Made by a program: the position numbers and the translations under genes
Origin: Roseibaca sp. Y0-43
Lineage (GTDB): Bacteria; Pseudomonadota; Alphaproteobacteria; Rhodobacterales; Rhodobacteraceae
DNA length: 64,000 bases
NCBI RefSeq assembly: GCF_020667835.1
Contig: NZ_JAFMPR010000002.1
Coordinates: 124,001-188,000 of the forward strand
Direction of reading: 5' to 3'
Shown here: positions 1 through 64,000 of the stretch, piece by piece
Position numbering within the stretch: the stretch's first letter is position 1
How the letters are laid out: the number at the start of each line of letters is the position of its first letter
The notes under the pieces: generated by a model
The model's database searches: none
Told to the model about the DNA's origin: nothing
The model's input: only the letters and a program-made list of their open reading frames with translations

Positions 1-332
1 GTTTTGCCGGTATCGACCAGATCGTCGATGATCAGCACGCCCTCGCCATCCGCGCCCATGATCTCGGCCTGTGGCGCTTTCAAAACCTGCGCTTCGGCCT
101 GCGTCTGGTGGCTGTAGGATTTCACGCTGATCGTGTCGACCACGCGAATGTCCAGCTCGCGCGCGATAATCATTGCGGGCGCCAGACCGCCGCGCGTAAT
201 GGCGACCACGGCGCGCCAGTCGCCGCCATCGGGGCCGTGTTTGTCCAGCCGCCATGCCAGCGCGCGGCTGTCACGGTGGATCTGGTCCCAAGAGATATGG
301 AAGCCTTTTTCATGGGGCAAACGGTCAGACAT
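1..332 (-). CDS. gpt: Xanthine (guanine) phosphoribosyltransferase, 3' end cut by window
   Basis: This purine salvage enzyme transfers the phosphoribosyl group of PRPP to xanthine or guanine in the cytoplasm. About 110 residues are visible. The protein begins [19 protein letters not shown] and reaches the type I PRTase PRPP-binding loop ([12 protein letters not shown]) at the window edge, so the rest is missing. An upstream stretch [14 protein letters not shown] matches the family substrate-side motif. The ATG lies only 3 bases after the fabI stop codon on the same strand, so the two genes are probably co-transcribed. Family assignment is firm. The substrate preference (xanthine versus hypoxanthine/guanine) cannot be settled from the visible part. 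Confidence 0.88.
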
Positions 333-335
333 GGC

Positions 336-1157
336 TCAGGCGTCCTTCTTGCCGGTGACAACGTCGATATCGGGCGCATCGACCGCTTTCATGCCCACGA
401 CATGATAGCCCGCATCGACATGCAGGTTCTCGCCCGTGGTGCCGCTGCCCAGATCGGAGAGCAGGTAAAGCGCGGCCTTGCCGACCTCTTCCTGCGTCAC
501 GTTGCGGCGGAGCGGCGAGTTCAACTCGTTCCACTTCATGATATAGCGGAAATCGCCGATGCCGCTTGCCGCCAGCGTCTTGATCGGTCCGGCGCTGATG
601 GCATTGCAGCGAATGCCGTCCTTGCCCAGATCCTCGGCAATGTATTTGACCGACGCTTCCAGCGCCGCCTTGGCCACGCCCATGACGTTGTAATGCGGCA
701 TGACCTGTTCGGCACCGTAATAGGTCATGGTCAGCAGGCTGCCGCCCTCGGGCATGAGTTTCGCGGCGCGGGCGCAGACGGCGGTGAAGGAATAGACAGA
801 GATGTCCATCGTCATGTTGAAATTGTCGCGGCTGGTGTCGACATAGCGGCCGCGCAATTCGGATTTGTCAGAAAAGCCAATGGCATGGACGACGAAGTCA
901 ATCTTGCTCCACAGCTTTTCAAGCCCTTCGAACAGCGCATCGACAGACGCCATGTCGGTCACGTCGCATTCGAACAGATGCGGCGTGCCAAGGCTTTCGG
1001 CCAAGGGCAGCACGCGTTTTTTCAGCGCGTCGCCCTGGTAGCTGAAGGCCAGTTCCGCGCCGTGATCGGCCAGAATTTTGGCAATGCCCCAAGCGATGGA
1101 TTTGTCATTCGCAAGGCCCATAATCAGGCCACGTTTGCCGCTCATCAACGCTGACAT
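336..1157 (-). CDS. fabI: Enoyl-[acyl-carrier-protein] reductase (NADH), FabI
   Basis: The product is 273 residues and catalyses the last reduction of each fatty-acid elongation cycle. It has the FabI-type nucleotide-binding start GKRGLIMGLANDKSIAWGIA. The catalytic Tyr-x6-Lys lies in YNVMGVAKAALEASVKY, followed by AGPIKTLAASGIGDF. The reading frame is open 41 codons further upstream, but the ATG at 1157 is preceded by TAGGAGCAGCACC, a good ribosome-binding site, and matches the family N-terminus. It sits first in a likely operon with gpt. FabI is the usual target of triclosan-type inhibitors. Confidence is high. Confidence 0.96.
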   Translation of the reverse strand: MSALMSGKRGLIMGLANDKSIAWGIAKILADHGAELAFSYQGDALKKRVLPLAESLGTPHLFECDVTDMASVDALFEGLEKLWSKIDFVVHAIGFSDKSELRGRYVDTSRDNFNMTMDISVYSFTAVCARAAKLMPEGGSLLTMTYYGAEQVMPHYNVMGVAKAALEASVKYIAEDLGKDGIRCNAISAGPIKTLAASGIGDFRYIMKWNELNSPLRRNVTQEEVGKAALYLLSDLGSGTTGENLHVDAGYHVVGMKAVDAPDIDVVTGKKDA

Positions 1158-1335
1158 GGTGCTGCTCCTAGAAAAACGTGGGAAAGCATTAGGCCATAGT
1201 CCGAAAGCCTGCAAGGTTCGCTTTGGCGAAATGGTCGGGCAGCGGTTGCCTTGGGCCGGGCATATGTTACATGTTAACACGGTCAGAATGCCGCAGGGCT
1301 GCGGCGGGGCCGTGAGTTAACGACAAGAGGGACAT

Positions 1336-1941
1336 GTGAGCGAGCGGGATGGAATTTTTGCCGGGCAATCGCCCTTCGAGATCGCCCGCCGCTGGCTGGC
1401 CGAAGCCGACCCGCTGGAGCCGAACGACCCCAATGCCATCGCCTTGGCGACGGTCGATCCGCAAGGAATGCCGAATGTGCGGATGGTCCTGTTGAAGGAC
1501 ATCCTCGATGATGGCTTTGTCTTCTACACCAATTACACCAGCGCCAAGGGCCGCGAGATAGAGGCCAGCGGCACGGCGGCTTTCGTGCTGCACTGGAAAT
1601 CCTTGCGTCGTCAAATCCGGGTGCGGGGCCACACCTCACGTTATGACGGGCCAGAGGCGGATGCCTATTACGCCTCGCGCTCGTTGAAAAGCCGGCTGGG
1701 GGCGTGGTCCTCGGCGCAGTCGCAACCGCTGGACTCGCGCACATCGCTCATGGCAGAGGTGGCGCGGCAAACGGCGCGTCACGGCACCAACCCGCCGCGG
1801 CCCCCGTTCTGGGGTGGCATAAGGATTGAGCCGGTCGAGATAGAGTTCTGGGCCGACGGCGCTTTCCGCTTGCACGACCGGTTTCAGTGGCGCAAGTCTG
1901 ACCCCTCTGGTAATTGGTCGGTCACAAGGCTCGCTCCCTGA
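1336..1941 (+). CDS. pdxH: Pyridoxamine 5'-phosphate oxidase
   Basis: The 201-residue FMN enzyme oxidises pyridoxamine or pyridoxine 5'-phosphate to pyridoxal 5'-phosphate, the last step of vitamin B6 synthesis. Recognisable segments are [22 protein letters not shown], the substrate region [13 protein letters not shown] and the C-terminal [12 protein letters not shown]...W..TRLAP. The start appears to be GTG at 1336. The ATG that overlaps it (1334-1336) is followed at once by TGA and cannot be used. A purine-rich AAGAGGG lies just upstream. pdxA, another B6 gene, is about 20 kb away on the other strand. Confidence 0.95.
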
Positions 1942-2042
1942 GCGGCACGATCAGAGTTTGTTTCAGCCTGCGTTCCCGGCTGCCCCCTTTACAGACACGA
2001 ACGACTGCGCGTCGCGCGCCTATATGACGAGCGAGACCAAGG

Positions 2043-2570
2043 ATGGCTTTCGAATACGACCCTGATGAAAAAGTGCAGGGAACTGTGAAATGGTTTGACC
2101 CGGCAAAGGGCTTCGGATTCCTGACCACGCATGAAGACGGGCCGGATATTTTGCTTCATGCCAATGCGCTGCGGAATTTCGGGCTAAGCTCTGTCTGCGA
2201 CAATGCCCGGATGACCGTGGCCGTGCAAAAGACCGCGCGCGGCTACCAGGTGTCCGAGGTGTTCGCTGTGCTGCCGCCGCTGGACGAAAGTGCCGAAGGC
2301 GAGGCCGCATCCGAGCGCGCGCAGCTTGTGGACCGTTCGGTTCCGCTGGAACCTGCGCGCGTGAAATGGTTCGACAAGGTCAAGGGCTTTGGCTTTGCCA
2401 ATTGCTTCGGCAAGCCGGAAGATGTTTTTGTTCATATGGAAACCCTGCGCCGTGCAGGACTGGCCGAATTGCTGCCCGGAGAGGCGATTGCCATTCGCGT
2501 GGTCGATGGCGAACGGGGCCGCATGGCCGCCCTGATCGAACCTTGGGAAGCCGCGCTGCATGATGACTAG
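2043..2570 (+). CDS. Cold-shock protein with two cold-shock domains
   Basis: This 175-residue protein carries two CspA-like OB-fold domains instead of the usual single one. The first (about residues 9-75) has [17 protein letters not shown] and DILLHANAL. The second (about 105-170) has [18 protein letters not shown] and DVFVHMETL. The aromatic RNP-1 type motif (KGFGF) that stacks on single-stranded nucleic acid is intact in both. An acidic linker joins them. Double-CSD proteins are common in alphaproteobacteria and act as RNA chaperones, sometimes in stationary phase instead of cold. The 3' end overlaps the next gene by 11 bases, which suggests translational coupling. Confidence 0.9.
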
Positions 2571-3060
2571 GCGCGCGCTTTCCCTGCTGACCGCAGCATT
2601 GCTGGCGGTTCTGGCGCTGGCACCCGTCGCCCGCGCCGAGTGCGCGCCAGAGCGGGTGGATTTGCGCGGCGACTGGGGGCAGGCGCGTTTCTCGGTCGAA
2701 GTGGTCGACACGCCGGAAAGCCGCGCGCAAGGGTTGATGTTCCGCGAAAGCCTGCCGCGCTCTGCGGGGATGTTGTTCATCTATGAAGCGCCCACGCGCG
2801 CGTCTTTCTGGATGCGCAACACGCTGATCCCGCTGGATATGCTGTTCGTGGACCCGACCGGCATTGTCACCCATATCCACCACGAGGCCCGCCCGCTGGA
2901 TGAAACCCCCATCCCCGGCGGAGACAATGTGTTGATGGTGCTGGAAGTGAATGGCGGTATGGCGCGCGCCATCGGCATAGAGGTGGGCAGCGAGCTGCGC
3001 CATCCCCGACTGGATCAAGCCACTGCCAGTTGGCCCTGCGAGGGCAGCGCGCCAAACTAG
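2560..3060 (+). CDS. Secreted DUF192 family protein
   Basis: The 166-residue product begins with a clear Sec signal peptide (basic MMTRRALS, then a hydrophobic run ending in ALAPVARAE, cleavage near residue 26). The remainder is one DUF192 domain, with the typical [39 protein letters not shown] and VLEVNGG segments. DUF192 has a small beta-rich fold and its biochemical role is unknown. The ATG at 2560 and a second at 2563 both overlap the end of the cold-shock gene, so expression is probably coupled to it. No function is assigned beyond family membership. Confidence 0.88.
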
Positions 3061-3174
3061 CGTGCCCTGCGCGACACCCTGTGCCTTGCACGCGCAAAAC
3101 CGGGGCACAAAAAACCTGTGTAGTGGCCAATTCGCTCTTTTCAGCGCGGCACGGGCCGAGTAAAGCATCCCTGT

Positions 3175-3251
3175 CGGGGCGTGGCGCAGCCTGGTAGCGC
3201 GACGGTTTTGGGTACCGTAGGTCGTAGGTTCGAATCCTATCGCCCCGACCA
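3175..3251 (+). tRNA. tRNA-Pro (anticodon UGG)
   Basis: The 77-base sequence folds as a full cloverleaf. The acceptor stem CGGGGCG (3175-3181) pairs with CGCCCCG (3241-3247). The anticodon stem ACGGT/ACCGT encloses the loop TTTGGGT with anticodon TGG. The T arm is GTAGG-TTCGAAT-CCTAT. The CCA end is encoded (3249-3251). Confidence 0.97.
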
Positions 3252-3271
3252 CCTGCTTTGAAAGCGACATG

Positions 3272-3309
3272 AAAAAACGCGCGCAAGCCCTTGGCTGCGC
3301 GCGTTTTTC
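3272..3309. terminator. Bidirectional intrinsic terminator
   Basis: CGCGCGCA (3278-3285) pairs perfectly with TGCGCGCG (3296-3303). A run of A residues flanks the left arm and TTTTT the right, so it can stop transcription from the tRNA on the plus strand and from the lipoprotein gene on the minus strand. Confidence 0.85.
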
Positions 3310-3325
3310 TTGAGGAGGCCTTGGC

Positions 3326-4156
3326 TTATTCCAAACAGCCCGCCGTATCGCCCTGACAGGTCAGGAAGATACCGCTCATGCCGCCCTGGTCGTTGCCGAA
3401 ATTGAAGATGCCCGCCGCTTCGTCGGCATTGGGGCCGTAAAACGCGCCGTGAATAGCCCCGCCGGCTTCCACGCCCTGGAACAGGATGACCGTGTCATCG
3501 GTCGAGGTGAATTGCCCGTTCGTCGCGTCGATGGTCAGGTTGTTGAAGCTGGCCGAGACACCGGTGCCGGCCCCCGTCGCGCCTTCGAACGCGCCGGAAA
3601 TGCGCCCGGCGTTGAAATCGGCAAGCAGGCTTGCGGTGCCCGACATCAGCCCAGCTTCCTCGTTGGCCAGCCCATAACCCGCTTCGAAACGCCCGGTATA
3701 GCTGACCTGCCCCTCGGGCAACGCGACCGTCTGGTCCGCATGTTCTGGCAGCCCGCCATAGACAAGCTGGTTGTTGCTGACCAAGGCGCCGTTTTCCAGT
3801 TGCAGGATCGCGAAATTGCCGACGAAGGCGTAATTCCCGGCCAAGCGTTGCACCAGGGTGCCTTCGCCGCTGGTGCCTTCGGGGCCGCCGACGACCTGAC
3901 AGCGCCCCATGGTTTGGTCCACGCACAGCACGGTCGTGCCTTCCATCGGGCCTTCGGTCATGGTCAGCATGATGCGGCCATCCTCGCCGCGCGAAATATC
4001 GGCGCGGGCTTCTTGAATGGTGCCGTTGGTGCCAAGGGTAAAGCTGTTGGGGGCCGCGACCGGGGCGGGCGCACCGCCGCCATCGCCACCGCCACCACAG
4101 GCCGCCAGCAACGCCGAACAGGCGACCGCAAACGCGGCTTTTGTCTGAATGCTCAT
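3326..4156 (-). CDS. TbpB-like beta-barrel surface or periplasmic lipoprotein
   Basis: The 276-residue product has a lipoprotein signal peptide with lipobox ALLAAC (Cys about residue 20), followed by a Gly-rich tether. The C-terminal half has the pattern of transferrin-binding-protein-B-like barrel domains: VSYTGRFEAGYG, SLLADFNAGRISGAF, VSASFNNLTIDATNGQF and GAFYGPNADEAAGIFNF. That last GxFYGP.A.E..G motif is the most diagnostic part. Such domains occur in TbpB and in other outer-membrane lipoproteins that bind host or environmental ligands, and the ligand here is unknown. The frame opens four codons earlier with TTG, but ATG at 4156 follows TTGAGGCAG, a plausible ribosome-binding site. It stands alone between a terminator and the acyl-CoA synthetase gene. 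Confidence 0.7.
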   Translation of the reverse strand: MSIQTKAAFAVACSALLAACGGGGDGGGAPAPVAAPNSFTLGTNGTIQEARADISRGEDGRIMLTMTEGPMEGTTVLCVDQTMGRCQVVGGPEGTSGEGTLVQRLAGNYAFVGNFAILQLENGALVSNNQLVYGGLPEHADQTVALPEGQVSYTGRFEAGYGLANEEAGLMSGTASLLADFNAGRISGAFEGATGAGTGVSASFNNLTIDATNGQFTSTDDTVILFQGVEAGGAIHGAFYGPNADEAAGIFNFGNDQGGMSGIFLTCQGDTAGCLE

Positions 4157-4271
4157 GTTCTGCCTCAAGATTTTATATCTTTTGGCAGCAGAGTCTCAGG
4201 CCCGCGTCATCCTGTCAAGGCGCTGACGGCGCGGGGTTTTCTTTTGCCGCGCCGATGTTGCGGCAAAGACT

Positions 4272-6152
4272 CTATTTCGCGTCCCAAGGCAGGGCGAAGC
4301 GGTCAAGCGCGGCGATCAGCTTCGGGTCGTCGGGTGCATCGGTCAGGATTTGGGCGACAAGGCCACGTTTCTTGTCCTCGACCACATCGACCACGCTGGC
4401 ATTCAGCCCCGCGTCTTCCAGCGTTGCATTTACCACGCGCGTGATGGCCTGTTTGCGCAGGTCGGGCTTGAACACCTTGCCGACGGCGGTTTTGGGCAGT
4501 TCGGGCAGCACCTCTATGTATTTCGGGATGGCTGCGCGTTCGGTGATGCGCGGAGTGGCGTGCTCGATCAACTCGTCCGCGCTGGCCTCTGCGCCCGCGA
4601 TCAGCTCGACATAGGCGCAAGGAATTTCACCGGCCACCGCATCGGGCTGGCCGATCGCTCCGGCGAAGGCCACGGCCGGGTGCGTGAGCAGCGCTTCTTC
4701 GATCTCTGCGGGGTCAATGTTATGGCCGCCCCGGATAATCAGGTCTTTCTTGCGCCCGGTGATCCAGAGATAGCCATCGGCATCAAGACGCCCCAGGTCG
4801 CCCGTGCGCAGGAAGCGGCCCTCGGCGAACAGATCGGCGTTTTTCTCGGCCTCTGTATAGGTAGATCCTTCGAACACACCGGGCGACGAGATGCAGATCT
4901 CGCCCACCTCGTCGGTCGCGCATTCGACGAAGCCGCCTTGATCTTCGCGCAGGATGCGCACCTGCGTGTAGGGCAGGGGCAGGCCGACAGAGCCCACCTT
5001 CTTCATCCCGTCCACCGGGTTGCAGGACACAAGGCAGGTCGCTTCCGTCAGCCCGTAGCCTTCGGAAATCTGCACGCCGGTCGCGTCCTCGAAGCGGCGA
5101 TAAAGCTCCTTCGGCAAGGGGGCAGAGCCGGAAATGCCGGTGCGCAGGCTGGAGACATCGGCATCGACCGGGCGCTGCATAAGCGCCGACAAAGCGGTCG
5201 GCACCGTTATCATGAAGGTCACGTTCCAGCGCTCGATCAGCTTCCAGAAATTGTCGAAAACACCATCGCCGCGATAGCCTTGCGGCGTGGGCAAGACCAT
5301 ATGCGCGCCGGACATAATGCAGCTCATCAGGATGGGGTAGGCGGCAAAGACATGGAACAGCGGCAGCGGGCACAAGAGCACGTCTTTCTCGGTGAACAGC
5401 ATCTCTGCGCCCAGCCATCCGTTATAGATCATGCCGCCGAAGCGATGTTGCGCGACCTTGGGGGTGCCGGTGGTGCCGCCAGTGTGGAAGTAGGCGGCGA
5501 CGCGGTCCAGCTCTGGCGTGGCGAAGGACAGCGCCTTGCTGCATTCGAACATGGCGGCGTTGAAATCCTGCACCTTGGCGTGGTGGTGCACCTCGACCTT
5601 GGGGCGGATCAACGGCACGATCCAGCTTTTGGGCGGCGACAGATGGCGCAGCAGGTCCACTTCCAGCACGTGCTTTACATCCGGCGCATAAGCCACGGCT
5701 TCGGCCACCTTTTGCGCCACGTCGGTTTTCGGAAAGGCGCGCAGCGTGACCACGACCTTGGCGCGTGTTTCGCGCAGGATGGCGGAAATCTTTTCAGGTT
5801 CCAGCAGCGGGTTGATCGGGTTCACCCGCCCCGCGGTCATGCCACCCAGAAGCGCGATCGCGGTTTCGTTCAGCGTGGGCAGCACATAGGCGATGGTGTC
5901 GTCTTCCTGCACCCCAAGGCTGCGAAACAGGTTTGCAGCTTGCGTCACGCGGCTGTGCAATTCGGCCCAAGACAGGGTTTCCGCGCGGGCCTTTGGGTCA
6001 GAGAATAACTGGAAAGAGATCGCGGGCCGGTTGCCCCACAGATCGCGGGCGCGGGTGATCGCCTGATAGACCGATGCCGGCATGGCGCGCGTGTCCCAAG
6101 TGCCCTCGGCCTCGACCGCGCGCACATCCTCTGCCGTTCGAAAATCCCGCAT
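4272..6152 (-). CDS. Acyl-CoA synthetase (AMP-forming)
   Basis: The 626-residue adenylate-forming enzyme activates a carboxylic acid with ATP and joins it to CoA. The P-loop-like motif A3 is FHTGGTTGTPKVAQ, followed by GYGLTEATCLVS (A5), RTGDLGRLDADGYLWITGR (A7/A8) and KDLIIRGGHNIDPAEIEEAL. The catalytic C-terminal Lys region is LPKTAVGKVFKPDLRK. Length and motifs suit a medium- or long-chain fatty acid ligase, but the substrate cannot be read from sequence. The ATG at 6152 follows the strong GGGAGGGGGAAGG and fits the family better than the open frame 29 codons further upstream. Confidence 0.85.
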   Translation of the reverse strand: MRDFRTAEDVRAVEAEGTWDTRAMPASVYQAITRARDLWGNRPAISFQLFSDPKARAETLSWAELHSRVTQAANLFRSLGVQEDDTIAYVLPTLNETAIALLGGMTAGRVNPINPLLEPEKISAILRETRAKVVVTLRAFPKTDVAQKVAEAVAYAPDVKHVLEVDLLRHLSPPKSWIVPLIRPKVEVHHHAKVQDFNAAMFECSKALSFATPELDRVAAYFHTGGTTGTPKVAQHRFGGMIYNGWLGAEMLFTEKDVLLCPLPLFHVFAAYPILMSCIMSGAHMVLPTPQGYRGDGVFDNFWKLIERWNVTFMITVPTALSALMQRPVDADVSSLRTGISGSAPLPKELYRRFEDATGVQISEGYGLTEATCLVSCNPVDGMKKVGSVGLPLPYTQVRILREDQGGFVECATDEVGEICISSPGVFEGSTYTEAEKNADLFAEGRFLRTGDLGRLDADGYLWITGRKKDLIIRGGHNIDPAEIEEALLTHPAVAFAGAIGQPDAVAGEIPCAYVELIAGAEASADELIEHATPRITERAAIPKYIEVLPELPKTAVGKVFKPDLRKQAITRVVNATLEDAGLNASVVDVVEDKKRGLVAQILTDAPDDPKLIAALDRFALPWDAK

Positions 6153-6264
6153 CCCTTCCCCCTCCCGTTCCGGTGCGTTCCGTGTTGGGCCATACCAAAG
6201 CACCAGCGACGGGGCCGCGCAAGGGGCACGCGCCGTCACGTTGCGTCAGGTGGGGAGTGGTGGG

Positions 6265-7485
6265 TTACGCCTCTTTGGGGCGCGCGGCCAGCCAGATCAG
6301 CGCGCCGCCTGCCAGCACAAGGAAGGGCAGCATCGCCATGTTCACAAGCTGCCAGCCGGTTTCGGTGGTCCCGCCAGAGCAGTTCATCAGGCTGCCGGAA
6401 CTGAGCGAGGCCAAGAACACCCCGCCGAACACGATCATGTCGTTCAGCCCCTGCACGCGTCCGCGCTCTTCGACCGAATAGGCGGCGGTCAGCATCGTGG
6501 TGGCCCCGATAAAGCCGAAATTCCACCCAAGCCCCAAAAGGATCAGGGCGATGTAGAACTGCTCTAGCTCGACCCCGGACATGGCCACCGCGCCCGACAG
6601 CGCCAGAATGACCAGCCCCACCGCCACGATCATGCGAGAGCCGAAACGCGCGATCAGGTGGCCGGTGAAGAAAGAGGGCGCATACATGGCCAACACATGC
6701 GCTGACACGATGTTGGCCGCGTCCCCGGTGTCGAACCCGCAGCCCACCACCGCCAGGGGGGTCGAGGTCATGACAAGGTTCATCAGCGCGTAAGAAACGG
6801 TTCCGCAGATGATCGCGACGGCGATCAACGGGCTTGTCAGCAACTCTTGCACAGAGCGGCCCTTGGGCGCGCCGTCCTCGGCTTTCGGCGGTGTCGGGAT
6901 GTCCAGAAAGCTCAGAAGCAGCACACCGCCGATGTTCAGCGCGATCACCGTCAGGTATGTCGCCAGAAACGGCACCGCCATCGCGTCCGACGTGGCGGAA
7001 ACGAGTTGTGGGCCGAAAATGGCCGACAACAGCCCCCCCGCCATCACGAAGGAAATCGCCTTGGGGCGGTATTCGGGGCTGGCCATATCGGCGGCGGCGA
7101 AGCGGTAAAAGCCATTTGCCGACATGTAGACGCCGGAAAACAGGCTGCCCAACAAGAAGATCAAGAACGACCCGGCATAAAGCCCGTAAGAGGCGAGCAA
7201 AGCGCCGATTCCGCCGCTGACACAGGCCAGCCAGAACCCGGCACGCCGCCCATAGGCTTGCATGATGGCCGATAAGGGCGTCGCCGCCAGCATCGACCCC
7301 AGCACGATCATGGAAATCGGCAGCGTGGCCCAACAGGGGTTCGGGGCCAGCATTTGCCCCGACAGACCGCCGATGATGAACATGATCGGCAGTTGCGCGC
7401 CCACCACGGCCTGTGCCGCGACAAGGACGGCCACGTTGCGCTTGGCGCGGGCCTCGGTGGACGGGGTTGCAATCGTATCGCTCAT
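6265..7485 (-). CDS. MFS transporter, 12 transmembrane segments
   Basis: The product is 406 residues and almost entirely hydrophobic, with two six-helix halves. The MFS loop 2-3 signature appears as AYGRRAGFW, and a hydrophilic central loop (PTPPKAEDGAPKGRS) separates the halves. The second-half helices are rich in Gly and Ala. It resembles YfcJ/YnfM-like efflux transporters but no substrate is evident. The ATG at 7485 is preferred over one ten codons upstream, which would add a polar tail. Neither has a strong ribosome-binding site. It diverges from alkA across 48 bases that must hold both promoters. Confidence 0.8.
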   Translation of the reverse strand: MSDTIATPSTEARAKRNVAVLVAAQAVVGAQLPIMFIIGGLSGQMLAPNPCWATLPISMIVLGSMLAATPLSAIMQAYGRRAGFWLACVSGGIGALLASYGLYAGSFLIFLLGSLFSGVYMSANGFYRFAAADMASPEYRPKAISFVMAGGLLSAIFGPQLVSATSDAMAVPFLATYLTVIALNIGGVLLLSFLDIPTPPKAEDGAPKGRSVQELLTSPLIAVAIICGTVSYALMNLVMTSTPLAVVGCGFDTGDAANIVSAHVLAMYAPSFFTGHLIARFGSRMIVAVGLVILALSGAVAMSGVELEQFYIALILLGLGWNFGFIGATTMLTAAYSVEERGRVQGLNDMIVFGGVFLASLSSGSLMNCSGGTTETGWQLVNMAMLPFLVLAGGALIWLAARPKEA

Positions 7486-7533
7486 GCGCGCAGGATTAGC
7501 GCGGATATATTCCATTTGAAAGTGGTGTTTTAC

Positions 7534-8181
7534 ATGTGCAACGATCCGGCGGCGGTTGGTCGCATCCTGACATCAGAGGACTGCATGGCCGAAGGGGCCG
7601 CGTGGCTGGCCGCGCAAGAGCCGCGCTTTGCCCATGCGCTGAGGCTGACCGGTGTGCCACCCCTGCGCCGTCGCCCGGATGGGTTCGCGCATCTGTTGGG
7701 CGCGATCGTGGGGCAACAGGTCAGCACGCACGCCGCCCGCGCGATCTGGGCGCGGCTGGAAAGGGCAGGGCTGACGACACCCGACGCGGTTCTGGCTGCC
7801 GATGACGACACACTCCGCGCGCCGGGCCTGTCGCGCCAAAAGGTGCGGTATGCCCGCGCGCTGGCGGGTGCGGGCATAGATTTCGACGCCTTGCGCACAG
7901 CACCCGACGATCAGGTCGTCGCGACGCTGGTGCAGGTCACGGGCATTGGCCGCTGGACCGCCGAGATCTACGCCATGTTCAGCCTTGGCCGCGCCGATGT
8001 CTTTGCGCCCAACGATCTGGCGCTGCAAGAATCCGCGCGCCGCCTGTTCCATTTGCCCGACCGCCCGCGCGAAGCGGCGCTGCGGCGCATGGCCGAAGCA
8101 TGGTCGCCGTGGCGGACGGTTGCGGCGGGGCTGTTGTGGGCGTATTACCGCGTGGAAACCGATAGGGAAGGCATTGCATGA
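7534..8181 (+). CDS. DNA-3-methyladenine glycosylase II family (AlkA-like)
   Basis: This 215-residue HhH-GPD base-excision enzyme removes alkylated bases such as 3-methyladenine. The fold begins HLLGAIVGQQVSTHAARAIW and has the helix-hairpin-helix VTGIGRWTAEIYAMF. The catalytic Asp lies in FAPNDLALQESARRLF. It lacks the N-terminal domain of E. coli AlkA, as many compact bacterial homologues do. I chose ATG at 7534. A second ATG at 7585 has a better ribosome-binding site (AGAGGA) but would remove residues RILTSED, which look like part of the fold. The stop overlaps the next start (ATGA), so the two genes form an operon. Confidence 0.85.
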   Translation: MCNDPAAVGRILTSEDCMAEGAAWLAAQEPRFAHALRLTGVPPLRRRPDGFAHLLGAIVGQQVSTHAARAIWARLERAGLTTPDAVLAADDDTLRAPGLSRQKVRYARALAGAGIDFDALRTAPDDQVVATLVQVTGIGRWTAEIYAMFSLGRADVFAPNDLALQESARRLFHLPDRPREAALRRMAEAWSPWRTVAAGLLWAYYRVETDREGIA

Positions 8182-8843
8182 CACGGGTTTTGACATCGGA
8201 ACGGCGCGGGCCGTCCAGCGGGGGCAAGGCCACATCGGCAGTCGTCTTCGTGCATGGCTATGGCGCGGACGGGTCCGACCTGTTGGGGCTGGCCGACCCG
8301 CTTGGCCCGCATCTGCCCAACACCGTGTTCTTCGCCCCCGACGCACCAGAGCAGAGCGTCGCCAACCCGTTCGGCTACCAGTGGTTCCCGATCCCGTGGA
8401 TCGACGGGTCCAGCGAAGAGCAGGCCCGCGCGGGCCTGTTGGCGGCGGCGGATGATTTCAACGCCTTTCTGGATGGTATTTTGGAAAAAGAGGGGCTGAC
8501 CCCCGACGCGCTGGCGCTTGTGGGCTTTTCCCAAGGCACCATGCTGTCGCTGCATGTCGCACCGCGCCGCGCGCAGCCTGTTGGAGCGCTGGTGGGTTTT
8601 TCTGGGCGATTGCTAGCTCCAGAACTTCTGGGCGCTGAAACTATCAGCCGCCCGCCAGTGCTTTTGGTGCATGGAGACCAAGACGATGTGGTGCCAGTCG
8701 CGTCCATGCCAGAGGCGGCCGATGCGCTGGTTGCCGAAGGGTTCGAGACCTACAGCCACATCTCGAAGGGCACCGCGCATGGCATTGCCCATGACGGGCT
8801 GTCGCTGGCGCTGTCCTTCCTGCGCGACAAGCTGCCGGGCTGA
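8178..8843 (+). CDS. Alpha/beta hydrolase, carboxylesterase/phospholipase family
   Basis: The 221-residue protein belongs to the small carboxylesterase (EstB/YpfH-like) group. It has the oxyanion-side HGYGADGSDLLGLA, the nucleophile elbow GFSQG (ALVGFSQGTML), the acid HGDQDDVVPV and the catalytic His in GTAHGIAHDG. No signal peptide is present, so it is cytoplasmic. It overlaps alkA by four bases, but co-expression does not by itself imply a repair role. Natural substrate unknown. Confidence 0.83.
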   Translation: MTRVLTSERRGPSSGGKATSAVVFVHGYGADGSDLLGLADPLGPHLPNTVFFAPDAPEQSVANPFGYQWFPIPWIDGSSEEQARAGLLAAADDFNAFLDGILEKEGLTPDALALVGFSQGTMLSLHVAPRRAQPVGALVGFSGRLLAPELLGAETISRPPVLLVHGDQDDVVPVASMPEAADALVAEGFETYSHISKGTAHGIAHDGLSLALSFLRDKLPG

Positions 8844-8910
8844 GCGCCAAGGGCGCTTGCCAGAGGGCACCGCACGGGTCAGAATGCCCCCGTCACTTGG
8901 AGGGTTGTTC

Positions 8911-9486
8911 ATGCGTCGTTACTTCACCTCGATACGGATCGGCGGAACGCTGGTGCTGTGTCTTGCGGCCTCTGCGCTTCAGGCGCAGGGCATGGGGCAC
9001 GGTATGGGGCATGGCGGGATGCACGGGGCCGACCCCGGCCATATGCATGACGAGGCGACCATGCCAGGCCTGCGCGGGCTGGATGCGACCGCGCAGGAAA
9101 GCGCGGAAATGGCCATCATGTTCCGCAATTTCCAGACGCTCGAGCGCGAGGTCACGCATTTGCCGAATGGCATTCGTACCGTGACACGCGCGACCGATCC
9201 CGATGTGATGGCGGCCCTTGTCAGCCATGTCACCGGCATGATCGCGCGGGTGGAAGAGGGGCGCGACCCGCAGGTCTTTATCCAAAGCCCGACGCTGGAT
9301 ATTTTCTTCGCCCGACCGGAGGCGATTTCGACCGAGATTGAGTTGACCGATGCGGGCATTGTTGTGACCCAGACCTCGGACGACCCGGAAATGGTCGCAG
9401 CGCTTCACACCCATGCAGATGAGGTGAGCGATATGGCCGCGCGGGGCATGCAGGCGGTGCATGAAAAAATGATGCAGGGCGGCTAA
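8911..9486 (+). CDS. Exported His/Met-rich protein with an internal repeat
   Basis: The 191-residue protein has a signal peptide (basic start, hydrophobic core, ASALQAQG, cleavage near residue 27). A His/Met/Gly-rich stretch follows (GMGHGMGHGGMHG...HMHD), which looks like a soft-metal binding segment. The rest contains two related units: REVTHLPNGIRTVTRATDPD and IEIELTDAGIVVTQTSDDPE, each followed by a helix of the form VMAALVSHVTGM or MVAALHTHADEV. GGAGGG precedes the ATG at 8911. It ends five bases from the end of the convergent troD gene. Metal binding is inferred from composition and position only, and I cannot name a family with confidence. Confidence 0.7.
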   Translation: MRRYFTSIRIGGTLVLCLAASALQAQGMGHGMGHGGMHGADPGHMHDEATMPGLRGLDATAQESAEMAIMFRNFQTLEREVTHLPNGIRTVTRATDPDVMAALVSHVTGMIARVEEGRDPQVFIQSPTLDIFFARPEAISTEIELTDAGIVVTQTSDDPEMVAALHTHADEVSDMAARGMQAVHEKMMQGG

Positions 9487-9491
9487 AGCGC

Positions 9492-10412
9492 TCAGACCGC
9501 TCGCGCGCCGGTGCGGTGTGGCCCGAACAGCACCGCAAGTCCAAGAATCACCCCAGAGACGACCGCGATCATCCCCGCCGCGCTCACCGCGTCGCGCGCG
9601 CCCAGCCATAGCGGGCCATAGCCTGCCAACACATAGCCAAGGATGGCAGACAGGGCTGCGAAGGCCAGCGACCACCAGATCTGGGCGCTCAGGCTGTTGG
9701 TCATCAGCCGCGCGGCTGCCGGCGGGCAGATGAACATCGCGATCACAAGGATGGACCCGACCGCCTGAAACGCCGCTACCGCCGCCAAAGCGGCGCTGAT
9801 GACCAGCCCGAAACCCAGCGCACCCGCAGGAATGCCCAAGGACCGCGCGAAGCCTTCGTCGAAGGTCGCGATTTTCAGCCAGCGCCAAAAGGCCAGCGTC
9901 AGCGCGCCGATCAGGGCGAAAGTCAGCGCCATGGTGGGCAATTCCGGGGGCAGGCTGGCCCAAGCGGCGGGGTCGAGCACCGAGGCCCACCCGCTGGCGC
10001 GCAGCCAGATCAGCTGCTCCAGATTGCCCATCAGCGCGTGTTCCACGTCGAGATGCACGCCAGAACTGCCGGATTGCTCCAGCAACAGCACGCCCGCGGC
10101 AAACATCGAGGTGAACACCACCCCCATCGCCGCGCCCGGCTCGACCCTGCCAAAGCGGCGGATGGCTTCGATCAGCACCACGGCGATGATGGCCGCGCCT
10201 GCTGCACCCAAACCCATCGGCCCCGCCGCGACCGTTCCGCTGACCAGAAAGCCCATGACGATACCGGGCAGCACGACATGGCTGATCGCATCGCCGATCA
10301 TGGCTTGGCGGCGCAGGATCAGGAAATTGCCGGGCAGCGCGCAAGCCATGGCGGCGAAAATGCCGATCAGGATCGGTGTCAGCGAGAATTGCACGAATTC
10401 CGCGCCCATCAT
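9492..10412 (-). CDS. troD: Metal ABC transporter permease (TroD/ZnuB type)
   Basis: This 306-residue inner-membrane permease of the ABC-3 family has about eight hydrophobic helices. The segment ILRRQAMIGDAISHVVLPGIV matches the conserved cytoplasmic loop of Zn/Mn permeases. It is the last gene of a four-gene operon and begins inside the end of the preceding permease gene (ATGATG overlapping TGA near 10409). Having two different permeases is the Tro/Sit arrangement, unlike ZnuABC, which has one. The symbol follows Treponema TroABCD by gene order. Confidence 0.85.
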   Translation of the reverse strand: MMGAEFVQFSLTPILIGIFAAMACALPGNFLILRRQAMIGDAISHVVLPGIVMGFLVSGTVAAGPMGLGAAGAAIIAVVLIEAIRRFGRVEPGAAMGVVFTSMFAAGVLLLEQSGSSGVHLDVEHALMGNLEQLIWLRASGWASVLDPAAWASLPPELPTMALTFALIGALTLAFWRWLKIATFDEGFARSLGIPAGALGFGLVISAALAAVAAFQAVGSILVIAMFICPPAAARLMTNSLSAQIWWSLAFAALSAILGYVLAGYGPLWLGARDAVSAAGMIAVVSGVILGLAVLFGPHRTGARAV

Positions 10413-11332
10413 GCCCCCCGTTGCAGGCGACGGCGCATCCGTGCATGGCGCAGCGCGGCCCAGAGCGTGCCGCGTGCGGGGGCCAGCAGCATTGACAGCG
10501 TGAACCCGGCGGTCAGCACCAGAACAATGATCGGGCCGGTGGGCAGGTTCGGCGCGCTGGCCGAGATGGCCGCCCCCAGATACGCCCCCGCGCCACCGAT
10601 ACCGCCCGCGATCCAGACCATGCGCGCAGCGCTTTCGGTCCAGAACCGCGCGGCGACGGGCGGGATAATCAACAGCGCCACGATCAGCACCAGCCCCACC
10701 AGCTTCAGCCCTATGACGGTCACGGCCATGGCCAGCCCCATGATCAGCAGGTCGATCGCGCGGGTGTTATAGCCCAGCGTGGCGGCATAGGGCGCATCGA
10801 ACGCGACCAACGTCATGGGGCGGCGCATTGCCCAGCAAACGCCCAGAACCATGGCCCCGCCCAGCGCGATCAGGATCGCATCCTCGCGCAGCATTCCGGC
10901 GGTCGCGCCCAGCAGGAACTCTTCCAGCCCCGCCTGCCGCCCCGCGCGCATGTTCTGCACCACGGTCAGCAGCACGATGCCAAGGCCGAAAAACGTGCCA
11001 AGGACGGCACCCATGGCCGCATCTTCGGCCAGGCGGGTGCGGCGGGTGATCCAAGAGATGACCAGAAGCCCCGTCAACCCGCTGAGCGCCGCGCCTGTCA
11101 GCAGCCCGAAGAGCGCGCGGCCCTCGCCCCCCATGGCAACCATGAGCATGAAGGCCAGCACAATGCCCGGCAGCGACGAATGCGCGGTCGCGTCCGAGAC
11201 GAGCGCGCGTTTGCGCAAGGTCACGAAACTGCCCGCCGCACCCGCAGCCAAGCCCAGCATGGCCGCGCCAAGCGCCACCAGCGCGGCGTTATAGCCCGCT
11301 TGCAGCGTCAGCGCGTCCCAGAATTGCGTCAT
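10409..11332 (-). CDS. troC: Metal ABC transporter permease (TroC type)
   Basis: The 307-residue ABC-3 family permease has many hydrophobic helices. The motif [21 protein letters not shown] is the permease loop that contacts the ATPase. Its start overlaps the end of the ATPase gene by four bases and its end overlaps the next permease, so all four genes are tightly coupled. It is paired with the second permease as a heterodimeric channel, by analogy with Tro and Sit systems. Confidence 0.85.
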
Positions 11333-12099
11333 TCGGCGGCCTCTTGGCTGCGTAGGCCTGTGCCCATCGGCGCCAAGCGCCCGCCATAGGTCGCGTGCAG
11401 CGTTTCGGCGGTGAAGGCGGTCGCGACCGGCCCCTCGGCCCGGCGCGTGACGTTGATGAGGAACACATGGTCGAAATACTCGGCCACGGTGGCCAGATCA
11501 TGGTGCACCGCGATCACCGATTTGCCGGCCGCGCGCAGGCTACGCAGCACCTCGACAATGGCGCGCTCGGTTGCGGCATCGACGCCCGCAAACGGTTCGT
11601 CCAGCAGGTAAAGATCGGCTTCTTGCGCCAAGGCGCGCGCCAGAAACACCCGCTGTTGTTGCCCGCCAGAGAGTTGCCCGATCTGGCGTTTGGCGAAATC
11701 GGTCATGCCCACGCGGTCCAGACAGGCCAGCGCCTGCACGCGTGCCGCGCCCGACAAGCGGCCCCACAGGCCCGCGCGGCGGTATTGGCCCATCTGCACC
11801 ACGTCCAGCACGGTGGCCGGGAAATCCCAATCCACGCTCGCACGTTGCGGCACATAGGCGACGCGGGCGCGCGCGTCCTCAAAAGTCTGGCCGAAAATCG
11901 CGACCTCGCCGCTCAGGCGCGGGACCACGCCAAGGCAGGCTTTCAGGAAGGTGGATTTGCCCGCCCCGTTCGGCCCGATGATGGCCGAAAGCGCCGCCGC
12001 CGGGAAGGTGGCATCCACATCCTCGACGGCGGGTTTGTCGCCATAGGTTACACTCAACCCGCGCACGGCAAGAGGGCTATGGGCGGGCAGGGCGGTCAT
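11329..12099 (-). CDS. troB: Metal ABC transporter ATP-binding protein
   Basis: The 256-residue ATPase powers metal import. Walker A is GPNGAGKST, the Q-loop region is [13 protein letters not shown], the signature is [15 protein letters not shown], Walker B is [12 protein letters not shown], and the switch His lies in AVHHDL. The sequence VPQR.SVDWDFP is typical of Mn/Zn transporter ATPases. Four-base overlaps join it to both neighbours. Confidence 0.92.
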
Positions 12100-13046
12100 T
12101 GCGTCAGCGATCCTGTCAATCCGGCCTCAGGGGCGGTGCCGCCCAGCGCGCGGGCGATGGTGGTCACGTTGGAATCGATCATGCCGATATAAGTTCCCTC
12201 ATAGGTGCCTTCCTGGCCCATCGCGTCGGAATAAAGCGCGCCGCCGATCGTGACCTCGTGGCCTTGGGCGGCGGCCCCTTCGATCAGCGCGCGAATGTTG
12301 CGGTCGCTGACCGAGGTTTCGACGAACACCGCGCGAATGTCGCGCGCGACCAGCATATCGACCAGTTCGGAAATGCGTTGCAACCCGGCCTCGGACACGG
12401 TCGAGATACCTTGAATGCCGACCACCTCGAACCCGTAGGCCGCGCCGAAATAGCCGAACGCGTCATGCGCGCTCAGCAGCACCCGCGCGCTTTCGGGCAC
12501 AGAGGACAGCACATCGCGCGAATAGGTCTCAAGCTGCTCAAGCTGCGCCAGAAAAGCGTCGGCATTCGCGGTGAACGTGTCTGTGCCTTCGGGATGTGCC
12601 TCGATCAGGGCATCCCGGACCACGAGGCTGACCTCTGACCAAAGTGTCGGGTCCATCCAGACATGCGGGTCGAAGCGGCCCTCGTAATCCTCATGTGCGA
12701 GCAGGCGGTCTTGCGGAATGGTCTCGGCCACGGCCACGACATGCCCGGTCTCGCCTAGTTCCAGCAGGAAATCCTCCATTTGCGCTTCAAGGAACAATCC
12801 GTTCCACAGCACCAGATCGGCCTGCGCCAGCGCCACGATGTCAGTGCGCGTCTGGCGGAAGGCGTGGGGGTCCACACCCGGACCCATCAGCGCGGTCAAC
12901 TCGACCAGATCGCCACCGATGGCGCGGGCGGTGTCGGCGATCATGCCGGTGGTCGCCACCACCTCCAGCCGGTCCTGGGCAGCGGCGGGCAGGGCGGCCA
13001 AGACCGCAAGGGCGAGGCTGGACAGGAAACGTGTCGCGGCACGCAT
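12096..13046 (-). CDS. troA: Metal ABC transporter substrate-binding protein (TroA-like)
   Basis: The 316-residue periplasmic protein has a signal peptide ending LAALPAAAQ. Four putative metal ligands are visible: His in GVDPHAF, His in DPHVWMDP, His in SAHDAFGYF and Asp in YSDAMG. The His at the third position is the TroA/ZnuA choice, whereas Mn-specific PsaA/MntC proteins carry Glu there. The His-rich loop of ZnuA is absent. The C-terminal EGTYIGMID also resembles TroA. Cargo is therefore Mn, Zn or Fe and is not decided by sequence. ATG at 13046 has AAGGAGATA upstream and gives a proper signal peptide, unlike the longer open frame. Confidence 0.88.
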
Positions 13047-13081
13047 GGATAGGTATCTCCTTCGGTTGGAACATAGGTGAG

Positions 13082-13098
13082 TTGCGAATAACTCGCAA
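13082..13098. promoter_or_regulatory. Perfect inverted repeat in the tro promoter
   Basis: TTGCGA (13082-13087) and TCGCAA (13093-13098) form a perfect palindrome with a 5-base spacer, 36 bases upstream of the troA start codon. Its size and place suit a dimeric Fur-family regulator (Mur, Zur or Fur) controlling metal uptake. The regulator itself is not in the window. Confidence 0.5.
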
Positions 13099-13105
13099 TA
13101 GCAAA

Positions 13106-13124
13106 GAAAATGCAATTCATTCTC
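13106..13124 (-). promoter_or_regulatory. Fur-box-like operator in the tro promoter
   Basis: Read on the troA strand this is GAGAATGAATTGCATTTTC. By hand it matches the classical Fur box GATAATGATAATCATTATC at 13 of 19 positions and is itself an imperfect palindrome (arms GA-AATG and CATT-TC). It lies 60 bases upstream of troA, beside the second palindrome, which suggests iron- or manganese-dependent repression. Confidence 0.5.
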
Positions 13125-13214
13125 AAAAAGGCAAGCCCGACACGCTGCCCCGCGATCACGAAATGCGGAAGTGCACACCCTTGCATCACGCGCGCACCGC
13201 GCTTACATCTGAGG

Positions 13215-13520
13215 TGTCTCGCAAGGGACTATGGGCATAAACGCGCTCGGAATAAGCGGATCGGACCCGGGGGCGGTACCCGGCGGCTCCACCAATATCC
13301 TTCATTTGGGGATTCTGGGGCCGAAACAGGATCGACGAACGTGTAAAGGGGTTAGCTTTGCCTCGGTGAGCCACCACCGTTATCGGTGCAAAACGTACAG
13401 TTGCAAATGACAACCGTGCTCCGGTCGCAGTCGCAGCGTAAGCTGTCACAAGACCGAAACTTAAGCCCTTGCGCCTAGCAGCGTAAGGCGGGGTTCGCAG
13501 GCACCTGGCAACAGAAGCCT
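13215..13520 (+). ncRNA. ssrA: Two-piece (circularly permuted) tmRNA
   Basis: tmRNA rescues stalled ribosomes and adds a degradation tag. The acceptor piece comes first and ends in GGCTCCACCA at 13294. The coding piece starts at 13317 with GGGGCCGAAACAGG. Their ends pair as an alanyl acceptor stem (GGGGCCG with CGGCTCC) that keeps the G3-U70 wobble read by alanyl-tRNA synthetase. About 22 bases between them (13295-13316) would be removed. The tag frame at 13403-13441 encodes ANDNRAPVAVAA and a stop. This permuted order is characteristic of alphaproteobacteria. The outer 5' and 3' limits are estimates. Confidence 0.95.
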
Positions 13521-13621
13521 GCACTTTCCTCCTGCATTTTCTGCTGCAGTCGCACAGCGCCCCTTTCAATCGGGTCACAGTTGGGTATGGTGGGCGCAGA
13601 AGGATTGAAGGGCGAACCAGT

Positions 13622-14086
13622 ATGAGCGGCGAAATCGACTATGGCAACCTGATGCATGACGCCATGCGCGGCCTGATCCGGTCGGTCATGGAGCGTGTCG
13701 CGCAAGATGGTCTGCCGGGCGAGCATCATTTCTTCATCACCGTCGATACCGAGCACCCGGACATGCAAATGGCCGACTGGCTGCGTGAGCGTTACCCGGA
13801 TGAGATCACGCTGGTCGTGCAGCATTGGTTCGAAAACCTTGTCGTGGACCCGAACGGCTTTGCCATCACGCTCAATTTCGGCAACTCGCCGGAACCTTTG
13901 TATATCCCTTTCGACGCCATCTCGACCTTCGTGGACCCGTCGGTCGAATTCGGGCTGCGGTTCGAGTTGCAGCATGATGACGACGACGAAGAGGATGACG
14001 ACGACATCGAAGCGCCGATGATGGAAGACGCCCCGCGCGAAGAGAAAAGCGCGGATGTCGTCAGTCTGGATCAGTTCCGGAAATAG
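13622..14086 (+). CDS. sspB: SspB-type ClpXP adaptor (alphaproteobacterial form)
   Basis: The 154-residue protein matches the alpha-type SspB family, which holds ssrA-tagged proteins and docks them on ClpX. The folded part (about residues 5-118) contains GEHHFFITVDTEHPDMQMADWL and FGNSPEPLYIPFDAISTFVDPS. A highly acidic linker follows (DDDDEEDDDD) and then a short C-terminal segment (DVVSLDQFRK) that corresponds in place to the ClpX-binding tail of other SspB proteins. It lies about 100 bases downstream of ssrA, whose tag it should recognise, and upstream of fumC. Confidence 0.88.
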   Translation: MSGEIDYGNLMHDAMRGLIRSVMERVAQDGLPGEHHFFITVDTEHPDMQMADWLRERYPDEITLVVQHWFENLVVDPNGFAITLNFGNSPEPLYIPFDAISTFVDPSVEFGLRFELQHDDDDEEDDDDIEAPMMEDAPREEKSADVVSLDQFRK

Positions 14087-14165
14087 CGGTATGCGGCGGT
14101 ATGCCGATTGATCTTCGCGCGCTCTGGCGCTAAGCGAAGGCAAATCAGCCGCAAGGAGCGCCGCC

Positions 14166-15560
14166 ATGACCCAGACCCGCACCGAAACCGACAGCTTTGG
14201 CCCGCTGGAGGTGCCCGCCGACAAGTATTGGGGCGCACAGACACAGCGATCCATCCTGAATTTCCCCATCGGCTGGGAACGTCAGCCGGTGCCGATCATC
14301 CGCGCGCTGGGGGCGATCAAATGGGCCTGCGCGCTGGTCAACATGGAACAGGGCACGCTGGACGACCGCCGCGGCGGGGCCATCGTGCAGGCCGCAACCG
14401 AAGTGTTCGAGGGCAAGTTCGACGATAATTTCCCGCTGGTGGTGTGGCAAACCGGGTCGGGCACGCAAAGCAACATGAACGCGAACGAGGTGATCTCGAA
14501 CCGCGCGATCGAAATTCTGGGGGGGATGATGGGGTCCAAGGACCCGGTGCATCCGAACGATCATTGCAACATGGGCCAGTCGAGCAATGACACATTCCCG
14601 ACCGCGATGCATGTCGCAATCGGGATGCTGGCGCGCGATGTGCTGTTGCCGGGTCTGACCAAGCTGCACCTTGCGCTGGTCGAGAAGTCCGAGGAATTCA
14701 AGGACATCATCAAGATCGGCCGCACCCATACGCAAGACGCGACGCCGCTGACACTGGGGCAGGAATTCTCGGGCTATGCGCATCAGGTCAAAATGGGCAT
14801 TGCGCGCGTCGAGATGTGCCTGCCGCATATTTATGAGCTGGCGCAGGGCGGCACGGCGGTCGGCACGGGTCTGAACACGCGCAAGGGCTGGGATACGGGC
14901 GTCGCCGCCCATATCGCCAAGATCACCGATCTGCCCTTTGTCACCGCACCCAACAAGTTTGAGGCCTTGGCCGCGCATGACGCGATGGTCATGTTCTCTG
15001 GCGCGCTGAAAACCGTGGCGGCCAGCCTGTTCAAGATCGCCAATGACATGCGGTTGCTGGGCTCTGGCCCGCGCTCGGGCCTCGGCGAGCTGATCTTGCC
15101 GGAAAACGAGCCGGGCAGTTCCATCATGCCCGGCAAGGTCAACCCCACGCAGGCCGAAGCCCTGACCATGGTCTGCGCGCATGTCATGGGCAATGACGCG
15201 GCGGTTGGCTTTGCCGGGTCGCAGGGTCATTTCGAGCTGAACGTCTATAACCCGATGATGTCCTATAACGTGCTGCAATCCATGCAGCTTTTGGGCGATG
15301 CCGCCAGCAGCTTCACCGACAACATGGTCGTGGGCACCAAGGCCAATGTCGAGCGGATCGACAAGCTGATGAAGGAATCGCTGATGCTGGTGACGGCACT
15401 GGCGCCCACCATCGGCTATGACAACGCGACCAAGGTCGCCAAGACCGCGCATAAGAATGGCACCACGCTGAAGGAAGAAGCCATCGCGCTTGGGTTTGTC
15501 GATGAAGAGACCTTCGATCGCGTCGTGCGCCCCGAGGACATGATCGGCCCCAAGGGCTGA
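14166..15560 (+). CDS. fumC: Class II fumarate hydratase
   Basis: The 464-residue homotetrameric enzyme interconverts fumarate and malate in the TCA cycle without an iron-sulfur cluster. Diagnostic segments are [10 protein letters not shown] near the start, [35 protein letters not shown] and the fumarase signature [16 protein letters not shown] good AAGGAGCG precedes the ATG. Length is standard. It is the last gene before a bidirectional terminator. Confidence 0.97.
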
Positions 15561-15581
15561 CGTTACTTCATAGGATGAAAA

Positions 15582-15614
15582 AAAGGCGCGGTGGGAGGAA
15601 CCCGCCGCGCCTTT
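15582..15614. terminator. Bidirectional intrinsic terminator
   Basis: AAAGGCGCGG (15582-15591) pairs with CCGCGCCTTT (15605-15614), flanked by A and T runs. It separates the convergent fumC and TylF-family methyltransferase genes. Confidence 0.8.
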
Positions 15615-15635
15615 GTTTATCCGGTCCGTTCCGCG

Positions 15636-16457
15636 TCAGGCGGTTTTCAGGCGACGCTCCCACCACACGCCGGTGCCGTCGATTTCCTGAATATCGGCAA
15701 TATCGTCGGGGGCATGGGTTTCCAGAAAATCATGCACCGCTTTGCGGCAGGCTGGCACGGCGTGGTAATCATCGACGATGACCGTGCCGCCGATGCTGAC
15801 CTTGTGATAGAGCGCCTTCATCGCGTCCATGGTGCTGTCATACATGTCGCCATCCAGCCGCAGCACGGCCAGCTTGTCGATGGGCGCGGTGGGCAGGGTC
15901 TCGCTGAACCAACCTTTCAGGAACTGCACCTGATCGTCCAGCAGGCCGTAGACGCGGAAATTGTTCTGCACTTCTTCCAGCGAAACGGCCAGCACGGGCA
16001 CTTTGTAATGACGATCGCCCTTGTCATAGGAATGCACGCTTGTGTCGGGCGGCGGCAGACCGGCAAAGCTGTCGGCCACCCAGACCTTGCGCTCGGTGTC
16101 GCCATAGGCTTTCAGAATCGCGCGCATATAGATGCAGGCACCGCCCCGCCACACGCCGGTTTCGATGAAATCTCCGGGAATGCCGCGCTCTATCGCGTCA
16201 GAGCAGCGCGCGCGCAAGTTCGCCATGCGCTTGCGCCCGATCATGGAATGCGCGACCGAGGGGAAATCCTGACCCACTTCGCGCTTCTGGGCGTTGAACT
16301 CCTTGGCGCGGGAATGGGTGGCATGGCCGCCAAAGGCGCGGCGGATTTTCTGCACCAATGTCCGGCGCAGGGGCGGGTCTTTATAGATCTCGTTGATAAT
16401 GACCGCCCCGATCAGATCAAGGTAAGCGGTGCGCAGGTCGGCTTCTTGGGGTGTCAT
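15636..16457 (-). CDS. TylF/MycF family SAM-dependent O-methyltransferase
   Basis: This 273-residue protein resembles macrocin O-methyltransferase (TylF) enzymes, which methylate sugar hydroxyls on natural products and glycans. Visible motifs are GDFIETGVWRGGACIYMRA (SAM-binding region), VWVADSFAGLPPPD, LAVLRLDGDMYDSTMDAM and GGTVIVDDYHAVPACRKAV. The acidic LDGDMYDST and DDYH residues are the metal and catalytic sites in the family. The target is unknown. With no antibiotic cluster nearby, a surface polysaccharide or glycolipid is a reasonable guess. ATG at 16457 is preferred over an in-frame TTG six codons earlier. Confidence 0.8.
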   Translation of the reverse strand: MTPQEADLRTAYLDLIGAVIINEIYKDPPLRRTLVQKIRRAFGGHATHSRAKEFNAQKREVGQDFPSVAHSMIGRKRMANLRARCSDAIERGIPGDFIETGVWRGGACIYMRAILKAYGDTERKVWVADSFAGLPPPDTSVHSYDKGDRHYKVPVLAVSLEEVQNNFRVYGLLDDQVQFLKGWFSETLPTAPIDKLAVLRLDGDMYDSTMDAMKALYHKVSIGGTVIVDDYHAVPACRKAVHDFLETHAPDDIADIQEIDGTGVWWERRLKTA

Positions 16458-16564
16458 GAATGGTGTCCGGATCAACTACATGTGATCCGTGGCTAGCCGC
16501 GCGGGGCGTGCCCGTCAAGCAAGCACGTCCGGACGGGGGCGGTTTTGGCGCTGCCGTCGCGCCG

Positions 16565-17467
16565 TCAGCCCGGTTTACGCCAGCTTGTCACCAGAACCGA
16601 GGCGCGCAATTCCTCGTCCGCGTAGCCCTGCAACTCGCCCGCCGCGCGCAACGCGTCCAGATCGGCTTGCGAGGGGTATTCCTCTATCCCCAGCCAGTCG
16701 CCATGGCCCGGCCAGTGATCCTCGAAGGCGCGCCGATACTCGGCCAGCCGCCACTCGTTCAGGTAGGAATTGGGCTGCACCAGCCCGCGCGTGGCATCGC
16801 GCAGATGCGGCCATGGCGGCAGGGCTTTCGGGTCGACGAACAGGCGCATGTCATGCGCGCCGGTATGGCTGGTGTAAAGATGGGTAATCATATGCGCCGC
16901 ACCGCCGGGGCGCAGCACGCGCGCCACCTCGGCGGCAGCTTGCGCGGGGTCGGGCAGATGTTCGAACACAGAGGTCGAGACGACCGCGTCGAAACTATTG
17001 TCAGCGAAGGGCAGGTGATGCGCGTCGCCCGCCACGATGGTCGTTTTCAACTGCGCCGCGCGCACCCCAAGCTGGCGCGCCAGTTCCGCGCGGGTTTTGC
17101 GGTCGATCCCCAGCAGGTGCCGCCCCAACGTCTTGACCGCGCGCAAGGCGCCGTTCTCGCGCCAGATGCGCCACAGGTCCGACAGGCGCAACCGGTCGGG
17201 CGTGGGTTCCATATCGACCCCGACCGCGCGGTTCGTCAGCCCGGTTATCATCAGGAACAGCCGGGTTTGTCCGGGGCCGATTTCCAGCAGGTCGCAATCC
17301 ACCAAGGGCGCGCCGCGCAGCTCTTCCAGCGCGCTGACCATATCGGCCTGTTGCGCGCGGGCATAGGTGACATTGCCGGCAATATCGCCGGTCTGGCGCT
17401 TGTAGATGCCCAGCAATTCGGTGGTGATGCTGGACAGGCCGCGTTGGCCGCGCAGATAGCTTGGCAT
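16565..17467 (-). CDS. Class I SAM-dependent methyltransferase
   Basis: The 300-residue protein has a Rossmann methyltransferase core: motif I LLEIGPGQTRLFL (about residues 60-72), an acidic strand VGVDMEP, then GDAHHLPFADNSFDAVVSTSVFEHLPDP and RVLRPGG. This is the Methyltransf_11 pattern. A long insert between motifs I and II (about residues 85-130) is unusual. The substrate is unknown. It lies between the TylF-family gene and a small membrane protein gene on the same strand, four bases after the latter, so the three may serve one surface-glycan pathway. Confidence 0.75.
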   Translation of the reverse strand: MPSYLRGQRGLSSITTELLGIYKRQTGDIAGNVTYARAQQADMVSALEELRGAPLVDCDLLEIGPGQTRLFLMITGLTNRAVGVDMEPTPDRLRLSDLWRIWRENGALRAVKTLGRHLLGIDRKTRAELARQLGVRAAQLKTTIVAGDAHHLPFADNSFDAVVSTSVFEHLPDPAQAAAEVARVLRPGGAAHMITHLYTSHTGAHDMRLFVDPKALPPWPHLRDATRGLVQPNSYLNEWRLAEYRRAFEDHWPGHGDWLGIEEYPSQADLDALRAAGELQGYADEELRASVLVTSWRKPG

Positions 17468-17471
17468 TGGG

Positions 17472-17687
17472 CTAGCGCTTTCGGGACAGGGCTTGTTGCA
17501 AGGCGTTGAACTGCGGATCATGCGCCGGCAAACGCGGGCCTGCGCCGCCCGTGGCGCGCCAGAGCGCAACGCCCAGTGCCGCAAAGGCCAGCCCGCCCCA
17601 TGGCCCCGTGGCCCATGCCATCACAAGGCTTGCCGCCCCGAACAGGGCCAGCATGGCCAGCGCCAGACATATGAAGATCGCATCCAT
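17472..17687 (-). CDS. Small membrane protein, 71 residues
   Basis: The protein starts MDAIFICLALAMLALFGAA and has two hydrophobic segments (about residues 3-24 and 28-44) followed by a polar tail (RLPAHDPQFNALQQALSRKR). I recognise no family. The start is chosen because the region upstream is polar and lacks a better ATG. The ribosome-binding site is weak. It lies four bases upstream of the methyltransferase gene, consistent with an operon. Confidence 0.55.
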   Translation of the reverse strand: MDAIFICLALAMLALFGAASLVMAWATGPWGGLAFAALGVALWRATGGAGPRLPAHDPQFNALQQALSRKR

Positions 17688-17841
17688 GCGGAAAAGCAGA
17701 CCACGCTTTTCGCGGAAATGCAATTTCGGAAATCGCGCGCAGACGTGAGCGGCAGAGCCGCGCGGGGCCGTGCTTTGCCTTTGCGCTTGGCCGGTGCAGG
17801 GGCTAGACAGGCGGTATACCACATATGGACCACCGCCCACG

Positions 17842-19128
17842 ATGCCCAACCACACCCCGCCCTTTGCCCCGTTCGAATGGATGATCGCCTGGCGCTACCT
17901 GCGCGCGCGCCGCGCCGAAGGCGGCGTCAGCGTGATGTCGATCATTTCCTTCGTGGGCATCACGCTTGCGGTTTTCGCGCTGATCGCGGTTCTGGCCGTG
18001 CGCTCCGGCTTTCGCACCGAATTCGTCGATACGATCCTTGGCGCGAATGCCCATGTCACGGTTTATTCGGCGGTGCATGTGGATGAAGCGGGCCGCACCA
18101 GCCGCGTCATCGAAGACTATGACGACCTGGCCGAACGTCTGGCCGCCATTCCCGGTGTGACCCGCGTCGCGCCCTTGGTGAAAGGGCAGGTCATGGCGTC
18201 TGCCAACGGGCGCAATTCCGGGGTCGAGGTGTTCGGCATCATGCCCGACGACCTGCTGACCATCCCGCGCGTGGCCAATCCCGAAACCGCCTCTGGCGAC
18301 ATTGCGCGTTTCACGGACGGGGTCGCCATCGGCTCTGGCGTGGCGCGCGATCTGGGGCTGGGGGTGGGCGACAGCATTCGGCTGATCTCTCCGGACGGGG
18401 TGCGCACGGCGTTCGGCACAAGCCCGCGTATTTCAGCCTACGAGGTGGTCTATATCTTCACCGCCGGGCGCTACGACATCGACCGCACGCGCGTCTACAT
18501 GCCCTTTTCCGAGGCGCAGGTCTATTTCAACCGCGACGGCGTGGCCGACGAGATGGAGGTGATGGTCGAAGACCCCGACAATATCGACGCGCTGCGCGCT
18601 CAGCTTTTGCGCGTGGGCGGCGAACGGGCGATGCTGTGGACATGGCGCGACAGCGCGGGCTCTTTCCTGCGCGCGCTAGAGGTCGAAGATAACGTCATGT
18701 TCGTGATCCTCTCGATCCTTGTGCTGATCGCGGCGATGAACATCATCTCTGGCCTTATCATGCTGGTAAAGAACAAGGGCCGCGACATCGGCATCTTGCG
18801 CACGATGGGGCTGACCGAGGGGTCGGTCTTGCGGGTGTTCTTCATCTGCGGGGCCAGTATCGGGCTGCTCGGCACGCTCGCGGGCGTGGTGCTGGGCTGC
18901 CTGTTCGTGATCTATATCGACCCGATCTTCAGCTTCGTGAACTACGCCTCTGGCGGCGGGGTCTGGGATCCGGCCATTCGCGGCATCTATGCGCTTCCGG
19001 CCGAATTGCGGCTGGAGGATGTCCTGAAATCGGTGGCGCTGTCGCTGTCGCTCTCGTTCATCGTCACCATCTTCCCGGCGCGGCGCGCGGCGCGCATGAA
19101 CCCTGTCGAGGCATTGCGCTATGAATGA
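17842..19128 (+). CDS. lolC: Lipoprotein-releasing ABC transporter permease (LolC/LolE)
   Basis: The 428-residue inner-membrane protein is part of the LolCDE complex, which extracts outer-membrane lipoproteins from the inner membrane. It has an N-terminal helix ([21 protein letters not shown]), a large periplasmic domain (about residues 55-275), and three C-terminal helices with the FtsX-type motifs [20 protein letters not shown] and [17 protein letters not shown]. Many alphaproteobacteria have a single LolC/E-like protein that acts as a homodimer, and no second permease is seen here. It overlaps lolD by eight bases. Confidence 0.92.
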
Positions 19129-19801
19129 TCAGGCCTTGGTGCTGAACGCCATCTGCAAGACCTACAACGCGGGCAAACCCAATGAGGTGCGGGTTCTGCG
19201 CGATGTGTCGGTCACGCTGGACCGGGGCGAGGTGGTTGCGCTGGTCGCGCCCTCTGGCGCGGGCAAATCCACGCTGTTGCATATCGCGGGCCTGCTGGAC
19301 ACGCCCGACACGGGCGATGTGTTGGTCGATGGCACCAACATGACCCGGCTGGGCGATGATGCGCGCACGCTGGCGCGGCGCGGGCAGATCGGGTTCATCT
19401 ACCAGTTCCACCATCTGCTGCCCGAATTCTCGGCGCTGGAAAACATCGTGCTGCCGCAACTGGCCAACGGGGTGGGGGCCAGCGAGGCCCGCGACCGCGC
19501 GCGGATGCTTCTGGACCGCGTGGGCGTGGGCAAGCGCGCCGACCACAGGCCCGCGGCGCTGTCGGGCGGCGAGCAGCAGCGCGTGGCCTTTTGCCGGGCG
19601 CTGGCGAATGCGCCGGGGCTGTTGCTGGCGGATGAGCCGACGGGGAACCTTGACCCCACGACATCCGACCAGGTCTTCGGCGCGTTGATGGACCTTGTGC
19701 GCGAGACGGGGCTATCAGCACTCATTGCCACGCATAACATGGACTTGGCCAAACGCATGGACCGTATGTTGCGGCTGGAAGAGGGCCGGGTCGTCGGCTG
19801 A
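19121..19801 (+). CDS. lolD: Lipoprotein-releasing ABC transporter ATP-binding protein
   Basis: The 226-residue ATPase drives the LolC partner. Walker A reads APSGAGKST (many family members have GPSGSGKST, a harmless change). The Q-loop is [18 protein letters not shown], the signature [15 protein letters not shown], and Walker [13 protein letters not shown]. The FHHLLPEF Lol motif after the Q-loop identifies LolD among MacB-like ATPases. The gene is translationally coupled to lolC. Confidence 0.94.
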
Positions 19802-19843
19802 GGCTAAGCAGCAGCCAAAGCAGTCTAAGTGAAAGCGAGAACG

Positions 19844-19902
19844 CGCGACCGCCCGAGATGGGTGCGGGGAACCCGCGCCCGCCTGGGGGGCGGGCGGTCG
19901 CG
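19844..19902. terminator. Long GC-rich inverted repeat between convergent genes
   Basis: CGCGACCGCCCG (19844-19855) is perfectly complementary to CGGGCGGTCGCG (19891-19902), with more GC pairing in the loop. It lies between the ends of lolD and alr. There is no T run, so termination is likely but not certain. The left arm recurs at about 25167. Confidence 0.5.
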
Positions 19903-19912
19903 GGTTGCCTCG

Positions 19913-20947
19913 CTACTCCGAATACACCCGCTTATACCGCTGCCCCAGTCCCGTCAGCATCTCATACCCGATGGTGCCAATCACATCGGCCAAGGCATCC
20001 ACGCCTTGATGCGGGCCGATCAGGTCCAGCGCCGCGACCGGGCCATCGACGGCGCTGACATCAATCGTCAGCAAATCCATCGACACGCGGCCCAGAAGCG
20101 GGCAGGGCGTGTCACCGGCCCAGAGCGTGGCACGCCGCGACAGCGCGCGCTGAATACCGTCGGCATAGCCCGCCGCGATGGTTGCCACCCTCAGATCGCG
20201 GTCGGCCACAAAACTGTTGCCATAGCCCACGCTTTCGCCAGCCTGCACGATGCGCGTCTGGATCACCGGGATCGACAGGCGCACGACCGCCTGCGCCTCT
20301 GCAAAGGGCAGGCCGCCATAAAGGCCGATGCCGGGACGCGTCAGGTCGAAATGATAGTCGCGGCCCAAAAGCACGCCGCCCGTGGCCGAGAGCGAGCGCG
20401 GCACGCCCGCGCCATCGGTCAGCTCGCGGAAGGTGGCCAATTGCTGCGTGTTCATCGGGTGGTCAGGCTCATCCGCGCAGGCCAGATGCGACATGATAAG
20501 CGCCGGCGCCTGCGCCAGCGCAATCTCTGCGACCGAGGCCCATTCGTCCGGCTCCATCCCCAAACGGTTCATGCCGCTGTCCAGTTGGATGCCAAAGGGG
20601 TGGCCGGGAAGCGCTTCGAAATGGCGGGTCAGTTGCTCGACAGAGTTCAGCATCGGGATCAGCCCCGCGTCGCGGATCACGCCCGCATCGCCCGCCATAT
20701 GCCCGCCATAGACATGGATGGGCAGGTCAGGGCCGATGGCCGCGCGCACCGCCACGCCCTCTTCGGCGACGGCCACGAAGAAGCGGCGCGCGCCTGCCTT
20801 GGCCAGCGCATCCGCCACGCGCCCCGCGCCCAGACCGTAGCCATTGGCCTTGACGGTCGCCGCCGTTTCAACGTCGGTCATTGCGTCCAGCGCCCGCCAA
20901 TTCGCGGCCAATGCGCCCAAGTCTATGTGCAATTCTGCCTGTGCCAT
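19913..20947 (-). CDS. alr: Alanine racemase
   Basis: The 344-residue PLP enzyme makes D-alanine for peptidoglycan. The PLP lysine is K33 in [11 protein letters not shown]. The second catalytic residue, a Tyr, lies in [11 protein letters not shown]. Other family signs are [19 protein letters not shown] and [12 protein letters not shown]. It is slightly shorter than the E. coli enzymes but complete. It ends 11 bases past the large inverted repeat and lies 10 bases downstream of rsmA on the same strand. Confidence 0.95.
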
Positions 20948-20957
20948 CTTCGGCCCC

Positions 20958-21797
20958 TTACCTGTTGTCCTTCAGCGCCCGCGCCAAAGCGCAGAATTGC
21001 TCCAGCCCGATCTCCTCGGCCCGCGCGGTCGGCGCAATGCCTGACGAGTGCAAGAGCGTTTCAATATCGGGGTGCAGCCCTTTCAACGCCGCGCGCAGCA
21101 TCTTGCGCCGCTGGTTGAAGGCCATGGCGACCACGCGCTCCAGCACCTTCGCCTCTGCCGGAAAACGCGGGGCGTCGCGCTTCACGATATGGACCACGGC
21201 AGAGCTGACCTTGGGCGGCGGCGTGAATGCCTCTGGCGGCAGGTTCAGCACGATCTTGGCATCGGCGCGCCATTGCACCATCAGCGCCAAGCGCCCATAG
21301 GCCTTGGACCCCGGCTTGGCCACGATCCGTTCGGCCACCTCGCGCTGGAACATCAGCGTCAGGCTGTCCCAGAAGGGGGGCCATGTGTCGGGCGTCATCC
21401 AGCGGATCAGCAATTCGGTGCCCACGTTATACGGCAGGTTCGCCACGATCTTGATGGGCGGTGTCAGATGCGCGAGCGGGTCGACTGCCAGCGCGTCGCC
21501 CTCGATCACGCTCAGACGGCCCGGATAGGCGGCCTCTATCTCTGCCAAAGCGGGCAGACAGCGCGCGTCCTTTTCAATCGCCAGCACCCGGCGCGCGCCC
21601 TCTGCCAGCAGCCCACGCGTCAGCCCGCCGGGGCCGGGGCCCACTTCCAGCACATCGGCACCCGTCAGATCGCCCGCTGCCCGCGCAATCCGCGCGGTCA
21701 GGTTCAGGTCCAGCAGGAAATTCTGCCCGAAGCTTTTCTTCGCGCGCAGATCATGCGTGCGGATCACATCGCGCAAGGGGGGCAAATCGTCGATCAT
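20958..21797 (-). CDS. rsmA: 16S rRNA (adenine1518/1519-N6) dimethyltransferase
   Basis: The 279-residue KsgA family enzyme dimethylates two adjacent adenines in helix 45 of 16S rRNA. Motifs are [33 protein letters not shown] (SAM), AIEKDARC, the catalytic NLPYN and [20 protein letters not shown], then a C-terminal [13 protein letters not shown]. The ATG at 21797 overlaps the pdxA stop (ATGA). The open frame five codons further upstream would run into pdxA and is less likely. The pdxA-rsmA order is widespread. Confidence 0.96.
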
Positions 21798-22747
21798 GCA
21801 CCCATATTCCACGCCATGCGGATGGCCGCAATCAGGCTGTCGGGTTTGGCCACGCCTTTGCCCGCGATGTCATAGGCCGTGCCATGATCGGGCGAGGTTC
21901 GCACGAAGGGCAGCCCCAGCGTGACATTCACGCCCTCGTCGAAGGCAAGCGTCTTGATCGGGATCAGCGCCTGATCGTGATACATACAGATCGCGGCGTC
22001 ATAGCGCGCGCGGGCGGCCCCGTGGAACATGGTGTCGGCAGGCAGCGGGCCGCGCAGGTCCAGCCCCTCGGCGCGCAAGCGGTCCAGAACGGGCGCGATC
22101 AGGTCGCGATCTTCTTGGCCCATCGTGCCATCCTCGCCTGCATGGGGGTTCAGCCCAGCCACGGCCAAACGCGGGCTGGCGATCCCGAAATCGCGGATCA
22201 GCGCCGCATGGGTGATGCGGATCGTCTGCTCCAGCAATTCGGGCGTCAGGGCACTCGGCACCTCTGCCAGCGGAATATGGATCGTGACCGGCACCACGCG
22301 CAGCGCGTCGGATGCCAGCATCATCACCACGCGGTCCACCCCCGCCAGATGCGCCAGAAACTCTGTATGGCCCGGAAATCCGAAACCCGCGCCCGATTTC
22401 AACGCCGCCTTGTGGATCGGGCAGGTCACAAGTCCGCGCGCGGACCCCGATTGCACCAGCTCCACCCCGTAGCGGATCGCCTCTATCACGCCCGCCGCGT
22501 TGGCGGGGTCGGGCTGTCCCGCACGGGCATGGGCTGCGAAGGCGACCGGCAAGACGGGCAGGGCGCTGCCGCCGCAATCGGCCACATCCTCGACCATCCG
22601 GAACGCCACGCCCGCCGGCAAATGGCGCGGATCGCCCAGCCAGACGAAGGGGCAGTCTGCCCCCACAGCTTCCCAAGCCTTGGCCGCAATTTCGGGACCA
22701 ATGCCCGACGGGTCGCCGCAAGACATCACCAAGGGTCGCTTATCCAT
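21794..22747 (-). CDS. pdxA: 4-hydroxythreonine-4-phosphate dehydrogenase
   Basis: The 317-residue NAD-dependent enzyme works in the DXP-dependent vitamin B6 pathway. The start is [21 protein letters not shown]. Metal-binding His residues lie in [21 protein letters not shown], in [10 protein letters not shown] and in [11 protein letters not shown]. The C-terminus has [16 protein letters not shown]. It overlaps rsmA by four bases. pdxH, the last B6 step, is elsewhere in the window. Confidence 0.96.
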
Positions 22748-22798
22748 GCGCGGACCTCCTCTTCACCTTGCAAGACCTCCTCCGCGATGGAAGAGATG

Positions 22799-23938
22799 TC
22801 AGCGACCTTTCCAGATCCAGCCACCGCCGAAGACGCGCGTGCCTTCGCCATCGTAGAACACGCAAGCCTGTCCGGGGCTGATGCCTTCCTCTGCCGTCAG
22901 CAACTCCACCTCTGCCTCTGTTGCCGACAGGGGCCGGATGATCGCGGGCGCAGGCGGGCGGGTCGAGCGCAGCTTGACCGACAGGTGCCACTCTTGCTGG
23001 CTGTCGAAAGGCGCATCGCCCAGCCAGTTGATCTCGCGCACCGGCACAGTGCGTGTGGCCAGCGCCTCTTTCGGGCCGACGACAACGCGGCGGGCATCGG
23101 GGTCAAGCTTGACCACATACAAAGGTTCCGTCAGCCCGCCAATGCCAAGCCCGCGCCGCTGCCCGATCGTGTAATGGATCACACCCTCATGCACGCCCAG
23201 CACGTTTCCTGCCAGATCGACAATCTCGCCCGGCTCTCCCGCGCCGGGGCGCAGCTTTTCAATCACGGCGGCATAATTGCCATCGGGCACGAAACAGATG
23301 TCTTGGCTGTCGGGCTTGTCGGCCACCGCCAGCCCGTGTTTCGCGGCGAGCGCGCGCGTTTCCGCCTTGGTCGCCAGATGGCCCAAGGGGAAGCGCAGGA
23401 AATCCAACTGCTCTTGCGTGGTGGAAAACAGGAAATAGCTTTGGTCGCGCACCGGGTCGGCGGCGCGGTGCAACTCCGCTTTCAAAGCACCGGGCTTGCG
23501 CTGGATGTAATGGCCGGTCGCCATGCAGTCCGCGCCCAAGTCCTTGGCGGTTTCCAGCAGGTCGCGGAACTTCACCCGCTCGTTGCAGCGAATGCAGGGT
23601 ACGGGGGTGGCGCCCCCCAAGTAAGCATCGGCGAATTCGTCGATCACGGCCTCGCGGAATTGCGATTCGTAATCCAGAACATAATGCGGAAAGCCCATCG
23701 CTTCGGCCACGCGGCGGGCGTCGTGAATGTCGCGGCCCGCGCAGCACGCGCCCTTCTTGGCCAAGGCCGCGCCATGGTCATATAGCTGAAGCGTGACACC
23801 CACCACGTCATAACCCTCTGCCGCCAGTTCGGCGGCCACGACCGACGAATCCACGCCCCCCGACATGGCGACAACCACGCGGGTTTCGGCCACGGGCTTG
23901 GGCAGGCCCAGCGAATTCAGCGGCGTGTCATAGGGCAT
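22799..23938 (-). CDS. mnmA: tRNA-specific 2-thiouridylase MnmA
   Basis: The 379-residue enzyme makes 2-thiouridine at the wobble position of Lys, Glu and Gln tRNAs. The PP-loop motif is [19 protein letters not shown]. The two catalytic Cys lie in [13 protein letters not shown] and [10 protein letters not shown], and ATGHYIQ is the conserved His region. The ATG at 23938 ([12 protein letters not shown]) starts just before the PP-loop domain, whereas the longer frame adds a hydrophobic non-family tail. It diverges from sciP across about 130 bases. Confidence 0.95.
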
Positions 23939-24072
23939 CGGCGAAGGCTCCGGCAAAACAAGCGCGAAATATAAGAAAATGCTCTCTATTCTCAACCCCC
24001 GCATTCAACCTCTGCTTAACATTCCCGCGCAATTCTCTGGGCACTCGGGTGAAGGACCAAGGAGGGTGCCGA

Positions 24073-24351
24073 ATGTATATCAAGAAAGTAGACGGGCCGC
24101 GCGCGGTCAGTCTGGAGGATGGAACGGTTTTGACATTGGCGGATCTGCCGCCAAAAGACACGCGCCGCTGGGTTGCCAGCCGCAAGGCGGTGGTGGTGCA
24201 GGCGGTGGGCGCGGGGCTGTTGTCGCGCAAGGCCGCGCTGGAACGCTATGACCTGTCGGACGAGGAATTCGATCTCTGGGCAAAAGCGGTCGAAAGCCAC
24301 GGGGTAGAGGCGCTGAAAGTCACGGCGCTGCAAAGGTATAGACAACCTTAG
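24073..24351 (+). CDS. sciP: SciP-type CtrA inhibitor (DUF1153)
   Basis: The 92-residue DUF1153 protein corresponds to Caulobacter SciP, which binds CtrA and blocks its activation of target promoters in G1 cells. The core DLPPKDTRRWVASRKAVVV..V..GLLS..AALERYDLSDEEFDLW is a Trp/Arg-rich helix-turn-helix-like fold, and the end ALKVTALQRYR is also conserved. ATG at 24073 has the strong AAGGAGGG seven bases upstream. An in-frame GTG at 24049 is less likely. It lies directly upstream of ctrA on the same strand, which supports the assignment. Confidence 0.88.
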   Translation: MYIKKVDGPRAVSLEDGTVLTLADLPPKDTRRWVASRKAVVVQAVGAGLLSRKAALERYDLSDEEFDLWAKAVESHGVEALKVTALQRYRQP

Positions 24352-24389
24352 GTAGTATGTGGTCTTTATGAACGCACGGTAACCTAGAA

Positions 24390-24406
24390 TTAACGCTTTT
24401 GGTTAA
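24390..24406 (+). promoter_or_regulatory. TTAA inverted pair upstream of ctrA
   Basis: TTAAC at 24390-24394 and GTTAA at 24402-24406 form an inverted repeat 34 bases before ctrA. CtrA half-sites are TTAA-based, but the classical box is TTAA-N7-TTAA, and here the TTAA cores are nine bases apart. It may be an autoregulatory site of non-standard spacing or chance. Confidence 0.3.
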
Positions 24407-24439
24407 AACTGGGCTGAACGGCGACAATGGAGAACCCTT

Positions 24440-25156
24440 ATGCGCGTGCTGCTTGTTGAAGACGACCCGACCACCGCCCGCTCGATCGAGCTGATGCTGA
24501 CCCATTCCAATTTCAACGTCTATTGCACCGATCTGGGCGAAGACGCGGTCGAACTCAGCAAGTTATACGATTACGACCTGATCTTGCTGGACCTGAACCT
24601 GCCCGACATGGCCGGGCTGGATGTGCTGCGCCAGATCCGGGTTGCGCGGGTGGATACGCCGGTTCTGATTCTGACGGGCGATCTGGACACCGACACCAAG
24701 CTGCGCGGCTTCGGCGGTGGCGCGGATGATTACCTGACCAAACCCTTCCACCGCGAAGAACTGGTCGCACGCATCCACGCCATCATCCGCCGCAGCAAGG
24801 GGCACGCGCAATCGGTCATCCGCACGGGGCTTTTGAACGTGAACCTCGACGCCAAATCGGTCGAGGTCGAGGGGCAGGTCGTGCATCTGACCGGCAAGGA
24901 ATACCAAATGCTGGAACTGCTCAGCCTGCGCAAGGGCACGACGCTGACCAAGGAAATGTTCCTCAACCATCTCTATGGCGGCATGGACGAGCCGGAGTTG
25001 AAGATCATCGACGTCTTCATCTGCAAGCTGCGCAAGAAACTGGCCGAAGCGACGGGTGGCGAAAGCTATATCGAAACCGTCTGGGGCCGGGGCTATGTGC
25101 TGCGCGATCCGGTCGTGCAGGCCCAACCCGCCGCTGCCAAAGCCCTGTCGGCCTGA
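24440..25156 (+). CDS. ctrA: Cell-cycle response regulator CtrA
   Basis: The 238-residue OmpR-family regulator has an N-terminal receiver domain with acidic pocket E7-D8-D9, phospho-acceptor D51 ([10 protein letters not shown]) and K in [11 protein letters not shown]. The C-terminal winged helix covers about residues 125-230, with [20 protein letters not shown] and [19 protein letters not shown]. Near-identical motifs are found in Caulobacter CtrA. In Rhodobacterales CtrA usually controls motility, gene-transfer-agent and quorum-linked genes and is not essential. The C-terminus ends in Ala, as in ClpXP-degraded CtrA. An open frame with ATG at 24440 follows a short spacer after sciP. Confidence 0.96.
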
Positions 25157-25239
25157 CCACCCTCGCGGGGCTGGACGCGCGACCGCCCGCGCCCTATCAC
25201 CTGTGTCAGGCAAGACTTGGGCGTGCGCGGGGGGCGTAG

Positions 25240-27375
<2,136 letters not shown>

Positions 27376-27377
27376 GC

Positions 27378-29468
27378 ATGGCCGCGCGGCCCGAAGTGCT
27401 GTTCCCGCTCTTCGGCGCGCTCGACGGGCTGGACGGGATCGGCCCGAAAACCGCGCGCAATTTCGAAGCGCTGGACATTGCCACGCCGCGCGACCTGTTG
27501 TTTCACTTGCCGCATGGCGTGATCGACCGGCGCAGGCGCAACAGCTTGCGCGGGCTGGATTTTCCAGCGGTTGCCACGGTCGAGGTGGTGGTCGGCGCGC
27601 ATCATGCGCCGCGGGCGCGCGGGCGGCCTTACCGGGTGTTCGTGCAAGATGCCGAGATGGAATTTCAGCTCGTGTTCTTCCACGCGCGCGGCGAGTATCT
27701 GCAAAAGCTGCTGCCAACCGGGCAGCGCCGGGTGGTGTCGGGCAAGGTCGAGTTGTTCGACGGGATCGCGCAGATGGTCCATCCCGACCACGTTCTGCGC
27801 CCCGACGAGGCATCGGACCTGCCGGAGTTCGAGCCCGTTCATGCGCTGACCGCAGGCGTTAGCCAAAAGCTGATGGCGCGCGCGATTGGCGGCGCGTTGC
27901 AGCGTGTGCCCGCGCTGGAAGAATGGATCGACCCGGCGCTGAAGGCGCAGAAAGGCTGGCCCGATTGGGCCGAGGCCGTGCGCCGCGCGCAAGCGCCGCA
28001 CGCGCTGGCCGATCTGGCGCTAGTGGCCCCGGCGCGGGCGCGGCTGGCCTATGACGAGGTGTTTGCGCATCAACTGACGCTCGCGCTTGCGCGGGCGCGA
28101 GCGCGGCGCAAACCGGGGCGCGTGACCCAAGGATCTGGTCGCTTGCAAGCGCGCGTTCTGGACAGTCTGCCCTATGCGCCGACCGGCGCGCAGACCCGCG
28201 CGCTGGCCGAGATTTCGGCCGATATGGCCAGCCCCCGCCGCATGAACCGCCTGTTGCAAGGCGATGTGGGCGCGGGCAAGACGCTGGTTGCGATGCTCGC
28301 GCTGCTGATCGCGGTAGAGGCAGGCGGGCAGGGTGTGTTGATGGCACCGACGGAAATTCTGGCGCGGCAACATCTAGAAAGCCTGACCCCCTTGGCGCAA
28401 GCGGCGGGCGTGCGGCTGGAGTTGCTGGCGGGCCGCGACAAGGGGGCGGAGCGGGCGCAGAAACTGGTCGATCTGGCCGAGGGACGCATCGACATCCTGG
28501 TCGGCACCCATGCGGTGTTCCAGAAAGGCGTCGATTTCGCCGATCTGCGGCTGGCCGTGGTCGATGAACAGCACCGTTTCGGCGTCGCCCAACGCGCGGC
28601 CCTTGCGGCCAAGGGCGAGGGGGCGGATGTGCTGGTCATGACCGCCACGCCCATCCCGCGCTCGCTCGCCTTGGCGCAATATGGCGATATGGACGTGTCG
28701 GTGCTGGACGAAAAGCCGCCCGGCCGCAAACCGATCACGACCGCGCTGGTGTCGTCTGCCCGGCTGGACGAGGTGGTGGCGAAATTGCGCCACGCCATCG
28801 CCGAGGGTCGGCAAGCCTATTGGGTCTGCCCGCTGGTCGAGGACAGCGAGGTCAGCACGCTGACCGCCGCCCAGACCCGGTTCGAGCATCTGCGCGCGGC
28901 CTTTGGCGACGGCATGGTCGGGCTGGTGCATGGGCAACTGCCCCCTGCAGAGAAAGACGCCGCCATGTCCGATTTCGCAGCGGGCCGCACGCAGCTTCTG
29001 GTCGCCACCACGGTCATAGAGGTGGGCGTGAACGTGCCCAATGCCACGATCATGGTGATCGAGCGCGCCGAAAGCTTTGGCCTTGCGCAGTTGCACCAGC
29101 TTCGGGGCCGTGTCGGGCGCGGGGCCGATGCCTCTACCTGCCTGCTGATCTACGAGCCGCCTTTGGGCGAAACCGCCGCGCGCCGCCTGAAGCTGCTGCG
29201 CGACAGCGAGGACGGCTTTCGCATAGCCGAGGAAGACATGGCCATTCGCGGCGCGGGCGACCTGATCGGCACCGCGCAATCAGGCCTGCCGCGCTTTCGC
29301 GTGGCCGACCTAGAACGTCAGGCCGCGCTGATGGCGCTGGCGCAAACCGACGCGCGCAAATTGCTGTCCGACGACCCAGAGCTGACCAGCCCGCGCGGGC
29401 GCGCCGCGCGCGTGGCGCTGTGGCTGATGGAGCAGGACAAGGCGATTCAATACCTCTCGATCGGCTAA
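27378..29468 (+). CDS. recG: ATP-dependent DNA helicase RecG
   Basis: The 696-residue helicase remodels stalled forks and Holliday junctions. It has the N-terminal wedge/OB domain (about 1-160), then helicase motif I GDVGAGKT (from residue 295), motif II DEQH at 396-399 (DEQHRFGVAQR), motif III MTATPIPRS, and motifs IV-VI with VGRGADASTC. The C-terminal RecG segment RIAEEDMAIRGAGDLIGTAQSG is present. The true ATG is at 27378, two bases after ligA, although the frame is open much further into ligA. A LexA-type operator begins two bases after its stop. Confidence 0.96.
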   Translation: MAARPEVLFPLFGALDGLDGIGPKTARNFEALDIATPRDLLFHLPHGVIDRRRRNSLRGLDFPAVATVEVVVGAHHAPRARGRPYRVFVQDAEMEFQLVFFHARGEYLQKLLPTGQRRVVSGKVELFDGIAQMVHPDHVLRPDEASDLPEFEPVHALTAGVSQKLMARAIGGALQRVPALEEWIDPALKAQKGWPDWAEAVRRAQAPHALADLALVAPARARLAYDEVFAHQLTLALARARARRKPGRVTQGSGRLQARVLDSLPYAPTGAQTRALAEISADMASPRRMNRLLQGDVGAGKTLVAMLALLIAVEAGGQGVLMAPTEILARQHLESLTPLAQAAGVRLELLAGRDKGAERAQKLVDLAEGRIDILVGTHAVFQKGVDFADLRLAVVDEQHRFGVAQRAALAAKGEGADVLVMTATPIPRSLALAQYGDMDVSVLDEKPPGRKPITTALVSSARLDEVVAKLRHAIAEGRQAYWVCPLVEDSEVSTLTAAQTRFEHLRAAFGDGMVGLVHGQLPPAEKDAAMSDFAAGRTQLLVATTVIEVGVNVPNATIMVIERAESFGLAQLHQLRGRVGRGADASTCLLIYEPPLGETAARRLKLLRDSEDGFRIAEEDMAIRGAGDLIGTAQSGLPRFRVADLERQAALMALAQTDARKLLSDDPELTSPRGRAARVALWLMEQDKAIQYLSIG

Positions 29469-29469
29469 T

Positions 29470-29484
29470 GTTCCAAATTTGTTC
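29470..29484 (+). promoter_or_regulatory. Alphaproteobacterial SOS box (LexA site) and promoter
   Basis: GTTCCAAATTTGTTC fits the alphaproteobacterial LexA consensus GTTC-N7-GTTC exactly. A -35 like TTGACT follows directly (29485-29490). A second, near-consensus element in the opposite sense, GAACAAATGTGAAC (29498-29511, spacing six), lies where the -10 would be. Together they would make a tightly repressed, DNA-damage-inducible promoter for the small gene at 29542. Confidence 0.8.
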
Positions 29485-29541
29485 TTGACTATATGCAGAA
29501 CAAATGTGAACATTCAGTTAACAGAGCAAAGGAGGTTGCCC

Positions 29542-29655
29542 ATGTCATCGCTTCGAAGCAAAGCCGGCCGGATCATGTTCTTGCAGGATTTGTGCGGCAG
29601 TGTCGCGCTTGTGGTGCTGATGGTTGCCGCCTTTTATCTGCCGCTCTTTGCCTGA
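29542..29655 (+). CDS. 37-residue single-pass membrane protein under SOS control
   Basis: This short gene is easy to miss. ATG at 29542 is preceded by a perfect AAAGGAGG (29528-29535) with suitable spacing. The product begins MSSLRSKAGRIMFLQDLCG and ends in a hydrophobic run VALVVLMVAAFYLPLFA (about residues 20-37), so it should sit in the inner membrane with its basic N-terminus inside. A consensus SOS box and promoter lie upstream and an intrinsic terminator lies 38 bases downstream, making a complete single-gene unit. Caulobacter SidA (29 residues, membrane, SOS-induced division inhibitor) is a functional parallel. I cannot claim sequence homology. The role is inferred. Confidence 0.75.
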   Translation: MSSLRSKAGRIMFLQDLCGSVALVVLMVAAFYLPLFA

Positions 29656-29692
29656 GCTTGCGGGCTTGCCGGCCCGTGCCTGACCTGACTTT

Positions 29693-29729
29693 CGCCGCCA
29701 TGCGCCCCCACGCATGTGCGGCGTTTTTT
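29693..29729 (+). terminator. Intrinsic terminator after the SOS microprotein
   Basis: CGCCGCCATGCG (29693-29704) pairs with CGCATG-T-GCGGCG (29711-29723) with one bulged T, followed by TTTTTT (29724-29729). It closes the SOS transcription unit before trmFO. Confidence 0.85.
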
Positions 29730-29794
29730 CATGTGGGCATTTGCCAAACCGCCGGGGCGCGGTTATCTGGGGCGAAACGCGAAAGGGGAAGTGC

Positions 29795-31150
29795 ATGGAC
29801 AAGGTTCTGAACATTGTCGGCGGCGGCATGGCTGGGTCAGAGGCCGCGTGGCAAGCCGCGAATATGGGCATTGACGTGGTCATCCACGAAATGCGCCCCA
29901 AGGTCGGCACCTTTGCGCACCAGACCCAGAACCTTGCGGAAATGGTGTGTTCCAACTCTTTCCGCTCGGATGATGATGAGAATAACGCTGTGGGCCTGCT
30001 GCACTGGGAAATGCGCGCGGCGGGCGGGCTTATCATGGAAATGGCCGATGCCCATGCGCTGCCCGCGGGCGGCGCGTTGGCCGTGGACCGCGACGCGTTT
30101 TCCGCAGCCGTCACCGAGCGTTTGCTGGCGCATCCGCGCATCTCGGTGGCGCGCGAAGAAATCACGGCGCTGCCCGATCAGGGCCAGTGGATCATCGCGA
30201 CCGGGCCGTTGACCTCCAGCGCCTTGGGGCAGGCCATCGCCGCAGAGACGGGGGCCGAGGCGCTCGCCTTTTTCGACGCCATCGCGCCGATTGTCTATTT
30301 CGACAGCATCGACCTGTCGAAAGCGTGGTTCCAGTCCCGCTATGACAAGGGCGAGACCGAGGAAGAACGCAAGGCCTATCTGAACTGCCCGATGGACCGC
30401 GACCAATACGAGGCCTTCATCGACGCGCTTCTGGCGGCGGAGAAAACCGAGTTCCACGAGGGCGAAACGGCGGGCTATTTCGACGGCTGCCTGCCGATCG
30501 AGGTGATGGCAGAACGCGGCCGCGAGACGCTGCGCCATGGCCCGATGAAGCCCGTGGGCCTGACCAACCCGCACGCGCCCGATGTAAAACCCTATGCCGT
30601 TGTGCAGCTGCGCCGCGACAATGCCCTGGGCACGCTTTACAACATCGTGGGCTTTCAGACCAAGATGAAGTATGGTGCGCAAACCTCTGTTTTCCGTATG
30701 ATTCCGGGGTTAGAGGATGCCAGCTTCGCGCGTCTGGGCGGCATTCACCGCAACACGTTCCTGAACTCTCCGACGCTGCTGGATGCGCAAATGCGCTTGC
30801 GCTCACGGCCGAATATCCGCTTTGCGGGTCAGATCACCGGGGTCGAGGGCTATGTCGAATCCGCGGCAATGGGCTTGCTGGCCGGGCGCATGGCCGCGGC
30901 GGAATTGTTGGGCCAGACGCTGCCGGTCGTGCCGCAAGACACCGCGATGGGCGCGCTTGTTCATCATATCACCGGCGGGGCAGAGGCTAAGACCTTCCAG
31001 CCCATGAACGTGAATTTCGGGCTGTTCCCGCCCGTGGGCGGTGTGAAAGGCGGTCGGCGCGGGCGCAAGGACCGCTACAAGGCCTATACCGACCGCGCGA
31101 AAACCGCTTGGCAGATGTGGTTGGGGCAGATGCCGGCGCAAGCGGCCTGA
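29795..31150 (+). CDS. trmFO: Folate-dependent tRNA (uracil-54-C5) methyltransferase TrmFO
   Basis: The 451-residue flavoprotein makes ribothymidine at position 54 of tRNA using methylenetetrahydrofolate and FADH2. The FAD-binding motif is [17 protein letters not shown]. The catalytic Cys regions are [12 protein letters not shown] and [14 protein letters not shown]. Others are [19 protein letters not shown] and the C-terminal [16 protein letters not shown] at 29795 follows GAAAGGGGAAG, and the open frame upstream lies in the terminator region. TrmFO replaces SAM-dependent TrmA in many Gram-positives and alphaproteobacteria. Confidence 0.96.
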
Positions 31151-31193
31151 CCTAAAGCGTTACGTCAGGAATGGCTTGCAAGGGTTTGAAACC

Positions 31194-32036
31194 ATGACAT
31201 TCCGGACTCGCTTCGCGCCATCGCCAACGGGGCCGCTGCACTTGGGTCACGCCTATTCCGCCATTCTGGCACATGACATGGCGCGCGCCGAGGGCGGCGC
31301 GTTCCTGTTGCGCATAGATGATCTGGACCAGTCCCGCGCGCGGCCCGAATGGGAAGAGCTGATCTACGAGGATTTGCGCTGGCTTGGCCTGACATGGGAC
31401 GGACCCGTGCGCCGCCAGTCCGACCATTTCGACGACTACCGCGCGGCCCTTGCGACAGTGGCGGCGCGCGGTGCGGTTTACCCCTGCCGCTGCTCGCGCG
31501 CCGATATCGACGCGGCCGCATCGGCCCCACAGGAAGGTGTGCCCACTTACGGTCCCGACGGCCGCATCTATCCCGGCACCTGCCGGGGCCGCCCTTATGC
31601 AGACCGCCGCCCCACCGACGCGCTGCGCTATGACCTGACCAAGGCCAATCTGGACGGGCCGCTCAGCTTCACCGAAACCGGCCCCGCCCATGCGGGCACC
31701 CATACGGTTACGCGCGATGAACTGCTGGCCCATGTGGGCGACCCGGTTCTGGCGCGGCCCGGCATGGCGGCGAGCTATCATTTTTCCGTCGTGCTGGATG
31801 ACGCGGCCTGTGGCATCACCCATGTCATTCGGGGCGAAGACCTGTTCGAGGCGACCTTCCTGCAAAGCTTCTTGCAACAGCAGTTGGGCCTGCCCGCACC
31901 GATCTATCACCACCACAGGCTGATCCGCGACGCGGCAGGCAAACGGCTGGCCAAACGCGACGATGCGCGCGCCATCCGCACTTACCGCGATGACGGCGCG
32001 ACGCCGCAGGACATCCGCCGCATGATCGGACTTTAA
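31194..32036 (+). CDS. gluQ: Glutamyl-queuosine tRNA(Asp) synthetase
   Basis: The 280-residue protein is a truncated GluRS that glutamylates queuosine-34 of tRNA-Asp. It has the HIGH-type RFAPSPTGPLHLGHAYSA, a KMSKS-like GKRLAKRDDARAI, and the zinc ligands typical of YadB in YPCRCSRADI plus YPGTCRGRP. There is no anticodon-binding domain, which separates it from full GluRS. ATG at 31194 begins the family N-terminus. An in-frame TTG six codons earlier is less likely. Its stop overlaps that of hisI by four bases. Confidence 0.93.
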   Translation: MTFRTRFAPSPTGPLHLGHAYSAILAHDMARAEGGAFLLRIDDLDQSRARPEWEELIYEDLRWLGLTWDGPVRRQSDHFDDYRAALATVAARGAVYPCRCSRADIDAAASAPQEGVPTYGPDGRIYPGTCRGRPYADRRPTDALRYDLTKANLDGPLSFTETGPAHAGTHTVTRDELLAHVGDPVLARPGMAASYHFSVVLDDAACGITHVIRGEDLFEATFLQSFLQQQLGLPAPIYHHHRLIRDAAGKRLAKRDDARAIRTYRDDGATPQDIRRMIGL

Positions 32037-32395
32037 TCGGCCTCTGGTGCCATCAACTCCACCTCGGACCCGCCGCGAATGGCGGTATAAAAACACGAGC
32101 GCCGATTGGTGTGGCAGGCGGGCCCGGTCTGCTTGACCATGACCAGCAGGCAATCGCGGTCGCAATCCACCCGGAAATCGACCAGTTCCTGCACATGGCC
32201 CGAACTCTCGCCCTTGACCCAGAAGGATTGCCGCGAGCGGCTCCAATAGGTCACGCGGCGGGTTTCAAGCGTGCGCGCGACCGCTTCGGCATTCATCCAC
32301 GCCACCATCAGCACCTCGCGGGTCACAGCGTCCTGCGCAATGGCGGGGATCAAGCCTTTGTCATCATATCGTAGGGTTTGCGGATCGAAATTCAT
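32033..32395 (-). CDS. hisI: Phosphoribosyl-AMP cyclohydrolase
   Basis: The 120-residue enzyme opens the purine ring of PR-AMP, the third step of histidine synthesis. Metal-binding motifs are visible: the Asp cluster DCDRDCLLVMV and the Cys/His set GPACHTNRRSCFY. The segment VAWMNAEAVARTLETRRVTYWSRSRQ is diagnostic. The fused HisE domain of some species is absent. It is convergent with gluQ and diverges from the Fe-S scaffold gene. Confidence 0.96.
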   Translation of the reverse strand: MNFDPQTLRYDDKGLIPAIAQDAVTREVLMVAWMNAEAVARTLETRRVTYWSRSRQSFWVKGESSGHVQELVDFRVDCDRDCLLVMVKQTGPACHTNRRSCFYTAIRGGSEVELMAPEAD

Positions 32396-32451
32396 GGGCT
32401 ATGTCCTTGTCTCGTGACAGCAATAGCCCGAGCGACCGGCAGGGGAAAGCC

Positions 32452-32904
32452 ATGAGCGACAATGCCCAGATGATGAAACTCTATTCCGCGCGCATCCTGG
32501 CGCTCGCCGCCGACATTCCGCATCAGGGCCGGCTTGACGCGCCGCAAAGCAGCGTCAAACGCCGCTCGCCGCTTTGCGGCTCGACCGTGACGGTGGATCT
32601 GGACATGGAGGACGGCCGCGTCAGCCGCTTCGCGCAAGAGGTGAAGGCCTGCGCGCTGGGGCAGGCGGCGGCGGCGATCCTTGGGCAGGTCGTGATCGGG
32701 CGCAGCGCCGGGGAACTGGCGCAGGCCCGCGCCCAGCTTCACGCCATGCTGACGGAAAACGGCCCCGTCCCCGATGCGCCCTTCCAAGGCTACGAGGTGC
32801 TGATCCCCGCGCGCGATTACCGCAACCGCCACGCCTCTATCCTGCTTGCGCTGGATGCGACGGTCGAAGCCGCGCAAACGCTGAGCGCCCAAGCCGCAAG
32901 CTGA
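32452..32904 (+). CDS. NifU-like iron-sulfur cluster scaffold family protein
   Basis: The 150-residue protein resembles the IscU/NifU N-terminal family as found in alphaproteobacteria. It has MMKLYSARILALAADIPHQGRL, a first Cys in SPLCGSTVTVDLDMEDG and a second in VKACALGQAAAAIL. These fit the first two scaffold Cys, but the usual third Cys near the C-terminus is not seen (the region reads VLIPARDYRNRHASILLALDA). It may therefore not assemble clusters in the standard way. ATG at 32452 follows AGGGGAAAG. An ATG at 32401 would add a polar tail into the hisI promoter. Confidence 0.75.
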   Translation: MSDNAQMMKLYSARILALAADIPHQGRLDAPQSSVKRRSPLCGSTVTVDLDMEDGRVSRFAQEVKACALGQAAAAILGQVVIGRSAGELAQARAQLHAMLTENGPVPDAPFQGYEVLIPARDYRNRHASILLALDATVEAAQTLSAQAAS

Positions 32905-32905
32905 T

Positions 32906-32969
32906 TTCATCCTTGCAGAAATATCCTGGGGTGAATGGTCCCGCAGGGACCAGAGGGGCAAAGCCCCTC
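32906..32969. repeat. 64-bp intergenic repeat, copy 1, with extra hairpin
   Basis: The copy runs from TTCATCCTTGCAGAAATATCC to GGGGCAAAGCCCCTC and holds two short hairpins, GGTCCC-GCA-GGGACC and GAGGGGC-AAA-GCCCCTC. It matches 44395-44458 at 62 of 64 positions. The second hairpin is duplicated 28 bases on (GGGGCAAAGCCCCTC again from 32983), running into the pgm stop codon. Confidence 0.9.
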
Positions 32970-32995
32970 AAATCACCCCAACGGGGCAAAGCCCC

Positions 32996-34654
<1,659 letters not shown>

Positions 34655-34732
34655 CTATTGTGGCTTTGTGTCAAATTGTTGAAGTCTTTGCGGTGTAACG
34701 CGGTGCAGGCGGTCGACAAAAAGGGGCAGGGA

Positions 34733-36529
34733 ATGCGGATTCTGGTGTTCAACGCGGGCAGTTCGTCCTTGAAATTCGGGGTGTTCGACCTGTCCGACGC
34801 GTCTGTGGCAAAGGCGCAAGAGCTTTTGCGCGGCACGCTCGACCGCTTCTCTGCCGAAGGGTGCGATCTGAAACTGTCGGGGCAGGCCAAGCGCCGCGCC
34901 GCCCCGCGCGATCTGGCAGAGGCCACGGCGCATGTGCCAGAGCTGTTGGAGCGTGCCGGCCTGCGCGGGTTCGACGCGATCGCGCATCGCATCGCCCATG
35001 GCGGCGACCGGTTTGACCGCGCGACCCGTCTGGACCCTGCGACGCTCGATCAAATCCGGGCGCTGACCCCGCTTGCCCCCTTGCACAACCCCGCCAATCT
35101 GGCGGCGGTCCAGATGGCCGCGCAGCTTTGGCCCGATCTGCCGCAATGGGGTGTGTTCGACACGGCCTTTCACCTGACGAACCCGCCCCGCGCGACCACC
35201 TATGCCGTGCCAGAGGCGTGGCGCAAGGCGGGGCTGCGGCGCTACGGGTTCCACGGCACCTCGCATAAATACGTGGCGCTGCGCGCGGCAGAAGCCTTGC
35301 AGACCCCCTTGCGCGCGTTGCGGCTGGTCAGCCTGCATCTGGGCAATGGGGCCAGCGCCTGCGCCATCGCGGGCGGGAAATCGCTGGACAGTTCCATGGG
35401 CCTGACGCCCTTGGAGGGGCTGGTCATGGGCACCCGCTCTGGCGATGTGGATCCGGGGCTGTTCGGTTTTCTTGGCCGCCAGATGGGCCTGAGCATCGCG
35501 CAGATCGAGGATGCGCTGTATCGCGAGAGCGGCCTTCTGGCATTGACCGGCCAAGCCGATATGCGCGAGGTTGAGGCGCGCGCGGCGGCGGGCGATGCCG
35601 AGGCGCAGCTTGCCATCAACCTTTATGCCTACCGCGCCCGCAAATACGTGGGTGCCTATGCGGCGGCGATGGGCGGGCTGGATGCGCTGGTCTTCACAGG
35701 CGGGATTGGCGAGAACTCGGCCTCTATGCGGCGGCGCATCTGCGACGGTCTGGAATTTCTGGGCTTGCGGCTGGATGATGACCTGAACGCGACCGTTACG
35801 CTCGATGGCCGCGCCGCCCCGCAAATTCAGGCCCATGGCGCGCGCGTGGCCGTGATCGTGACCCAAACCGCAGAGCAGTTGATGATCGCGCAAGAGGTGG
35901 CCCAAGCCCTGCGCGCAAGCGCGCCGCCGGTCGCGCGCAAGATGCCTGTCGCGGTGTCGGCCCGGCATGTGCATCTGGACCGCGCGGCGGTCGATGCGCT
36001 GTTCGGCCCCGGATATGCGCTGACCCCGGCGCGCCCCTTGCGCCAGAAGGGGCATTGGGCGGCAGTGGAGCGTGTCAGCGTTGAAGGGCCGAAAGGGCGG
36101 CTGGAACATGTCGCCATCCTTGGCCCCTTGCGCCCGCACACCCAGGTCGAGGTGTCGCGCACCGACAGTTTCGCGCTGGGGGTGGATGCGCCCGTGCGCC
36201 AGTCAGGCGATCTGGCAGGTGCCGCGCGCATTCGCCTGCACGGGCCTGCCGGGTCATGCGATGTGCACGGCCTGATCGTGGCCGCGCGCCACATCCATAT
36301 GTCCACCGAGGATGCCCGCGCATGGGGCTTGCAGAATGGCGACATGGTCGATGTGACGCTGGACCAAACCGCGCGGGGGCTGACCTTTACCCATGTACTG
36401 CTGCGCGTCTCTGACAAGGCCACGACCGAAATGCATATCGACACGGACGAGGCCAATGCCGCCGGGATTGTCGGGGCCGTGGAGGGCGAGATCACGGGCG
36501 ACGCGCAGATCACCCATCGTCATTCATGA
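34733..36529 (+). CDS. Acetate kinase fused to PduL-type phosphate acyltransferase
   Basis: This 598-residue protein joins two enzymes of the acetyl-CoA/acetate pathway in one chain. Residues 1 to about 397 are a full acetate kinase: [56 protein letters not shown] and [15 protein letters not shown]. Residues from about 404 are a PduL phosphotransacylase with its two zinc-binding His motifs, VSARHVHLD and [13 protein letters not shown], plus [15 protein letters not shown]. PduL converts acyl-CoA and phosphate to acyl-phosphate, which the kinase turns into acetate and ATP. It diverges from pgm and ends overlapping dtd by six bases. No frameshift separates the halves. Confidence 0.93.
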
Positions 36530-36973
36530 CCAGGTGTCGGTATCCAGCCAGATCGTGACCGGGCCATCATTGACCAGATGCACCGCCATCTCGGCCCCGA
36601 ATTGACCGGTTTCGACCTGAACACCCAGATCGCCCAGGCATTGGGCGAAATGTTGATAGAGCCTCTCACCCTCGGCGGGCGGCGCGGCGCTGGAAAAGCC
36701 GGGGCGGTTGCCGCTGCGGGTATCGGCGGCCAGTGTGAACTGGCTGACCACAAGCGCGCCGCCGCCCGTGTCCTTCAGCGCAAGGTTCATTTTGCCCGCG
36801 TCATCGCGGAAAATGCGCAGCTTGTGGATTTTCGCAGCCAGCGTTTCGGCCTGCGCCTGCGTGTCGCCCTGCATGGCGCAGACAAGGATCAGCAAGCCCG
36901 GCCCGGTCTGGCCGATGATCTGGCCATCCACCTCGACCCGAGCATGGGTCACGCGTTGCACAAGTGCGCGCAT
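36524..36973 (-). CDS. dtd: D-aminoacyl-tRNA deacylase
   Basis: The 149-residue proofreading enzyme removes D-amino acids (and glycine mischarged on tRNA-Ala). The start [15 protein letters not shown], the catalytic [21 protein letters not shown] and the cross-subunit GP motif in [11 protein letters not shown] are all present. It ends in the 3' end of the acetate kinase fusion gene on the other strand, and starts one base after the sugar kinase stop, so it is co-transcribed with that kinase. Confidence 0.95.
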
Positions 36974-36974
36974 G

Positions 36975-37892
36975 TTACAGCTCGTGCCGCCAAGGCGGGT
37001 TTGCGCCCGCGCGCGACACGGTCACAGCGGCGGTTTGTGCGCCAAGGGCAAGGGCCTGTTCCAGTGCGCTAGGGTCAAGCCGGGCCACCGCGTCACGGCT
37101 GAGCAGCCCCGCGTCATCCAGCGCCGCCAGAAAGCCCGCGTTGAACGTATCGCCCGCGCCGACGGTATCGACCACCTCGACCCGGTTTGCCGCCGCATGG
37201 GCCACGCCGCCCGCATGAAAGGCGCGCGCCCCCTCGGCCCCTTCGGTCACGACCACCACGCGCGGGCCGCGTGCGCGCAAGCCGCCCGCCAGATCGGCCA
37301 CATCGCCCGCGCCCATCAGCCAATGCAGGTCTTCGTCCGACACCTTGACGATGTCGGCGCGCGCCAGCATCGCATCCAGCCGCGCGCGATAGGCGGCCTC
37401 GTCCCGGATGAAACCGGGGCGGATATTGGGGTCCAGCATGACCACGCGCTCGCCCGCATGGGCGCAGAGCGTGGCAAAACCCGTGCCGCAGGGTTCCCCC
37501 ACCAGCGAGATGCCACCGAAAAACAGCGCGCGCACGCTGTCATCCAGCACCGGCAATTCCGCGAGCGCCATGTCACGCAGCGCGGTGCCCGTGTCGTAAA
37601 ACGCGTATTGCGCCTGCCCATTGGTCAGCGTGACAAAGGCCAGCGTGCAGGGGCGGTCCACGGCGGGGCTGAGCGCATGATCCACGCCAGAGCTGTCAAG
37701 CGCCGCGCGCAGCCGTTGCCCGAACAGATCGTCCGAGAGCGGGCAGAAGAACCCCGCCTTCACCCCCAACCGCCCCAAGGCGATGGCGGTGTTGAACACC
37801 GCACCGCCGGGATAGGGGGCAAAGGCGGCTTCGCCCGCGCCGGTTTCGCGCGGCAGCATGTCGATCAAAGCTTCGCCACAGCACAGGATCAT
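36975..37892 (-). CDS. PfkB family carbohydrate kinase (fructokinase-like)
   Basis: The 305-residue ribokinase-fold enzyme has [19 protein letters not shown], the sugar-side [16 protein letters not shown], and the ATP/anion-hole signature [19 protein letters not shown] with the catalytic Asp. The N-terminal GEALIDM..R and GGAxFNTA pattern is typical of fructokinases. The sugar is inferred. It is upstream of dtd and downstream of the zinc-ribbon gene on the same strand. Confidence 0.87.
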
Positions 37893-37909
37893 GGCATTCC
37901 TCGCGTCTG

Positions 37910-38998
37910 TTATCCGCCCATCTCAGCGACGTAATACACGCCCGCGGCAAAAGCCAGCGCCAATGTTACCGCAAACATGATCTTCCAGACTGAATAGGGC
38001 CGCTCGCCCTGCACGCGGCCCGACTGGCCGTTGACGATGAAGCGGTAGCTTTTCCCCTTGTAGCGATAGGCGGCCATCCAGATCGGCAGCAGGATATGCT
38101 TGAAGCGCTCATCGGCGTAATCGGTGTGCATCGTGTCGATGCGCTGCTCGTCGCCGCCAATATCGCGGCGGATGTCACCCCGGATGACATCGGCCATACG
38201 CTCTTGGCCGATCGTGTAGCCGGGGCCAAGATCGACCGTGTAGCCCTCGGCGCGAAAGCCCGACAGGTAATCGGCGGCATAGGGGGTCAGATCGGACAGG
38301 GTCCAAGGTTCGAGCGCGCGCAGGTTCTGGCGGGGCAGGGCTTCGCTGGCGACAACCAGCACATCTGTGAAATCGCGCGCCACCCGGCCAGAGGCGCGGG
38401 TCCAGCGCGTGCGCCGTTCGGTGCGCTTGTTCTTGCCGCTGCCGACGGTGACGTAGTAATGCGTGCCGCGCTGGCCGGTGTAGCGGGTTTTCGTATCGGC
38501 ATCGAAAGCCCAATAGGGCAGGTATAGCCCGTTCAGCTTGCCCGTTTCGCGCGCGTATTTGGCAAGCCCGTTGGGCGCGAACCACAAGCCCTTCAGCCAG
38601 TCGCGCATCTTGGCTTGCGCGGCGTCGCGTCCCAGTTTGAAGGGCAGCAGCGCTTGCGGCTTGATATGCCGGTGCGTGCCGGTATCGGCCACCACGGGGC
38701 TGGCGCAGAACGGGCATTCGGCGGCGTGGATATTGGGGTCGAACTGCACCTCGGCGCCGCAGGTGTCGCAATGCGACACGCGCGTAACCTCCATCGCTTC
38801 GGGCGACAGGCGTTCGGCCAGCGCCGTGTGCAGGTCGAGCGTGGCCAAGGCTTGCGCGCGCGCGTCGTCCGACACTTCGGGCACGTCTTGCACGAAGCCA
38901 CAATATTCGCAGGTCAAGCTGCCCTGACCGGGGGTGAAGCGCAGCGACGCCCCGCATTGGCCGCAAGGAAAGCGGTTTTCGGTTTCGAGTGTGGTCAT
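37910..38998 (-). CDS. Zinc-ribbon membrane protein (YdjG-like)
   Basis: The 362-residue protein has two N-terminal zinc ribbons: C12-C15 with C30-C33 (CGQCG...CEYCG), and CDTCG...CPFC near residues 77-96. A soluble middle domain follows (LPYWAFDADTKTRYTGQRGTHYY...), then one C-terminal transmembrane helix (MFAVTLALAFAAGVYYVAEM). Similar proteins are often mislabelled as primosomal protein N'. In Bacillus a zinc-ribbon protein of this sort (YdjG) is encoded with an SPFH protein (YdjI) and PspA, which fits the SPFH gene 80 bases upstream here. Function: probably membrane-stress scaffold, inferred. Confidence 0.72.
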   Translation of the reverse strand: MTTLETENRFPCGQCGASLRFTPGQGSLTCEYCGFVQDVPEVSDDARAQALATLDLHTALAERLSPEAMEVTRVSHCDTCGAEVQFDPNIHAAECPFCASPVVADTGTHRHIKPQALLPFKLGRDAAQAKMRDWLKGLWFAPNGLAKYARETGKLNGLYLPYWAFDADTKTRYTGQRGTHYYVTVGSGKNKRTERRTRWTRASGRVARDFTDVLVVASEALPRQNLRALEPWTLSDLTPYAADYLSGFRAEGYTVDLGPGYTIGQERMADVIRGDIRRDIGGDEQRIDTMHTDYADERFKHILLPIWMAAYRYKGKSYRFIVNGQSGRVQGERPYSVWKIMFAVTLALAFAAGVYYVAEMGG

Positions 38999-39078
38999 GG
39001 CGTCCGTGCTGCCGCTACAGGCGAGGGAAGCCGTTACATGGCTTCATCTTGTCAGAAATACCCAAGTCTGCCGTTCAG

Positions 39079-40167
39079 TTACAGCACAGGCGGCGGGGGC
39101 GGGGGTGGTGTTGCGCCAAACAGCCCGCGCAAGGCGGCGACATCGCCGGCCTTCATCCAGCCGCTTTGCCCGTCGGTCCAGACCAGCGTGTCGCGGGTGA
39201 TCTGCGCGGCAAGCTGGCTTTGCGGGATGGGGCCGCGCGTCTGGCCATTCTCGGCAATGTGCCACATCGCTTCCGAAGGGGGCGGCGGGGGCGGGGCGCT
39301 CGCCGCTTGTGCGGGTTGGCCAAAGCCCTGCGCCATGCCCATGCCCATCGCCATGCCCAGACCCGCGCCAAGCCCTTGGCCCATGCCGCCATCGCCGGCC
39401 TCTGCCGCTTTCTGCATGGCCTGCGCCGCAGAGAACTGGCTGTATTTGTTCAGATCGCCCACGATCCCCATGCCCGTGCGCTGATCCAGAACCTTTTCCA
39501 CCTCTTGCGGCAGCGAGATATTCTCGATGTAAAGCTCGGGCATCTCCAGCCCGTAAGCGCCGATGGTGGGGGCAATCGCCTCTGTCACCATGCGCGACAG
39601 ATCGGCCGTGTTCGCGGCCATGTCCAGCGCCGGAATGCCGCTGGCCGCCAGTACGCGGCTGACCTTTTGCACCACGATATTGCGGATCTGGCCCGCGATC
39701 TCATCTTGGGTGAACTCGCCATCTGTGCCGACGATCTCGGTCATGAAGCGCGGCGCATCGGTTACGCGGATGGTATACGACCCAAAGGCGCGCAGGCGCA
39801 GCGGCCCGAATTCCGGGTCGCGCAGCATGACGGGGTTCTGCGTGCCCCATTTCAGGCCGGGAAAACGCCGGGTGTTGACGAAATAGATTTCCGATTTGAA
39901 GGGCGAGGAAAACCCATGATCCCAGTGCTGCAAACTGGTCAGGATGGGCATGTTGTTGGTTTCCAACATATACAAGCCCGGCCCGAACACATCGGCCAAC
40001 TGCCCCTCATGCACGAAAACGGCGATCTGGCCCTCGCGCACGGTCAGCTTCGCGCCATACTTGATCTCGTTGCCGTAGCGCTCGAAGCGATAGACCATCG
40101 TATCGCGGGAATCGTCGGTCCATTCGATGACATCGATGAACTGACCCTTCAGGAAGCTGAAAACCAT
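39079..40167 (-). CDS. SPFH-domain protein with C-terminal GYF domain
   Basis: This 362-residue protein has an SPFH/Band-7-type domain (about residues 20-240: VREGQIAVFVHEGQLADVFGPG, FVNTRRFPGLKWGTQ, YGLEMPELYIENISLPQEV), a short coiled part and a Gly/Met-rich linker (GLGMAMGMGMAQGFG). A GYF_2-like domain closes it (about 300-345: MWHIAENGQTRGPIPQSQL...WTDGQSGWMKAGD), followed by a poly-Pro tail. There is no N-terminal membrane helix, as in YdjI-type proteins. GYF domains bind proline-rich peptides, so it may contact its own or partner proline tails. Immediate neighbours suggest a membrane-stress module. Confidence 0.8.
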   Translation of the reverse strand: MVFSFLKGQFIDVIEWTDDSRDTMVYRFERYGNEIKYGAKLTVREGQIAVFVHEGQLADVFGPGLYMLETNNMPILTSLQHWDHGFSSPFKSEIYFVNTRRFPGLKWGTQNPVMLRDPEFGPLRLRAFGSYTIRVTDAPRFMTEIVGTDGEFTQDEIAGQIRNIVVQKVSRVLAASGIPALDMAANTADLSRMVTEAIAPTIGAYGLEMPELYIENISLPQEVEKVLDQRTGMGIVGDLNKYSQFSAAQAMQKAAEAGDGGMGQGLGAGLGMAMGMGMAQGFGQPAQAASAPPPPPPSEAMWHIAENGQTRGPIPQSQLAAQITRDTLVWTDGQSGWMKAGDVAALRGLFGATPPPPPPPVL

Positions 40168-40222
40168 ATGAATTCTCCTTGGCCCCGATCTGCCGGGGCT
40201 GTCTGCTGTGGCTGAGTATTGC

Positions 40223-41173
40223 CTAAGACTGCCCGCCCATCAACTCTGCCGCGATCATCCGCACGATCGGGCGCGCCTGCGCCTCGCGCATTCCCGGACG
40301 CAGGCGCGGGTCGTAGAGGACGCGCAGAAGCTGCTCGTCCAGCACCGTCATGACCGCGAATTCGGCGCTGTCATTGAACAATGAGGGGCGCGCAACGGGG
40401 CTGTCATTGGCCAGCCCAAGGCCTTGGGTGATTTCCTCGAAATAGCACATGTCGCGGGTCCGCTCTGGCAGTTCGGCGCGGATGATGGCGACGGCGTCGG
40501 AATAGGTATTCGTGCCATCGCGTGAAAATGCCAGAACAAGGCAGGACACGCTCAGCGGCAGGTCTTCGACCAAGGCTTGGCTGGCAGCATCTATGCCTGG
40601 CACCAGCGCGCGCAGGCGCGGCGCGATGGCGCGGCGCTCGTCCTCTGACAGCACCAGCACGGTGAAATTGCCCCGCCCGTTGGTGACGGCGATCGGATGT
40701 TCGGACACGCGCGACAGGCGCGCGGCAAAGCGCGCCACCATGCCGCTGTCGCGCTCGCGCGTGGCCGCGGGCACCGAGGCGCCGAATTCCAGCGATAGAC
40801 GCACCGGTGCCTCCCAGCGGCGCAGCGCGGCGGGGCTGCTTTGCTGCAAGATCCGGTCCGCCCCGATCTGGTATTCGTCGCGCAACGCCACCTCGACAAA
40901 GGCACGTTCGATCAGGCTGGCCGAGATCGGCAGATCGCGCGGCGCGCGTTCCATCCGCAACAGGCCTTGGGCTATGCGGCGCGCCTCTGTCGCCGCGAAA
41001 TGCGCAGCGACCGCGCTTGGGGCACTGTCGGGCCGCGCCGGGGGCGCTGTTTCCGCCTTCTGGTCAGGGGCAGGCGCGGGCGCGGGCGGCGCGACAAGGG
41101 TGCACCCGGCCAGCGCCAGCGCCATGCAGCAGGCCAGCCCGGTCACACCAAATTTGCCGGCCACGCCGCCCAT
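40223..41173 (-). CDS. DUF2927 family lipoprotein
   Basis: The 316-residue product has a signal peptide with lipobox LALAGC (Cys about residue 24) and a Pro/Ala-rich tether, then a domain of the DUF2927 type common in Rhodobacterales. Recognisable parts are ISASLIERAFVEVALRDEYQ, LRRWEAPVRLSLEFGASVP and DMCYFEEITQGLGLANDSPVARPSLFNDSAEFAVMT..DEQLLRVLYDPRLRPGM. The late stretch is reminiscent of a metalloprotease-like fold but I see no complete HExxH. It lies between the SPFH and TelA genes on one strand, seven bases after telA. Confidence 0.78.
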   Translation of the reverse strand: MGGVAGKFGVTGLACCMALALAGCTLVAPPAPAPAPDQKAETAPPARPDSAPSAVAAHFAATEARRIAQGLLRMERAPRDLPISASLIERAFVEVALRDEYQIGADRILQQSSPAALRRWEAPVRLSLEFGASVPAATRERDSGMVARFAARLSRVSEHPIAVTNGRGNFTVLVLSEDERRAIAPRLRALVPGIDAASQALVEDLPLSVSCLVLAFSRDGTNTYSDAVAIIRAELPERTRDMCYFEEITQGLGLANDSPVARPSLFNDSAEFAVMTVLDEQLLRVLYDPRLRPGMREAQARPIVRMIAAELMGGQS

Positions 41174-41179
41174 GATGCA

Positions 41180-42361
41180 TCACCCTTGCGTATCTGCCGC
41201 GCCGTCTGCATTGGCGCGCGCGGTTGCCGAAGACAGCGATTTGCGCAGCTCTTCTTCCATCTTGCCCAGTTCTTCCTCGGCGGCGGCCCGCTTCGCGCGG
41301 CCCGCATCGGCAATCTGCAAACTGTCCTCGATGGTGGCGATCAGCGTCTCGTTCGCCTTCTTCACCGCTTCAATGTCGAACACGCCACGCTCGATTTCCT
41401 CGCGCACTTCGCGGTTGGCTTGGCGCAGGTTCTCGGCATTGGCGTTCAGCAGCTCGTTCGTCAGGTCATTGGCAGCCCGCACCGATGCCGCCGCCTCGCG
41501 CGAGCGCTGGATGGTCAGCGCCTGCGCCAGCTGGGTTTCCCACAGCGGCACGGTGTTGACCAAGGTCGAGTTGATCTTGGTCACGAGCGATTTGTCATTT
41601 TCCTGCACCAGCCGGATCGAGGGCAGGGACTGCATCGTCACCTGCCGCGTCAGCTTCAGGTCATGCACCCGGCGCTCCAGATCGTCGCGCGCGGCGCGCA
41701 GATCGCGCAATTCCTGCGCTTTCAGGATCTTGTCAGATTCTGGCGCGGCTTCGACCTCGGCCTCTTTCGCAGGAATGTCAGTGGCGTCCAGATCGCGCAA
41801 CTTGGCTTCGCCCGCCGCGATGTAAAGCGCCAGCTCGTGATAGAAATCGAGCGTCTTTTCATACAGCTTGTCAAGCGACTTGATGTCTTTCAGAAGCGTC
41901 GTCTCGTGCTCCAACAGGTTGTCGCTGATCCGGTCGATCTGGTCCTGCACATTGCTGTAGCGCTCTTGGAACTTCACGATGGGCGCGGCACGGCCCAGAA
42001 GTTTTTCCCACCAGCTGCGCTTGCGGCGCATGTCCAGCTCGGACACGGAAAAGCCCCGCAGCGTCGTGACCATGGCGCGCAACCCGTCGCCGGCCGGGCC
42101 TAGATCCTTGTTCTTCACATCTGCCAGCATCGACTGGCTGATCTGCTGCAATTCCATCTGCGCGCGTGACCCGAACCCGATGATGGTCGACGTCTCTCCC
42201 ATGTCGATCTCGCCCATGCGCGCGCGGATCGCGTCCGCATCGGGGGCAGGGGCGTCGTCGATGGTGACAAGCGCATTCGCAGGCTCTGCCAGCGGCTGCG
42301 CGACAAGATCGTCGATTTCCTTGGTCAGGCTCTCGGCCTTGGCGCGGATGGTGTCGGACAT
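41180..42361 (-). CDS. telA: TelA/KlaA-type toxic anion resistance family protein
   Basis: The 393-residue, highly charged and largely helical protein matches the TelA family named for tellurite resistance. Family segments are IIGFGSRAQMELQQISQSML, FSVSELDMRRKRSWWEKLLGR, SNVQDQIDRISDNLLEHETTLL and LTNELLNANAENLRQANREV. Coiled coils fill the centre and C-terminus. It probably works at the inner face of the membrane, and real substrates or stresses vary. ATG at 42361 follows GAGGGAA and is better than one 11 codons upstream. It is adjacent to xpaC, its usual partner. Confidence 0.88.
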   Translation of the reverse strand: MSDTIRAKAESLTKEIDDLVAQPLAEPANALVTIDDAPAPDADAIRARMGEIDMGETSTIIGFGSRAQMELQQISQSMLADVKNKDLGPAGDGLRAMVTTLRGFSVSELDMRRKRSWWEKLLGRAAPIVKFQERYSNVQDQIDRISDNLLEHETTLLKDIKSLDKLYEKTLDFYHELALYIAAGEAKLRDLDATDIPAKEAEVEAAPESDKILKAQELRDLRAARDDLERRVHDLKLTRQVTMQSLPSIRLVQENDKSLVTKINSTLVNTVPLWETQLAQALTIQRSREAAASVRAANDLTNELLNANAENLRQANREVREEIERGVFDIEAVKKANETLIATIEDSLQIADAGRAKRAAAEEELGKMEEELRKSLSSATARANADGAADTQG

Positions 42362-42409
42362 GGGTTCCCTCGTTTTTGTCGTGTTACTGTTCACTCTTGG
42401 CCGCGCGGT

Positions 42410-43294
42410 TCATACCTCGCGGCGTATGCCTTCCCGCTCCAGCCGCTCGCGGAGCACTTCGATTTCAATGTCCAATTCGGTGCGGTTATCTTCTAGCAGC
42501 GCCGCGCGGCGCAGGGTGAACTGGCCTTCCAGGTCGTCCAGCAACGCCTCGTAATCGGCGCGTGCCTGCGCGTCGCGGCCCCGCGCGTAGAAATCGGCAA
42601 ATTTCACCGTCGCGTCGCGCGCCCCGGTCAGATACACGCCCAAGTAACGGCGCGCCGCGCTCAGCGTGCGCGGGTCGTCCTGGACCGCGCGAAACAGCGG
42701 GCGGATGGTGTCGGCAAAGCGCGCCACGCGGTCCACAAGCTGGCGGTCGCCCGCGCGGCGAATGGCATCGGCCATCTCGGCAAGCGTTTCCTCGGCCTCT
42801 TCCACGGCGCGGGCGGCGCGGTCGGTCTGGTGGGCATCAATCCCCTCCATGCCCTTGTCGGTCAGCGGGTCGGCCCCGAACGCGCCGAAATGCAGCCCCG
42901 CGCCCAAGACGCCGAAGATCACGGCCTCTGGCACGCCACCGGCAAGCCCCGCCAACCCAAGGCCAAGGCCCGTCAGGACAGACCCGAATATCTTGCGCGG
43001 AATGGCGGGACGGCGCGCGACCTTGCGCGCGTCGTAAGCGGCCTGCGCCAGCGTGCCTTCACGCGTCAGCCATGCCGCCAGCATCAGCGCGCCAAACGCG
43101 CCCAGGTTCAGCGCAAGCCCAGACGGGTCGCTGAAAAACGCCTTCACCGCAAAGGCGAAGGGCAGCACGAAAAGCAGGTTGACCCGTGCGCCCACCGGGT
43201 GGCGGCGCGCCATGGACGGGGCGGCTATGGGCACGTCCGTGCTCATCTCGCCCGAAGCGCCGGGGCTGAAACGGCCGCCATAACGCTGCGCCAT
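42410..43294 (-). CDS. xpaC: XpaC family protein
   Basis: The 294-residue protein belongs to the family named 5-bromo-4-chloroindolyl phosphate hydrolysis protein, although no catalytic phosphatase motif is visible. It has a cluster of hydrophobic helices (about residues 38-75 and 105-135: VNLLFVLPFAFAVKAFF, LNLGAFGALMLAAWL, GSVLTGLGLGLAGLAGG) and a long helical C-terminal domain (EEAEETLAEMADAIRRAGDRQ...). XpaC and TelA are commonly encoded side by side. GTAGGAGGG just upstream of ATG overlaps the stop of a 26-codon gene, implying coupled translation. Confidence 0.8.
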   Translation of the reverse strand: MAQRYGGRFSPGASGEMSTDVPIAAPSMARRHPVGARVNLLFVLPFAFAVKAFFSDPSGLALNLGAFGALMLAAWLTREGTLAQAAYDARKVARRPAIPRKIFGSVLTGLGLGLAGLAGGVPEAVIFGVLGAGLHFGAFGADPLTDKGMEGIDAHQTDRAARAVEEAEETLAEMADAIRRAGDRQLVDRVARFADTIRPLFRAVQDDPRTLSAARRYLGVYLTGARDATVKFADFYARGRDAQARADYEALLDDLEGQFTLRRAALLEDNRTELDIEIEVLRERLEREGIRREV

Positions 43295-43297
43295 GCG

Positions 43298-43378
43298 TCA
43301 CCCTCCTACCAGGGCGACATAAAGCACCAAGGCCGCCAGAAGCGCGTAAGAGGTCTTTTGCAACCCGGTCCCGGTCAT
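43298..43378 (-). CDS. 26-residue membrane microprotein upstream of xpaC
   Basis: ATG at 43378 opens a 26-codon frame, MTGTGLQKTSYALLAALVLY then VALVGG and TGA, that ends three bases before xpaC. Almost the whole chain after residue 10 is hydrophobic, enough for one transmembrane helix. Its last codons (GTA GGA GGG TGA) supply the xpaC ribosome-binding site, so it may be a real peptide, a coupling leader, or both. The upstream GGGGCG is only a moderate ribosome-binding site. Confidence 0.5.
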   Translation of the reverse strand: MTGTGLQKTSYALLAALVLYVALVGG

Positions 43379-43447
43379 GTCGGTTACGCCCCGTGATCGT
43401 TAACATCCTCAGGTATATGAGATTGCCGTCGATATTGAAAGACAAAG

Positions 43448-43476
43448 CCCGGCCTCATTCGCGAAAAACGGCCGGG
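43448..43476 (-). terminator. Probable terminator of the pseudouridine synthase gene
   Basis: CCCGGCC (43448-43454) pairs with GGCCGGG (43470-43476). On the minus strand it is followed by CTTTGTCTTTC. It sits 19 bases after the stop codon at 43495. The T run is imperfect. Confidence 0.5.
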
Positions 43477-43494
43477 TCGGTCTGGCGCCTGCCG

Positions 43495-44385
43495 TCAGCT
43501 TGTGCGGCGGGAGTTTTTCTTGGCTGCGGTTGGCGCGGGCCGCTTGCTACCAGCGAGACGCGGCGCTTTGGTCGCTGGCTTGCCAGCGGGTTTGGATGGG
43601 ACCGTACCGCGCGCCGACCGTGCAGGTTTCGCGGGCTTGTTCGCAGGGCCCGGCCCATCCTCGCCCAACTGCTCGCGCAGCACCTTGCCCTTGACCTGTT
43701 CCACCTCGCCACGTTTCAGCGTGCCCAGCTGGAACGGGCCGTAGCTGATGCGAATCAAGCGGTTCACGCTCAGCCCGACATGGTCCAGCGCGCGGCGAAT
43801 TTCACGGTTGCGCCCCTCGCGAATGCCCACAGTCAGCCACGCATTCGCGCCTTGCTGGCGGTCGATGCTCACTTCCATCGGCTGAAACCGCTCACCATCC
43901 AGCGTAATGCCTTGGCGCAAAGGCTCCAGCATGGCCGGCGTCGGGGTGCCGTTGACCCGCGCGCGATAGCGCCGCAGCCAGCCTGTGCTGGGCAGCTCCA
44001 ACCGGCGTTTCAACGCGCCATCATTGGTCAATAGCAGCAGACCTTCGGAATTCAGGTCCAACCGCCCCACCGACAGAACCCGTCCCAATTCCGGCGGCAG
44101 CGCCTGAAACACCGTCGGGCGGCCCTGTTCATCCCGCTCTGTCGTCACCAGGCCCAAGGGCTTGTGATAAAGCCACAGCTTCGTCGGCTCCATCTCGGGC
44201 AGGGGTTTGCCATCGACCTGCACCCGGTCGCGCGGGCCGATATTCAGCGCGGGGCTGTCGATCACCCGCCCATTAACCTTAACGCGCCCCTCGACGATCA
44301 GGATCTCTGCGCCGCGCCGAGAGGCCACGCCCGCCCGCGCCAGAACCTTGGCAATCCGCTCGCCCGGTTTCGCGTCTTCCGCCAT
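43495..44385 (-). CDS. rRNA pseudouridine synthase (RsuA/RluB/RluE family)
   Basis: The 296-residue enzyme has an N-terminal S4 RNA-binding domain (ERIAKVLARAGVASRRGAEILI) and a catalytic domain whose Asp lies in SVGRLDLNSEGLLLLTNDG. Conserved YHKPLGLVTTERDEQGRPTVF and GRNREIRRALDHVGLSVNRLIR are present. The C-terminal 60 residues are a Lys/Pro/Ala-rich disordered tail, as in RluB. RluB (23S U2605) is the best guess. The ribosome-binding site AAGGACAGG lies at the edge of the 64-bp repeat. Confidence 0.88.
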   Translation of the reverse strand: MAEDAKPGERIAKVLARAGVASRRGAEILIVEGRVKVNGRVIDSPALNIGPRDRVQVDGKPLPEMEPTKLWLYHKPLGLVTTERDEQGRPTVFQALPPELGRVLSVGRLDLNSEGLLLLTNDGALKRRLELPSTGWLRRYRARVNGTPTPAMLEPLRQGITLDGERFQPMEVSIDRQQGANAWLTVGIREGRNREIRRALDHVGLSVNRLIRISYGPFQLGTLKRGEVEQVKGKVLREQLGEDGPGPANKPAKPARSARGTVPSKPAGKPATKAPRLAGSKRPAPTAAKKNSRRTS

Positions 44386-44394
44386 GGCCTGTCC

Positions 44395-44458
44395 TTCATC
44401 CTTGCAAAAATATCCTGGGGTGAATGGTCCCGCAGGGACCAGAGGGGCAACGCCCCTC
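44395..44458. repeat. 64-bp intergenic repeat, copy 2
   Basis: It is identical to 32906-32969 except for two substitutions. It contains the hairpins GGTCCC-GCA-GGGACC and GGGGC-AAC-GCCCC and fills the space between the hisH stop and the next gene's start on the same strand. It may act as a weak terminator or RNA-stability element. A diverged fragment (TTCATCTTGTCAGAAATACC) lies at 39043-39062. Confidence 0.9.
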
Positions 44459-44470
44459 GATCAGCGCCCG

Positions 44471-45109
44471 TCAAGGCCGCCAGCGCAGGAAATTCGCGAT
44501 CATCCGCAGACCCGTCGCCTGCGATTTCTCGGGGTGGAACTGCGTGCCGATGACATTGCCCTTGGCCACGATCGCCGTCACATCGCCGCCATAGACGACA
44601 TGCGCCAAGCGATGCGCGGGGTTGGCGACCTGAAAATGGTAGCCATGCACGAAATAGGCGTGATCGCCGGTTGCCACGCCCTCCAGCACCGGGTGCGTGC
44701 CATCAAGAACTAGGTCGTTCCAGCCCATATGCGGCACTTTCAGCGCCGGATCGTCGGGCGTGATGCGTACGACCTCGCCGCCGATCCAGTCCAGACCGGG
44801 CACATCCTCGTATTCGCGGCCCAAGCTTGCCAGCATCTGCATGCCGACGCAAATGCCCATGAAGGGCACGGCGCGGTGCTCGACCGCGTCGGTCAGCGCC
44901 TCGACCATGCCGTCCACCGCGCCCAAGGCGCGACGGCAGGCCGGGAACGCGCCATCGCCGGGCAAAACCACGCGGTCGGCGCGCGCGACATCTTCAGCAC
45001 GCGACGACACGATCACCTCGCCACCGCCAACCTCGGTAGCCATGCGCTCGAACGCTTTTTGCGCGGAATGCAGGTTTCCGCTGTCGTAATCGACCAGAAC
45101 CGTCAGCAT
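44471..45109 (-). CDS. hisH: Imidazole glycerol phosphate synthase, glutaminase subunit
   Basis: The 212-residue class I amidotransferase supplies ammonia to HisF. The nucleophile Cys is in FMGICVGMQML, and the His and Glu of the triad are in GTQFHPEKSQATG. DYDSGNLHSAQKAFERM is the usual N-terminus. It starts seven bases after the hisB stop on the same strand, so hisB-hisH form an operon. hisA and hisF are not in the window directly after it. A repeat and another gene follow instead. Confidence 0.95.
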   Translation of the reverse strand: MLTVLVDYDSGNLHSAQKAFERMATEVGGGEVIVSSRAEDVARADRVVLPGDGAFPACRRALGAVDGMVEALTDAVEHRAVPFMGICVGMQMLASLGREYEDVPGLDWIGGEVVRITPDDPALKVPHMGWNDLVLDGTHPVLEGVATGDHAYFVHGYHFQVANPAHRLAHVVYGGDVTAIVAKGNVIGTQFHPEKSQATGLRMIANFLRWRP

Positions 45110-45116
45110 TGCCGCC

Positions 45117-45704
45117 TCACAACGCGCCCTTGGTGGAGGGGATCACATCCGCCTGCCGGGGGTCGCCCTCGACCGCCATGCGCAGCGCGCGGGCCAGCGC
45201 CTTGAACGCGGCCTCGGCGATGTGGTGGCTGTTGAACCCGTGCACCCGGTCCATATGCAGCGTGATGCCGCCATGCGTGCTGATCGCCTGGAAGAACTCG
45301 CGCACCAGTTCTGTGTCGAACGTGCCGATTTTCGCGGTCGGAAACGCGACATTCCACACAAGGAAGGGCCGCCCCGACAGGTCCAGCGCGCAGACAAGCT
45401 GCGCGTCATCCATCGCCAGCCGGCATTCGCCATAGCGCCGGATGCCGCGCTTGTCGCCAAGCGCGCGCGCCAAGGCCTGCCCCAGCGCGATGCCCACGTC
45501 TTCGACCGTGTGGTGGTCGTCGATATGCAGGTCGCCCTTCGCACGGACGGTCAGGTCGATCATCGAATGTCGCGCCAGTTGTTCCAGCATATGGTCGAAG
45601 AACCCGACGCCGGTCTGGCAGTCATAGCTGCCCGTGCCGTCCAGAGCGACGGCGACCGCGATCTCGGTCTCGGTCGTGTTGCGGGAAATCTCGGCTTTGC
45701 GCAT
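45117..45704 (-). CDS. hisB: Imidazoleglycerol-phosphate dehydratase
   Basis: The 195-residue Mn enzyme carries out the sixth step of histidine synthesis. Diagnostic motifs are [69 protein letters not shown] and PSTKGAL. It is the monofunctional type without the HisB phosphatase domain. The gene starts at ATG 45704 ([15 protein letters not shown]), though the frame stays open well upstream in non-coding sequence. Confidence 0.96.
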
Positions 45705-45800
45705 CGTCTCACCTGTCTGTCGTCTTGGCCAAGGGTATAGGCGCTTGCGCGGGACGGGGGAAGGGGGCAATCTTGCGCTAGATCTGCAAGGAGTGCGCGC

Positions 45801-46508
45801 ATGACCATCCATATCGGGGCCAAACCGGGACAAATTGCCGAAACCGTCTTGATGCCGGGCGACCCGTTGCGCGCGAAATGGGCGGCAGAGACCTTTCTGG
45901 AGGCGCCGGAATGCGTGAACAAGGTGCGCGGAATGCTGGGCTATACCGGCACATGGCGGGGCCACCGGGTCACGATCCACGGCTCTGGCATGGGGATGCC
46001 GTCGCTGTCGATCTATGCCAACGAATTGGTCCGCGACTATGGCGCGAAGCGGCTGATACGCGTGGGCTCGGCAGGGGCCATGCAGCCCGAGGTCCGGGTG
46101 CGCGACATCGTTCTGGCGCAGGGCTGCACGGCGCTCTCCACCCCCTCGCGCGGGATCTTGCGCGAGGTGAACCTTGCCCCCTTGGCCGATTTCAACCTGC
46201 TTTTGGCCGCACACAAGGCGGCGCAAGCCACCGGCGCGCGGGTGCATGTGGGCAATATCTATTCATCCGACGTGTTCTATGACGAACGCCCCGACCTGAA
46301 CGAGATCATGCAGCGCCATGGCGTTCTGTGTGTCGAGATGGAAGCGGCAGAGCTTTACACCGTCGCCGCGCGCCATGGTGTGCAGGCCTTGGCGGTCCTG
46401 ACGATTTCCGACCACCTGCTGACCGGCGACGCGCTGCCATCGTCGGAGCGCGAGCAAAGCTTCGGCCAGATGATCGAGATCGCGTTGAACGCGGCGTTTG
46501 CTGGCTAG
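45801..46508 (+). CDS. deoD: Purine-nucleoside phosphorylase, DeoD type
   Basis: The 235-residue hexameric enzyme cleaves purine nucleosides with phosphate for salvage. It has [25 protein letters not shown], the phosphate-binding [23 protein letters not shown] for ribose binding and [18 protein letters not shown] with the catalytic Asp. Length is normal. The ATG follows AAGGAGTGCGC. It diverges from the his genes. Confidence 0.95.
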
Positions 46509-46650
46509 GCAATCTCCTTTGGGTGGCACAAGCGCCACACGCCCGCTGTTACATACTTGAAGTGCATTCATGGCGCTGGATAAGCGCGGAGGGTTTGCGC
46601 TATCACTGACAAGAGGCAGGTAAAAACAGGCAACCACAATAGGTTGCACC

Positions 46651-47358
46651 ATGAACTTCATCTCTCGGCGCGGGTTTATCGCGTCTGCTACTTCCGCTTT
46701 GGCCCTTGCGGGCTGCCAGACCACGACCCAATCCGGGACCGCCACGCGCACCACCGCCGATGGGCGGCCGATCGCAACCACGCGGGCAGAGCCGCTGAAC
46801 GCGGTCGCCGCGCAATATGGCATCGTGCCGCTGGATTACGCCGCGCGCCCCGATGGTCCGCATGAAATGCAGGCGGCGGGTGTCAGCATTCTGAAGCCAG
46901 AGCATCACCGCCAGGTTGTGCCCTATACCGGCCCGCATCGCCCCGGCACCATTGTCATCGACAATGGCGCGCGGCAGTTGTTCCTCATCCTCGAAGGCGG
47001 GCATGCGCTGCGCTACGGTATTTCCGTTGGGCGCGAGGGCTTTACATGGCGCGGCACCGGCACCATCTACCGCCGCGCGCATTGGCCGACATGGACGCCC
47101 ACCGCCAGCATGATCCGCCGCGACCCTGCCTTGCGCGAATATGCGGGCGGCTATCCGGGTGGCCCGTCGAACCCCTTGGGCGCGCGCGCGCTTTACCTGA
47201 TGACCGGCGGCGCGGATCGCGGCTACCGCATCCATGGCACGCCGGAATGGTGGCTGATCGGGCAATACGTGTCCTCGGGCTGTATCCGCATGGTCAACCA
47301 AGATGTGGCGGACCTGTATGAGCGGGTGCCCAACGGCACGCGCGTCATCACCATCTAG
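46651..47358 (+). CDS. L,D-transpeptidase (YkuD domain), lipoprotein-type signal
   Basis: The 235-residue protein is a YkuD-fold enzyme that makes 3-3 cross-links in peptidoglycan or attaches proteins to it. The N-terminus has a twin-arginine-like SRRGFIASATSALALAGC with a lipobox (Cys about residue 24). The catalytic segment is YRIHGTPEWWLIGQYVSSGCIRM with the active Cys, and AIVID-like GTIVIDNGARQLFLI begins the domain. It lies 45 bases upstream of a close paralogue. Confidence 0.9.
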   Translation: MNFISRRGFIASATSALALAGCQTTTQSGTATRTTADGRPIATTRAEPLNAVAAQYGIVPLDYAARPDGPHEMQAAGVSILKPEHHRQVVPYTGPHRPGTIVIDNGARQLFLILEGGHALRYGISVGREGFTWRGTGTIYRRAHWPTWTPTASMIRRDPALREYAGGYPGGPSNPLGARALYLMTGGADRGYRIHGTPEWWLIGQYVSSGCIRMVNQDVADLYERVPNGTRVITI

Positions 47359-47402
47359 GGCGTGGTGACGGGTTCTTAATGAGTGCGGGGCAGGGTGCGG
47401 AT

Positions 47403-48035
47403 ATGACAAATGGCATTTCTCGGCGTGGATTTCTGGGCACAAGTGCTGCGGCGCTTGCGGCCACGGCCTGCGCGCCCATTCCCGCACCCCCGCCCGAATT
47501 TCCGCCCATCGACTATGCCAGCCGCCGCGACGGGCCGCATAACCTTGCCGCCATCGACATGGCGCAGGTGCATCCGGCCTTTCAACGGCAGGTCGTGCCT
47601 TATGTGACCGACCAGCCCGTGGGCGCCATCGTGATCGAGAACAGCAATCGTCTGCTGTATCTGGTGCTGGCCGACGGGTATGCGCTGCGCTACGGTATTT
47701 CGGTGGGGCGCGAGGGGTTCGACTGGACGGGCACCTCGACTGTCTACCGCAAGGCCCAATGGCCGACATGGACCCCGCCGCCAGAGATGATCGAACGCGA
47801 CCCGAAGCTGGAGCGCTGGAAAGATGGCCAACCGGGCGGGCCGCGCAACCCGCTGGGCGCGCGGGCGCTATACCTGCTGACCGACGGGCGGGACCAAGGC
47901 TACCGCATCCACGGCACGCCCGAATGGCGGTCCATCGGGCGGTTTGCCTCTTCCGGCTGTTTCCGGATGCTGCAACAGGATGTCATCGACCTTTACGACC
48001 GCGTTCCGGTCGGCACGCCTGTGACGGTCGTCTAA
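47403..48035 (+). CDS. L,D-transpeptidase (YkuD domain), paralogue of the preceding gene
   Basis: The 210-residue protein shares most motifs with its neighbour: SRRGFLGTSAAALAATAC (Tat-like plus lipobox), PIDYASRRDGPHNL, RYGISVGREGFDWTGT and the catalytic HGTPEWRSIGRFASSGCFRM. The active Cys motif has Phe where the neighbour has Ile. ATG at 47403 is chosen for its signal peptide; an ATG at 47379 would only add polar residues. The pair looks like a tandem duplication. Confidence 0.9.
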   Translation: MTNGISRRGFLGTSAAALAATACAPIPAPPPEFPPIDYASRRDGPHNLAAIDMAQVHPAFQRQVVPYVTDQPVGAIVIENSNRLLYLVLADGYALRYGISVGREGFDWTGTSTVYRKAQWPTWTPPPEMIERDPKLERWKDGQPGGPRNPLGARALYLLTDGRDQGYRIHGTPEWRSIGRFASSGCFRMLQQDVIDLYDRVPVGTPVTVV

Positions 48036-48103
48036 GGGGCGCAACATTCGCTTGAGTTCCGTGTGGCCTCGCCTATCCTGCGGCGCAGCATAAAGGGGCG
48101 CTC

Positions 48104-50632
48104 ATGCCGAAATACCTGACCCTCACCGACTACGCCTTGATTACCAATTCGGCCCCGATCAAGCGGCAGACCCATGGCTGGCGGGCGAAATGCCTGCAAC
48201 GCCTGGTGCGGCTGGACATGCCGGTGCCCGTGACCATCGCGCTGTCATTTGCCGTGGTGCGCGAAATCGCGACCGGCGCGCAGATGAACCTGCGCCACCT
48301 GCTGGGCCATTTCCCCGAAGGTCAGCTTTTGTCGGTGCGCCCCAGTGCCGAGCATCCGCAATGGGGCGGGCCCGCGGCGATCCTGAATATCGGGATGAAT
48401 GACGCGATGCATGAAAAGCTTTGCGCGTCACATGGCGAAGAGGTGGCGACGGCGCTCTATCTGAATTTCGTGCAATCCTTCGCCCAGCATGTCGCGCGGC
48501 TGGACCCGGACATGTTCGAGGTGGAAGCGCCGTCGCGTGCCGCTTTGGATGCCGCCTTGCGCGCCTATGAAGACGAGATGGAAGACCCGTTCCCGCAATC
48601 CATGGCGCAGCAATTGGCCGATGTGCTGCGCTCCATGGCGCGGGCGTGGGAGGGCACCTCTGCGCGGCTATTGCGCCAAGCCAAGGGCGCGCCGGTCGAT
48701 GCGGGGCTTGGGCTTGTGGTGCAGGCCATGGCGGGGGGCATGGGCGTGGGCTATGGCACGACCGATGCCTGCGGCGTGGGCACGATCCGCTTCATCGACG
48801 ACGCGACCGGCGCGCCCAAGGTGATGGGCCGTTTCCGCCCCGACCGCACCGACGAAGTCTTGTTCATCGCCAAGGATGCGCGCGGCCCTGCGCTGGAGGA
48901 TCGCAGCCCAGAGGCCTTTGCCCAGCTTCTGGCCTATGGGGCCAATGCCCGCAAACGCCTGCGCGAAGAGATGGAGATCGAATTCACGCTGGAAGACGGG
49001 AAGCTGTGGATCCTCGACGCCGTGACCGTGCCGCGTTCGTCGCGTGCCGCCGTGCGCGTGGTGGTCGATCTGGCCAATGACGGCGTTATCCTGCGGGACG
49101 AGGCGATCACCCGCATCGCGCCCAAGGCGCTTGGCGAATTGCTGCACCGGCAGGTGGACCCGGCCGCGCGCCCGACCGTGCTGGGGCGCGGCATCGCCGC
49201 CAGCCCCGGTGCCGCCGTGGGGCGGCTGGTGTTCAGCTCTGCCGCGGCCCTTGCCAGCGCCGCGCGCGACGAGCCGTGCATCCTTGCGCGGCGCGAAACC
49301 ACGCCCGAGGATATTCGGGGGATGCACTCGGCCCGCGCGGTGCTGACAGAACGCGGCGGCATGACCAGCCACGCCGCCGTGATCGGGCGCGGCTTGGGCG
49401 TGCCTTGCGTGGTGGGGGCGTCGAACATCACCATCGACGCGCGGCGCAAGACGCTGACGGCGAACGGCCACACGCTGAACGAAGGCGACATGATTACCAT
49501 CGACGGCACCAATGGGCTTGCCCTGATGGGCGAGGTGCCGCTGCTGGAACCGGCGCTGGACGAGCGCTTCACCACGCTTCTGGACTGGGCGGATGCGCGG
49601 CGCGACATCGGCATCCGCGCCAATGCCGACACGCCCGCCGATGCGCGCATCGCGCGCGAGTTCCAGGCGCAGGGCATCGGGCTGTGCCGGACCGAGCACA
49701 TGTTCTTCGAAGAAGATCGCCTGACGCTGATGCGCGAGATGATCTTTGCCGACACGTCAGAGGACCGGCGCGACGCGCTGGACCGTCTACTGCCCATGCA
49801 GCGCGCCGATTTCATCGAACTGTTCGAGATCATGCAGGGCCAGCCGGTGTGCATCCGCCTGTTCGACCCGCCCTTGCACGAATTCCTGCCGCATTCGCGC
49901 GAGGGGATGCGCTTTCTGGCCGACGCGCTGGACAAACCCTTGTCCGAAATCACCCGCCGGGCAGAGGCCTTGGCCGAATTCAACCCCATGCTGGGGATGC
50001 GTGGGGTGCGTCTGGGGATCACCATCCCCGAAATCTATGAAATGCAAGCCCGCGCCATTTTCGAGGCGACGATCGACGTCACCCGTCGCGGCGCGCCGAT
50101 CGTGCCGGAAATCATGATTCCGCTAGTCTCTGCCAAGCGCGAGGTGGAACTGGTGAAATCCCGCATCGACGCCTGCGCGGCGCAGGTGCGCGGGCAGGCC
50201 GGTGTCATGTTCGACTACAAGCTGGGCGTCATGGTCGAAACACCGCGCGCGGCCTTGCGGGCGGGCGATATCGCGCCGCATTCGGCGTTCCTGTCCTTCG
50301 GCACCAATGACCTGACACAGATGACCTACGGGCTGTCGCGCGACGATGCCGGGCGTTTCATGTCCGACTATGTGCAGCAGGGCGTCTTTGTCGAAGACCC
50401 GTTTCACACACTGGACGAGGACGGGGTGGGCGAGCTGTTGCGGCTGGGTGCGGCCCGTGGTCGCGCCGCGCGCGAAGACCTGACCTTGTCCATCTGCGGC
50501 GAGCATGGCGGCAGCCCTGAGGCGATCCGCTTCTGCCGCGATCTGGGCTTTGATTACGTCTCTTGCTCGCCCTTCCGGGTGCCTGTCGCGCGCTTGGCGG
50601 CAGCTCAACTTGCGATTGCAGACCAGGAATAG
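48104..50632 (+). CDS. Divergent pyruvate phosphate dikinase-like protein
   Basis: The 842-residue protein has the PPDK domain order. A shortened, divergent ATP-grasp region (about 1-330) keeps LLSVRPSAEHPQWGGPAAILNIGMND. The phosphohistidine domain has H423 in TERGGMTSHAAVIGRGLG. The C-terminal PEP/pyruvate barrel has GLCRTEHMFF, FSFGTNDLTQMTYG-like LSFGTNDLTQ and C798 in SICGEHGG. The usual NAQGEDVVAGIRTP segment of true PPDK is absent, and the enzyme is shorter than typical (about 880). It could be a second PPDK, or a PEP-dependent enzyme with another acceptor. The phosphotransfer His and Cys are intact, so some activity is likely. Confidence 0.75.
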   Translation: MPKYLTLTDYALITNSAPIKRQTHGWRAKCLQRLVRLDMPVPVTIALSFAVVREIATGAQMNLRHLLGHFPEGQLLSVRPSAEHPQWGGPAAILNIGMNDAMHEKLCASHGEEVATALYLNFVQSFAQHVARLDPDMFEVEAPSRAALDAALRAYEDEMEDPFPQSMAQQLADVLRSMARAWEGTSARLLRQAKGAPVDAGLGLVVQAMAGGMGVGYGTTDACGVGTIRFIDDATGAPKVMGRFRPDRTDEVLFIAKDARGPALEDRSPEAFAQLLAYGANARKRLREEMEIEFTLEDGKLWILDAVTVPRSSRAAVRVVVDLANDGVILRDEAITRIAPKALGELLHRQVDPAARPTVLGRGIAASPGAAVGRLVFSSAAALASAARDEPCILARRETTPEDIRGMHSARAVLTERGGMTSHAAVIGRGLGVPCVVGASNITIDARRKTLTANGHTLNEGDMITIDGTNGLALMGEVPLLEPALDERFTTLLDWADARRDIGIRANADTPADARIAREFQAQGIGLCRTEHMFFEEDRLTLMREMIFADTSEDRRDALDRLLPMQRADFIELFEIMQGQPVCIRLFDPPLHEFLPHSREGMRFLADALDKPLSEITRRAEALAEFNPMLGMRGVRLGITIPEIYEMQARAIFEATIDVTRRGAPIVPEIMIPLVSAKREVELVKSRIDACAAQVRGQAGVMFDYKLGVMVETPRAALRAGDIAPHSAFLSFGTNDLTQMTYGLSRDDAGRFMSDYVQQGVFVEDPFHTLDEDGVGELLRLGAARGRAAREDLTLSICGEHGGSPEAIRFCRDLGFDYVSCSPFRVPVARLAAAQLAIADQE

Positions 50633-50851
50633 CCGCGCGGGCTGGACTTTCGGGGCGTTTTTCGCTAGAACGTCACCGAAATGTGAAGCTGCATGATCTT
50701 GGGCGGGACGCGCACATCCGGTGCGCTTGGTTGTTTTATGGTTCGATCACTGTTGAAAAACCTGCAAACCGGCTTGCGTGGCGCGGTGCTGGGGTCTGCC
50801 TCTGGGCGGGGCTCAGGCGGGGCTGTTGTGCAGTGTGATCGTGCGCGCGAT

Positions 50852-51859
50852 ATGGCGAGCAAGGTCGTTCATCGGCGCTGGTATCGCAGCCCGGTTCTGG
50901 TCGGTGTGTGGTCCATGTCCATGCTCGCGGCCTTGCCGGGGATGGGGTCGTCCGTGGCCGATGCCACGTTGACCGACCAGACCCGCAGCGCGCTTGTCCT
51001 CTCTTCGATCCAGAACACACCGCCGTCCCAGCGGATCATGACCAGCATTGCGCCAGAAACCGCGCCCTTGGTGCGGATGGTGCGGCTGGAAAACCCCGAC
51101 CTGTCCTATACCGTGGGCGGTGCGCCCGCTGCCATCATGTGGCTGGAGGACGGCTTGCAGCAAGGCAACCTGCGCGACGAAGCGCCGGTCGAGGTGGACC
51201 TGAGCCGTCTGCACGCGCAATGGCTGGCCTCTTACGCGCCGCGCGTCAGCCCGCGTCCGGCGCTGCGCGTCGCGCCCAAGGCGTCGGCGAATCTGTCCAC
51301 CAGTGGCGCGATCGCCGCGCCCGCATCACTCGCCCCAGAGGCGATTGACCCAGCGCTCACAGCCCCCTTGCGCAGCCTTTTGCCGGTTTCGCGCCCCGAA
51401 GGCCTGTCGCGTCGCGCGATCCAGTATTCGCGCGACTGGCTGCGCCGCATCGACCTGCGCGCACCCTCGCAGGAAGAAGCCTGCCTTGCCACCGCAATTT
51501 ACCACGAAGCGCGCGGCGAAACGCTGAAAGGCCAGTTCGCCGTGGCAGAGGTGATCCTGAACCGCGTGGCATCGCGCAAATTCCCCAACACCATTTGCGG
51601 GGTCGTGTTCCAGGGCGTGAAAGCCGGGCGTTATGGCGGGTGCCAGTTCAGCTTTGCCTGCGACCGCAAATCGGACGAGTTGCGCAATCGCGCCTCGGCC
51701 GATCTGGCGCGCCGCATCGCGCAGGTCATGGCCGATGGCGGGCATCGCGGGCTGACCTCTGGCGCGCTGTATTTCCACACCACGGCCGTCAACCCGTCCT
51801 GGTCGCGCCGCTTTACCCAGACCACGCAGATCGGCGCGCATCTGTTCTATCGCGGCTGA
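50852..51859 (+). CDS. SleB-type cell wall hydrolase
   Basis: The exported or membrane-anchored protein has a hydrophobic N-terminal segment (SPVLVGVWSMSMLAALPGMG), a long Pro/Ala-rich middle and a C-terminal hydrolase_2 domain (about 205-335 from this start). The domain has ACLATAIYHEARGETLKGQFAVAEVILNRV with the catalytic Glu, and GALYFHTTAVNPSW. Such domains cleave peptidoglycan glycan strands. The start is uncertain: ATGs at 50693 and 50738 lie in the same frame but add a Gly/Arg-rich tail before the signal. The shortest fits a signal peptide best. Confidence 0.8.
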   Translation: MASKVVHRRWYRSPVLVGVWSMSMLAALPGMGSSVADATLTDQTRSALVLSSIQNTPPSQRIMTSIAPETAPLVRMVRLENPDLSYTVGGAPAAIMWLEDGLQQGNLRDEAPVEVDLSRLHAQWLASYAPRVSPRPALRVAPKASANLSTSGAIAAPASLAPEAIDPALTAPLRSLLPVSRPEGLSRRAIQYSRDWLRRIDLRAPSQEEACLATAIYHEARGETLKGQFAVAEVILNRVASRKFPNTICGVVFQGVKAGRYGGCQFSFACDRKSDELRNRASADLARRIAQVMADGGHRGLTSGALYFHTTAVNPSWSRRFTQTTQIGAHLFYRG

Positions 51860-51997
51860 TCCCTAGTTTTTTCCTGCCATTTCCCTGATTTCGCCGCGTT
51901 TGGTGTCGCCGCACAGCCGATATGCGGCGTTATTGCGGTTTGCCCACGGGGCGCTGGCGGGTAAGACTGCGGGCAGCACTGATCTGGAAAGACCGAT

Positions 51998-52912
51998 ATG
52001 ACCACCGATATCCGACTGGCCTTCGCCCATCCCGAAGCCCGCGCAGAGGCCTCGGCCCCGGCGGACCCGCGCGACCGCATTTCGCTGCGCGACCACATGG
52101 TAGAGGTCGAGATCGGTGCTTTTCAGGCCGAACGCGGCGTGCGCCAGCGCCTGCGCTTCAACGTGGTGGTCGAGGTGCGGCCCCATCCCGAACCGCTGCG
52201 CGACGATGTGGACCGCATCCTGTCCTATGACCGCATCACAGAGGCGATTTCGGCATCGCTGGCCGAAGAACGGCTGAACCTGCTGGAAACCTTGGCCGAA
52301 CGCGTCGCCGCCCGCGTGCTGCAAGAGCCGCAGGCCATGCGCGCCTTCGTGCGGATCGAAAAGCTGGACCGTGGCCCCGGTGCCTTGGGGGTCGAGATCG
52401 TGCGCACCCGAGCCGCCGTGCCCTTGCGCGAGGTGAATACCACGGGGCAAGAGCAGGCCGTGCATCCGCTGGTCGTATATCTGGATAATGACATGATCGC
52501 GGGCGCGGATCTGGGCGCGCGGCTCGATGCGCTGGTCGCCCGTGGTCTGCCCGTTATCCTTTGTGTCGGGATGCCGCCAGAGGGCGCGCCAGAGGTCGCC
52601 CCTCGCGCCGTGCAGCGCCGTATCGACCTGCTGGCCATTGAACAGAACGCATGGCGTTTGGCCGCGCGCGATGCGCGTTGCGTGGTCGTGGCCAGCCGCA
52701 CGGAAATCGACTGGGCGATCAAGCAGGGGCAGATGATTGTCTGGGCCCCGTCGAAACTGATCCTCGATTCCACCGACAGCCCCGATTGCAGCCCGCGCGA
52801 TGGCGCGGCCTTGGCCCTGTGGCTGGCCGAACATATGGCCGCCGACCGCTTTCTGGCCCCCGAGGGGCTGAGCGTGCCACCGGGCAGCCACATGCCGGTG
52901 GAACGGTTCTGA
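51998..52912 (+). CDS. folB: Dihydroneopterin aldolase with extra C-terminal domain
   Basis: The 304-residue protein starts with a FolB domain (about residues 25-145): ISLRDHMVEVEIGAFQAERGVRQRLRFNVVVEV, SYDRITEAISASLAEERLNLLETLAERVA and FVRIEKLDRGPGALGVEI. That domain makes the pterin branch of folate. Typical FolB is only about 120 residues. The remaining 155 residues (VHPLVVYLDNDMIAGADLGARL...QMIVWAPSKLILDSTDSPDC...) form a separate compact domain that I cannot assign. It is 41 bases upstream of folP, so both are folate genes. Confidence 0.82.
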   Translation: MTTDIRLAFAHPEARAEASAPADPRDRISLRDHMVEVEIGAFQAERGVRQRLRFNVVVEVRPHPEPLRDDVDRILSYDRITEAISASLAEERLNLLETLAERVAARVLQEPQAMRAFVRIEKLDRGPGALGVEIVRTRAAVPLREVNTTGQEQAVHPLVVYLDNDMIAGADLGARLDALVARGLPVILCVGMPPEGAPEVAPRAVQRRIDLLAIEQNAWRLAARDARCVVVASRTEIDWAIKQGQMIVWAPSKLILDSTDSPDCSPRDGAALALWLAEHMAADRFLAPEGLSVPPGSHMPVERF

Positions 52913-52953
52913 ACGCACTTGCCCTTGCGTCTGCGCTGCGGCAACAGGGTGAT

Positions 52954-53970
52954 ATGAGCTACCTGTTACCCATCCTCCGCCCCGCGTCTTTGGCCCCGAC
53001 CGATGCCCCTGCCTTGCGCGGCCAGTCGGCCTTGCGCTTGGTGTGTATGCAAGAGCTGGGCCGCGATGGCGCGCTGACCGAGCGCGCTGTTGACCCGATG
53101 AGCGACAGCATCTTTCTGGACCCGCCCGCACCCATTGCCGGGCTATCGCTGACGCGGCCCGCGCTCATGGGCATCGTCAATGTCACGCCCGACAGCTTTT
53201 CCGATGGTGGGCGGTTTGCGACACAGGATCGTGCCGTGGCCCATGCCCAGCGCTTGCTGGCCGAGGGGGCCGATATTCTGGACATTGGCGGCGAATCCAC
53301 CCGCCCCGGCGCGGCAGAGGTCGCGGTCGAGGACGAGATCGCCCGCACCGCGCCGGTGATCGCAGGCTTGCGCGCGGCGGGCGTCACGGCCGCCATCTCC
53401 ATCGACACGCGCAAGGCACGGGTGGCCGAGGCCGCGCTGCACGCCGGCGCCGATATCGTGAACGATGTTTCAGCCCTGACATGGGATCGTGACATGGCGC
53501 GCGTGGTCGCGGATGCGGGCGTCCCCATCTGCCTGATGCACGCCCAAGGCACCCCCCAGACCATGCAAAAAGACCCGAAATACAAGGACGTGCGCTTCGA
53601 TGTTCACGATTGGCTGGCCGCGGCGATGGACCGCGCGCTGGCGGCTGGCATCGACCCCGCGCGGCTTATCCTTGACCCCGGCATTGGCTTTGGCAAGACG
53701 GTTGCGCATAATCTTGCGCTGCTGTCACATCTGGCGCTGCTGCACGGGTTGGGCTGTGCTATCTTGCTAGGGGCATCGCGCAAGCGGTTCATCGGGGTGC
53801 TGGGCGCGGCTGAACAGGCCGACGCGCGGCTGCCCGGATCGCTGGCGGTCGCGTTGCAAGGCGCGGCGCAGGGCGCGCAGATCTTGCGCGTGCATGATGT
53901 GGGCGAAACCCGTCAAGCGCTGGCGCTGTGGCGGGCAATGAGTGAAAAAACGGAACTTGGCGGGACATGA
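52954..53970 (+). CDS. folP: Dihydropteroate synthase
   Basis: The 338-residue enzyme joins p-aminobenzoate to the pterin and is the sulfonamide target. The TIM barrel carries [69 protein letters not shown] and [18 protein letters not shown]. About 60 residues precede the barrel, common in this bacterial group. ATG at 52954 follows AGGG; an internal ATG at 53098 is an alternative. Its end overlaps glmM by four bases. Confidence 0.94.
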
Positions 53971-55313
53971 CAAAAAAGCTTTTCGGAACCGACGGCATTC
54001 GCGGCACGGCCAATACCTTTCCCATGACTGCGGAAAACGCGCTGCGTATCGGCGCGGCGGCGGGGCGGTATTTCCGGCGCGATGGTCACAACGGTCACCG
54101 CGTGGTCATCGGCAAGGATACGCGCCTGTCGGGTTACATGCTGGAAACGGCGCTGACCGCTGGCCTGACCAGCACCGGCATGAACGTGCTGCTGCTTGGC
54201 CCGGTGCCCACGCCCGCCGTGGGGTTCCTGACGCGGTCCATGCGCGCCGATCTGGGGATCATGATCTCGGCCAGCCATAACGGCCATCAGGACAACGGCA
54301 TCAAGTTTTTCGGCCCCGACGGGTTCAAACTGTCGGACGAGGCAGAGGCAGAGATAGAGGCCATCATCGCGGGCGAGATCCCGCTGGCACAGCCCGCCAA
54401 TATCGGCCGCGCCAAGCGCATCGAGGATGCGCGCGGGCGCTACGTGGAATATGCCAAGACCACGCTGCCCAAGGGCAAGCTGTTTTCCGGCCTGAAAGTG
54501 GTGGTCGATTGCGCCAATGGCGCGGCCTATCAGGTTGCCCCCCAAGTCTTGTGGGAGCTTGGGGCCGAGGTCATCGAGATCGGCGTCAACCCGAACGGCA
54601 AGAACATCAACCTTGATTGCGGATCGACCCATCCGCGTGTCTGCGCGGCCAAGGTTCTGGAAACCGGGGCCGATCTGGGCATCACGCTCGATGGCGATGC
54701 CGACCGTCTGATCCTGATCGACGAGCGCGGCCAAATCGCCGATGGCGACCAGATCATGGCGCTCTTCGCCGAACGCTGGGCCGCCGAACAACGCCTGCAA
54801 GACGGGGTGCTTGTGGCCACGGTCATGAGCAACCTGGGGCTGGAGCGTTTTCTGGAAGGCCACGGGTTGCGGCTGGAGCGCACCTCGGTGGGTGACCGCT
54901 ATGTGGTCGAGCGGATGCGCCAAGGCGGCTGGAACCTTGGCGGCGAGCAATCGGGCCATATCGTGATGACCGATTACGCCACCACCGGCGACGGGCTGAT
55001 CGCGGCGCTGCAATTCATGGCCATCCTGAGCGAGACGGGCAAACCCGCTTCCATGCTGACGCGCTGCTTCGACCCTGTGCCGCAACTCTTGCGCAACTTG
55101 CGCTACACGCCCGGCGTGGACCTGCTGGCAGAGGCCAAGGTCATGGCCGCGATCGAATCGGGCCGAGATTTGCTGGCCGGGCGCGGGCGGCTTCTGATCC
55201 GCAAATCCGGCACCGAACCCTTGGTCCGCGTCATGGCGGAATGCGAGGATGAGGGGCTGATGGTGCAGGTCGTGGGCGACATCATCGCCGAAATGGAAGC
55301 GGTCGCCGCCTAA
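53967..55313 (+). CDS. glmM: Phosphoglucosamine mutase
   Basis: The 448-residue enzyme converts glucosamine 6-phosphate to glucosamine 1-phosphate for peptidoglycan and LPS. It begins [16 protein letters not shown]. The phosphorylated residue is S103 in [18 protein letters not shown], where the usual Pro after Asn is Gly. The Mg site is [13 protein letters not shown]-like [13 protein letters not shown], and the C-terminal phosphate loop is [13 protein letters not shown]. The four-base overlap with folP makes a folB-folP-glmM operon, the common arrangement. Confidence 0.95.
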
Positions 55314-55869
55314 AGCGCCAGTTTCGGCACCGCCAAGGCATCCAGATGGTCATCGACCAAGCGGCGCAGGGCAGGGGCAACGGGCCGCGCGCGCGGGTAA
55401 AGGGGCGCAGCGCGGTCATCCAGCACCGGCCCCCAGCCCGTGGTCGTCTCAAAAACCGCGCCACGCCGTCCTGCCCGAATTCCTGCGCGAAACCTTCGGC
55501 GACCACGTCCAGGTAGCTTAGCTTGATGGGGGCTGCGTGGCTGGGCAGCTCGGATTGCGCGGGGTCGATGGCGTAGATCTGCGCGGGCCGCGCCGGACCA
55601 CGCGCGAAAGCCTCGGCACCCAGCGGATGGCGGGCATATCCGGTTTCCCGAACATCCAGCGCCGCCCAATCCTGCCCCGGCACCCGCGCCACAAGCCCGT
55701 CGATCTGCACGCTTGCATCGGGCACCACGCTCAGAAAGGTGCGGCGCAAGCGATGCGCCATGCGCCATTCGCGCCGCCAGCCGCGAATCGTGACCGGCTG
55801 GGCATCGGGGTAATCATGGGTCAGGCGGTTCACCAACGACCCGTAACCAAAGAAGAAAGCATCTGTCAT
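55310..55869 (-). pseudogene. Gamma-glutamylcyclotransferase family gene with a -1 frameshift
   Basis: The first part reads MTDAFFFGYGSLVNRLTHDY, then LDVRETGYARHPLG and KLSYLDVVAEGFAQEFGQDGVARF. YGSL and the RE-GY Glu are the substrate and catalytic motifs of ChaC/GGCT-like enzymes that cleave gamma-glutamyl compounds. At a run of five T (minus strand; 55451-55455 on plus) the frame breaks. Reading one base back gives FFETTTGWGPVLDDRAAPLYPRARPV and a sensible end at 55310, overlapping glmM. Total is about 186 residues if repaired. It may be a sequencing or assembly error, a real recent inactivation, or slippage. Confidence 0.75.
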
Positions 55870-55961
55870 GTCGCTTATCTGTGCCATGTGTCGCAGCTTG
55901 GCAAGTGCGCGCGAAAATGCTTGCAATCGCGACCCGCTATCCGCTACGAGGTGCGGGCAAA

Positions 55962-56118
55962 TACGGGAGACATTGGGCCATGCCCAAGGCCGAAGGAGCA
56001 ACCGCCCCGGTAAACTCTCAGGCAAAAGGACCGGTTTGCATGAACACTCTGGAGAGTGGTGCAGCCTGCCGCACCCGCCGACGGGATAACGATCTCAGGC
56101 GCAAGGACAGAGGGGGTA
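55962..56118 (+). promoter_or_regulatory. Tandem glycine riboswitch
   Basis: Two aptamers in a row precede gcvT. The first (about 55962-56036) has GGGAGA, GCCGAAGGAGCAA and AAACTCTCAGGCAAAAGGACC. The second (about 56046-56118) has CTCTGGAGAG, GCCGACGGGATAA and ATCTCAGGCGCAAGGACAGAGG. These are the conserved core strings of the class. Binding of glycine should switch on the glycine cleavage genes. Confidence 0.95.
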
Positions 56119-56154
56119 GGGCGCGGTTGTCGCGCGAACCAAAAGGGGCTTTGA

Positions 56155-57270
56155 ATGACTGACAGTTTGCGCCGCACGCCGCTTTACGATCTGCATGTGC
56201 AGCTTGGCGCCAAGATGGTGCCTTTCGCGGGCTACGAGATGCCGGTGCAATACCCGATGGGCGTGATGGGCGAACATAACCACACGCGCAGCGCCGCGGG
56301 CCTGTTCGATGTCAGCCATATGGGGCAGGTCATCTTGCGCGGGCCCGATGCGGCGCTGGCGCTGGAACGGCTTGTGCCGGTCGATGTGGCGGGCTTGGGC
56401 GAAGGGCGGCAGCGCTACGCGATGTTCACCAATGACGCGGGCGGCATTCTGGATGACCTTATGGTCGCCAATCGCGGCGATCACCTGTTTCTGGTCGTGA
56501 ATGCCGCGTGCAAGGCGCAAGACGTGGCGCATCTGCGCGCGGGCCTGCCCGAGCTGGAGGTGATTGAGATCACCGACCGCGCGCTTCTGGCGCTGCAAGG
56601 GCCGGGGGCAGAGGCCGCGCTTCAGGCGCTTGTGCCCGGCGTGGCTGCGATGCGCTTCATGGATGTGGGCAATTTCGACTGGCAGGGCCACGCGCTTTGG
56701 GTCTCGCGCTCTGGCTATACGGGCGAGGACGGGTATGAGATTTCGGTCCCCGCCGCGCAAGCCGTGGATTTCGCGCAAGCGCTGCTGGACCAGCCCGGTG
56801 TCGCCCCCATCGGCCTTGGTGCGCGCGACAGTCTTCGGCTGGAAGCGGGCCTGTGCCTTTATGGCCATGACATTGACACGACGACAACGCCCGTGGCTGC
56901 GAACCTGACATGGGCCATCCAGAAAGCCCGCCGTTCAGGCGGCGCGCGCGCGGGCGGCTTTCCGGGTGCGGAAACCATCCTGCGCGAACTGACCGAGGGC
57001 GCGACCACCCTGCGCGTGGGCCTGCGCCCCGAGGGCCGCGCGCCCATGCGCGAAGGCACCGTGCTGTGGGACGCGCCCGAAGGGGGTGCTGCCATCGGCA
57101 AAGTCACCTCTGGCGGTTTCGGCCCCAGCATCGGCGCGCCCATCGCCATGGGTTATGTGCCCGCGGCACTTGCCACTTCCGGCACCGCGCTCTGGGGCGA
57201 TGTGCGCGGCAAGCGCCTGCCTGTCACGGTCTCTGACCTTCCGTTTCGTCCATCCACCTACAAGCGCTGA
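56155..57270 (+). CDS. gcvT: Glycine cleavage system T protein (aminomethyltransferase)
   Basis: The 371-residue folate enzyme takes the aminomethyl group from lipoyl-H protein and releases ammonia and methylene-THF. It opens RRTPLYDLHVQLGAKMVPFAGYEMPVQY. The catalytic Asp region is AGLFDVSHMGQ, and later VSRSGYTGEDGYEISV and ARDSLRLEAGLCLYGHD. It is the first gene of the gcvTHP operon, 36 bases after the riboswitch. Confidence 0.96.
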   Translation: MTDSLRRTPLYDLHVQLGAKMVPFAGYEMPVQYPMGVMGEHNHTRSAAGLFDVSHMGQVILRGPDAALALERLVPVDVAGLGEGRQRYAMFTNDAGGILDDLMVANRGDHLFLVVNAACKAQDVAHLRAGLPELEVIEITDRALLALQGPGAEAALQALVPGVAAMRFMDVGNFDWQGHALWVSRSGYTGEDGYEISVPAAQAVDFAQALLDQPGVAPIGLGARDSLRLEAGLCLYGHDIDTTTTPVAANLTWAIQKARRSGGARAGGFPGAETILRELTEGATTLRVGLRPEGRAPMREGTVLWDAPEGGAAIGKVTSGGFGPSIGAPIAMGYVPAALATSGTALWGDVRGKRLPVTVSDLPFRPSTYKR

Positions 57271-57282
57271 GGAGCGTTTCCC

Positions 57283-57642
57283 ATGAAATACACCGAAGAA
57301 CATGAATGGCTGCGCGTCGAAGGCGATGTCGTGGTCGTGGGCATTACCGAACACGCCGCTGAACAGCTTGGCGACGTGGTGTTCGTCGAACTGCCAGAGG
57401 TCGAGGCCGTGGTCGCCAAGGGGGATGAGGTCTGCGTGATCGAGTCGGTCAAGGCGGCATCAGACATCCTTGCCCCCGTCGATGGCGAGATCACCGAGGT
57501 GAACGAAGCGCTGGTCGACAATCCCGGTCTGGTCAACGAAGACCCGCTGGGCGATGCGTGGTTCTTCAAGATGAAGCTCGACGACATGTCGGTGCTCGAC
57601 GATCTGATGACCGAAGACGAATACAAGGATTTCCTGGGCTGA
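57283..57642 (+). CDS. gcvH: Glycine cleavage system H protein
   Basis: The 119-residue carrier shuttles the aminomethyl group on a lipoyl arm attached to K57 ([19 protein letters not shown]). The start [14 protein letters not shown] and end [14 protein letters not shown] are typical. It lies 12 bases after gcvT with GAGGAGCG as ribosome-binding site. Confidence 0.97.
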
Positions 57643-57696
57643 CCGCTTTCGACGCGATCCCCCAGCTTGCCCCCGAACCCCAAAGGCCATTTTTTC

Positions 57697-60537
57697 ATGA
57701 CCTACACGCCCACCGACTATAACCCCTATGATTTCGCCAATCGCCGCCATATCGGGCCAACCCCCGATGAAATGGCCGCCATGTTGCAGGCCGTGGGGTG
57801 TGACACGCTGGACCAGCTGATCGACCAGACCATTCCGGCCAATCTGCGCCAGTCCGACCCGCTGACATGGCCCGCCCTCTCCGAGGGCGAGCTGCTGGAA
57901 AAGATGCGCAAGGTGGGTGCCAAGAACAAGGTCATGACCAGCCTGATCGGGCAGGGCTATTACGGCACGGTCACGCCGCCCGCGATCCTGCGCAACATCT
58001 TTGAAAACCCGGCATGGTATACGGCTTATACGCCCTACCAGCCAGAGATCGCCCAAGGGCGTCTGGAAGCGCTTCTGAACTTCCAGACAATGATCTCGGA
58101 CCTGACGGGCCTGCCGGTGGCCAATGCGTCGCTTCTGGACGAATCCACCGCCTGTGCCGAGGCGATGGTCATGGCGCAGCGTGTGGCCAAATCCAAAGCG
58201 ACGGCGTTTTTCGTGGACGAAAACTGCCACCCCCAGAATATTGCCGTGGTGCAGACCCGTGCCGCGCCCTTGGGGATAGAGGTGATCGTCGGCGCGCCCG
58301 AAGACTGCCCGGCGGACCGCGTGTTCGGCGCGTTGTTCCAGTATCCGGGCACCTATGGCAATATCCGTGACTTCCGCCCACAGATCGACGCGCTGCACGC
58401 CGCCAAGGCACTGGCCATCATGGCGACCGACCTGCTGGCGCTGACCATGATCGTGGAACCGGGTGCCTTGGGCGCGGATATCGCCGTGGGCAGCGCCCAG
58501 CGCTTCGGCGTGCCCATGGGGTATGGCGGGCCGCATGCGGCGTTCTTGTCCTGCCGCGATGAATACAAACGCTCCATGCCCGGCCGCATCGTGGGCGTGA
58601 GCGTGGACTCGCATGGCAACAAGGCCTATCGCTTGTCGCTGCAAACCCGCGAGCAGCATATCCGCCGCGAAAAGGCCACGTCGAACGTCTGCACCGCGCA
58701 GGCGCTTCTGGCTGTCATGGCGTCCATGTATGCGGTGTTCCACGGCCCTCAAGGGTTGCGCGCCATCGCAGAGCGCGTGCATGGGCTGACCGAGCGTCTG
58801 TATCGCGCCCTGCAAGAGGCGGGCGCGCGTGTCGTGGTCAAGGATTTCTTCGATACGATCACGGTAGAGGTGGGCGTGGGGCAGGCGGGCATTCTGGCCG
58901 CCGCCCGCGCCGAAGGGCTGAACCTGCGCAAGATCGGCGCGCGCCATGTCGGCATCTCGCTGGATGAAACCAGCAATGACGATGTGTTGCTGCGGGTGCT
59001 GCGCGTGTTCGGCATTGACGGGCTTCCCGAAGGGCGCGGTGGCTTGGGCTTTGCCGAAAGCTTCCTGCGCCAGTCGGACTACCTGACGCACCCCATCTTC
59101 CACATGAACCGGGCAGAGACCGAGATGATGCGCTACATGCGCCGCTTGGCGGACCGTGATCTGGCGCTCGACCGCGCCATGATCCCGCTTGGGTCTTGCA
59201 CCATGAAGCTGAACGCGGCGGCAGAGATGATCCCGCTGTCATGGCCCGAATTCGCAAGCCTGCACCCGTTCTGCCCGCCCGACCAAGCCACCGGCTACGC
59301 AGAGGCGATTTTCGACCTGAAGGCAAAATTGTGCGAAATCACCGGCTATGACGACATGTCGATGCAGCCCAATTCCGGCGCGCAGGGCGAATATGCGGGG
59401 CTCTTGACCATCCAGGCCTATCACCGCGCGCGGGGCGACACGCATCGCGACATCTGCCTGATCCCGATGTCCGCGCATGGCACCAACCCCGCCAGCGCAC
59501 ATATGTGCGGGATGACGGTCGTTGTGGTGAAATCCGCACCCAATGGCGATGTCGATCTGGACGATTTCCGCGAAAAGGCTGCCAAGGCGGGCGACCGTCT
59601 GGCGGCGTGCATGATTACCTACCCCTCGACCCATGGCGTGTTCGAGGAAACCGTGCGCGAAGTGTGCAAGATCACCCATGACCACGGCGGTCAGGTCTAT
59701 ATCGACGGGGCGAACCTGAACGCGATGGTCGGTCTTGTGAAACCGGGCGAGATTGGCGGCGATGTCAGCCACCTGAACCTGCACAAGACCTTCGCCATCC
59801 CGCATGGCGGCGGCGGCCCCGGCATGGGCCCGATCGGCGTGAAGGCGCATCTGGCACCCTTCCTGCCCGGCCATCCCGAAACCGGCGGGGCCGAGGGGCC
59901 GGTTTCCGCCGCGCCCTATGGGTCGGCGTCGATCCTGCTGATTAGCTGGGCCTATTGCCTGATGATGGGCGGGGCAGGGCTGACGCAGGCCACGCGGGTG
60001 GCCATCCTGAACGCCAATTACATCGCGGCGCGGTTGCGCGGGGCCTATGACATCCTGTTCATGGGCAACAAGGGGCGTATCGCGCATGAGTGCATCCTCG
60101 ACACGCGGCCCTTTGCCGATGTGGGTGTCACGGTCGATGACATCGCCAAACGGCTGATCGACAACGGCTTCCACGCGCCGACGATGAGCTGGCCTGTCGC
60201 GGGCACCCTGATGGTGGAACCGACGGAATCGGAAACCAAGGCCGAGATCGACCGCTTCATCACGGCGCTTCTGGCCATCCGCGAGGAAATCGCGGCGGTG
60301 GAACGCGGCGAGATCGCCGCCGAAGACAGCCCGCTGCACCACGCGCCGCACACGGTCGAAGACCTGATCGCCGATTGGGACCGCGCCTACACGCGCGAAG
60401 CGGGGTGCTTCCCGCCCGCCAGCTTCCGCGGCGACAAGTATTGGCCACCCGTGGGCCGCGTGGACAACGTATTCGGCGACCGCAACCTTGTCTGCACCTG
60501 CCCGCCGGTCGAAAGCTACGCCGAAGCGGCGGAATGA
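57697..60537 (+). CDS. gcvP: Glycine dehydrogenase (decarboxylating), P protein
   Basis: The 946-residue PLP enzyme decarboxylates glycine and passes the rest to the H protein. It is the single-chain type, with N- and C-terminal halves corresponding to P1 and P2. The PLP lysine is K697 in [18 protein letters not shown]. Others are [26 protein letters not shown] and [14 protein letters not shown] at 57697 begins the family N-terminus. A frame open from 57667 is unlikely to be used. It ends just before a strong terminator. Confidence 0.97.
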
Positions 60538-60541
60538 CCCC

Positions 60542-60572
60542 AAAGCCCCGGCCCATGCGCCGGGGCTTTTTT
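60542..60572 (+). terminator. Intrinsic terminator of the gcv operon
   Basis: AAAGCCCCGGC (60542-60552) pairs with GCCGGGGCTTT (60559-60569), followed by more T residues. It starts four bases after the gcvP stop. Confidence 0.9.
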
Positions 60573-60644
60573 CTTGCCCTGCGGCGGCCATGCGGGCACA
60601 GATAAGCTGCGTCAATCGCGTATCACTTAGTTGGAGTATGACAG

Positions 60645-61073
60645 ATGGGGCTTTGGTCCTTTGCAAAATCCGCCGGCAAGAAACTGTTCGGCGTCGGTGC
60701 CGCAGAAGCTGCGACACCGGAACCCGAAGCGTTGAAGGCCGAATTGGCCGATCTGGGGCTGGATGCCACGGGCGTCGAAATCAAGGTCGAAGGTGAAAAG
60801 GTCGTGGTCGAGGGCAAGGCGGTCAGCCCCGAGATGAAAGAAAAAATCATCCTCGCCGTCGGCAATGTCGAAGGCGTGGCAGAGGTCGAGGCCGAAGATG
60901 ACGAAGTCGCCCCCGTGTTCCACACCGTGGTCAAGGGCGACACGCTGTCGGCCATCGCCAAGAAAACCTTGGGCAATGCCAACCGCTACCCAGAGATTTT
61001 CGAGGCGAACCGCCCCATGCTGACCCACCCGGACAAGATCTATCCCGGTCAGGTTCTGCGCATTCCGCAATAA
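60645..61073 (+). CDS. BON and LysM domain protein (Kbp/YgaU-like)
   Basis: The 142-residue protein has no signal peptide. After MGLWSFAKSAGKKLFG it has a BON-like domain (about 28-85, GVEIKVEGEKVVVEGKAVS...GVAEVEAED) and a C-terminal LysM domain (about 92-141, HTVVKGDTLSAIAKKTLGNANRYPEIFEANRPM). E. coli YgaU (Kbp) has this architecture and binds potassium. A similar role is plausible. A terminator follows at once. Confidence 0.87.
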   Translation: MGLWSFAKSAGKKLFGVGAAEAATPEPEALKAELADLGLDATGVEIKVEGEKVVVEGKAVSPEMKEKIILAVGNVEGVAEVEAEDDEVAPVFHTVVKGDTLSAIAKKTLGNANRYPEIFEANRPMLTHPDKIYPGQVLRIPQ

Positions 61074-61078
61074 GTGGC

Positions 61079-61102
61079 AAGGCCCGGTTCGTCCGGGCCT
61101 TT
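61079..61102. terminator. Short bidirectional terminator
   Basis: AAGGCCCGG (61079-61087) pairs with CCGGGCCTT (61093-61101) around the loop TTCGT. It lies between the convergent LysM and pccR genes and overlaps the pccR stop codon. Confidence 0.8.
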
Positions 61103-62495
61103 ATTCCATGCTGTAGGGCAGGACATGGCGGTGGTCATGGTCCACCCGCAGCCGGCGTTCCAGCGGCGGCACGCTGCGCTGGTGGCAATCCTCGCGCTCG
61201 CAGATGCGGCAGGAAATGCCGATCGGGTCGAACCCGCCCGTGCGGTCCATCCCGTCGGCATAGACCAGCGCATCGGCGTGATCGACCTCGCAGCCCAGAC
61301 CCAGCGCGTAGCGGCGCACCGGTGCGTGGAACGACCCGCCGCCCTTGGAAATGGCAATCGACAAGCAGAAATAGCGCACGCCATCGGGCGTTTCGGCCAT
61401 CTGGCGCAGGAAGCGGCCCGGTGTCTCGAACGCGCGATGCACGTTCCACAAGGGACATGCACCCCCGAAGCGCGCGAATTGCAGCCGCGTGGCCGAGTGG
61501 CGCTTGGTGATCGTGCCCGCCTGATCCACCCGCACGAAGAAGAATGGCACGCCCTTGGCACCGGGGCGCTGCAAGGTTGACAGCCTGTGCGCCACCTGCT
61601 CCAGCGAGGCACCGAACTGGTCGGCCAAGGTTTCCAGATCGTGACGGCTGGCGGTCGCGGCGGACAAAAAGCGCCTATAGGGCAGAAGCGCCGCGCCCGC
61701 GAAGTAATTGGCAAGGCCGATCTTCGCAATCGCACGGGATTCGTCCGACTGGAAGCGCGCCAGATCGAGCGTGGCCTCCAGAAGGTCGGATTGCGTCAGC
61801 AGCGCCACCTGGTGCAGCAGTTGAAAGGCCTGCGTCGCAGGGCTGGCCTTGGCCGAGATTTCCAGAATGCCACTGGCGGGATCGAACCGCCGCAAGGGCG
61901 CACCGCGCACCATGCGCACGGTGATCTTCTGGCGTGCCAGCGTTGCGATGGCGTGGTCGGTCACATCCTGCCCCGCACCCGCTTGGGCGGCGAAATGTTC
62001 GGCGGCGCGGTCCACGGCATCTATGTAATTGTCGCAATAGTGGAAGAAATCGCGCACCTCTTCCCACGGGCTAAGCCGCAGCGAGCTGTCCTCGCGCCCG
62101 AGTGCTTCATCCAGCGCGCCAAGCTGTTCCTGCGCTTGCCGATAGGCGCGGTGCAGGTCCAGAAACGCGCGGGCGAAGCTGGACGCATTCGCGCCCACCA
62201 GCCGCAGATCGGGCAGGGATGGCGTGGCATTGGCGAAAAGCGGGTCGGCCAAAGCCTCGCGCAGGTCCGAGACCAGGCGCTCGCTATCGCCCGCCGACAG
62301 CTCTGTCACATCCAGCCCGAACTCGCGCGCCAGTGCCAGCACGACCGAGGTGGACAGCGGGCGGTTATTATTCTCCATCTGGTTCAGATAAGGCAGCGAC
62401 ACGCCCAGCCGCGCGGCGAAATCCTTTTGCGTCAGGCCGATCTGGTTGCGAATCTCGCGCAGTTTCGCACCGGAATAAAGCTTTTGTTGCGCCAT
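61101..62495 (-). CDS. pccR: ScfR-family transcriptional regulator, PccR-like
   Basis: The 464-residue regulator has an N-terminal Xre-type helix-turn-helix (about residues 8-62, LREIRNQIGLTQKDFAARLGVSLPYLNQMENNNRPLS) and an IrrE/ImmA-like and DUF2083 C-terminal region with GISCRICEREDCHQR, as in short-chain fatty acyl-CoA regulators (RamB, MccR, PccR). In Rhodobacter sphaeroides PccR senses propionyl-CoA status and binds TTTGCAAA-N4-TTTGCAAA in front of pccB. Here TTTGCAAA sites lie in its own promoter (62505-62534) and before a pccB-like start at 63960. ATG at 62495 follows AAAGGG. Confidence 0.85.
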   Translation of the reverse strand: MAQQKLYSGAKLREIRNQIGLTQKDFAARLGVSLPYLNQMENNNRPLSTSVVLALAREFGLDVTELSAGDSERLVSDLREALADPLFANATPSLPDLRLVGANASSFARAFLDLHRAYRQAQEQLGALDEALGREDSSLRLSPWEEVRDFFHYCDNYIDAVDRAAEHFAAQAGAGQDVTDHAIATLARQKITVRMVRGAPLRRFDPASGILEISAKASPATQAFQLLHQVALLTQSDLLEATLDLARFQSDESRAIAKIGLANYFAGAALLPYRRFLSAATASRHDLETLADQFGASLEQVAHRLSTLQRPGAKGVPFFFVRVDQAGTITKRHSATRLQFARFGGACPLWNVHRAFETPGRFLRQMAETPDGVRYFCLSIAISKGGGSFHAPVRRYALGLGCEVDHADALVYADGMDRTGGFDPIGISCRICEREDCHQRSVPPLERRLRVDHDHRHVLPYSME

Positions 62496-62504
62496 GGGGC
62501 ACCC

Positions 62505-62534
62505 TTTGCAAACCAGTTTCGCATGGTTTGCAAA
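62505..62534 (-). promoter_or_regulatory. TTTGCAAA sites in the pccR promoter
   Basis: Perfect TTTGCAAA palindromes lie at 62505-62512 and 62527-62534. A degenerate copy, TTTCGCAT (62517-62524), stands four bases after the first, giving the N4 spacing reported for PccR. They start 10 bases upstream of the pccR start codon and would allow autoregulation. Confidence 0.7.
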
Positions 62535-62548
62535 GCCATGCCCGCCGG

Positions 62549-63760
62549 TCAAGCCCCAATCGCGCGGGCGCGGGCCATGACATACAGAATACTGCCGACC
62601 GCCAGCCCCGTGGTGATGAACAGCATCGCGATCAGCGGGTCGGCCCCGGTTTCTGGCGTCAACATGACCCCGGCAAGCGCTGACAGCGCCGCGCCCGCCC
62701 CGATCATGATCGCGCCGCCGATACCGCTGGCGGTGCCCGCCAGATGCGGGCGCACCGACATCATGCCTGACGTGGCCGAGGGCAGGATCATGCCATTGCC
62801 AAGGCCCACGAAGACGAAACAGCCGAAAAACACCCATTCGCTGCGCAGCCCAAGGGCGAATAACAGGCCAAGCAGCGCCATGCCGCTGAAATTTATCAAG
62901 GCGCCGGTCAGGATCATGCGGTCGATGCCCACGCGCGCGGCAAAGCGTCCCGACAGGAAATTGCCCGCCGCGTAGCCCAAGGCGGGCGCGCCGAAGAACA
63001 GGCCCAACACCGAGGGCGACATCTCGAAAATCTGCGCCCCGACGAAGGGCGCGCCGCCAAGGTAAGCAAAGAACGCGCCAGAGGCGAAGGACGAGGTCGC
63101 CACATAGCCCCAGAAGCGGCGCGAGCGCATGAGTTCGGGCATTTCCGCAGCCTGCGCCCGGAACGATCCCCCGCCGCCTTGGCGCGTCTCTCCCATGTCG
63201 CGCCAGCTGAGGGTCAGCACCAGCGCGCCCACGCCCAGCATCAGCGCGAAGCTGCCGCGCCAGCCGAAAGCTTCGTCCAGCAGTCCACCCAGGGCCGGGG
63301 CCAGCATGGGCACGACGGCCATGCCCATGGTCACATAGCCGATGCGCGAGGCGGCCTCATCCGCGCCCATGACATCGCGGATCGCCGTGCGCGACAGAAC
63401 GACGCCCGTGACGACCGCGGCTTGCAGCATCCGAAACAACAGGAACACCACCACATTCGTGGCCAGAAGCGTGCCGAGCGTGGCCAGAACGAAAACCCAA
63501 AGTGCCGCCAGCATGACCGGGCGGCGCCCGTAGCGGTCCGACAGCGCGCCGATGAACACCTGCAACAGCGCGTTGACCGCCAGATAAAGCGAGACCGACA
63601 ATTGCACCACCGCGTAATCGGTCTGGAAATAGGCCGCCATGCTGGGCAGCGATGGCAGGAAGACATTCATCGCCAGCGCCGCGACAGAAGCTTGGGCGAC
63701 CAGAGTCGCCACATGGGGCGGTGTTGTTGCGTCCAGAAAGCGGGCCTCGGGGCTGGGCAT
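62549..63760 (-). CDS. MFS transporter of the Bcr/CflA drug-efflux type
   Basis: The 403-residue membrane protein has 12 hydrophobic helices. The loop 2-3 signature is GALSDRYGRRPVMLAAL, helix 5 has AVVPMLAPALGGLLDE (motif C-like), and AMNVFLPSLPSMAAYFQTD opens helix 1 in the Bcr/CflA manner. These transporters export bicyclomycin, chloramphenicol or other compounds, but the real substrate is unknown. It lies between pccR and pccB. Confidence 0.87.
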   Translation of the reverse strand: MPSPEARFLDATTPPHVATLVAQASVAALAMNVFLPSLPSMAAYFQTDYAVVQLSVSLYLAVNALLQVFIGALSDRYGRRPVMLAALWVFVLATLGTLLATNVVVFLLFRMLQAAVVTGVVLSRTAIRDVMGADEAASRIGYVTMGMAVVPMLAPALGGLLDEAFGWRGSFALMLGVGALVLTLSWRDMGETRQGGGGSFRAQAAEMPELMRSRRFWGYVATSSFASGAFFAYLGGAPFVGAQIFEMSPSVLGLFFGAPALGYAAGNFLSGRFAARVGIDRMILTGALINFSGMALLGLLFALGLRSEWVFFGCFVFVGLGNGMILPSATSGMMSVRPHLAGTASGIGGAIMIGAGAALSALAGVMLTPETGADPLIAMLFITTGLAVGSILYVMARARAIGA

Positions 63761-63839
63761 GGCGCACCTGTGCTAGTGTTGAACATGTTCACTAAGCGCG
63801 CCGGCGCGGGAATTCAAGTGCGCCGCTTTCGGGCGCGTG

Positions 63840-63879
63840 TTTGCAAATTAGCCAGCCGATTTGCAGACGGTTTTGCAAA
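63840..63879 (+). promoter_or_regulatory. PccR-type operator upstream of pccB
   Basis: TTTGCAAA occurs at 63840-63847 and 63872-63879, with TTTGCAGA at 63860-63867. The last two are separated by exactly four bases (CGGT), matching the TTTGCAAA-N4-TTTGCAAA operator described for PccR. They lie 80-120 bases before the pccB start. Confidence 0.75.
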
Positions 63880-63905
63880 TTATCAAAACTGTCCTTTTCA
63901 ACCCC

Positions 63906-63933
63906 GGTTTGCGCAAGTATGTTGCGCCAAACC
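63906..63933 (+). other. Inverted repeat in the pccB leader
   Basis: GGTTTGCGCAA (63906-63916) pairs with TTGCGCCAAACC (63922-63933) with one unpaired C around the loop GTATG. It sits between the TTTGCAAA sites and the ribosome-binding site of pccB. No T run follows. Its role is unknown. Confidence 0.45.
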
Positions 63934-63959
63934 GATCTGCCGCCAAGGAGGGGGAGCGC

Positions 63960-64000
63960 ATGAAGGACATCCTGCAACAGCTAGAAGCGCAGCGTCAGGA
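63960..64000 (+). CDS. pccB: Propionyl-CoA carboxylase beta subunit, first codons only
   Basis: Only MKDILQQLEAQRQ is visible before the window ends. ATG at 63960 follows AAGGAGGGGGAG. The MKDIL.QLE opening is typical of PccB, the carboxyltransferase subunit that makes methylmalonyl-CoA from propionyl-CoA. The upstream PccR-type operator and the nearby pccR gene support it. The identification rests on 13 residues plus context. Confidence 0.7.
   Translation, partial: MKDILQQLEAQRQ

Follow-up and report, generated by a model that had tools for sequence, protein, structure and literature searches.

A conserved small-peptide gene with two LexA-type operators behind recG in the Rhodobacteraceae, and its possible role as an SOS division inhibitor

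A number of known SOS division inhibitors that do not belong to the SulA group are small membrane proteins with a single helix. SulA of Escherichia coli, whose SOS-induced division block is the role that we propose here for a different kind of protein, is a soluble inhibitor of FtsZ (PMC13396833). In Caulobacter crescentus, SidA is described as a 29-residue, SOS-induced inner-membrane inhibitor that acts on FtsW, with sidA under LexA control, and DidA as a small membrane division inhibitor acting after DNA damage that is SOS-independent and induced by DriD (PMC4211646). YneA of Bacillus, ChiZ of Mycobacterium and SosA of Staphylococcus are likewise SOS-induced single-helix membrane division inhibitors, YneA and ChiZ with an outer LysM domain and SosA with an extended helix; the single helix of YneA is reported to bind FtsW TM7, and AlphaFold 3 models of low confidence place SidA, SosA and ChiZ at FtsW TM7, SidA on the other side (PMC13396833). 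LexA-controlled single-helix inner-membrane peptides also occur among type I toxins, as in E. coli, where DinQ and TisB sit in toxin-antitoxin loci with antisense RNAs (PMC3567139) and depolarise the membrane (DinQ, PMC3567139; TisB, PMC8145889).

Here we analyse a 64,000-nucleotide stretch of the Roseibaca sp. Y0-43 genome (the window), in which a 37-codon frame with two LexA-type operators lies behind recG. The predicted peptide is like SidA in its putative SOS/LexA control, its size range of approximately 30–40 residues, its single helix and its alphaproteobacterial host; the target and division block of SidA were shown by experiment, whereas the peptide described here is known from sequence alone. 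With DidA it shares the proposed role but not the regulation, and the preliminary description of this locus was mistaken in citing DidA as an SOS-induced precedent. A search of open-licence literature retrieved no account of the gene, an earlier entry in a supplementary table being possible, and none of division arrest after DNA damage in roseobacters, Paracoccus or Rhodobacter.

The locus and its LexA-type operators

The locus comprises the following features, in window coordinates:

27378..29468, + strand: recG, with Pfam domains RecG_wedge, DEAD, Helicase_C and RecG_dom3_C; stop codon TAA at 29466–29468; found upstream at all operator loci examined
29470..29484, + strand: LexA operator 1, GTTCCAAATTTGTTC, an exact GTTC-N7-GTTC box
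29485..29490, + strand: -35 hexamer TTGACT, assigned from the sequence and from aligned relatives
29505..29513, + strand: proposed extended -10, TG-n-GAACAT, after a 17 bp spacer from the -35 hexamer
29508..29522, + strand: LexA operator 2, GAACATTCAGTTAAC, of the form GAAC-N7-YAAC, spanning the proposed -10 and the probable start site
29528..29535, + strand: Shine-Dalgarno sequence AAAGGAGG, 6 nt ahead of the ATG
29542..29655, + strand: 37-codon ORF MSSLRSKAGRIMFLQDLCGSVALVVLMVAAFYLPLFA plus stop (ATG at 29542, codons to 29652, stop TGA at 29653–29655), with a basic N-terminus, one predicted transmembrane helix and a 3-residue tail
29693..29729, + strand: intrinsic terminator, hairpin 29693–29723 followed by T6 at 29724–29729 (-21.9 kcal/mol, z -4.8)

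Operator 1 begins 2 nt past the recG stop codon and abuts the -35 hexamer; transcription probably starts near 29520. All elements named in the preliminary description are present in the sequence at 29470–29729, with one amendment. A second near-consensus operator does exist, but its conserved form is GAAC-N7-YAAC and not the GAAC-N6-GAAC originally read at 29498–29511; the first half of the latter (29498–29501) is common to some close relatives and not to the family at large, and this element was rejected as operator 2. A simple consensus scan of 29400–29800 found no sigma-70 promoter and missed the terminator at 29693–29729 as well. Our own terminator scan placed a terminator within 110 nt in just 7 of 109 relatives, and the terminator was therefore rejected as a general feature of the gene. 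Elsewhere in the window, the same strand carries an alphaproteobacterial tmRNA at 13177–13525 (Rfam RF01849, 302 bits; no ARAGORN call) and tandem glycine riboswitch aptamers at 55954–56120 (RF00504, 60 and 38 bits).

A single LexA box was rejected as evidence by itself. GTTC-N7-GTTC occurs once in the window versus a mean of 1.18 expected by chance, and the whole genome holds 79 exact sites compared with 161 for the reversed control. As the box alone is at chance level, conservation decides whether the locus is real. Upstream regions of 92 loci chosen by their peptide were aligned, 83 of them remaining after removal of repeats. GTTC-N7-GTTC is found within the 260 bp searched in 82 of these 83 loci, and operator 2 begins 38 bp after box 1 in 75. 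The conserved upstream pattern of the 75 loci with 38-bp spacing consists of TGTTCTCAAAAAGTTCTTTACA, an unconserved stretch and ATATGAGAACAAAGNGGCAACA, followed by little conservation. Operator 2 reads GAAC-N7-NAAC in these relatives, where GAAC itself was the entry condition for the alignment and N is C or T in 72 of 75. The -35 region shows TT followed by T or G in 75/75 and AC in 74/75, and in the extended -10 both the TG and the A after GAAC are present in all 75, relatives that had been chosen by peptide.

Searched for as such, the dual-operator pattern with 38 bp spacing is present in 268 of 394 family genomes compared with 2 of 394 for the reversed control, in one copy per genome as read by eye from the list, and in 3 of 240 genomes of the class sample, all three from the window's family. 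A stricter version, which additionally demanded TTKAC and TGNGAACA, matched at least 117 stretches in named genomes; 80 became loci, with titles naming Ruegeria, Sulfitobacter, Roseovarius, Paracoccus, Rhodobacter and Celeribacter or broader groups. The presence of two operators on one promoter suggests tight control, which would fit a product whose untimely synthesis is harmful. Directly after recG in two diverged relatives (L283 and L286), operator 1 is a triple GTTC repeat and operator 2 a full-consensus GAAC-N7-GAAC, perhaps providing even tighter LexA control.

The window's genome has LexA and RecA, and like boxes precede lexA (L280), recA (L278), an imuB-like gene (L275), dnaE2 (L276), a photolyase gene (L059) and mmcB (L277). 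These SOS genes account for 6 of 13 sites, which had been picked by eye from the 79 with a preference for A/T-rich spacers, and the other 7 were linked to no known SOS gene; boxes before SOS genes of the same genome are thus a consistency check and not a count. The photolyase box, GAACATAAGGTGAAC, lies directly ahead of its gene, and photoreactivation has been described as SOS-controlled in alphaproteobacteria (PMC3323433). The same source reports a LexA site upstream of some alphaproteobacterial recG genes, whereas the site at the peptide locus lies downstream of recG. Taken as a whole, LexA/SOS control of the peptide gene is strongly supported by these sequence patterns, and from established LexA biology we infer that the gene is induced in the SOS response.

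Distribution in the family and linkage to recG

A single-peptide query matched 27 of 60 relatives, all of them within the window's own genus (36 genomes, the window's included), and 16 of 295 family genomes. Profiles reached considerably further. Profile A1, built from 32 rows, matches 328 of 394 family genomes and 138 of 148 genomes of an order sample, all 148 of which belong to the same family. In the class sample it matches 4 of 240 genomes, namely three family members, the window's genome among them, and one marginal case, while profile A2 (59 rows) matches 2 of 118, both family members. Outside the family, A1 thus gives a single marginal match in 237 class genomes and A2 gives none in 116. 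This match, in G537 (E 0.004; locus L124), has no recG beside it and was taken as chance. Named members carry titles of Rhodobacteraceae or of broader groups.

Counted by eye, 343 of 394 family genomes have a match to the profile or to the dual operator, the latter being found in 15 of the 66 profile-negative genomes, one of which (G376, locus L137) fits the motif poorly. From the 51 genomes with neither a profile nor a pattern match, 10 were tested and 8 have recG; 6 of these 8 retain the boxes and a diverged ORF, so that real gene loss was rejected as a general explanation of negative genomes. The remaining two (G076 and G113; loci L288 and L289) have a more diverged recG with no box or peptide ORF behind it, which indicates that the gene is dispensable to some members and makes these genomes a natural setting in which to see what takes the peptide's place. 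The peptide gene is therefore widespread in the family, not universal.

Linkage to recG was assessed at 113 operator-selected loci (30 and 3 from the family and class scans, 80 from the strict pattern; two pairs are repeats). recG lies upstream in 113/113 and a peptide ORF follows in 112/113, of which 82 were found by an automatic motif and 30 more recognised by eye; the last locus, L182, ends 63 nt past the operator. The distance from the recG stop to operator 1 has a median of 28 bp, stays within 120 bp in 107 of 113 loci and reaches 542 bp at most. Among loci selected by peptide, recG is present in 92 of 94. Family-wide conservation thus bears out that the peptide gene behind recG is real and carries LexA-type operators, and the frame and the SOS box, on whose conservation in relatives the preliminary description had staked its claim, are both conserved. 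On sequence comparison, the window locus is a conserved gene of its family. A mobile origin was rejected, since neither the relatives' peptides nor the operator pattern had a match in plasmid, phage and viral collections, where viral contigs were searched by operator pattern and BLAST with so short a peptide is insensitive.

Besides recG, the sole recurrent neighbours are two tRNA-modification genes, gluQRS and trmFO. Of the 54 named loci that extend 2.8 kb downstream, 44 have gluQRS, in 43 cases on the opposite strand, and 29 have trmFO, in 28 cases likewise opposite. Within the window's own genus, 25 of 27 loci have trmFO next on the same strand, compared with 0 of 67 loci outside the genus that have it there within 1.5 kb; on this ground the idea that the peptide is a leader for trmFO was rejected. 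These counts show a peptide gene that stands alone behind recG, usually facing the next gene. In the window, trmFO and gluQRS (29795–32036) are on the strand of the peptide gene, and they are on the opposite strand in most named relatives having them (L158–L237). As judged from gene order, trmFO and gluQRS switched strand by a local inversion around the recG-peptide pair, which itself is fixed.

Coding evidence and anatomy of the peptide

Selection was analysed in 252 pairs of equal length and at least 60% identity, which share sequences and hence are not independent. The pooled dN/dS is approximately 0.21 and pN/pS is 0.37 in frame, compared with pN/pS values of 1.09 and 2.05 for the same pairs in two other frames. 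The peptide frame is under purifying selection.

Residues were counted in 111 members, the window's own locus (L155) included and L182 and the C-terminally short L192 left out. A length of 40 residues is found in 73 of 111, and members from the window's genus have a shorter N-terminus. Column conservation is highest for a Gly (111/111), an Asp (110/111), two Leu (108/111 each) and a Pro (104/111). Lys (81/111) and Arg (88/111) are common in the N-terminal part, whereas the stretch from Asp to Pro contains no Lys, Arg, Asp or Glu in any of the 111 members, and a His stands two places ahead of the Pro in 68. Past the Pro column, 99/111 members end in a tail of 3 residues, unlike YneA, ChiZ and SosA with their outer domains or extended helix. 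Hydropathy over 19 residues exceeds 1.6 in 110 of 111 members; the window peptide has a best value of 2.33, reached by one of the 110 ATG-initiated ORFs of 30–45 residues in the window, presumably the peptide ORF itself. Hydropathy and charge alone thus predict a short peptide with one transmembrane helix. The helical periodicity of conserved residues is weak (permutation p ~0.04), and the conserved helix residues argue for a specific membrane partner without naming it. Scanned against Pfam and NCBIfam profiles at E up to 10, each of four members gave 0 matches; of the earlier suggestion that the gene is hidden from gene callers, this is the part that was examined.

Proposed function and competing readings

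We propose that the peptide is a dedicated SOS effector of the family, and our best guess, to which we give an even chance, is a SidA-like membrane division inhibitor acting on FtsW, FtsI or FtsN. For membrane insertion, partner and division block, the argument is drawn from anatomy and analogy only. In an undamaged cell, LexA would occupy both operators, one abutting the -35 and the other lying over the -10 and the start, and would thereby shut the promoter. Once RecA filaments bring about LexA cleavage, the promoter would fire, and from a short mRNA whose leader measures approximately 20–30 nt a single-helix inner-membrane peptide would be translated, its basic N-terminus inside and its three-residue tail outside. 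The helix, which is devoid of Lys, Arg, Asp and Glu, would bind a multi-pass membrane partner, most likely the late divisome proteins FtsW/FtsI/FtsN, and the peptide would keep the cell from dividing until the damage is repaired, in the manner of SidA in Caulobacter.

Besides the conservation of the gene, its operators, its place and its helix residues, and the precedents of SidA and YneA, two observations count for a SidA-like inhibitor. SulA (PF03846) was found in 0 of 100 family genomes, with a positive E. coli control, leaving a vacancy that a predicted single-helix membrane peptide without Pfam match, unlike the soluble, FtsZ-directed SulA, may fill. Moreover, for an SOS peptide that is encoded alone and offers no more than one conserved helix, the small-membrane-inhibitor kind is the best fit. 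On the other hand, any SOS-induced membrane peptide would give the same genetic pattern, and the YneA helix alone is reported not to have blocked division (PMC13396833), so that binding need not mean inhibition. The consensus scan without a promoter, the weak helical periodicity and the two recG-bearing genomes that lack the gene also count against this reading.

The alternative that survives best is an SOS membrane peptide that regulates another inner-membrane protein, such as a transporter, a protease (e.g., FtsH), an envelope or nucleoid-membrane function or gene-transfer-agent release; we regard it as unlikely, if the most serious contender. Numerous small proteins with a single helix act as modulators of larger membrane proteins, and the conserved helix residues would suit a partner of this sort equally, none being named by them. 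Predicted LexA sites at gene-transfer-agent, pilus and flagella genes of Dinoroseobacter shibae point in the same direction (PMC6473078; recG goes unmentioned in the main text). However, the neighbourhood names no such partner, as the recurrent gluQRS (44/54) and trmFO (29/54) nearly all face the peptide gene.

A peptide of the TisB/DinQ kind, which would depolarise the inner membrane, lower ATP and lead to dormancy with no divisome partner, seems improbable to us and is less likely than a SidA-like inhibitor. Its outer anatomy would be the same, with LexA control and a single helix, and membrane depolarisation is documented for both E. coli peptides. Yet these are type I toxins paired with antisense RNAs, whereas the leader predicted here is short (median 28 nt, range 7–81) and unconserved past the operators, and the helix combines near-invariant residues with the complete lack of Lys, Arg, Asp and Glu in 111/111 members. 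Members also sit beside recG, with no match in the plasmid, phage and viral collections, subject to the insensitivity of short-peptide BLAST.

It is highly improbable that the locus encodes no functional protein and that what lies behind the LexA site is a leader peptide, a regulatory RNA or an ORF arisen by chance. In favour of this reading, the gene is tiny, a lone LexA box does not exceed chance and trmFO follows on the same strand in 25/27 loci of the own genus. Against it, purifying selection acts on the peptide frame only, the peptide is conserved in 328/394 genomes, and with trmFO following in 0/67 loci outside the genus and gluQRS and trmFO, where found, mostly on the opposite strand, the peptide is not the leader of any fixed gene.

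Extended to the family, a SidA-like inhibitor would amount to a general SOS division checkpoint of the Rhodobacteraceae, a family-wide single-helix divisome inhibitor behind recG in hundreds of genera. We advance this extension tentatively, judging it slightly more apt to fail than to hold. If it is true, the peptide fills the role that SulA, YneA and SidA have elsewhere, it was missed because it is approximately 40 residues long, and a two-operator LexA promoter marks a single place in the genome. The family is in any case a conserved one that matches no Pfam or NCBIfam model, and should FtsW be the target, its natural variants would make up a large alignment from which to learn how a single helix can switch off an FtsW-type enzyme. 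Major marine and model bacteria are found among the roseobacters, Paracoccus and Rhodobacter, and high conservation together with a well-defined promoter makes the division question answerable in several laboratory strains.
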